This document shows positions 1-30,615 of a stretch of DNA of 30,615 nt, piece after piece (position 1 is the stretch's first letter; each line of letters starts with the position of its first letter). Below the pieces are notes generated by a model, which did no database searches, was not told the DNA's origin, and was given only the letters and a program-made list of their open reading frames with translations. The position numbers and the translations under genes are program-made. This stretch comes from a virus, in IMG/VR virus record IMGVR_UViG_3300030419_005624, positions 1 to 30,615 of that record, one strand, 5' to 3'.

Positions 1-430
1 ATGGTAATATTTGTTCGATTATTTGTAAGTTCTCATTTATGTTTCTTGTAAACGCATAAAGTCCAAACGATGCAATATATGGAACTTCGGAATAACTAAA
101 ACTTGTCGTAGGCGAACTAACCAATCCATCTTCATATATCCTCGAAGTCTTCCTTAATTTATTTGCCTTTCTTGTCGGATCATACGTGAGGGCAAGCAAC
201 TCAAAGGCTATTCTTGGCATAGTCGTCTGTAGACGAACTTCATCAGATATTGAACTCAATTGTCTAATTCTTTGAATGAATTTTTCTTTGGGTCCATATG
301 AAAGAGGTACTCTAATTTTTTCTATAGACGATCCCTGATTGTCATCTTTAGAGATGAGGATATCATCAAACAATGATCCAAACCCGATAACCAATTTTCG
401 TAAAGCTTCGTTATTATAATATTCAAACAT
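1..430 (-). CDS. 15: Tail terminator / proximal sheath stabiliser, gp15-like (3' part missing)
   Basis: Partial gene; it starts with ATG at 430 and runs off the left edge, giving about 143 residues. The visible start MFEYYNNEALRKLVIGFG, the block IRVPLSYGPKEKFIQRI, the LPRI-like segment (TTMPRIAFELLAL) and the block ending EQILP match the order of conserved blocks in T4 gp15. In T4 gp15 forms a hexamer that caps the finished tail and joins it to the neck. The A of its ATG is the last base of the stop codon of the upstream gp14 gene (TAATG), so translation is probably coupled. Family assignment is by recalled T4 motifs; the C-terminus cannot be judged. Confidence 0.85.
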   Translation of the reverse strand, partial: MFEYYNNEALRKLVIGFGSLFDDILISKDDNQGSSIEKIRVPLSYGPKEKFIQRIRQLSSISDEVRLQTTMPRIAFELLALTYDPTRKANKLRKTSRIYEDGLVSSPTTSFSYSEVPYIASFGLYAFTRNINENLQIIEQILP

Positions 431-1374
431 TAGAAGTTACCCTCCGAGAATGGATCTGTGTCACTGAAATCGATAATATTGTCAATATTACCTTCTAATT
501 CTATTTCTTCATTATCACCAAAGAATTCATCGTCCTGAATATTCTGTGGTATAATTATATCGGCTGTTGCGTCGGTACTTATCAGATATTCTGCACCAGA
601 AGATGCACCCTTTATACTTTCTGTATTTGCTGTATATAGTAAGTCTCCAGAAATATTCGTAATAAGTAGAGTCTTGGAATTAGCATCCCAGTCAACAATA
701 TCGGCAGTGGCAGAAGCATTCGAGAATGTATCTCCTTGTTCTCCTGCAACTTGGAACATAAGTTCTCCTTGGAAGAAATTGGCAGCGGTTCTTCCTGTGC
801 TGTCTTCCGCAATTGGAGATCCTGTCAACACAAGAGAGCGTGTTTTCTTTCTTCTGTCAGTGTAGATGTCATCTAAATCTTCTATACCTGTATCAAATTG
901 TTCATTATTATAAGTAAATGTTTCGCATATTAACGTATATGTGTATAAAGATCCCAATTCATAAAATGGATTTTCGTGCTCAACAAAATTAATTTCAAGT
1001 AAAGCTTTTGTCAATGGAAAGTAAATTAAATCTCCCTCTTTGGGTCGATTTATTGAACTGTCCATTTCAGTCACTTCATCAGTAAATCGCTTTCTCGCAA
1101 CCACAAATGTGGCTCTGTCTTTTATTTCCAGACCATACTTTACAATTATGTCTCCTTCACCCTCAAATCCACTCACATTAAGGATATACATTTCCAAATC
1201 ATACACATCATCAAATTTGGAATTTGAGTCTTCTCCAAACAAAGAATCCTCGTTTTGTAACTTCCGAGGAATATACACCATGTTCCTACCCATTGATTTT
1301 ATAGTTTCAATAGTTAGGTCTTCAACGAGCTTTTGCTCTGAATTTACATCGCGTATGTAAGGATTTCTTGCCAT
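430..1374 (-). CDS. 14: Neck protein gp14-like
   Basis: Encodes 314 aa (T4 gp14 is 256 aa). The start MARNPYIRDVNSEQKLVEDL, the central FPLTKALLEINFVEHENPFYELG and the YTYTLICETFTYNNEQFDTG segment are typical of T4-like neck protein gp14, which with gp13 seals the head vertex after packaging and offers the platform for tail docking. The last third (about residues 200-314) is acidic and low in recognisable motifs, ending in an Asp/Glu/Phe-rich tail. It lies 2 nt after the gp13 stop codon and overlaps gp15 by one base, the same 13-14-15 order as in T4. Confident at family level. Confidence 0.88.
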   Translation of the reverse strand: MARNPYIRDVNSEQKLVEDLTIETIKSMGRNMVYIPRKLQNEDSLFGEDSNSKFDDVYDLEMYILNVSGFEGEGDIIVKYGLEIKDRATFVVARKRFTDEVTEMDSSINRPKEGDLIYFPLTKALLEINFVEHENPFYELGSLYTYTLICETFTYNNEQFDTGIEDLDDIYTDRRKKTRSLVLTGSPIAEDSTGRTAANFFQGELMFQVAGEQGDTFSNASATADIVDWDANSKTLLITNISGDLLYTANTESIKGASSGAEYLISTDATADIIIPQNIQDDEFFGDNEEIELEGNIDNIIDFSDTDPFSEGNF

Positions 1375-1376
1375 TA

Positions 1377-2183
1377 TTATCCAACCATAAAGTCTGATGG
1401 AAGCTCGTATTCAGAATATACTCTCTGTTCTATCTGAGCTATTTCAGCCAGTGCCTCTTGATATATTTGACCACCACGAAGAGTGACTCCACCGGGAAGT
1501 TGAACGCCATCAAATTTTGACATATTAATTCCCCACTGTCGTTTTATTAAAGAAGTAACATATTCTTTCAGTAAACGATCATTGTATATTTCTGTAAAAG
1601 TATCTGGATTTAGTGTGGCGTATGCTTCCATGATAACGTATTCATTAACTTTAATATCGCTACTCCAGTCCATTTCTATATGAAGTCTATTGGTTACTTT
1701 ACTAAAGCTAACTGCTTTTTCTGGATCAAATATTTGCTGAATAAGATTGATATATCGTTTTGTCGAATCAAATCTAGCTACACCTAAAGAACTATTTGCA
1801 CCAAGCCCTCGATTTATACCAAAGTAATCAGTTAGAGCCATTTGATATCTAACGTCAAACATATTTACGGTATTTAAGTCACCAAATGGAAATACCCTCA
1901 CCACAGATAATATGTCACTACCTTTTGGACCATCACCACCAGATCCATTTGCTGGACCTATAGAGTTGGTATCTATGTATTGATTGTCTATATCATCTTG
2001 TGTTACTTGATATGAAAAATATACTCGCTCAACACCATCAAAATGTCTTTCAGAAAAGAATTGAAGTGCGTCTTCAATACGCTCTTCTGCTTGTTCTTGA
2101 TCAACATTTATTTCTATTACGGGCGCACCTAAACGTCTAAAAGCATAATCAATAAGACTCTGTTTTGAATTTGGAGTTGCCAT
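1377..2183 (-). CDS. 13: Neck protein gp13-like
   Basis: Encodes 268 aa (T4 gp13 is 309 aa). The N-terminal block SLIDYAFRRLGAPVIEINV followed by an acidic helix (EERIEDALQFFSERHFDG) and the C-terminal KEYVTSLIKRQWGINMSKF / QLPGGVTLRGG segments are the hallmark of T4-like gp13 neck proteins. gp13 binds the portal/head vertex and completes the DNA-filled head together with gp14. The start is supported by a strong Shine-Dalgarno (AGGAGG) about 7 nt before the ATG and by a T4-type late promoter (TATAAATA) at 2201-2208, so this gene opens a late transcript covering gp13, gp14 and gp15. Confidence 0.92.
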   Translation of the reverse strand: MATPNSKQSLIDYAFRRLGAPVIEINVDQEQAEERIEDALQFFSERHFDGVERVYFSYQVTQDDIDNQYIDTNSIGPANGSGGDGPKGSDILSVVRVFPFGDLNTVNMFDVRYQMALTDYFGINRGLGANSSLGVARFDSTKRYINLIQQIFDPEKAVSFSKVTNRLHIEMDWSSDIKVNEYVIMEAYATLNPDTFTEIYNDRLLKEYVTSLIKRQWGINMSKFDGVQLPGGVTLRGGQIYQEALAEIAQIEQRVYSEYELPSDFMVG

Positions 2184-2200
2184 TTCTACCTCCTACTTTG

Positions 2201-2208
2201 TATTTATA
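2201..2208 (-). promoter_or_regulatory. T4-type late promoter before gp13
   Basis: On the minus strand the octamer reads TATAAATA, the exact T4 late promoter -10 consensus. It lies 17 nt upstream of the gp13 ATG, and the short leader that would result carries the AGGAGG ribosome binding site. In T4 such promoters are used by the gp55 sigma factor with coactivator gp33; a gp33-like gene is present at 24115-24342. Confidence 0.75.
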
Positions 2209-2223
2209 ATAAGAGGTAAAAGA

Positions 2224-2802
2224 TTAACCCTCAAGATGCTCTTGAATTTCTTTTACTGATTCTTCGTCTATATCTGGAACAGTGACCGATATTTTTTGTA
2301 TGTCCGTAGGTTTAAGTTGAGTATCTATATAAGCCTTTCTTGACATGGGAGGGAGTTGCTCCTCTTCGGGGCTTGGCTCATAATTAGTAAATCCAGGCAT
2401 ATTTAGAGGGCAAGAGAGAACCGGGTAGTCCAATTTGCTGTATTTTTCCCCATTGGCAATCAAGTGTGTTCCGGGGCGATCTCCACACCCACACTTACCA
2501 CAATAATGTTTTCCCCGAGTTTCACTTTCCATTAGATGGGGGCATGGAATCAATTCTCCACCGACATTTTGGTTACCAAAACAACTCAGTACTCTAAGCT
2601 GTTTCGTCGGACCATCTGTTTTTTTATTCCGTATACCTCTGGATGCCATTGACACACCAAAACTTTGCACCAGAGTTAATTTTTTACGTACCTCTTTGGT
2701 GAGATCTGTCCACGATTTTCTTATGTTTAATTTATTTTGTTTTTCTTTTTTAAAAATTTCTAACTGCTTTTTTTTCTTCTTTTTACCACAATTACATCCC
2801 AT
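2224..2802 (-). CDS. Cysteine-rich zinc-ribbon-like protein in the tail cluster
   Basis: Encodes 192 aa. It opens with MGCNCG followed by a run of six lysines and a highly basic region to about residue 65. A metal-binding-looking core follows: C-F-G, then CPHL, KHYCGKCGCGDRPGTH, and SCPLNMPGF (about residues 73-140). A CxxC-x-C ... CP pattern of this type recurs in small phage proteins and is usually read as a zinc ribbon; I cannot tell zinc from iron-sulfur. The C-terminal 45 residues are acidic. RBS GGAGAT is 5 nt before the ATG. It sits between the fibre gene and the neck gene. Its function is unknown; a virion-assembly or fibre-attachment helper is only a guess. Confidence 0.6.
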   Translation of the reverse strand: MGCNCGKKKKKKQLEIFKKEKQNKLNIRKSWTDLTKEVRKKLTLVQSFGVSMASRGIRNKKTDGPTKQLRVLSCFGNQNVGGELIPCPHLMESETRGKHYCGKCGCGDRPGTHLIANGEKYSKLDYPVLSCPLNMPGFTNYEPSPEEEQLPPMSRKAYIDTQLKPTDIQKISVTVPDIDEESVKEIQEHLEG

Positions 2803-2817
2803 TAAAAATCTCCAAAA

Positions 2818-4230
2818 TCACAAGGAGCAACTTTGCTCCGATCCCATAATTCTAATTTCAAGATCACGTATTCTATTCTTCATACATTGTACGTCGTAAG
2901 CAACATCAGTGGTCACCACATTATTAGCACTTGATCCAGCAGAAAGCCCGTGTGTCACATTTAGTGTTTGTATTGTAACTTGACTTGGAATATCTACCGC
3001 TACTATATTCTTAACTTTCATCGTGTAGAGAGTCTGTATTGCAGTTCCGGTTGGAGCCATTAAATAGTCTGTGGCTGGGTTGTCATGTGATCCATCATGG
3101 ACATACCTTTCAACTGAACTATTACCATGAAACTGTGGATTTTGATTTGATCCAAATGCAAGACCATTTGGCATATAATAGTTATCATACGTTGATCCAA
3201 GATCACCAGTACCATGCATGTGATATCCACTGTCATCTGGACTTGCAGCAGCCGCTGCGTTTGGAGTAAAGTATAACGGATAGTAACCTTGTATGGATAC
3301 GGGTTCAGCTAGATTGCTGGTATTGTGTGTAAGTTGAGGTGTAGCATTTTTATCATGAACACCCGAGTTGATGTATCCAATTAGATCATTGAATCGTAGT
3401 AGTGGAGTAGATCCAGCAGTTATTCCTGCTGAATATAAAGGTCTATCGTATCTATTTTCTCGGATTGTTAATTTGTTATTTGCTGCATCTACACCAACTA
3501 CAATTGCTGTATCTACTCCCGGTCTATCTGTTTTAACAGCTTTACCAATAAGAGCACTACTAAACTCTGATGTTGTGTGTGATAGTGACAGTGTTTCCTC
3601 GTATCCAAAAATATCACCAAACTGGGTGTTGTATTCAGAATATTCTGATACTGGCAAATACTGCATGGTTGAACCGTCAACCCACCCCTCTGGAATAGCA
3701 GCCGTATTGCCAGTAACAGAAAGATAAGGCAGAACTGTGCCAACTGGAGCATCACTAGTTTTAGAGGCTTCGACAGTTCCAACGTTAGCAGAACCATCGC
3801 TTGGACCTATTACCGCTGCATTAAATGCCCCAACCGAAGTTTGTTGTAAAACCTTCTTAGATATTTGTCCAGAAGCCGCTGGCGCATAACTTTGAATTTT
3901 TCCTGCTGTAGCTGCACTCAGATAAAAATTTTCTGCTGACGGAGCACCCGCTATTAGTGTATCTGGATAATCAATCAATCCCTGTAAAACAACAAATGCA
4001 CTGGAATCTTGAATATTTTCAACAACACCAAAGACACGAGCAGCATCCGAACTAGTTGCACCAGCTCGAAAGTAAAATGAAGTAGCACCAGAAAAACCAT
4101 TTCTTAAGACATCACCCGCAGTTGTTCCTGATTCTAATTTCCCAACAGGTACCTCTGCAATGATTCTTGTGCCAATCACATCTGACCTGATAATGCTGCT
4201 GTTTTGTCTTAAATTTGAACTTGGTGACAT
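2818..4230 (-). CDS. Short tail-fibre-like protein with tail-collar-type domain
   Basis: Encodes 470 aa. The N-terminal 120 residues form a beta-rich module (RNGFSGATSFYFRAGATSSD ... ARVFGVVENIQDSSAFVVLQG ... FYLSAATAGKIQ ... ISKKVLQQ) that is also present in the next fibre upstream. Residues about 165-205 (APVGTVLPYLSVTGNTAAIP, then EGWVDGSTMQYLPVSEYSEY, then FGDIFGY) look like a phage tail-collar domain, with the usual P.GW.DG and the later G-Y spacing. The C-terminal part holds His/Tyr/Asn-rich segments (DSGYHMHGTGDLGS, YVHDGSHDNP) suggesting a trimeric fibre tip, then a short helix ending in CMKNRIRDLEIRI. Likely a host-recognition fibre comparable to gp12. Exact T4 equivalence is not claimed. 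Confidence 0.7.
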   Translation of the reverse strand: MSPSSNLRQNSSIIRSDVIGTRIIAEVPVGKLESGTTAGDVLRNGFSGATSFYFRAGATSSDAARVFGVVENIQDSSAFVVLQGLIDYPDTLIAGAPSAENFYLSAATAGKIQSYAPAASGQISKKVLQQTSVGAFNAAVIGPSDGSANVGTVEASKTSDAPVGTVLPYLSVTGNTAAIPEGWVDGSTMQYLPVSEYSEYNTQFGDIFGYEETLSLSHTTSEFSSALIGKAVKTDRPGVDTAIVVGVDAANNKLTIRENRYDRPLYSAGITAGSTPLLRFNDLIGYINSGVHDKNATPQLTHNTSNLAEPVSIQGYYPLYFTPNAAAAASPDDSGYHMHGTGDLGSTYDNYYMPNGLAFGSNQNPQFHGNSSVERYVHDGSHDNPATDYLMAPTGTAIQTLYTMKVKNIVAVDIPSQVTIQTLNVTHGLSAGSSANNVVTTDVAYDVQCMKNRIRDLEIRIMGSEQSCSL

Positions 4231-4250
4231 TATTTTTTCCTATAGCTGTA

Positions 4251-6404
4251 TTATGTAGTTACGTTGTTGTTATAATCTGCATCTGCAACATAGTGTAATT
4301 GAATAGTATCAAACTTGTGTGCTCCAGCATGAATCTTAAATCTGGTTGCAATTCTAGATGTTTGAGTGGATGTTATTGCAGTAACACCAGACTCACATAT
4401 GCGAACAGTACCATCAAACGCAATTGTACCAGATGTGTTCCTTAAATCTCTTCCTGCTGGTGAATTGAACGCATCTTGATTTCCAGAATCTGGTGAATAG
4501 ATTTTAATAAGAGGTGTTGCTCTCATCGCGACTGGATATCTGAACGATGTTTCGTTGTACGGAGTATGTGTAAATTCAACAATATGAGAATCCACCACAC
4601 TACCGCCCTTAGTTACCTGCCCGGTAAATTCTTCTAGTCTATAACTTCGCTGGTAGTAACGACTAGATTTTTGCAACTCTTCGTCTTCATTTACAGGGAA
4701 GAAGGATGTCGCTCTATCACCGTGCTCCAATTTTATTTGAGCAAAATCATGATATGTACTTGTGGCATTAGTTAGATCGAACGCCAGAGCCAAATAATGA
4801 TCATTTGCAATTTCTGGATTTGCAGATGCTCCAGTAATTCCGGGAACATCAAACGTACTACTAAAGTATCCCCATTCCGTTGAAGATGTTAGAGTACCAC
4901 CACTATACTCCGAACCAGTAACACCATTCCATATTTGTTTAATTCTAATTGGAATAGATTTTGCACTACCAGATCTAAGATAACCACTTACTGTAGCAGT
5001 TTCATTCGCTAATGTTCTTGAATCTTCTATTCTATTTTCAAAGTGTAGATGATCCCCGGTGACAGATCCTGTGGTAACATTATATGTTCTCAAGTAGTAT
5101 GTTGGATTACCTTTAATATCGGTTTGATCAGCATCAAATTCTTTTCTTCTGATATAAGATGATGTGGCAAATGTTGCACCAGTTGCGTTTAAGTTACGAA
5201 CCCACCTATCGGCAGAGTAAATGCTGTCAACACTCGTGATTGTTGCCCCGGTTGGGTATCTTTGCCATAAATCGAATCCACCATTGATTAATATATTTGG
5301 AGATGAACCAGATAAAAGATCCGTGGATGATATTGATATGTTATTGACCACTATTGCGTTATTGGTGGACGTATCATAATTTATTGCAAACAATTTCTTG
5401 CGATCAGTAACCGGATTGGTTCTTAGTTCGCCTGTCACACCACAGATGTATAACTTACCTTTACCATATGCAGCAGGAATTGATTCAGCAAGACCAGAAG
5501 TTGTAATTTCAATCGTATCATTTGCTGGTTGACCAGTAACAATACCAATTGTGTCGTCAATATTTTTATCATCTTTTGCGAGGAAAAATCCGTTATACTG
5601 GGATCTACCATCAGTAAATGTTAATGTATCTGGGCTATATGCGACCACTTTACCTTTTACTAAGTGGTGATCAACAGAACCAGTATTAACATATATTTTA
5701 TGTGTAGCATACCCACCAGTATTACCTGTTCCGGTGTCCTGTAATAATTGACCTCTCATAGAAATGAGAACTGCACCAGTGTTTCCAGATGCTCCGATCA
5801 GAACTGGTTTTGATACACGACCTGCTAAAGTTGGTTCAGTTGCAGTGAATCCACCAGCAACTGTGGGATCAAGGAAGAACACACTACCAGTTGCCATGGT
5901 GGGAGAATACAGCCCCTCCACATAACCACTCTGTGCTATAGTAATGCTGGTGTCTGATGTACCAGTGACCATTCCAAGAACTTCTGCATTATCAGAAGAA
6001 TCTGCTTTTGCTTTGGTTAATCCAGAAGAATCCATTCTGACAAATGTACCAAAGTCAAAGGCAGTTGTCACACCATCAATAACCTGCCCTCTGAGAATAA
6101 ACGAATTTGGACCTGCAAAACTTCCGGCTTCAAGATCACCAGTAATCGTGGCATTACCTTGTAGGGTTAGCCCATGTGGAATTGTGTGCAGTAGTTTGAG
6201 TTCTAAATTACCTGCGGTACCCGTACCAGCCGCAGTGGTTCCAACAGCACCGCTCAGACCAGAAATATTTGAAAGTTCCAAATCATAGATCTTTAGTTTG
6301 TTTAACTTCGCAATAATTTCTGCATTAGTTTTGGTGAACCAACTTTGAAATGTGTCACTAGTTTCTAGCTCATTTATTTGGAATAGATTGTCTTCAACGC
6401 CCAT
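4251..6404 (-). CDS. Tail fibre / adhesin with two beta modules and NGGFDLWQR-type lectin-like domain
   Basis: Encodes 717 aa. It starts with a short helical anchor (LFQINELETSDTFQSWFTKT) of a kind common at fibre N-termini. Two related beta modules follow at about residues 105-215 and 245-350 (each with an 'A.VLG.VTG', 'G.L/VFFL or LYIC' and 'SKPVLI/KLFAIN' core), homologous to the N-terminal module of the adjacent 470-aa fibre. At about residue 375 comes PNILINGGFDLWQRYPTG ... YSADRWVRN, a motif that marks a carbohydrate-binding-like jelly-roll domain frequent in marine phage fibres; the tail includes RYYQRSYRLEEF. Probable receptor-binding fibre. A GAGG ribosome binding site lies upstream of the ATG. 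Confidence 0.72.
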   Translation of the reverse strand: MGVEDNLFQINELETSDTFQSWFTKTNAEIIAKLNKLKIYDLELSNISGLSGAVGTTAAGTGTAGNLELKLLHTIPHGLTLQGNATITGDLEAGSFAGPNSFILRGQVIDGVTTAFDFGTFVRMDSSGLTKAKADSSDNAEVLGMVTGTSDTSITIAQSGYVEGLYSPTMATGSVFFLDPTVAGGFTATEPTLAGRVSKPVLIGASGNTGAVLISMRGQLLQDTGTGNTGGYATHKIYVNTGSVDHHLVKGKVVAYSPDTLTFTDGRSQYNGFFLAKDDKNIDDTIGIVTGQPANDTIEITTSGLAESIPAAYGKGKLYICGVTGELRTNPVTDRKKLFAINYDTSTNNAIVVNNISISSTDLLSGSSPNILINGGFDLWQRYPTGATITSVDSIYSADRWVRNLNATGATFATSSYIRRKEFDADQTDIKGNPTYYLRTYNVTTGSVTGDHLHFENRIEDSRTLANETATVSGYLRSGSAKSIPIRIKQIWNGVTGSEYSGGTLTSSTEWGYFSSTFDVPGITGASANPEIANDHYLALAFDLTNATSTYHDFAQIKLEHGDRATSFFPVNEDEELQKSSRYYQRSYRLEEFTGQVTKGGSVVDSHIVEFTHTPYNETSFRYPVAMRATPLIKIYSPDSGNQDAFNSPAGRDLRNTSGTIAFDGTVRICESGVTAITSTQTSRIATRFKIHAGAHKFDTIQLHYVADADYNNNVTT

Positions 6405-6414
6405 TTAATTTTCC

Positions 6415-7986
6415 TCAAATTGGTTCTATCTGTCGTGTATCGGTGTCCCTATTTACTCTCACTACGTCACCCAATTCACTAAAATGGCCATTCCATTCAT
6501 TTTCTGCATCTGTCTGACCTTGGTCATCCACATCATATATTGTGGTATTTACCATCACATTATTTATAAAACGAGGCTTTACTGCCTCTTTCAATTGTTG
6601 GAATACGTTATTTCTAAGTGTTATTGTTTGATCTATATCAAAAGATTCTAGTGGGGTCATGTTATCAGCTTGAGTGTTGTTGGTAATATAATTACTTAGG
6701 TTGAGCATTGCAGTTTTTACTACCTCTGTGTTGTGTTCACATTTTACACATAAAGAATATGCAGGAACTTTGTCCGTGAATCCTGCCGCGCTTTCTGGTC
6801 CAATCAGTTCTAAATTCATATTACCCATAACAATATTCATGGTTCTACTCCTTGCATCATTTTGATCACTATCAGTTATATCAGCAGATGCATATAACGG
6901 ATCCATTGCATGGTGTATTCCTTGTCTAATTCTAGGAACTGCTTTTAGTTGTATTCTTCTTGAGTTACCATCATCTGAATTGTTTGTATTTACTGGATTA
7001 TCAAATAGTGGATCATCGATTATTTCTGTCGTTTGAATTGGATTTGAGTCAGACACATCACCGCTGGGAGTTCCGTCAATTTGATCTCTAATTGCATTTT
7101 CCTCACAATTACCATCCGGATCTATATGTTCACATAGAGATTTATCTGCCAAATCAAGAGCAAAATAAGCTCCATCGTGCATGTCTGTAATTCGTTGAGT
7201 AAGTAACGCATCGGTAATGGCATTATGTCCTATAATGAATGTATGTTTTGCTGAATGAAACCAATTTCCAAAATACAACACTTCCGGTGTATATGTAACG
7301 CTAAATCTAGGTGTGATCCCATCTCCACGAACACCTTCTCCTAATAAATTTAATTCAAAGAGAATTGGTGTTTTTAAATAATACCAATGCTTCAATCCAC
7401 TTGCCGACACGACCCTATCATATAAACTATTTTGTGTTACAGCTCCAAAATACTTTGGTGTCACGAAAGAGGTATTATTAATAAGATACCAACCAGTATT
7501 GTACAACAATTTTATACTCGCCTGTAAATATCCAGAACCATTATCATCAATATCAACAGTTTTGAATAGAAGAGCTGCTTCGACTTGTGAATATGGTCGA
7601 GTATCATTGATTCTACCATCGGTGGACTCTATAGAATTTGCATCAAATTCACCCGGATATAATGGTGTGGTACCAGCCCAGCCTGGACCAAAGCTCGGTG
7701 GTGGCGAAAGTGGAGTTCCCTCCGGTGGATATATGTAACTAGACCAATTTGACCACATTTGATGTGTCAGTGTGTCAAATAAAACTTGTCTTTCATTTAT
7801 TTCATTTAATTCACCCGCTTGTATAACATCACCAACATTACGAAATGCAGTTGCAATATAATTATTAGTATTGTTCGAACCAACAGCATAGAAGCTTTTA
7901 ATTCTGCTTCTGTATGTCACATCATCTAAAGGTAATTTTGTATTTTCTGAATCTAACAGCGGAAATTTTTTAATGTCTACTGGCAT
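6415..7986 (-). CDS. Baseplate/fibre-associated structural protein, paralogue of its upstream neighbour
   Basis: Encodes 523 aa from ATG at 7986, which overlaps the stop of the upstream gene by one base (TGATG); a TTG one codon earlier is unlikely. It shares with the 385-aa neighbour the blocks QAGELNEINER, DTLTHQMWSNW, FGPGWAGTTPLYPGEF, NTGWYLINNTSF and HWYYLKTPILFELN in the same order, so the two arose by duplication. The 'QA.ELNE.' helix resembles the N-terminal attachment segment of many phage fibre and baseplate proteins. The C-terminal 200 residues are not shared and hold acidic and His/Cys elements. Placement after the gp8-like gene suggests roles like T4 gp9/gp10/gp11, but I do not recognise a specific one. 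Confidence 0.6.
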   Translation of the reverse strand: MPVDIKKFPLLDSENTKLPLDDVTYRSRIKSFYAVGSNNTNNYIATAFRNVGDVIQAGELNEINERQVLFDTLTHQMWSNWSSYIYPPEGTPLSPPPSFGPGWAGTTPLYPGEFDANSIESTDGRINDTRPYSQVEAALLFKTVDIDDNGSGYLQASIKLLYNTGWYLINNTSFVTPKYFGAVTQNSLYDRVVSASGLKHWYYLKTPILFELNLLGEGVRGDGITPRFSVTYTPEVLYFGNWFHSAKHTFIIGHNAITDALLTQRITDMHDGAYFALDLADKSLCEHIDPDGNCEENAIRDQIDGTPSGDVSDSNPIQTTEIIDDPLFDNPVNTNNSDDGNSRRIQLKAVPRIRQGIHHAMDPLYASADITDSDQNDARSRTMNIVMGNMNLELIGPESAAGFTDKVPAYSLCVKCEHNTEVVKTAMLNLSNYITNNTQADNMTPLESFDIDQTITLRNNVFQQLKEAVKPRFINNVMVNTTIYDVDDQGQTDAENEWNGHFSELGDVVRVNRDTDTRQIEPI

Positions 7987-9143
7987 CAAATAAACTCCGT
8001 GGTTGGATTGGGAAACGTAACGTCTTCATAGGGAGGGTCTTCATTCGAGCTATCTAGCTCACCATTCATACGATTCATCGACGTTAAATCCAAACTCACA
8101 CCGTTTAAATACTTTGCTCGAAGTTCGCCAACAGTAAGTCCACCGCCCACCAAGTCCTCCCACGGAGTATCATCGAACGTAACATAACCAATATATGATG
8201 GAGTTCTCTGATCAGTTTGACCACATCCAAGTTTAGGTTTTATCTTTATTTCCACACGATCTGCCCCAGAATCAGAATCACCGGATTGAAAATTACCACC
8301 ATTTAGATAGTTTAAATCGTCTAATATAATTCCAAAACAAATTTGACTTGTAGGTGTTCCTTCCTCTCCACCAGAAGGATCAACAAAAACTTCATCCTGA
8401 ATATCGGAACCAATAGAAATGGACCACCATTCACTCACCGGCTGCGAAGTTAGTGCGGCAGTCTGATTAAAAAGAATATTAACCGTAAACTTTTCTGAAT
8501 ATACAGTTTCTTTAAGGTAGTACCAATATTTAAATCCAGAACTGTCATGTGTTGATTGTGTCGTATAGGTATCATTTATATAATACCAGCCTGGATTTAG
8601 TGCAATTTGTATGTCATAAACACCAATTTGATGTTGATCTCCATTAATAGTTTCCGTTTCAGTCTTATATGTGTGATTAACACTGACTAAGTTTTTGGGT
8701 GTCTCGTATATAAGATCGTCTTCATTGCCCGAAGAATATATCAATTCATCCAGATATCGAATATTTGATTTCCAAATGTGTGGATATAATGGAGTGGTTC
8801 CAAACCAACCGGGACCGAACTTGGAGATTTGCATATTATTAAATGAGTTCCAGTTTGACCACATTTGCTGTGTCAATGTATTGTTAAGCATAAATCTTTC
8901 TTGTACTTCATTGAGATCTTCTGCTTGTAATGCCCGCAATGGAGCAAAACCCAACAAATGGTAGTTTTTGGTGTTCTGTCTCTCTGATATTGGAAGTGCA
9001 ATCTGACTTGCAAGACGACTACCATATGGGCTGTCTGTCATAGGAAACTTGTTGTCTACTTGGAAAGTGTTATCACCAACCTCAAAGATTGTGTCCCGAG
9101 CTGTTATAGGAAATTTTGTGTAATCAGTATCGTCTGCTGCCAT
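7986..9143 (-). CDS. Baseplate/fibre-associated structural protein (paralogue pair member)
   Basis: Encodes 385 aa. The common core lies at about residues 65-210: RALQAEDLNEVQERF, NTLTQQMWSNWNSF, FGPGWFGTTPLYPHIW, NPGWYYINDTYTT and FKYWYYLKETVYSEK. The following 170 residues are Gly/Ser/Asp-rich and lack recognisable motifs. It starts 1 nt after the gp8-like gene and overlaps the next paralogue by one base at its stop. A virion role at the baseplate rim is inferred from location and from the fibre-type N-terminal helix; no enzyme motif is visible. Confidence 0.6.
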   Translation of the reverse strand: MAADDTDYTKFPITARDTIFEVGDNTFQVDNKFPMTDSPYGSRLASQIALPISERQNTKNYHLLGFAPLRALQAEDLNEVQERFMLNNTLTQQMWSNWNSFNNMQISKFGPGWFGTTPLYPHIWKSNIRYLDELIYSSGNEDDLIYETPKNLVSVNHTYKTETETINGDQHQIGVYDIQIALNPGWYYINDTYTTQSTHDSSGFKYWYYLKETVYSEKFTVNILFNQTAALTSQPVSEWWSISIGSDIQDEVFVDPSGGEEGTPTSQICFGIILDDLNYLNGGNFQSGDSDSGADRVEIKIKPKLGCGQTDQRTPSYIGYVTFDDTPWEDLVGGGLTVGELRAKYLNGVSLDLTSMNRMNGELDSSNEDPPYEDVTFPNPTTEFI

Positions 9144-9144
9144 T

Positions 9145-10956
9145 TTAGAAAACCTTTACAAATTCGAAACAATATTCTTTTCTTGGTGTGCTTTCCCCAA
9201 TATTTATATTCGTATTTCCAGTGTGTAAGACCTTAACTTCGGTAAAATCAAGATCAACATCTGGTTCAGTAATTGCTGTTATAGTAATTTTTCTTTCTGT
9301 GAATGTGGTGAGACCTGTCACATCAACATAAAATTCATCTCCAACTTTAAGTTTTTTGTCCGTCATGACTCTAAGTTCATGCGAAGTGCCTCCGGTACTT
9401 TTTACTTTAACAATTCTACCACTGTTTTGGAATGCTGGGAATTTTCCATATATGTCTCCCAAAACGCTCGATTGAATATCAGAATCTGTTGACAACTGAT
9501 CACCTTCTCGCATCGTTTGACTTCCGGGTGTGGTGGCAGTAATAAGATAAGTGGCATTTTTTACAGATCCCTCATTAATATTCAGCCCCTGCCCTATTAT
9601 CCTACCGTCAAATTCCTTTGTTCCCTGCAAAATTCCAAATCTACTAAATTTTGTTTGTGGTGTATCACTATTTACAGATGTAATTTCTTCTGATGTGAGA
9701 CAAACTTTGGTTAATAATTTATTTACATTAAGAATCTCAACCAAATCTTTACTGAGACTCCCCTTTGTGTCAAGATTGACAAATAACCGAGAAGTTAAGG
9801 GACCACGCATGGCTGGATTTCCAGCAGGATTAACAATAGGATCAACTCTATGGTATCCCTGACCGTGACTATTTACATAGATCCCATCTATCACATATTT
9901 TTTGGTTCTTTCATCTGGATCTATAATTGTATGTGTGCTAAGTCTGACATCTCCACCGACTCCACCGTTATTTAAGTCTAGTTTTGGATTTTGCTCTGTT
10001 GTTATTAGATCACTGGATGTAATCCCAGACAAATCTATAAGGGCCGATAATATTCTACCATCATTGTCTTCAGAATCCTTCTGTATATTTCTTTGACTTA
10101 TGATTGTGGAATTTTTTGCGTAATTTTCACTATTCGCATCTATTTTTTCAATAAGACTTTGTATTTCTGTAGTAGCCGAACAGGATGCACATGTAGCTCC
10201 TTGTATGAAAACTCTCTCTTTGTTTAAAGAGTCCGAGATTTCTTTGCATCTATAGCATGGCATGGAAGAAAAACAGTCAAAAAGATTTCCACCAGTAATT
10301 TCCACTGATGTTATCGGATCATATTCTCTTGTCTTATTATAAAGACAACATGCACCAAGAACACCAGCAGATGAACCACATATGTCTGTTGCAAGACCAT
10401 TTAAACTATTTCCAGTATTGAATTCAGAAAACAAGTTTTCTAGTATAGGAACAGGAATCCAGTTCGAAGTTAAAAATTTACTAATAGTGTAGTCTACTTT
10501 AAAAAGAGCCATCCACGTATAACCGTCAGAATATTTGTGTATTCCCACCGAATGAGTCGGTTCTATTGTTGATGCAACTTGTAGTGACAGATCAGATCTA
10601 TTTTTATCGTTGTTACTCAAACACAAATATAATATACCATTACTAGCAAGAGCATAGTATGCGTATGATCCATCTTCTAGGTTTCCTTCACGAGAATTCC
10701 AATAGTTATATGGAGATCCTGATTTCCAGTCAACTCTTTGTATTACAGGTACAACATCTTTTCTTTTTATTCGTTTTACTAGACCTACTTCATTTGAAAT
10801 TCTATTTCTGTCATACGTCGTATTGGTATTCGTAGCATTTCCAGTATATCCACCCAAAAACAAAACTTGATGATGACCATCTGTTCCAACTAAATTATAT
10901 GCGTCCAGAACATTGCTGGAAGACATTGTATTTGTAACTGTTCTATTAGTAGCCAT
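9145..10956 (-). CDS. 8: Baseplate wedge protein gp8-like with cysteine-rich insertion
   Basis: Encodes 603 aa (T4 gp8 is 334 aa). Segments HHQVLFLGGYTGN, VVPVIQRVDWKSGSPYNYW, NGILYLCLSNND, VASTIEPTHSVGIHKYSDGY and TWMALFKVDYTISKFLTSNW reproduce the order of T4 gp8 blocks (F-V/I-T-F-G, VIPRRDW, YRCLDV, GTIEPGDGYVWEYLF). Between the two halves is a cysteine-rich stretch at about residues 195-260 (GACCLYNK, MPCYRCKE, ATCASCSA) that T4 gp8 lacks in this form; it may bind zinc or form disulfides. The C-terminal half includes beta segments such as YGKFPAFQNSGRIVKVKSTG. RBS AAGGAT precedes the ATG. gp8 forms the peripheral wedge with gp6 and gp7. Confidence 0.75.
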   Translation of the reverse strand: MATNRTVTNTMSSSNVLDAYNLVGTDGHHQVLFLGGYTGNATNTNTTYDRNRISNEVGLVKRIKRKDVVPVIQRVDWKSGSPYNYWNSREGNLEDGSYAYYALASNGILYLCLSNNDKNRSDLSLQVASTIEPTHSVGIHKYSDGYTWMALFKVDYTISKFLTSNWIPVPILENLFSEFNTGNSLNGLATDICGSSAGVLGACCLYNKTREYDPITSVEITGGNLFDCFSSMPCYRCKEISDSLNKERVFIQGATCASCSATTEIQSLIEKIDANSENYAKNSTIISQRNIQKDSEDNDGRILSALIDLSGITSSDLITTEQNPKLDLNNGGVGGDVRLSTHTIIDPDERTKKYVIDGIYVNSHGQGYHRVDPIVNPAGNPAMRGPLTSRLFVNLDTKGSLSKDLVEILNVNKLLTKVCLTSEEITSVNSDTPQTKFSRFGILQGTKEFDGRIIGQGLNINEGSVKNATYLITATTPGSQTMREGDQLSTDSDIQSSVLGDIYGKFPAFQNSGRIVKVKSTGGTSHELRVMTDKKLKVGDEFYVDVTGLTTFTERKITITAITEPDVDLDFTEVKVLHTGNTNINIGESTPRKEYCFEFVKVF

Positions 10957-10968
10957 TTTTTATCCTTT

Positions 10969-11481
10969 TCAATATCCAGTCGCTGGACATGAGTAACAAC
11001 ACTCCCGTGGATCATTTCCTGACGTTCCTGTCAATATGAAGAAATCACCAAGAGAAATAGCCCCAAAAGTAGATCCAGATATAATCGAATTGGACCAATC
11101 TGGATGTGCGTATGTGATCTCATTATATGTAGCCCCGGTGGCTCCACCAGACCAGCCAGGATACTCTGATCCAGAACACCCAACAGTCACACCCAAATCA
11201 GAAGTAGATGAAAGTTTGTATGGAAGATAATTGTGTATTATGGTAATTTCATTGAGACCAGTACCGCCAGTAGCACCATTTCCTGTACCAGTAAACGTTG
11301 ACATGGATTCATAACCACCAGAGCCATACTTAGAAAATTCAGTTCCAGTGACTGATTTTATAACTCTGTTTGCATTTTTAAAGCTTCTAGAATAACTTCT
11401 ACCAGATACTGGAGTTTCTCCAGTATCCTTTACGTCATCCGTAGTCTTCGAAAGTTTAGCTTCTCCGTCCCCTGCGTACAT
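10969..11481 (-). CDS. Unknown virion-cluster protein with C-terminal cysteine motif
   Basis: Encodes 170 aa. It is rich in Gly, Ser and Thr with beta-prone segments (LNEITIIHNYLPYKL, YNEITYAHPDWSNS, LGDFFILTG) and ends in PRECCYSCPATGY, a CC..C motif close to the C-terminus. I do not recognise the family. It lies between the gp7-type and gp8-like wedge genes, so a baseplate role is plausible. No strong Shine-Dalgarno is visible before the ATG, and a weak late-promoter-like octamer (AATAAATA) lies about 31 nt upstream inside the previous gene. Confidence 0.5.
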   Translation of the reverse strand: MYAGDGEAKLSKTTDDVKDTGETPVSGRSYSRSFKNANRVIKSVTGTEFSKYGSGGYESMSTFTGTGNGATGGTGLNEITIIHNYLPYKLSSTSDLGVTVGCSGSEYPGWSGGATGATYNEITYAHPDWSNSIISGSTFGAISLGDFFILTGTSGNDPRECCYSCPATGY

Positions 11482-11482
11482 G

Positions 11483-12346
11483 TTAGTCTATGTTTCTCAA
11501 TAAGTTGGTTGTATTTATTTCAAAATTCAGTTTCATTCCTACTGGATGTACTAGTCGCCTAAAAAGCATTTCTATATTTCTTTTATCTGCATCACTTAAA
11601 GGTATTCCATCATCAGTAAAATATGCCTTTACACTATATGTAAACATTTCACCAGTACCAGATTCAGCGGAACCAAGATCAACTTCCTGCCCTGCTCCTT
11701 CATTCAATCTATGATTTGAATCTGTTAGTCTCGATGAATTTGTTTTAAATGCCTCGGCAGCACCACCAATATCAATGGTACCATCTCCACTAAAATTATC
11801 GTCTGGAAATGTAACTTCAACGTAAACAAAATCTTTAAATAAAGTATTAAAGAAATGATATATTGATTGTTTTGTTCCTTTTGATGCGTAGAATACTTTT
11901 CTTATGTTTTTTATAAATTCTCTGCTTGTTGATACTGAAGCTATATCTTCTATTAATTTCAGATTTGGGGCATATGTTTTTGCCATAAGTCCAATAAACT
12001 CATCTGTAGTTTCATCTACATCATGTATGGATGACATTCTGTCATCAAGAACATACCCACTCCCAAATTCACAATACAACCATTTGTAATAATATTCAAT
12101 GAGAGTAACAAGTTTACTTTCGCCATTATTGTGCTTTTTTTGAATCCATCTAGGAAATTGATTGAGAACATCGAACGGTGGTCTACCTAAACAAGATTCT
12201 TTTATTTCAGATTCTGGTAACAGAGCATATGCCCTTTGTGAAGGGAACACGCTTGCTATATTGTCACGCATAGAAATTAAATTTGCAGAAGCAGATGCCC
12301 CAGCGGATGGGTTGTGTGTGGGATTTGATAACGTTGGTAAACTCAC
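11483..12346 (-). CDS. Baseplate wedge protein, gp7 N-terminal-type
   Basis: Encodes 287 aa from a GTG start at 12346, which overlaps the gp6 stop (GTGA). The central blocks KLVTLIEYYYKWLYCEFG, DETTDEFIGLMAKTYAPNL, SREFIKNIRKVFYASKGTKQ and SIYHFFNTLFKD are the pattern seen in large wedge proteins of marine T4-like phages at the gp7 position (a helical scaffold ahead of a 'RSKGT' turn). The C-terminus (DADKRNIEMLFRRLVHPVGM) also fits a wedge protein. T4 gp7 is about 1030 aa, so this is a much shorter version or only its N-terminal part; no continuation is seen in other frames, since the next gene is unrelated in sequence. Probable partner of gp6 in the (gp6)2-gp7 core. Confidence 0.68.
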   Translation of the reverse strand: MSLPTLSNPTHNPSAGASASANLISMRDNIASVFPSQRAYALLPESEIKESCLGRPPFDVLNQFPRWIQKKHNNGESKLVTLIEYYYKWLYCEFGSGYVLDDRMSSIHDVDETTDEFIGLMAKTYAPNLKLIEDIASVSTSREFIKNIRKVFYASKGTKQSIYHFFNTLFKDFVYVEVTFPDDNFSGDGTIDIGGAAEAFKTNSSRLTDSNHRLNEGAGQEVDLGSAESGTGEMFTYSVKAYFTDDGIPLSDADKRNIEMLFRRLVHPVGMKLNFEINTTNLLRNID

Positions 12347-14145
12347 AGCGTATTATCCAATCTAGAGGTTACATATAAATTGTGTGGAGCATATATGGTT
12401 TGATTTTGATTTGGTGCGTTAAAGTCTACGTCTGCACTGATTGTAATATTACCATAATCAATTGACGAATTAGAACCTAGATTTTGAACTTGCACCTCAC
12501 CAGTATCCCAATAGATATTACCAGCAGTCTGTAAACCAAAGTCCATCCACGAACCATTCGACATGAGAAATCCGGGCGCAGAGATCGCTGATCCCCACCC
12601 GATGTTAGGAAGTGGGAAGGGAGTATCGATTGTAACTTGACTCAAATCATACCAGATCGTACCGTCCGTGGCAGAATCAGGTTGTTCAGTAAAAACCTCG
12701 GGAATTAATGACGCAGTAGAATAAGAGTTACGATCCATCTTATTTTTAAAGAACATTTTGCTTTGTGCAAAATTGCGGGGATTTCCAGTGATACTTAAGG
12801 TCGCTGAACTAAATGCACGCCCACCATTATTCGCGAATACATCTGAACTTATATCACTAAAACCATTCGGAAATAGAGAATTAAATGTGCTTATTTCTTG
12901 TTGCGTTGGATTTGAAATTCTTGCAACTAATTCCCCAGAAGTCAGTGGAAAATAAAGAAGTGTTAGTCCAGCAACAGACTTAGTTTTTAAATTATTAAAA
13001 AACGTAGTTCTTTCGCTTTCTGATGGCGCAGATCCATCCGAATTTACATATGATACATATACCTCACCCGCAGATCCGACCGCGGTCTCCACATCTGATA
13101 TATCATCACCCTGATCGTTCGTATAACTCAGATGTGCAAGATTTCCAATGTCTTCATGACCGAACGCACTTATCTTAGCTTGATCACTTTCCATACCTAA
13201 TATCGCTGCACCAATAGTTCTATAATCTTCTGCCGTCACTGCTCTGTTTTGTGCTGCAAAAAATCTAGGAGCAAAGAATTTAATAGTTTCTGGATTCGGT
13301 GAATTGAATCCACCAGAAGAAAGAACTGTGGCTTCTGCTGTTTGTATATTTGAATCTGTAGTTGAAAAAATACCAGTAATGTTATTACCCAATGCGCCGT
13401 TAGAAGAAAAATATGAGACAGTAACCACATCTCCGGGAGATACACCTTTACCGATTATTTGACCCGATTCTGTTTCAGTTAAGCCACCCATACGAATAAC
13501 ATACCCGTCTTTACTTGGTTCTACAAAATACACTTCACTGAATGCATTTAGATCTGCATCAATTCCCTCTTGTTTTCTCCACTCCTCGCCATTCACCTTT
13601 ACGATAATACCAATGGGATCAACAGTAGTATCAAAAATAGTAATTTTTTGGTTATCAAGATCAATGTTTACTGGTGCGTCTAGAACCAATTCTTTTGCTT
13701 CGTAAAAGGTTCCAACTGCACTTGGTGTAGTTGCAGATGATAAAATAATTGGATCTAAATTATAAAAAGTCCTACTTGTACCAGATGCATCAACACCAAC
13801 CAATCGCAATCCATATCTACCAAATTCCGCATTTGACGAACCTTCCACTCCGGTGAGTGTAACCTGTACAGTCGCACTCCTCCTATGAGGTACGACATAA
13901 CCGAGTGGTTTTGCTAATGAAATCAAAGATTCTGTTCTTTGTGCAGTGTCCAGAAAAGCTTCATTCGCTTGCATATTCGAATAGAAAGCATAATACATCG
14001 TATTATACGCCATCAGATCGACTATAGTTGAGAGAATGGAACCATCGAAATTGTAATCTTTCAGTTCCTCTTGCCCTGAAAGAAAGGTTTTAAGTTCACC
14101 CCGAATTTCATCATAATCCAATTTTCCCAATTGTATTTGAGACAT
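12343..14145 (-). CDS. 6: Baseplate wedge protein gp6-like
   Basis: Encodes 600 aa (T4 gp6 is 660 aa). The N-terminus LDYDEIRGELKTFLSGQEE, then KDYNFDGSILSTIVDLMAYN, MQANEAFLDTAQRTESLISL and AKPLGYVVPHRRSATVQV is the diagnostic gp6 / baseplate-J-like N-terminal domain. The middle carries the 'FFAPRFFAAQNRAVTAEDYR' block typical of this family (about residues 290-315). gp6 dimers link wedges into the inner iris of the baseplate and rearrange at contraction. It starts 1 nt after gp25 and its stop overlaps the next gene (GTGA), so 25-6-7 form a translational unit. Confidence 0.92.
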   Translation of the reverse strand: MSQIQLGKLDYDEIRGELKTFLSGQEELKDYNFDGSILSTIVDLMAYNTMYYAFYSNMQANEAFLDTAQRTESLISLAKPLGYVVPHRRSATVQVTLTGVEGSSNAEFGRYGLRLVGVDASGTSRTFYNLDPIILSSATTPSAVGTFYEAKELVLDAPVNIDLDNQKITIFDTTVDPIGIIVKVNGEEWRKQEGIDADLNAFSEVYFVEPSKDGYVIRMGGLTETESGQIIGKGVSPGDVVTVSYFSSNGALGNNITGIFSTTDSNIQTAEATVLSSGGFNSPNPETIKFFAPRFFAAQNRAVTAEDYRTIGAAILGMESDQAKISAFGHEDIGNLAHLSYTNDQGDDISDVETAVGSAGEVYVSYVNSDGSAPSESERTTFFNNLKTKSVAGLTLLYFPLTSGELVARISNPTQQEISTFNSLFPNGFSDISSDVFANNGGRAFSSATLSITGNPRNFAQSKMFFKNKMDRNSYSTASLIPEVFTEQPDSATDGTIWYDLSQVTIDTPFPLPNIGWGSAISAPGFLMSNGSWMDFGLQTAGNIYWDTGEVQVQNLGSNSSIDYGNITISADVDFNAPNQNQTIYAPHNLYVTSRLDNTL

Positions 14146-14146
14146 A

Positions 14147-14569
14147 TTAAGCCCTCTCTACTATTATTGTAAGTCCATCTGCGATTTCAGTTGTGTCTCC
14201 CTGAGCTAAATCTTGACCTAAAGTTTTTACTTTATACTTTAACTCAAAGTAAGCTGTATCATCAGTGCTCAAGTTTTCCAAATATACAAAATCCTCATAC
14301 TTAACTCTAGGATCAAGTTTATTGATTGTTGTCTCTATTCTATTTTTCAATGTGATGGTAGTAAGAAATGATCCTTGTTGCTCAAACATAAAATTATCAA
14401 TCTCACTACCAAAAAACGGATCGAAAGGTTTTTCGCCCTTCCTTGTCAATAGGATATTTTGAACAGACTGACGTATTGCATGTAAGTCTTTTTTTGTAGA
14501 TGCATCCCCGGTAAAAGAATTTTTAGCGAGATCAACATCAAGATCAGAATATGTTATTTCTACTGCCAT
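14147..14569 (-). CDS. 25: Baseplate wedge protein gp25-like
   Basis: Encodes 140 aa (T4 gp25 is 132 aa). The core DLHAIRQSVQNILLTRKGEK followed by PFDPFFGSEIDNFMFE is the signature of the gp25 family (T4 gp25, P2 gpW, TssE), which bridges the central hub to the wedge and nucleates the sheath. A late promoter (TATAAATA) at 14576-14583 lies only 6 nt before the ATG and no Shine-Dalgarno is visible, so a transcript from that promoter would begin at or next to the start codon. The start is fixed by the conserved N-terminus length. Confidence 0.93.
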   Translation of the reverse strand: MAVEITYSDLDVDLAKNSFTGDASTKKDLHAIRQSVQNILLTRKGEKPFDPFFGSEIDNFMFEQQGSFLTTITLKNRIETTINKLDPRVKYEDFVYLENLSTDDTAYFELKYKVKTLGQDLAQGDTTEIADGLTIIVERA

Positions 14570-14575
14570 ATATTG

Positions 14576-14583
14576 TATTTATA
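14576..14583 (-). promoter_or_regulatory. T4-type late promoter abutting gp25 start
   Basis: Minus strand reads TATAAATA, a perfect T4 late -10 element, with only six bases between its last A and the gp25 ATG. A second similar octamer (TATAAATT) lies about 12 bases further upstream, partly in the spacer after the hub gene. With normal T4 late-promoter spacing the start site would fall on or very near the ATG, giving a leaderless message. Confidence 0.65.
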
Positions 14584-14590
14584 ATTCAAT

Positions 14591-15481
14591 TTATAAATCC
14601 TCCCCAAACAATTCCTCTTCTACGTCTGATTGTATTGAACTTTTTTCTTCCCATGTTCCTTTGGTGTCTCGTATTAGAGTTACTACATTTTTATGAAACC
14701 CCGTTGAGGGTATTGCAAAAACTATTTTAACAACCAACCATGTTCCCGTTAATGAATTTGTATCATCTGCGCTAGAACTGCCGAGTATTTCAATAAAATC
14801 ACCAACCTTCAACTTAAGATTTCCAGGCATAGATCCAACAGCGATCTGCGCTGTGTATAGATTCATTAATGATTTTCTTATGAGGGGTGTTTTTCTTGGC
14901 GTATCCCAGAAAGTAGAATACGTTCTAGCAGTTCTTATATATTCTGCAAATCGAGAATCCCTCAAATATGAATCATCACCCGACTGATCTGTCATTTCTG
15001 AATATGGATTATCACAATCACAGTTCAAAGGATTGTGTGGTGTGGGTGGAAGACATCCCAGATAGTTATCTGGGTTTTCAGATAACTCTCGACGAATTTC
15101 TTCACACTCATTGGTATCCAATTCTGCATAATCCATCTCATCGTTCATTGGTTCTCGGAAAAGAGGAACTTTTGATGCTAGATCTGCAAACGGAGGTAAT
15201 TCATTTGGATCCCGATCTTCTTTTGCAGCACCCAAGTGTTCTGATTTGTGACATCTACATAGAGCTTCATATTCTGGTAGATAATCTGTTGCATCACCAA
15301 CACGAGGATCTTCTCCACCAGGCATGTATGTTTCCCACTTACCTTCAGTAGCACAAGATGAATTATCAGTAGGACCACTCTTTTTCAAACAAACATATTC
15401 ATGTTCACCGATGATTATTGGTTCTGCTTCTACTTTATTTTCGACGGTTTTGTTTGTGTATATTCTTTTTCTTTTTGACAT
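14591..15481 (-). CDS. Baseplate hub protein with gp27-type C-terminal barrel
   Basis: Encodes 296 aa. The N-terminal two thirds are hydrophilic with scattered cysteine pairs (CRCH, CDCD) and many acidic residues, without a recognisable fold. From about residue 180 comes a beta-barrel-like unit: SLMNLYTAQIAVGSMPGNL, KLKVGDFIEILG, SLTGTWLVVKIVFAI and FHKNVVTLIRDTKG. This order (small-to-large barrel strands, 'G..IEI', 'L.G.W.V..I.H/F', 'VTL.RD') is what the end of gp27/gpD-type hub proteins looks like. The upstream 1045-aa gene carries the gp27-like N-terminal domain, so the hub may be split over two genes. Start ATG overlaps the upstream stop by one base (TAATG). Assignment is inference from pattern. 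Confidence 0.55.
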   Translation of the reverse strand: MSKRKRIYTNKTVENKVEAEPIIIGEHEYVCLKKSGPTDNSSCATEGKWETYMPGGEDPRVGDATDYLPEYEALCRCHKSEHLGAAKEDRDPNELPPFADLASKVPLFREPMNDEMDYAELDTNECEEIRRELSENPDNYLGCLPPTPHNPLNCDCDNPYSEMTDQSGDDSYLRDSRFAEYIRTARTYSTFWDTPRKTPLIRKSLMNLYTAQIAVGSMPGNLKLKVGDFIEILGSSSADDTNSLTGTWLVVKIVFAIPSTGFHKNVVTLIRDTKGTWEEKSSIQSDVEEELFGEDL

Positions 15482-18400
15482 TACGGCTGATCTCCCTCGT
15501 CACCATCGTCTTCTTCTGGTATTTGATAATTACTCATATATGGACCGAATTCCACGACTCCCTCACAATTACCGTCGTGTGCATTTTCAACATCAAACAT
15601 ATAAATTGGAGTTTCTATTGTAGTCGTCTCAGCTTCTGATGTTGATATTGGCCAAGTGCAATCTTGACCATATTTTTTAACTCTTGTTGTTATAATTTCA
15701 GGATCTAATTCGTCTTCTTCTTTAATTAGCACCTGCAAATCTTCTATCTTCCCACCAAATGGTTTTGGTAAATTATCAGTACCAAATATTTTGTTGACTA
15801 AAATGAAAATACCATTTTCCCTACTAACACCTTCTTCGTTTTTAATTGATGCTGGGAAAATGCTGGTATTCTGAGATCCACCTTCTCCTTCACCACCTTC
15901 TCCTTCACCACCTTCTCCTTCACCACCTTCTCCTTCGCCGCCTTCTTCTTCCTCTTCCTCTTCGGGGTCGGGGCAATCAAATGGAAGGTCTTCAAATGGA
16001 AGCGGTAGTTCATATTCAGATTTTAAAATTGGTGTAAGTCGAACGATTCTTCCCAATAATTCACTTTCCTTTGATGATTCATCTTGGTAACTTTCATCTG
16101 GTGGTGATATAGTTTCATTTGGGTCATTTATTTCTGGGTTTGGTGATGCGGTGGTTGGATTTTGACCAAATACAGCCCCGACAGGCATTACAGAGAATGA
16201 TTCTGGATGATTGGGATAGTCTACACCATACATGTTAGTGCCAGGATTCACCCAAGTCCAATAATTAGAAAGTTCATTTAAATTCCATGCAACGTTGTTT
16301 CCACGAGCAAAAAATCCTTCAACAACACCTTCTTTGATTTTACATCTATTCCCTGCAAATCCCTCTCCGTCTGGGGACTGTAATTCATTGGCAATACTTC
16401 CATAATCACTTGCCGCTATTGGTAACGTAAAGCTTGTATGATAAGGCAGAGTCGCAATAACTTCGTCTGTTTCTTCATCTCGCTCAACAAAAAATTGAAT
16501 TCCCTTTGGAATCGCATAGTAATTTGCGTTCTTATTTGGATTTATGTTAAACCATTCTAGATGATCATGATTTAATTGATATAAATTATTTGTATCGTTT
16601 GGTTGAGCCTCACCGAGTGGATTTAAAGTTCGTTGATCGTATCTTTCATACACTCTCTTTGGTGAACCATCAGTATGGTATGCGTCACATGGTCTACCCA
16701 AGAAATCTTTTCCGCTTGGTTCGGGAGCTTCTTCGCCTCCCCCCTCACCACCTTCACCCTCTTCTATTTGTATTGTGGCATTATAATTTAATGTTGGATC
16801 CCACTTTGGAACTATTTCTACTGGGTAGAATGCATATCTGTATATTGGCCAATAAAGCATGTCGTGTGTAAAGGAATTGTCCGCAGGTCCCTCTTCCCCA
16901 CCCGTTTCATATGGAACTGGGCCACCTCCGATTGCTACTTCACCTAAATCTGTGTTACTGTATTTTCCCGGTGTTTCTACTCCAACCAAAACAGCAAACG
17001 TATCATCGGATTCACTTGGTCCCTCGGAGCAACACATGGAATATCTGTAATAGTTCCAATGTTGTTTTAATGTTGTTAGTAAAGAATATGCTAGTCGTTT
17101 TCTTTTCAATCTATATCTAATTGATCTTAGATTAAACAAAAGATTCGCATCTAATGGTGTTATATCAAACATCGTTTGCCACATTATGTCTTGGTTTTTA
17201 CCTTCGACATAAGAATATTGATCATTCACCGTAGGTGTTGGGTTATTATATTGACTAAAATTAAACCACCCGTAAATGTCGTCATATATCTGATTAATTT
17301 CTGGGCTAAATAATTTTTCGTCTTCTAGGTCTGCTACTTGTTGTGTTCCTATGAGAACCGAATTTCTTTTGAACAAAGCAAAATTTTCACTGGCTTCTTG
17401 TTCTTCTTCATCCATAGGATCTAGTATCACATCCTGCATACATGGACCTACGGGAAGACCAAGAAAATCACATCTATAGTCGAAGTTTATGTCTCGCTCT
17501 CTTAGCTTGAATCCGATTGGATCAGTATCATGGAATTGAGCCCCGGCTTTTATTTGTGCCCTATAATCATCTGTCCATGCTGGATTGTCTTGTAGAAGTT
17601 GTTCATAATTATCACCCTCAACCACCGGGAGATGATTAATGAGAACATTTTCTTTGAGATCAGCATTACCAATGCCATCATATATGCTATTATAGTTTGG
17701 TTCTACTAATTTATACTTTGAAGCAAACACACCTGAATTTACCAAATCATCAATATCAAATCCCTTTACACTTTTAACAGAATCAAATCTATATAAGTCA
17801 CCTTCATCTGATGATAACTGATATCTCCAGTATCCTTTTTGTTCTAAATATCTTTCTTTGATCAAAGATGTCATACTCTTAAAATACCATTTATTAAAAT
17901 CTTGCCAGAAAAAGTAATTTGGTGCATTAAGAGCGGAGTCAATTGCATTTTCCGCTAAATTATTAATCAATCGATCAACATTCAATTCCTTCACAACCTT
18001 GCCCCATGGATAAAGAAAATATCTTGGGCGTAACCAAACCCAATTTCTAGTTTTATCAATTTCCATGGGTTCTTTTGCTGTTGTTTGTCTTTCGATTTGA
18101 GATTCATATGGTTTTCCATCAAAATAATTTGGAGCTAATTGTTCCGACACATATTGGTGTATTGGTCCAACCCATTCATCATCACCAAATTCCCTGTCTT
18201 CTGGATAAACCTGCACATCTTCATATGAAGCAAAATCAACTTGATATAGCCTATTTGTTGATTCGCCCATTTGTAAATACATTCCAGGCATTTGATTTGA
18301 AACTAACTGTATTGATGTGATATAAAACTGTAATTCCGTAAAAGAGTCATCGATGCCTGGAGTTGAAAATGCAATTTTTAATTTTCCACCTGTACGCAAA

Positions 18401-18618
18401 TATGGTGATAATGTAACGATTCTATCTCCATACGCATCTTTAGGATCAACGTCTCTCAACATTACAGTTCCACGAACACCACCCTCAAACAAAGATTGTT
18501 CTATATTCATACCGCCGTACATAAAGGGAAACATAGGCTCTGTTGAAAAATCATAGCCACCGTTTCCGGGATTTAACGAAAACTCGTGCCATTTAATGTC
18601 ATTTTTATTATCTGCCAT
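15481..18618 (-). CDS. Large baseplate hub protein, gp27-like N-terminal domain with Glu/Gly-rich linkers
   Basis: Encodes 1045 aa, far longer than T4 gp27 (391 aa). Residues about 30-110 (FMYGGMNIEQSLFEGGVRGT, VMLRDVDPKDAYGD, LKIAFSTP, TELQFYITSIQLVS) parallel the T4 gp27 N-terminal tube-like domain, and NYFFWQDFNKWYF near residue 240 parallels the gp27 FVWQD segment. Two flexible acidic Gly-rich linkers are visible, near residues 616-630 (EEGEGGEGGGEEAPEP) and 886-914 (EEEEE followed by EGEGG repeats). Marine T4-like phages often carry a large hub-region protein of this kind. Likely forms the central trimeric hub under the tube. RBS GAGGG lies upstream of the ATG; it follows gp53 directly. 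Confidence 0.62.
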   Translation of the reverse strand: MADNKNDIKWHEFSLNPGNGGYDFSTEPMFPFMYGGMNIEQSLFEGGVRGTVMLRDVDPKDAYGDRIVTLSPYLRTGGKLKIAFSTPGIDDSFTELQFYITSIQLVSNQMPGMYLQMGESTNRLYQVDFASYEDVQVYPEDREFGDDEWVGPIHQYVSEQLAPNYFDGKPYESQIERQTTAKEPMEIDKTRNWVWLRPRYFLYPWGKVVKELNVDRLINNLAENAIDSALNAPNYFFWQDFNKWYFKSMTSLIKERYLEQKGYWRYQLSSDEGDLYRFDSVKSVKGFDIDDLVNSGVFASKYKLVEPNYNSIYDGIGNADLKENVLINHLPVVEGDNYEQLLQDNPAWTDDYRAQIKAGAQFHDTDPIGFKLRERDINFDYRCDFLGLPVGPCMQDVILDPMDEEEQEASENFALFKRNSVLIGTQQVADLEDEKLFSPEINQIYDDIYGWFNFSQYNNPTPTVNDQYSYVEGKNQDIMWQTMFDITPLDANLLFNLRSIRYRLKRKRLAYSLLTTLKQHWNYYRYSMCCSEGPSESDDTFAVLVGVETPGKYSNTDLGEVAIGGGPVPYETGGEEGPADNSFTHDMLYWPIYRYAFYPVEIVPKWDPTLNYNATIQIEEGEGGEGGGEEAPEPSGKDFLGRPCDAYHTDGSPKRVYERYDQRTLNPLGEAQPNDTNNLYQLNHDHLEWFNINPNKNANYYAIPKGIQFFVERDEETDEVIATLPYHTSFTLPIAASDYGSIANELQSPDGEGFAGNRCKIKEGVVEGFFARGNNVAWNLNELSNYWTWVNPGTNMYGVDYPNHPESFSVMPVGAVFGQNPTTASPNPEINDPNETISPPDESYQDESSKESELLGRIVRLTPILKSEYELPLPFEDLPFDCPDPEEEEEEEGGEGEGGEGEGGEGEGGEGEGGSQNTSIFPASIKNEEGVSRENGIFILVNKIFGTDNLPKPFGGKIEDLQVLIKEEDELDPEIITTRVKKYGQDCTWPISTSEAETTTIETPIYMFDVENAHDGNCEGVVEFGPYMSNYQIPEEDDGDEGDQP
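15878..15937. repeat. Four tandem 15-nt units encoding Glu/Gly linker
   Basis: On the plus strand the unit CCACCTTCTCCTTCA repeats four times in register (the last ends in G), followed by degenerate copies to about 15960. Read on the minus strand it encodes EGEGG units within the hub protein. In-frame copy-number change would lengthen or shorten the linker without a frameshift. Confidence 0.9.
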
Positions 18619-18630
18619 ATGTTATATCCC

Positions 18631-19557
18631 TCACGTTGTAGAAGTCACAGAGCCATATGATGAAAGTGCATTTGTTGAACTCATTATTATACGAAATGCA
18701 TCGGTTATGTTGCCTGTAATAGTTTTCTTTGGTACAAATATCCCACGCTTATCCGTTTCAATTTTAGTAAGAAAATCACGAACACTAAAAATAGATAACT
18801 CACTAGGTAAATCAAATCCTTTTATGTATTTTGCTATTAACGATGTTGATGATGAATTAAAATCAATCGATAATTCATCCAAAAGTGTGGTACCGGAAGT
18901 TTCTCTGAATGGTGAAATTATTTGCTTAGTTGATGTATTTTTAAATTGACTTATAGAAGATTGTATTCTAGTTATCTTTTTTGCTACAAATGTTAAATCT
19001 TCGTTTGATGATGAAAATATTTGAAAGGTTCTGTCGGAAAAATCGCCATCGACATTTTCATTCACTAATCTCCAGATAAATATTTCAGTTCCTTCCAACG
19101 AAGAAAAAAAGTTTTCTGTAAAATAGAGCGAACTTATTTTTCGTATATTCGAATCGTATGTGTCCACGATTGCCCAATTATCTGGATCGATGGGTATTCC
19201 TTCTGAAGCCACGGTTATGATGTCACCCCGTCGAAGAGTTAATTCTGGGGTTGCAAAAATATGAAAAGAAAATCCCTTATAATAATTCTCAAATAATTCA
19301 TCTATCTCTATGTCCGTTAATGCCCAATCATTTCTCGATATCACCTTGTTAGCATACAATATTTGCCAAAATAAATGTGGGTTTTCATAGAGATTGTTTG
19401 CAAGTCTTTCTGGTGTTTGACCACCCTTTACTAAAATTTTATCATATATGTCAGAATTTTGCTTTACAAATCCTCTCTTGTAAATATTTACAAGAGATTT
19501 TGTTGTTCCGTCAGGAAACGTGTAATTAAGTGTTGGTAAGTATTTAAAGTATGTCAT
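18631..19557 (-). CDS. 53: Baseplate wedge protein gp53-like
   Basis: Encodes 308 aa (T4 gp53 is 196 aa). The N-terminal 100 residues (YFKYLPTLNYTFPDG, VNIYKRGFVKQN, IYDKILVKGGQTPERLANNL, YENPHLFWQILYANKVISRN, DWALTDIEIDELFENYYKG) are characteristic of gp53, the wedge protein that clamps the wedges to the hub; its fold contains a LysM-like unit. The later GDIITVASEGIPIDPDNWAIV block looks like a second small beta domain extending the T4 version. Start ATG overlaps the gp48 stop (ATGA). Confidence 0.85.
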   Translation of the reverse strand: MTYFKYLPTLNYTFPDGTTKSLVNIYKRGFVKQNSDIYDKILVKGGQTPERLANNLYENPHLFWQILYANKVISRNDWALTDIEIDELFENYYKGFSFHIFATPELTLRRGDIITVASEGIPIDPDNWAIVDTYDSNIRKISSLYFTENFFSSLEGTEIFIWRLVNENVDGDFSDRTFQIFSSSNEDLTFVAKKITRIQSSISQFKNTSTKQIISPFRETSGTTLLDELSIDFNSSSTSLIAKYIKGFDLPSELSIFSVRDFLTKIETDKRGIFVPKKTITGNITDAFRIIMSSTNALSSYGSVTSTT

Positions 19558-20357
19558 ATGTTGCTAAACAATTCCGATCTACTCATAATTCCACCATCTG
19601 GATCTCTGAACACGCCTTCTATTTCTATAAAAGTTAATCCTATGTTATATGAAAATGGATAGTATGCAGAATCCGTTCTGTAGAAACGAGATGTATCGAT
19701 TCCATGAGCAACTTCGACTAGCGCACACGGTTTAGGTTGCCCCAACCAAAACCCTGTCTGATTGCTGTTGTTCCTTGCATCCCAGGCAGTCAATTGCCAC
19801 AGAGGTGGGTGGTTCATTCTGGATATTGCTTCTATTATGTTTCCACTGTCAAGCAGAGGCGACGGCATGGAAAGTGATTCAAACGTATTTCCTATGAGTG
19901 CTGCTAATTCACTGTTTGCTTCACTTGCGACTGTCTTTAAGTTCCAATTTAACTGGTATTTTCTTCTTGAAGCACCCATATAAACAGACTCTGTGGTTAA
20001 CAGGTCAATTCTACCAGCACTTCTTTGCATATTACCAAAGGTATCCGAAAACGCTCGCATACTTGCTTCTGCTGCCAGGTTCAATCCGCTTTCAAGGTCC
20101 CCTCCAGTATCAGCACCAGCTTTATCCCCAAGAGCAACTCTGAGGTGTTGAAATGTTTCTTGTAATGGCGCATCATCATTGTATCGGTTCATAGTACCAC
20201 GAGATACTATTGTTCCCGGAAGAAGAACTTCTGCCAACAGTTGACTCAATGGTGCTCTGTCTCGGAAAAATTTACTGTAATTATGACAAGAAAACAACAT
20301 CCAATATGGAGCTTCTACTGTTTGTGGATTTCCCCAGGCTATTGCGTTGTTTGGCAT
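19554..20357 (-). CDS. 48: Tail-tube cap protein gp48-like
   Basis: Encodes 267 aa (T4 gp48 is 364 aa). Conserved blocks in T4 order are WMLFSCHNYSKFF, LAEVLLPGTIVSRGTMNRYND, ESVYMGASRRKYQLNWNLKT, HPPLWQLTAWD, KPCALVEVAH and FSYNIGLTFIEIEGVFRD, matching T4 gp48 (LLFTAYNMSS, IANILLPRSKSDV, MYGGAENRTKVFTWDLTPR, PTVWMVKNFG, GPCQIQSI, FTLEITMREI). gp48 caps the hub and starts tube growth with gp54. A clear AAGGAG ribosome binding site precedes the ATG. First gene of the left-going structural operon, divergent from gp4; the shared spacer holds an AT-core inverted repeat. Confidence 0.8.
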   Translation of the reverse strand: MPNNAIAWGNPQTVEAPYWMLFSCHNYSKFFRDRAPLSQLLAEVLLPGTIVSRGTMNRYNDDAPLQETFQHLRVALGDKAGADTGGDLESGLNLAAEASMRAFSDTFGNMQRSAGRIDLLTTESVYMGASRRKYQLNWNLKTVASEANSELAALIGNTFESLSMPSPLLDSGNIIEAISRMNHPPLWQLTAWDARNNSNQTGFWLGQPKPCALVEVAHGIDTSRFYRTDSAYYPFSYNIGLTFIEIEGVFRDPDGGIMSRSELFSNI

Positions 20358-20372
20358 TAAATTCTCCTTTTA

Positions 20373-20391
20373 CCCCATATATATATTGGGG
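20373..20391. promoter_or_regulatory. AT-core inverted repeat in divergent gp48/gp4 spacer
   Basis: CCCCA and TGGGG arms flank nine alternating T/A bases in the 41-bp spacer between two divergent gene starts. The core contains TATATA in both directions, a poor match to TATAAATA. It could be a bidirectional promoter or an operator-like site. No other promoter is visible in the spacer, so the call rests on position and symmetry only. Confidence 0.35.
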
Positions 20392-20398
20392 AAACGGA

Positions 20399-20839
20399 AT
20401 GGCATACAAAACAAAATTCAATCCTAAGAATACAAAAAAGTACCTCGGCGACCCAACAAAAATTATTTGTCGATCTACGTGGGAAAGAAAGCTATGTAAA
20501 TATATGGATATGAACGAGAACGTCATACGGTGGGGAAGTGAAGAAGTAGTGGTTCCCTATGTTTCTCCCGTTGATAAAAAAGTCCATAGGTACTACCCAG
20601 ACTTCATAGCAGAGATAAAAACCCCCAACAACGAAGTGAACACCTTTCTAATAGAAGTCAAACCACAGAAACAGACGATCAAACCAAAAAAAGGAAAGAA
20701 GAAAGCAAAAACGTTTCAAAATGAAATATTGACATACGCAATAAACAAAGAAAAATGGAAGTCTGCGTCAAGTTTTTGTTCAGACAAAGGATGGAAATTT
20801 AAAATCCTCACAGAAAAAGACCTATTTAAAGGAACGTAG
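20399..20839 (+). CDS. 4: Head completion protein gp4-like (PD-(D/E)XK-type fold)
   Basis: Encodes 146 aa (T4 gp4 is 150 aa). MAYKTKFNPKNTKKYLGDPT, then ICRSTWERKLCKYMD, IRWGSEEVVVPYVSPVDKKV and HRYYPDFIAEIK, FLIEVKP match T4 gp4 (gp50) closely in order and spacing. The Y-PDF...F-L-I-E-V-K-P arrangement is a PD-(D/E)XK nuclease core as in TnsA-like enzymes: Asp at about residue 72 and Glu/Lys at about 90-92. gp4 acts late in head maturation, making packaged heads competent for tail joining. The longer open frame back to 20210 lies inside divergent gp48 and is not used; ATG at 20399 follows GGGGAAACGG. Confidence 0.9.
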   Translation: MAYKTKFNPKNTKKYLGDPTKIICRSTWERKLCKYMDMNENVIRWGSEEVVVPYVSPVDKKVHRYYPDFIAEIKTPNNEVNTFLIEVKPQKQTIKPKKGKKKAKTFQNEILTYAINKEKWKSASSFCSDKGWKFKILTEKDLFKGT

Positions 20840-20842
20840 CAA

Positions 20843-21391
20843 ATGGCACTCAACCCAACAACACAACTAGCTCAAGGTATTTTTAATAATGGCTATTTAA
20901 AACAGAATCAATTTGTAGTTGATATGTTTTCACCTGTTGGTAATATTACGGAACTACCTGTATTTTCAGTTACTTTACCGGGCTTTGATATAAACACAAT
21001 TGAACAGAGAGATGTTACTGGACCAATCAAATATATCCCAGAAAGAAAAACTTATATCCAAGGTCTTTTCATAAATTTCTTTATGTCAAAAAAGGTAAAC
21101 GGCAGTCCATACGAACTTGTCAATAGATGGAGTGAGTATTTCGCAACAGATAATGGGCCAAACTTTTTCTATAACGATGGGCAAGGTTCATCTGAACTTC
21201 ATGTTCGTATTGGTTACGATTCGAGCAGACCAGAAATAAAAGTTATTTTTTATGAGGCATACCCAAGAGTGCTTTATCCAATAGATCTTAAACCTGTAGA
21301 AGAAATAGTACCTTTTACCTTTAGTACAAATTTTGGATACAGAAAATTTGAAGTTTTACTCAATGGCGATTCAATTGAAATGCCTGGATAA
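20843..21391 (+). CDS. Tail-tube-type protein (gp54/gp19 family)
   Basis: Encodes 182 aa. Segments NQFVVDMFSPVG, LPVFSVTLPGFDI, ERKTYIQGLFINFFMSKKVN, YELVNRWSEYF, EIKVIFYEAYPRVLYPIDLK and TFSTNFGYRKFEVLL give the beta-barrel pattern of T4-type tube proteins (inner barrel strands, 'V..W..', a terminal TF.T.F.Y...E'). Length is near gp19 (163 aa), but the place beside gp4, gp48 and the gp26-like gene, with gp13-15 going off the left side where gp18/gp19 normally follow, suggests gp54, the tube initiator, in short form. Both options share a fold; I leave the symbol blank. It starts 3 nt after gp4. Confidence 0.68.
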   Translation: MALNPTTQLAQGIFNNGYLKQNQFVVDMFSPVGNITELPVFSVTLPGFDINTIEQRDVTGPIKYIPERKTYIQGLFINFFMSKKVNGSPYELVNRWSEYFATDNGPNFFYNDGQGSSELHVRIGYDSSRPEIKVIFYEAYPRVLYPIDLKPVEEIVPFTFSTNFGYRKFEVLLNGDSIEMPG

Positions 21392-21401
21392 TGGAGACTA
21401 A

Positions 21402-22115
21402 ATGGCCGATTACATATCATTATTAAAATCTGAAATACCAGAATATGAGACAAAATTACCCGCATCTAAAAAGACGGTGAAATATAGACCGTTCTTGGTA
21501 AAGGAAGAAAAAATATTGTTGGTTGCAAAACAAAATAAAGACAAAAAAGAACAGATATCTGCAATAGAAAATGTCATTCTTTCTTGCTGTAACCTAAAAA
21601 ATATTGATAAATTACCTTTGGTTGATGTTGAACATATGTTCCTAGAATTACGAAAAAGATCAATAGGTGAAAGAATTAATTTAAATTTCAATTGCCCCGA
21701 AACAAAAGAAACAATACAAGTAAACTTAGACTTAAATGATATCAATCTTTCAAATTCAACTAATAAAAAAACTGTAACACTATCGGGAACAAAGAAAATA
21801 ATATTCAAGGACTATACATTTGAGGATTTTAAGAAAAGTTTTTCAATTCTGAAAACCAAATCCGATGAGATTGTTTTTTTAATGTCTAAATTAGAAACAC
21901 CAACAGAAATAATAGACTGTGATACATTATCCAACAAACAAAAAACCGAGGTAATAGATAATTTACTACCGTCTGAATACAAAAAAATAATCAATGAAAG
22001 TAATAAAGTAAAAAGATATGAGCATACGATAAAATATGAAACTCAATCAGGAGAAGAAAAATCCTTACTCATTCGAGGGCTTTTTGATTTTTTTTGCTTG
22101 CCCTCTGCCATATGA
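21402..22115 (+). CDS. 26: gp26-like baseplate hub / tail assembly chaperone, frame-0 product
   Basis: Encodes 237 aa (T4 gp26 is 208 aa). ADYISLLKSEIPEYETKLPA, KKTVKYRPFLVKEEKILLVA, ISAIENVILSCCNLKNIDK, LPLVDVEHMFLELRKRSIG and a central NFNCPETKETI are typical of the T4 baseplate gp26 family, which is needed for hub assembly. The final codons read Phe-Phe over a T8 run at 22088-22095; a canonical T TTT TTT heptamer lies in frame, 18 nt before the stop, and the next ORF is in the -1 frame. This resembles the lambda G / GT tail-chaperone layout. A GGAG ribosome binding site precedes the ATG. Confidence 0.8.
   Translation: MADYISLLKSEIPEYETKLPASKKTVKYRPFLVKEEKILLVAKQNKDKKEQISAIENVILSCCNLKNIDKLPLVDVEHMFLELRKRSIGERINLNFNCPETKETIQVNLDLNDINLSNSTNKKTVTLSGTKKIIFKDYTFEDFKKSFSILKTKSDEIVFLMSKLETPTEIIDCDTLSNKQKTEVIDNLLPSEYKKIINESNKVKRYEHTIKYETQSGEEKSLLIRGLFDFFCLPSAI
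22088..22094 (+). promoter_or_regulatory. Candidate -1 ribosomal frameshift site (T TTT TTT)
   Basis: Codons at 22089-22091 and 22092-22094 are both TTT, preceded by T, giving an X XXY YYZ slippery heptamer. After slipping back one base, reading continues TTG CTT GCC into the ORF that ends at 22288. The -1 frame has a TGA at 22085-22087, directly upstream, and the zero-frame stop is at 22113-22115, so the only window for a shift spans exactly this heptamer. No obvious downstream stem-loop is seen. Confidence 0.6.
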
Positions 22116-22288
22116 ATTTAACAGATTTTTACATATTAAATTTTCAACTGATGCACAATCACAAATACAGTTTAACTGAACTAGAAAATTTAATTCCGTG
22201 GGAAAAAGAAATTTATTTGGCACTACTGAGGGCATCACTGGTAGAGGAAAATATGAAAATACAGCAAAAACTAGCTGAAAGGGGTTGA
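22112..22288 (+). CDS. Small -1 frame ORF: chaperone T-domain-like or gp51-like
   Basis: From ATG at 22112 it encodes 58 aa (NLTDFYILNFQLMHNHKYSL, then TELENLIPWEKEIYLALLRA). The W-E-+-E-I-Y-.-.-L-L pattern is a familiar feature of small ORFs following tail-chaperone or gp26-like genes. The ATG overlaps the upstream stop (ATGA), but the preceding bases are pyrimidine-rich with no Shine-Dalgarno, so translation is more likely by -1 frameshift from the gp26-like gene, giving a fusion of about 295 aa, or by coupled reinitiation. It could alternatively correspond to T4 gp51. The product is real in my view; the mode of expression is inferred. Confidence 0.65.
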   Translation: MNLTDFYILNFQLMHNHKYSLTELENLIPWEKEIYLALLRASLVEENMKIQQKLAERG

Positions 22289-22289
22289 G

Positions 22290-23129
22290 ATGGAAGAATT
22301 CGGTTTCGAAAAAATAGATGAAGATGATATCTTTAATCCAAAGCAGTCACCAGAAAATATGAGATCTTTACATGAAATAGAGAGAATACAGAATCAATCT
22401 GAAGAAGCTTCTTTGAGTGATGTTGAAATTAACACACATACTACGTCTATAGATTCCACCAACGAACCAACAGAAGAAGTATCATCTCTAATCACACCAA
22501 AAAACTTAAGCGATGTTGTTGCCCCAGAGGGGCAAATAAACCCAACACCAAATCCTATTGAATACGGTGGAGGTAGAGTTAACCCAACACCAAATCCTGT
22601 TGAATACCAAGAAGGGAAATTGAATCCATTACCAGAGTCCATTGAATACAGTGGAGGTAGAGTTAACCCAACACCAAATCCTGTTGAATATGGTGAAGGT
22701 AGAGTTAACCCAACACCAAATCCTGTTGAATATGGTGAAGGTAGAGTTAACCCAACACCAAATCCTGTTGAATACAATGAAGGGAAATTGAATCCATTAC
22801 CCGAACCCATTAAATATAACAATCCAAAAGTAAATAGCTCAATACAATCGAGTGTTTTACCAGACATGAACACAGATAAATCATTAACAGTCGAAACCAG
22901 TAAAAACCTTCAAGTAAATCAAAATTTAACATTTGATCTAAAAAATCAAAATTACACACCAGTTGCACCACAAAGACAATCCACATATGAACGTAACATA
23001 CAAACTACCCCAGCATCAAATGATAATTTTACATTTGAAATTCCAACGGCATTGTCATCCAGCAACAGCAATACAAGAAGAGCAAATAGAAAAAAAGCGC
23101 CCCCCAGTTGGAGGGCGCAGCACGGATAA
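22290..23129 (+). CDS. Proline-rich repeat protein of unknown function
   Basis: Encodes 279 aa. Residues about 1-80 are acidic and helical-looking. Residues about 81-182 are seven 14-residue units with core N-P-T/L-P-N/E-P/S-V/I-E-Y followed by G/E/K-rich links, encoded by a 42-nt DNA repeat. The rest is Gln/Asn/Ser/Thr-rich, ending in a basic RRANRKKAPPSWRAQHG whose codons also form the gp32 terminator hairpin. No enzyme motif or known fold is recognised. It follows the candidate tail-chaperone cassette by 1 nt with RBS AAAGGGG, a place where many phages have the tape measure, but at 279 aa it is too short to be one for a normal myovirus tail. A hub or scaffold helper (gp28-like position) is possible. 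Confidence 0.65.
   Translation: MEEFGFEKIDEDDIFNPKQSPENMRSLHEIERIQNQSEEASLSDVEINTHTTSIDSTNEPTEEVSSLITPKNLSDVVAPEGQINPTPNPIEYGGGRVNPTPNPVEYQEGKLNPLPESIEYSGGRVNPTPNPVEYGEGRVNPTPNPVEYGEGRVNPTPNPVEYNEGKLNPLPEPIKYNNPKVNSSIQSSVLPDMNTDKSLTVETSKNLQVNQNLTFDLKNQNYTPVAPQRQSTYERNIQTTPASNDNFTFEIPTALSSSNSNTRRANRKKAPPSWRAQHG
22539..22832 (+). repeat. Seven 42-nt tandem repeats in coding sequence
   Basis: Units begin at 22539, 22581, 22623, 22665, 22707, 22749 and 22791, exactly 42 nt apart. Units 1, 2, 4, 5 and 6 carry AACCCAACACCAAATCCT; units 3 and 7 carry a variant AATCCATTACC(A/C)GA. Two adjacent units (4 and 5) are almost identical at DNA level, pointing to recent duplication. The frame is kept throughout. 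Confidence 0.95.
23090..23118 (-). terminator. Rho-independent terminator for gp32, inside the convergent gene
   Basis: Minus strand: a GC-rich hairpin (arms GCGCCC and GGGCGC, extended by a GG/CC pair across a one-base bulge) followed by seven T. It lies 28 bp beyond the gp32 stop but within the last 40 nt of the convergent repeat-protein gene, so the same bases encode the C-terminus KKAPPSWRA on the plus strand. Confidence 0.8.
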
Positions 23130-23145
23130 ACAATCAACTTGTTTA

Positions 23146-24015
23146 TTATTCCTGAGAAAGCTTCTCGAAGTAAGAGAGAGCATCAGTTTCATCATTCTTT
23201 GAATCATCGATGGAATTAACATCCGAACTAGAAACATCCTCTACGGTGGAAGTCTTGACTTCCATGGAACGAATATCTTCACCAACCACTTCACGTAGAC
23301 GAGTCTTGAGTTCGTCATATGACTTAAAGTTTGATGCATCAGTAAATGCAGTCAACGAGTACTGCTTATTCCAAAGCTCTTCGAGTTTGGCATCATCACC
23401 ATCAAGAAGAGGGGTCGCGGAGTCAAACTCTGACTTATCGTAATTAATGAATCCGGCGACACGACGAACTTTCAACTTAAAGTTTGCACCATCCCAGAAG
23501 TTGAATACATCAACTGCTTCTTCATCAGCAAACTCTGGTTGTGCTGCTTCTTGAATCTTGTCAAAGATCTTCTTTCCATACTTATAAAGGAAAACCTTTC
23601 CTTCATTCTGTGGATTAGCTGGATCACTAATAACAAGAATATTAGAGATGTATTGAAGCTTGCGCTTACGGGTTCTTGCAATGTCCTTATCAGACTCAAT
23701 ACCGCTGTTCCAAAGTTCGCTGTTCATTTCTGAAACAGGATCCTTTTCACCGAGAGTGGTTCGGGAATTTTCGATGTACCAACCACCCTTCCCTTGGAAC
23801 CCATGGGAATACAACTTTGCAAACGGAAGCTCTTCATTGGGTGGAGTTGGAAGGAACCTAATAATAGCAAAACCGTTACTAGCTTTATCCAATTCTGGGC
23901 GCCAGAAACGATCATCCTTGTATGACTTGGTTGTTCCGTTTGTCTCTTCGAGAGCCTTTGTCAGATCATCAATGCTTGATCGTGACTTCTTCTTAAAATC
24001 ATCAAATGAACTCAT
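23146..24015 (-). CDS. 32: Single-stranded DNA-binding protein gp32-like
   Basis: Encodes 289 aa from ATG at 24015 (T4 gp32 is 301 aa); the open frame continues to 24099, but that extension covers the leader hairpins and the true start follows AAAGGAAAA. N-terminal FDDFKKKSRSSIDDLTKAL holds the basic Lys/Arg-Ser-Ser 'LAST'-type motif for cooperativity. The core has DDRFWRPELDKASNGFAIIR, FLPTPPNEELPF, KLYSHGFQGKGGWYIENSRT, and ISNILVISDPANPQNEGKVF, all gp32 hallmarks. The C-terminus is Asp/Glu/Ser-rich and acidic as in T4, where it contacts replication partners. No cysteine is present at all, so the His-Cys3 zinc site of T4 gp32 is missing, as in cyanophage-type versions. It has its own sigma70 promoter and terminator. 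Confidence 0.93.
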   Translation of the reverse strand: MSSFDDFKKKSRSSIDDLTKALEETNGTTKSYKDDRFWRPELDKASNGFAIIRFLPTPPNEELPFAKLYSHGFQGKGGWYIENSRTTLGEKDPVSEMNSELWNSGIESDKDIARTRKRKLQYISNILVISDPANPQNEGKVFLYKYGKKIFDKIQEAAQPEFADEEAVDVFNFWDGANFKLKVRRVAGFINYDKSEFDSATPLLDGDDAKLEELWNKQYSLTAFTDASNFKSYDELKTRLREVVGEDIRSMEVKTSTVEDVSSSDVNSIDDSKNDETDALSYFEKLSQE

Positions 24016-24036
24016 AGTTTTTTCCTTTCTATTTTC

Positions 24037-24081
24037 CCGAGGAACTCCCCCGGACATGAGTGACTCTGGGAACTCCCCAGA
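24037..24081 (-). promoter_or_regulatory. Two look-alike hairpins in the gp32 leader
   Basis: Hairpin A (24037-24053) and hairpin B (24065-24081) each have GG/CC-rich stems and the same GAGTT loop on the RNA strand; the shared element is GGGGAGTTCC in both. B is a perfect 6-bp stem; A has one A/C mismatch. They lie between the gp32 promoter and the ribosome binding site. T4 gp32 represses its own translation by binding a leader pseudoknot, so a translational operator is the obvious hypothesis. Confidence 0.55.
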
Positions 24082-24090
24082 ACTTAGTTT

Positions 24091-24118
24091 ATTATACAAG
24101 AAAAACCTCCCATGTCAA
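24091..24118 (-). promoter_or_regulatory. Consensus sigma70 promoter for gp32
   Basis: Minus strand: TTGACA (24113-24118), 16-bp spacer, TATAAT (24091-24096); both hexamers are perfect. The -35 box includes the last bases of the gp33 gene, including its TGA stop. This would allow gp32 to be made early by host RNA polymerase. Confidence 0.8.
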
Positions 24119-24342
24119 ATAGGAAGTGTGGTTTTTCCTTTTGGGACCAGATTAATATCTTGCCCTTCTACCTGAAGTTTTTCTACAATTGGTCTAGAAA
24201 TCAATCTAGCTGCAACCTGTGGTTCTATATCATAATCATCACATTTCTTTAATACTGCATCGATATATTTGCCACCCCTCACTATAACATGATTCTCTAC
24301 CTCCTTTGAGAAGGTTCGCTTAACTTCATCTGTTATTATCAT
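24115..24342 (-). CDS. 33: Late promoter transcription accessory protein gp33-like
   Basis: Encodes 75 aa from ATG at 24342, preceded by AAGGAAA; an upstream in-frame ATG at 24378 is less likely. T4 gp33 is 112 aa, but cyanophage-type versions are about this short. The pattern is a helical domain (EVENHVIVRGGKYIDAVLKK, CDDYDIEPQVAARLISRPIV) followed by a short tail INLVPKGKTTLPI; this Leu-Pro-Lys ... LP(I/V) end is typical of the family. gp33 bridges RNA polymerase and the sliding clamp to activate late promoters, fitting the TATAAATA sites in this window. It lies directly upstream of gp32, as gp32 and gp33 are near neighbours in T4. Confidence 0.72.
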   Translation of the reverse strand: MIITDEVKRTFSKEVENHVIVRGGKYIDAVLKKCDDYDIEPQVAARLISRPIVEKLQVEGQDINLVPKGKTTLPI

Positions 24343-24378
24343 ATAATTTCCTTTTTTCTCATTATAAAAACATTTCAA

Positions 24379-24386
24379 TATAAATC
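24379..24386 (+). promoter_or_regulatory. Late-promoter-like octamer
   Basis: Plus strand TATAAATC, seven of eight matches to the T4 late element, 45 nt upstream of the ATG at 24432. It is the best late-promoter candidate for the plus-strand structural pair that follows. The match is imperfect. Confidence 0.45.
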
Positions 24387-24396
24387 AAGATAGATC

Positions 24397-24418
24397 TTCC
24401 TATTATATATAATAGGAA
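24397..24418. promoter_or_regulatory. Perfect 22-bp palindrome between divergent gp33 and plus-strand gene
   Basis: Left half TTCCTATTATA is followed at once by its exact reverse complement TATAATAGGAA. The centre gives a TATAAT box on each strand (plus 24408-24413, minus 24402-24407). The corresponding -35 regions match TTGACA only 3 of 6. It may be a bidirectional promoter, an operator, or a hairpin in the leader of the plus-strand gene. Confidence 0.55.
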
Positions 24419-24431
24419 TCCGGAGATAAAA

Positions 24432-25811
24432 ATGGCAGATACCACATCAAATATTGTTATACAAACAGTTGGAACAACCGCTGATTTAGCAACAGATTAC
24501 GGCACTAACCTAGAAGGTGCAAGTGCCGCACACGTTCAAATGATGAAGGTTGTTTGGGGCGACAAGGACAGTGGATATAGGACAAGTGGGACCTACCCAC
24601 TTCCAGTTTCAATTTATGGTGCTCCGTCTGATGTTGGCATTTCTGGTGGACAAATAAACGGCACCGGAAATTTTTATATCGCAAACGCACATATATTTGG
24701 TGGTAGTTCTGGAAATACTGTTATGTATCTCGCAGTTGCTGGTGATACTCTCGGTAATCCAGTCGGAATCACAGGAACTATTCAAGGTTTTTCTGGTTCA
24801 TATCCCGTTGCTGTTACTGGTGACGTTCTGATTATCTCTGACACACTAGAGAGAGCACCAAGAATTCAGGGTATAACAAATGGCACACCAATAGAAATCA
24901 CAGGTGGTGTTCCACTAAGCTATCTCACCGATTCAATTCAAGTAATAGGTAGTACGGTAGACATTCCAAGACTGGCTCCTGCAACTGATTCTGTTGCAGT
25001 ATATGGTTCCGATCTGGGTGGTAAAGTCCTTGTCAAGCTGTTTGCTGGCGATGGTAGTACAATCGGAAACTCCGGCGATGCGATGAATGTAAACGTCGTG
25101 AACGCTGGACTAACTTTCTCAGTTTCGGTTGGAATTACAGTTGGTATTACAAACGCAGACCAAGGACCTCTGAGAATTCAGGGTGCCTCTGGTGACACCG
25201 TTACCATTAAGGGTGAACAGGGTGGTGCTCTAGAAGTTGTTACTGGAACTGGTAACATACTGAACGTAACACTCGCAGGAACGAAACGTATGGACATCAA
25301 CGATTCGCTCCTAGTGACTGCTCTCACTGGTGGTAGTGTGATCGACACCAAACTAACCACTCTCGTGAACCAACTTGGTGGTGAAGGTCTAGGATTTACT
25401 GGATTAGGTAGCGCACTCACAGGTGGAACAGCCACATTTGAAAACCATGGTGCATCCGGAGCAAACGTTGTTCTCACTACCGTTACCAGACAGATCAAAC
25501 CAAGTGATGTTTATTTTGGTACAATGTCTGTTGAAAGCGGAGCCGCTGGTGTAACGCATCTTGCTCAAGGAAATATCAACGGAGTTACTTCAAATGGTTC
25601 TATACAACTCCATACAGGAGTTAACATAAAGGCATCACCATTTAACGGTGATTACATCTATGTTGCTGGAACTGGTGGTTCGGATGCGGTTAACTCTGGT
25701 TACCCACTAGAAGCCGCAGAAACATTGTTTGTTGAGTGTGACAATCTAAACAAAGTATATGTGTTTACCAATTCAAGCACTGCTCAAAATGTGTACTTCC
25801 ATGGGTCATAA
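24432..25811 (+). CDS. Probable virion protein, repetitive beta-structure
   Basis: Encodes 459 aa. It starts with a helix-poor region (MADTTSNIVIQTVGTTAD; VQMMKVVWGDKDSGYRTSG) and then has many short repeats of the type 'P-x-x-V/I-x-G-x-V-x-I' (for example TYPLPVSIYG, SYPVAVTGDVLI, SIQVIGSTVDI, SVAVYGSDLG, PLRIQGASGDTVTIKG), indicating a long beta-strand-rich shaft. The C-terminal 60 residues (DYIYVAGTGG ... ETLFVECDNLNKVYVFTNSS) form a compact beta domain. It is low in charge and free of Cys except one near the end. Likely a fibre or capsid decoration; no T4 counterpart recognised. RBS is CCGGAG. Confidence 0.6.
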   Translation: MADTTSNIVIQTVGTTADLATDYGTNLEGASAAHVQMMKVVWGDKDSGYRTSGTYPLPVSIYGAPSDVGISGGQINGTGNFYIANAHIFGGSSGNTVMYLAVAGDTLGNPVGITGTIQGFSGSYPVAVTGDVLIISDTLERAPRIQGITNGTPIEITGGVPLSYLTDSIQVIGSTVDIPRLAPATDSVAVYGSDLGGKVLVKLFAGDGSTIGNSGDAMNVNVVNAGLTFSVSVGITVGITNADQGPLRIQGASGDTVTIKGEQGGALEVVTGTGNILNVTLAGTKRMDINDSLLVTALTGGSVIDTKLTTLVNQLGGEGLGFTGLGSALTGGTATFENHGASGANVVLTTVTRQIKPSDVYFGTMSVESGAAGVTHLAQGNINGVTSNGSIQLHTGVNIKASPFNGDYIYVAGTGGSDAVNSGYPLEAAETLFVECDNLNKVYVFTNSSTAQNVYFHGS

Positions 25812-25814
25812 TGA

Positions 25815-27113
25815 ATGGCAAAACAGCATAGAAATAATAGAAGCAGATTTAATAGGCAACGAACTGGAACGGGAGAATTCTTCTCGTATACTTTAGTTAC
25901 CGGCGGCAATTTTTACGGAATTAAAGTTGGAAATTCAATAGACGACTTCTTAAATTTTGATCAAAGAACATCGTCCACACCAGATGTTGTTATAAATGGA
26001 AATACTGCGGTAATAGACTTTAGTTCTTCTCAGACAAAAAAAGATTTAAATTATCTGAAGGCATTATCAGATACCTTAACTTCGGGTAATACATTTACCG
26101 TTACACATGGTGAATATTATGATCCAAATACCGAACATTACGCAGATATATCTGGAACATATACATTCGAAGGAATGTTTAGAGATACGGTCATAAAAGC
26201 TACCTTCGACTCTCTCACAAATATTCCGACCGGTATTGTTCGTTATTCATCTGAATACTTTGCTGATGTTCCTCAGATTGATCTTTTAGGTACGGCAAGC
26301 ACTGGTAGAGAACAATTTTACTTGAAAAATTATCTTGGAACCGAGTCCGCACCATCATTTACTAGTATCGGAACTAGAGTAGATGATTATATTACTGTTT
26401 CTGATAGCACTACAAATAATAAAGCTTTCCGAGTAGATGACTTTTACTTGGATCCAAATGGAACTGAAGTCGTTATTTTGGGTGCAACCGCCGCAATAGA
26501 AGAAGATAGGATTGGAATCACATCACAGGTTGAGTTGTATAGAGAAAGATCACTGAAAACATCCAGCCCAGACGAATTCTTACGTATAGAAACATTAAAA
26601 ATTACTGTTGGTAAAGAAAATGATGATTATTATTTCATGATTAATGGAGTTCGAAATCCAAAGTTAACTCTAACAAGAGGTATAACTTATATAATAGATC
26701 AGACTGATGTGTCAAATTACAGGGGACCAAACAATATAAATCTTCCTCTGCGATTATCAAAAATACGAGACGGACTATTCAACGCTGCTGCTCCCGTTGG
26801 AACAACTGAGACCATATTTGTTACAGACGGAGTTACTTATCCAAGAACAGAAGCCAACATGTTTATTTTTGAACCAAGGTTTGTACGTAATAGCACAGTC
26901 TATTATTACTCCAGTGCGGTGGAGGGTATGGGTGGTGAATTAAAAATAGATGGTGCATATTCAGTATATAACCAAGTACTTAGTGCTCCAGCATCAATAC
27001 CACCTAATTATATTTTCGGAAGAGATGAAAACGAAAGACTACTACGAGCAGCAAACGCAATCTCCAATACTGGCCAAGGAAATCAACAGTTTAGAACTGG
27101 ATATGACTATTAA
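25815..27113 (+). CDS. Probable virion protein with cupredoxin-like marine-phage domain
   Basis: Encodes 432 aa. Basic Asn/Arg/Gln-rich N-terminus (KQHRNNRSRFNRQRTGTG), then several beta segments with Thr/Ser-rich turns. Residues about 270-375 (YYFMINGVRNPKLTLTRGIT, YIIDQTDVSNY, LPLRLSKIRDG, STVYYYSSAVEGMGGELKI) match the 'P.LTL.RG.TY.FDQSD.SN..HPLRFS...YYYC..H.GMGG' domain common in marine phage structural proteins, a cupredoxin-like fold. The usual His and Cys positions are replaced (NLPLRLS, YYYSSAVEG), so copper binding is unlikely. The C-terminus (NYIFGRDENERLLRAANAIS) may be an attachment helix. The stop codon overlaps that of the convergent gene. Confidence 0.6.
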   Translation: MAKQHRNNRSRFNRQRTGTGEFFSYTLVTGGNFYGIKVGNSIDDFLNFDQRTSSTPDVVINGNTAVIDFSSSQTKKDLNYLKALSDTLTSGNTFTVTHGEYYDPNTEHYADISGTYTFEGMFRDTVIKATFDSLTNIPTGIVRYSSEYFADVPQIDLLGTASTGREQFYLKNYLGTESAPSFTSIGTRVDDYITVSDSTTNNKAFRVDDFYLDPNGTEVVILGATAAIEEDRIGITSQVELYRERSLKTSSPDEFLRIETLKITVGKENDDYYFMINGVRNPKLTLTRGITYIIDQTDVSNYRGPNNINLPLRLSKIRDGLFNAAAPVGTTETIFVTDGVTYPRTEANMFIFEPRFVRNSTVYYYSSAVEGMGGELKIDGAYSVYNQVLSAPASIPPNYIFGRDENERLLRAANAISNTGQGNQQFRTGYDY

Positions 27114-27460
27114 CCTCTAGTGATTGTTAGTATTTTTTCTATTTGCCCATCAATAACTGATGTTCTATTTGGCCAAAAGATATACTCTTTGTCTGGATTC
27201 TTTTTTAAGTTATTCAATAGAGGTATAATCATCAATTCAACTTGATTTAACTTTTGTTTATATTGCTCATCCAATAACTCTTTATATTCATCAATATCAG
27301 ATCCAGTTGACAGAGTGTCAATCTTAGATAAAACATCTTCGATTTTGTTTTCTAACGAACTTATCTCTGCATCTTGATTATCAGTGACATTTACTTCACT
27401 AGAATCAGCAAAAGAAATTCCAAAATCAAAATCTTCAATGAATGATTCGTTATCTGCCAT
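27110..27460 (-). CDS. Conserved small phage protein, coiled-coil
   Basis: Encodes 116 aa from ATG at 27460 (AAGGGAACGTC precedes; the longer frame to 27529 lies in the upstream gene). N-terminal acidic peptide DNESFIEDFDFGISFADSSE, a coiled-coil (SSLENKIEDVLSKIDTLS), and a conserved end: KELLDEQYKQKLNQVE, then MIIPLLNNLKKNPDKEYI and FWPNRTSVIDGQIEKI. The 'PLL.NL.KNP....I.WPNR...I..QI.KI' block occurs in many T4-like phages in my memory, without a known function. It overlaps the upstream exported-looking gene by 11 bp, so the two are probably co-translated. Confidence 0.65.
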   Translation of the reverse strand: MADNESFIEDFDFGISFADSSEVNVTDNQDAEISSLENKIEDVLSKIDTLSTGSDIDEYKELLDEQYKQKLNQVELMIIPLLNNLKKNPDKEYIFWPNRTSVIDGQIEKILTITRG

Positions 27461-27839
27461 GACGTTCCCTTTTATTTTTGTTTCTTTTACCGGAACGTTG
27501 AATCTTTTTGATATCTCGTTGATCATCAACTCTGACTATAAAGTTACCATTGAAGAAAAATACCTTTGCTTTAATTCCCTTTGATGCAAGTTCTTCCTCA
27601 ATAACCATACGAATCATATCTACTCTGGATTCTCTGTCTTGTGAAAATCCTCTAGATCCCTTTCTTCGTTCACCGTCTCGTCTTCCTCTTTGACCTCTAT
27701 TGTCGCCGCGAAGTTGGAAATCGGGGGCATTATTAAATCGTGGAGGATCGGTGATGATGTCATTCACTGGGTACACGACGTAACCGGGTGAAGAAAGTTC
27801 TGCTACGACCGAAAGAATCATAGTGGCTAATAAATTCAT
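27450..27839 (-). CDS. Small exported-looking basic protein
   Basis: Encodes 129 aa. A hydrophobic N-terminus (MNLLATMILSVVAELSSPG) looks like a short signal peptide, but the basic n-region is missing. Residues about 25-70 are Arg/Gly/Asn/Gln-rich and disordered (QLRGDNRGQRGRRDGERRKG), followed by a small alpha/beta segment: DMIRMVIEEELASKGIKAKV and FFFNGNFIVRVDDQRDIKK, then a basic tail. I do not recognise the family. A strong AAGGAG ribosome binding site precedes the ATG. It lies in one transcript with the PEP-CTERM-like gene upstream. Confidence 0.55.
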   Translation of the reverse strand: MNLLATMILSVVAELSSPGYVVYPVNDIITDPPRFNNAPDFQLRGDNRGQRGRRDGERRKGSRGFSQDRESRVDMIRMVIEEELASKGIKAKVFFFNGNFIVRVDDQRDIKKIQRSGKRNKNKRERHGR

Positions 27840-27864
27840 AAGAATCTCCTTTTCTTATGATTAT

Positions 27865-28281
27865 TTAGCTTTTACGACGACGCATCAAAAATCCCAATGC
27901 CCCCATAATCCCAAGCGTTGCAGGACCAGGAATCTCAATTGGCTTAATGGTTGTAAAGTTATGAAAATTTCCGTCATAGTCTGAGAAAAGATATGCATAA
28001 GTTTCCTCATAACCAAGTCCATTACCAAAAACTGTGAATGATTTCCAGTCGCCGGGATCAATTTCATAATCATGCACAAAAGAGCCAAATACTTCGGCGT
28101 AAGTTATACTATACTGCGAGTCTTCATCTAAACGAATTCCATATCGAAATTTATCAAATTCTTCCCAATATGCGACTCGAAAACGACCAGACCAGTTATC
28201 GGTTTCAAAGTGATGAACATCAACATAGTCTGGTGGCGCAATGCTAGAAAGAACACTGGCCGTAATAATAGCTGAAATCAT
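27865..28281 (-). CDS. PEP-CTERM-like exported protein
   Basis: Encodes 138 aa. Visible parts are a short hydrophobic N-terminus (MISAIITASVLSSIAPP), a beta-rich body (WSGRFRVAYWEEFDKFRYGI, SQYSITYAEVFGSFVHDY, KSFTVFGNGLGYEETYAYLF), and a C-terminal tail IPGPATLGIMGALGFLMRRR followed by Lys-Ser. That end is a PEP-CTERM-type sorting signal (Pro-x-Pro-Ala-Thr, hydrophobic helix, Arg cluster) with Gly in place of the usual Glu. In bacteria such proteins are processed by an exosortase and linked to extracellular polysaccharide or surface. No exosortase is in the window, so the host would have to supply it. RBS AAAGG; a stop codon six bases before the ATG rules out a longer N-terminus. Confidence 0.65.
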   Translation of the reverse strand: MISAIITASVLSSIAPPDYVDVHHFETDNWSGRFRVAYWEEFDKFRYGIRLDEDSQYSITYAEVFGSFVHDYEIDPGDWKSFTVFGNGLGYEETYAYLFSDYDGNFHNFTTIKPIEIPGPATLGIMGALGFLMRRRKS

Positions 28282-28308
28282 AAATTACCTTTCTCAAAAT
28301 GTTAAAAA

Positions 28309-28382
28309 TAGCTCCGGTGGGATTCGAACCCACACTGTACGGATTTTAAGTCCGTTGCCTCTGCCTATTGGGCTACGGAGCC
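28309..28382 (-). tRNA. tRNA-Leu (anticodon UAA), class I body
   Basis: Cloverleaf of 74 nt: acceptor GGCTCCG/CGGAGCT with a terminal G-U pair, D-arm with GCC/GGC, anticodon stem ACGGA/TCCGT with loop CTTAAAA (anticodon TAA), five-base variable loop, T-arm GTGGG-TTCGAAT-CCCAC, discriminator A. No CCA is encoded. The short variable loop is unlike bacterial tRNA-Leu, which has a long variable arm, although phage tRNAs with this anticodon and a short arm are known to me. It is preceded by its own TTGATT-N16-TATAAT promoter. Confidence 0.88.
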
Positions 28383-28390
28383 ATGCATAT

Positions 28391-28418
28391 ATTATACCAT
28401 GAAACTCCGCAGAATCAA
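28391..28418 (-). promoter_or_regulatory. sigma70-type promoter before tRNA-Leu
   Basis: Minus strand: TTGATT (28413-28418), 16-bp spacer, TATAAT (28391-28396), 8 bp before the tRNA 5' end. The same spacer length is found in the two other consensus promoters in this window. It would transcribe tRNA-Leu and the PEP-CTERM-like gene behind it. Confidence 0.65.
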
Positions 28419-28419
28419 A

Positions 28420-28626
28420 TCATTCGGATAGAAATTCACCTTCATAATCAACTGCATCCTGAATAAATGTACTAAGAGAATCTGGTGATGTCCATCCCTT
28501 TGTTCCATTTTCATACTTGACTTCAATGAGTTGGTTACCTTCCCTATCTACTTTTGTTGCCACAACGGTGGCTTTCTTTTTTGTAGGAATATGAATAACC
28601 TCTTCCATCAGCATAAACTGTTTCAT
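28420..28626 (-). CDS. Small unknown protein, KOW/SH3-like
   Basis: Encodes 68 aa: EEVIHIPTKKKATVVATKVD, then GNQLIEVKYENGTKGWTSPD, then an acidic end. The 'V..P...K.A.VV.......QL.EV.Y..G..GW' pattern suggests a small SH3/KOW-like beta-barrel, which in other proteins binds nucleic acid or peptides. Start ATG overlaps the deaminase stop by one base (TAATG). The function is unknown. Confidence 0.55.
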   Translation of the reverse strand: MKQFMLMEEVIHIPTKKKATVVATKVDREGNQLIEVKYENGTKGWTSPDSLSTFIQDAVDYEGEFLSE

Positions 28627-28994
28627 TAGTATTCCAACCTTTCATACCCTTTTCGGGTTGTATAGTAGATTTTATCAAACATTAACTTGCACCACGGGCA
28701 ACAGAGAGAACAAGGATGAGATAGACGAGAATCACCAAACCTGTTAAACCGAAAGTTGACCAATTCAAGATTCTTTCTTTCTTTGCATCTGAGTAATGCA
28801 TCCAATTCCGAATGAACCTCATCATATCTATATCCGATCTTCTTTGCTTGTGGGTGAGATTTAAGTTGATTTGTTCCTATTGCAATGACATTATTACGTA
28901 CCAGAATTAACGAAACGTGTTTCTTTTGTCTTGTACTTTGCAATGCATAAGGCAATGCAATTTCCGCAAGTTTATCAAATTTACGTTGATTCAT
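28626..28994 (-). CDS. Zinc-dependent cytidine/deoxycytidylate deaminase-like protein
   Basis: Encodes 122 aa (T4 dCMP deaminase is 193 aa). RKFDKLAEIALPYALQS and ILVRNNVIAIGTNQLKSHP, then the catalytic HSE at residues 61-63 (EVHSELDALL) and HPCSLCCPWCKLMF with the P-C-x-x-C at 94-98, are the CDA-fold active site: His61, Cys95 and Cys98 as zinc ligands, Glu63 as proton shuttle. A further CPWC follows. Short proteins with this arrangement are common in marine phages. The substrate is unknown: a nucleotide or nucleic acid. It sits between two tRNA genes; the ATG is only 7 nt after the tRNA-Arg 3' end and there is no Shine-Dalgarno. Confidence 0.75.
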   Translation of the reverse strand: MNQRKFDKLAEIALPYALQSTRQKKHVSLILVRNNVIAIGTNQLKSHPQAKKIGYRYDEVHSELDALLRCKERKNLELVNFRFNRFGDSRLSHPCSLCCPWCKLMFDKIYYTTRKGYERLEY

Positions 28995-29001
28995 AATATA
29001 A

Positions 29002-29075
29002 CACGGGCGGAAAGACTTGAACTTTCGACCTGCGGATTAGAAGTCCGCTGCTCTATCCAACTGAGCTACGCCCGC
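29002..29075 (-). tRNA. tRNA-Arg (anticodon UCU)
   Basis: 74-nt cloverleaf: acceptor GCGGGCG/CGCCCGT (terminal G-U pair), TAGCTCAGTTGGATAGAGC D-arm, anticodon stem with loop CTTCTAA (anticodon TCT), T-arm GAAAG-TTCAAGT-CTTTC, discriminator G, no encoded CCA. It reads AGA and possibly AGG codons, useful for an AT-rich phage genome. Confidence 0.92.
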
Positions 29076-29081
29076 AAAGAG

Positions 29082-29201
29082 TCAGTTTTTGCGACCGCTT
29101 CTCCGTTCCCCGTACTTATTTTTCTTTGACCGACGAGGCTTGCCTCGCTTCTTACCGCGAAATACACATTCAGTACCAACGCTACCACGAGATTTTGCCA
29201 T
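29082..29201 (-). CDS. 39-aa highly basic mini-protein
   Basis: Encodes MAKSRGSVGTECVFRGKKRG, then KPRRSKKNKYGERRSGRKN: 39 aa, over a third Lys/Arg, one Cys. AAGG lies 11 nt before the ATG, and the gene fits tightly between the LSm-like gene and tRNA-Arg. Probably a nucleic-acid-binding or ribosome-targeting peptide, but no family is recognised. Confidence 0.5.
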   Translation of the reverse strand: MAKSRGSVGTECVFRGKKRGKPRRSKKNKYGERRSGRKN

Positions 29202-29215
29202 TTACATATCCTTAA

Positions 29216-29560
29216 TTAAGAGCCACTAATCTGAAGGGATGGTGTTCCCGGAGCAGCACCAGGCATACCCGGAGTACCTTGTGTCGGGACAACGATACCA
29301 TTACCAACTGTTTCATTATACTGATTAGCAAGTTCCAATTGAGCCTTGATAACAAATACGATAAACTTCATGTCGATTTCAAGACCATCAGTGATATCAC
29401 CATATGGCAACCATGGCGCAAATGCAAGTTGACCATCACCGACTGGAACTAGAATAGCTGGATTCTTGATCTTGACAAATTCAGTACCATCATGATCTAC
29501 CATTTCTGTCTTACAAATAATCTCTTCACCGCTGCTTAGTCTTACGATCTTCGTTTCCAT
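29216..29560 (-). CDS. LSm/Hfq-like small beta-barrel protein (conserved in marine phages)
   Basis: Encodes 114 aa: KIVRLSSGEEIICKTEMVDH, then EFVKIKNPAILVPVG, LAFAPWLPYGD, MKFIVFVIKAQLELANQYNE, and a Gly/Pro-rich tail. The 'L.SGEEI.C......G...IKNP..I' start followed by a short strand and a 'F.PW.P' turn is a recurrent Sm-like small protein of T4-like marine phages. Possible RNA binding is only inference. RBS AAAGGCGG; its ATG lies inside the end of the upstream 48-aa gene (35-nt overlap). Confidence 0.6.
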   Translation of the reverse strand: METKIVRLSSGEEIICKTEMVDHDGTEFVKIKNPAILVPVGDGQLAFAPWLPYGDITDGLEIDMKFIVFVIKAQLELANQYNETVGNGIVVPTQGTPGMPGAAPGTPSLQISGS

Positions 29561-29672
29561 TTTTTCCGCCTTTCACTTTTTTAGGAAAAATTTTGTCATA
29601 GTTTTCTGCATACTTCTTATAATCTACAGGGCGATACTTATCACCCTTACCGGCTGAATGTTGTCCACTCAT
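29526..29672 (-). CDS. 48-aa conserved phage mini-protein (GKGDKYRPVDYKKY type)
   Basis: Encodes MSGQHSAGKGDKYRPVDYKK, then YAENYDKIFPKKVKGGKNGN, then EDRKTKQR. The motif 'GKGDK.RPVD..KY.ENYD.IF' is a common, unassigned phage family. GGAGATGAT precedes the ATG; the start lies one base after the stop of the next gene upstream. Its last 35 nt overlap the LSm-like gene in another frame. Confidence 0.65.
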   Translation of the reverse strand: MSGQHSAGKGDKYRPVDYKKYAENYDKIFPKKVKGGKNGNEDRKTKQR

Positions 29673-29673
29673 A

Positions 29674-29871
29674 TCATCTCCAGAACATCATACACTCATA
29701 CCATTTTCTTGGTATATCTTCTTGATTTCTTTCTGCTCTATAGATGCCTCGTTTAACATCATTTTCTGTCAATAGTATATCAACTTCTTTATCATTATAC
29801 AAGATATTTGTATGATAATATTTTGTTGATTCTCGCTTACTTTTACGTTGTGTATTAAAAACTAAACCCAT
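29674..29871 (-). CDS. Small unknown phage protein
   Basis: Encodes 65 aa (MGLVFNTQRKSKRESTKYYH, then ILYNDKEVDILLTENDVKRG, then IYRAERNQEDIPRKWYECMM). Mixed charge, no known motif; the 'DI.L...D...G..RA..N.EDIPR' part resembles conserved small phage ORFs. AGGAGG lies upstream of the ATG, after a late promoter (TATAAATA) at 29893-29900. Confidence 0.5.
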   Translation of the reverse strand: MGLVFNTQRKSKRESTKYYHTNILYNDKEVDILLTENDVKRGIYRAERNQEDIPRKWYECMMFWR

Positions 29872-29892
29872 TTAGTATGCCTCCTGTCATAA

Positions 29893-29900
29893 TATTTATA
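29893..29900 (-). promoter_or_regulatory. T4-type late promoter for the small-protein cluster
   Basis: Minus strand TATAAATA, 21 nt before the ATG at 29871; the short leader carries AGGAGG. It follows immediately after the terminator of the noncoding RNA. Confidence 0.72.
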
Positions 29901-29903
29901 TGT

Positions 29904-29936
29904 AAAAAAACAAGTGCTGCCCGGAGGCAGCACTTG
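29904..29936 (-). terminator. Strong rho-independent terminator of the noncoding RNA
   Basis: Perfect 11-bp stem (arms CAAGTGCTGCC and GGCAGCACTTG on the plus strand), four-base loop, then seven T on the minus strand. It ends transcription coming from the promoter at 30191-30218. Confidence 0.9.
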
Positions 29937-30184
29937 CTTCGTTCTATGGGACTCTGGATTGTCGTAATTACCAGAACCTTTCGGGTGACTGTACGAGTGT
30001 TGATGTAACCCTACTCAGATATTCCTGCACATCCCGCTAAGGATCATCCCGCAAGCATTTCTGCATCGCTAAGGACAGGTCGCTAAACCATTCAGGAACT
30101 GCACTATGCCCAATCAAAGCATCATTATGCGAGTCCCAGAAAAGAGATGATCCGTCTCTTTTCCTTTTTTTATTCACTTGTCAT
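29904..30184 (-). ncRNA. Structured noncoding RNA, about 280 nt, unknown class
   Basis: Minus-strand transcript predicted to start about 7 nt after the TATAAT at 30191-30196 and to stop at the 29904-29936 terminator. No ORF over about 12 codons with a ribosome binding site exists in it. Layout seen: a 5' hairpin (arms AAAAGAGA/TCTCTTTT), a closing helix P1 TGGGACTC/GAGTCCCA (30131-30138 with 29947-29954), inner helices GATTG/CAATC and TTCCTG/CAGGAA, a GCA-GAAA-TGC hairpin with GNRA-type loop, and three copies of TTAGCG in the central part. It does not match tmRNA, RNase P or SRP landmarks that I know. Lengths and pairings are by eye. Confidence 0.7.
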
Positions 30185-30190
30185 ACGAGT

Positions 30191-30218
30191 ATTATACTCG
30201 CTTTGGTGGGTTTGTCAA
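30191..30218 (-). promoter_or_regulatory. Consensus sigma70 promoter of the noncoding RNA
   Basis: Minus strand: TTGACA (30213-30218), 16-bp spacer, TATAAT (30191-30196). The -10 box is embedded in an inverted repeat CGAGTATAATACTCG (7-bp arms, one centre base), so a repressor or other regulator could bind there. Confidence 0.85.
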
Positions 30219-30222
30219 CCCC

Positions 30223-30390
30223 TTAATGGTAATTTTCTGGATGTACCATCTCATCCATGTGTTCCCAGCCATGAGCTTCATTATAGGCACAGCTACGACA
30301 CATAACTTCTACCCACTGAGTATTGTCCAGTGGAGCGTCCGTTTCAGGTCCACAAAGTACACAAAATTCGTAAACTTCTTTTGTACTCAT
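30223..30390 (-). CDS. 55-aa double-CxxC zinc-finger-like mini-protein
   Basis: Encodes 55 aa from ATG at 30390 (GAGGAC precedes): MSTKEVYEFCVLCGPETDAP, then LDNTQWVEVMCRSCAYNEAH, then GWEHMDEMVHPENYH. CVLC and CRSC spaced by about 20 residues form a treble-clef/zinc-ribbon-like pair; the His-rich end may also contribute. The longer frame to 30474 runs through a terminator-like hairpin and is not used. Function unknown; small zinc-finger proteins of this size in phages often bind host proteins. Confidence 0.55.
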   Translation of the reverse strand: MSTKEVYEFCVLCGPETDAPLDNTQWVEVMCRSCAYNEAHGWEHMDEMVHPENYH

Positions 30391-30402
30391 TATAGTCCTC
30401 AT

Positions 30403-30459
30403 AAAAAAAGAACGTGCGGGCTGGGCAGACGCTTCCCAGTTATATTCCACCGCACATTC
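30403..30459 (-). terminator. Branched terminator/attenuator ahead of the zinc-finger mini-gene
   Basis: Minus strand: arms GAATGTGCGG and CCGCACGTTC (10 bp with one G-T), an inner CTGGG/CCCAG hairpin, then seven T, directly upstream of the ribosome binding site of the 55-aa gene. Likely the terminator of the gene that enters from the right; it could attenuate the mini-gene. Confidence 0.65.
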
Positions 30460-30466
30460 TCGAATT

Positions 30467-30494
30467 CTCGACAAGGTGTTAATTCCTTGTCAAG
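30467..30494. repeat. Inverted repeat after the right-end gene
   Basis: CTCGACAAGG and CCTTGTCAAG pair across an 8-base loop (10 bp with one G-T). It lies between the stop of the right-end gene and the branched terminator, in a 60-bp spacer. Possible RNA processing or mRNA stability element. Confidence 0.45.
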
Positions 30495-30520
30495 ATTGTA
30501 CTACTCTTTATATATACAAA

Positions 30521-30615
30521 TTAAAGAGCGTAGCGAGTACCCATGGAGTCGAACCCGTAGGTACGCTCACCGGGGTGAGTGTCCTCCATGTAGTAACGGG
30601 TCTTACCAGTGGGAG
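30521..30615 (-). CDS. 3' end of a protein gene (start outside the window)
   Basis: The last 30 codons read PTGKTRYYMEDTHPGERTYG, then FDSMGTRYAL, then TAA at 30521-30523. Codon use with C/T-ending Tyr and Asp codons differs a little from the AT-rich neighbours, as in a highly expressed gene. No family is recognised from this fragment. Confidence 0.55.
   Translation of the reverse strand, partial: PTGKTRYYMEDTHPGERTYGFDSMGTRYAL

Follow-up and report, generated by a model that had tools for sequence, protein, structure and literature searches.

The stretch of DNA analysed here (the window, 30,615 nucleotides) belongs to a 38.9-kb virus record of a T4-like phage known from metagenomes only. 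Its minus strand carries a gene for a 138-aa protein that starts with MISAIITASVLSSIAPPDYV and ends with EIPGPATLGIMGALGFLMRRRKS, with the following features:

27865..28281, minus strand: gene of the 138-aa protein with a PEP-CTERM-like tail (ATG start, ribosome-binding-like site, homologues in L002, L003 and L011/L034)
28288..28295, minus strand: ribosome-binding-like sequence GAGAAAGG, 6 nt 5' of the ATG, as read from the sequence
28237..28281, minus strand: hydrophobic N-terminus MISAIITASVLSSIA without Lys or Arg, a possible short signal peptide
27931..28236, minus strand: central domain, residues 16-117, probably all beta
27910..27930, minus strand: PGPATLG motif, residues 118-124, with PGP where PEP is expected
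27883..27909, minus strand: hydrophobic stretch IMGALGFLM, residues 125-133, within the model helix 120-136
27868..27882, minus strand: basic end RRRKS (RRRRR in two relatives)

The open reading frame at 27865-28281 is real. The initial annotation had read a three-part C-terminal tail in it, composed of a PGPAT motif, a hydrophobic stretch and an Arg cluster, together with a hydrophobic N-terminus; all of these are present, and the three-part tail goes beyond chance. Among the 34 predicted proteins of the window the 138-aa protein ranks second in N-terminal and first in C-terminal hydrophobicity. The N-terminus has no basic n-region and a proline occupies position +1 of the likely signal-peptidase site; a signal peptide is plausible but weak. 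The AlphaFold model (pLDDT 44.7) comprises seven strands and a C-terminal helix at residues 120-136, and because of its low confidence the central domain provides no firm clue to function. A fold search with this model returned no match at E<=0.001, and the weak lectin-like and carbohydrate-binding-module-like sandwich matches, none of which reached that threshold, were not counted as evidence.

The T4-like genes of the phage encode the tail-sheath stabiliser gp15, the head closure protein Hc2, a baseplate wedge protein, the tail tube and a gp32-type single-strand binding protein. Its distance from cultured phages is seen in the best matches of the wedge protein (25-29%) and of the binding protein (54-65%). 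Repeated VNPTPNPVEY units are encoded at 22290-23129, in a protein of 279 aa that measures 293 aa in L002, a nearly identical record. The homologue in L003 of the gene at 25815-27113 has a cupredoxin-like YYYCGQHAGMGASI near its end, where the window reads YYYSSAVEGMGGEL, so that the Cys and His of the L003 pattern are lost. A TnsA-like endonuclease domain (PF08722, 77 bits) lies at 20408-20839 amid the structural region and is 60% identical in G002 and G003. A UDP-glucose/GDP-mannose dehydrogenase-like gene, for a sugar-precursor enzyme, belongs to the gene content of this phage as well (L033:3059-3898, record 33058-33897). The window stops at 30615, where record G000 has a run of unknown bases; a stretch coding for RFRSTKYTKFVNFFCTHYSP is found on both sides of this run, perhaps a scaffolding duplication.

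Homologues of the 138-aa protein were detected in three viral records, L002 (99%), L003 (86%) and L011/L034 (partial, cut at the contig end). The L003 homologue ends with IPGPATLGVLGGLGFAMRRRRR and that of L011/L034 reads IPGPATLGALAGLSLTVRRRRR; hence the tail is kept in all four phage variants, with PGPATLG identical in 4/4. The hydrophobic stretch is variable and mainly apolar, reading VLGGLGFAM and ALAGLSLTV in relatives. No convincing homologue was found in annotated phages, and a wider search with an alignment of the family gave no relatives beyond these records. Scanning 2.9 million viral contigs for PGPATLG...RR recovered, at protein C-termini, only this family. Five other contigs of the viral collection (L063, L064, L065, L066 and L067) encode canonical PEP-CTERM tails of the VPEPATLALL...RRRR type, and L063 and L067 share one 250-aa frame; these proteins are unrelated to the 138-aa protein and perhaps come from provirus flanks or host DNA.

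Comparison of the window with L003 gave a dN of 0.079 and a dS of 1.14 (dN/dS 0.07). Within the 21 residues 116-136, 11 codons show silent change only: the seven PGPATLG codons all do, and of the three Arg codons two went from CGT to AGA. The four amino-acid changes of this region all fall within the hydrophobic stretch and remain apolar or small. As the motif codons changed silently and the replacements are confined to the hydrophobic stretch, selection acts on the PGPATLG motif itself and not on hydrophobicity alone.

Counterparts of the tail exist in cells. The pattern (apolar)PGPATLG...RR occurs at 17 places in a set of about 85,000 species genomes, and only two of these places are true tail-type protein ends, TIPGPATLGLLAIGALAILRRRR and AVPGPATLGLLAIGAMAVIRRRRRA; both come after dockerin-like repeats in a single Phycisphaerae MAG, CSMAG_2510 (L022, L025), whose genome encodes two exosortases above the PF09721 cut-off. 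The lead towards Planctomycetes given by the initial annotation holds up, the only cellular genome with the exact tail being this Phycisphaerae MAG. The Gly-for-Glu change from which it was drawn is, however, uncommon, the exact motif occurring in 1/392 Planctomycetota genomes. Since no second genome among the 392 has it, PGP is rare and not typical in this phylum. The whole-protein phage profile had 37 matches in 25 of the 392 Planctomycetota genomes, 28 of which end at the last residues of the profile, and each of the 14 tail-matching loci that were read has a tail with P-x-P and a basic terminus (VPEPAT, IPAPAS, VPAPGV etc.). As a control, the same profile had three matches in 198 Actinomycetota, none at the tail. 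By these matches the phage tail resembles the PEP-CTERM tails of Planctomycetota; together with its conservation in four variants, this bears out the PEP-CTERM-like character that had been assigned to it. For the central domain these profile searches detected no cellular homologue.

The best Pfam model for the 138-aa protein is PF07589 (PEP-CTERM), whose match covers the tail, residues 118-136, and scores 11.7 bits against a curated cut-off of 20.7; E is 0.31 when 24,736 models are searched and ~1e-5 if counted for that one model. The L003 protein scores 11.9 with TIGR02595 (cut-off 16) and the L034 protein 15.6 with GC_trans_RRR (cut-off 15.85), and every HMM score of the phage tails lies below its curated cut-off. 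Low HMM scores had been named beforehand as speaking against a sorting tail, and low they are, yet genuine Planctomycete tails that carry PGP or PAP lie close to or narrowly below the same cut-offs: two such non-PEP tails, taken for comparison, reach 19.0 and 19.3 with PF07589, both <20.7, and 15.9 and 17.0 with TIGR02595. As these two straddle or just miss them, non-PEP variants face strict cut-offs. The phage tail has a helix of the expected kind (~14 residues; model helix 120-136) followed by a basic cluster at the C-terminus (RRRKS or RRRRR). Because it carries Pro-Gly-Pro instead of Pro-Glu-Pro and scores under the cut-offs, we do not file the protein as a PEP-CTERM member; we nevertheless think it probable that it works like one.

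The most serious alternative, which we consider unlikely yet well worth weighing, is a plain C-tail-anchored or two-helix inner-membrane phage protein, in which the Arg cluster would set topology only and no exosortase would take part; such a protein could serve as a superinfection factor like Imm or Sp or affect the timing of lysis. The sub-cut-off scores and the weak signal peptide would fit such a protein, and a hydrophobic helix with a basic end is enough for anchoring. However, an anchor needs no PGPATLG motif, which selection has kept exactly while the helix drifts, no other gene-like ORF with a P-x-P tail and a basic end occurs at the 83 relative loci, and the PEP-CTERM tails found with the phage profile are all from Planctomycetota, the Actinomycetota control giving none.

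The gene sits behind a tRNA gene in a region that differs among related phages:

28308..28383, minus strand: tRNA-Leu (taa), 76 nt (ARAGORN), 26 nt 5' of the tail gene
28391..28418, minus strand: promoter-like TTGATT-16-TATAAT 5' of tRNA-Leu (the number of such sites is not above that in shuffles)
27450..27839, minus strand: neighbour (second) gene, 129 aa, hydrophobic N-terminus MNLLATMILSVVAELSSPGYV, 83-98% identical in cassette-bearing relatives

In the window, L002 and L003, tRNA-Leu is followed by the tail gene and, after it, the second gene; the L034 record begins inside the tail gene, and the second gene is present in all four tail-gene records. At the corresponding place after the tRNA, the more distant phages L114, L155, L178 and L181 carry a second-gene homologue but no tail gene, and in L113 other cargo precedes this homologue. 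In the sister phages L097 and L098, whose binding protein is 90% identical, the slot is empty (L097:6729-6860). Judging from this arrangement, the lineage has a slot for variable cargo 3' of tRNA-Leu, and the tail gene is optional cargo, gained or lost among sister phages. At the place matching the promoter-like site of the window, which the cargo genes possibly also use, L097 has TTGACA and TATAAT. In L114 and L155 the second gene is followed by further genes, one of them for a long protein, weakly trypsin-like in L155.

Between G002 and the window the tail gene, the second gene, a deaminase-like gene (28626-28994, 98% identical) and a 68-aa gene are 86-98% identical, in contrast to 23-60% for baseplate, tail and most other structural genes and 74% for the binding protein. 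Given this disparity, the cargo block either moved between phages or is far more constrained. The second protein and the 138-aa protein hold ranks 1 and 2 for N-terminal hydropathy among the 34 window proteins, and for this reason both cassette proteins may act at the envelope. The second protein combines a conserved hydrophobic N-terminus with a variable Arg/Gly-rich middle and a conserved EEELxSKGIEAKVFFFNGNFIV-like end; it gave no convincing family match, and its structure model is of low confidence.

There are three further alternatives. A minor virion or assembly protein with a hydrophobic basic tail arisen by chance would suit a gene placed between the structural genes and the tRNA cluster; we regard it as quite improbable, as the empty site in L097 and L098 implies that the gene is not essential to the virion, and the hydrophobic N-terminus is unlike those of structural proteins. 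A substrate of another C-terminal sorting system (myxosortase, rhombosortase or archaeosortase) is less probable still. The best NCBIfam scores are indeed those of MYXO-CTERM models, 12.8 bits for the window protein and 16.4 and 18.6 bits for its phage relatives (cut-off 20), and relatively the phage tails score better with these than with PEP-CTERM models. MYXO-CTERM nevertheless requires an invariant Cys in its signature motif (PMC11980579), and as the phage tail contains no cysteine we exclude it. Neither the Pro-Gly-Phe motif of PGF-CTERM/archaeosortase, in place of which PGP is found, nor the Gly-Gly signature of GlyGly-CTERM/rhombosortase is present in the window tail; no model of either kind gave a score. 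Equally improbable is a captured host PEP-CTERM gene carried as a neutral passenger with no present benefit to the phage, for which presence and absence among sister phages would speak, but which is hard to reconcile with strong purifying selection at a dS of about 1.1 and with retention across phages whose structural genes are mostly 23-60% identical.

As to the host, the tRNA-Leu(taa) has its best match in Phycisphaerae (88% over 77 nt, 99.6 bits), where ARAGORN also calls a tRNA-Leu(taa). The only match among those listed for 149 Planctomycetia reached 68.9 bits, none was found at E<=1e-10 in 150 Pseudomonadota, and the best among the phage matches listed had 73 bits. The groups compared were Phycisphaerae, Planctomycetia and Pseudomonadota, and it is only among these that the tRNA favours Phycisphaerae. 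At 76 nt the gene is without the long variable arm usual in tRNA-Leu, and tRNA-Leu(taa) genes of 74-76 nt are also found in Phycisphaerae genomes (L070, L072, L078, L079). No CRISPR-spacer link and no prophage or shared-DNA link to the phage was found among 397 Phycisphaerae; the matches listed all fall in one stretch of the 15481-18618 ORF and were taken as Glu/Gly low complexity. The tRNA-Arg was ruled out as a host clue, Klebsiella phages matching it at 91%. The phage proteins are otherwise closest to those of cyanophages and marine single-cell viruses; psbA (PF00124) is absent from eight relative records, fragments of 45-85 kb, which argues weakly against a cyanophage host. From these data we infer that the host is possibly a member of the Phycisphaerae, a group with few known phages.

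According to the published model, Sec exports PEP-CTERM proteins, their C-terminal helix keeps them in place, and exosortase processes them at the motif (PMC1569441, PMC12188702). The parts of the 138-aa protein suit this route. We propose, as the probable reading, that a marine-type T4-like lineage of phages carries the gene as optional cargo and that the 138-aa protein is a small secreted one, ending in a PGP-for-PEP exosortase signal, that is passed to the exosortase of the host. The hydrophobic N-terminus would route it into the Sec pathway, and the C-terminal helix and Arg cluster would halt it in the inner membrane; the host exosortase would then recognise PGPATLG at the periplasmic face and cut the tail off, so that the probably beta-rich domain would be handed to the cell surface or the exopolysaccharide. 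Once displayed, the domain could alter the surface of the infected cell, most plausibly by receptor masking or by exclusion of a second phage, which would be the most economical role for an optional phage envelope protein. Such export, exosortase cleavage and function are what we consider most likely; the sub-cut-off HMM scores, the Gly in place of Glu, the uncharged N-terminus and the Pro after the likely signal-peptidase site count against the exosortase reading. More tentatively, and rather doubtfully as a whole, a lytic T4-like phage of Planctomycetota (Phycisphaerae) might use the host exosortase for placement at the surface or in the exopolysaccharide, with a swappable module for superinfection exclusion or receptor masking behind a phage tRNA.

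Among the papers listed in literature searches none appears, by title and abstract, to deal with an exosortase-type sorting tail on a phage protein. If the proposal is true, a phage borrows the surface-sorting pathway of its host, and the effect of PEP-CTERM sorting on phage infection could be put to a direct test. The tail would also serve as a sequence handle by which an uncultured lineage of marine-type T4-like phages is tied to hosts with an exosortase, possibly Phycisphaerae.

Among known systems, Imm and Sp of T4 are superinfection-exclusion membrane proteins whose site of action is the envelope of an infected cell; the 138-aa protein would likewise be a small accessory phage protein at this site, whereas Imm and Sp are not known to rely on C-terminal sorting signals. 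MYXO-CTERM/myxosortase (TIGR03901), which gave the best sub-threshold NCBIfam score, has the helix and Arg cluster in common with the phage tail but differs in its invariant cysteine. The dockerin-like proteins of CSMAG_2510 have the same PGPATLG motif, apolar stretch and C-terminal Arg cluster; they are cellular, however, with dockerin-like repeats where the phage protein has its central domain, and no homology was seen outside the tail. From the PEP-CTERM/exosortase (EpsH) system described by Haft et al. 2006 (PMC1569441; models TIGR02595 and PF07589) the phage protein differs in having Gly for the near-invariant Glu, in its sub-cut-off scores and in being encoded by a phage, yet it shares the P-x-P motif, the helix and the basic cluster, as well as a hydrophobic N-terminus and a small domain without known homologues.
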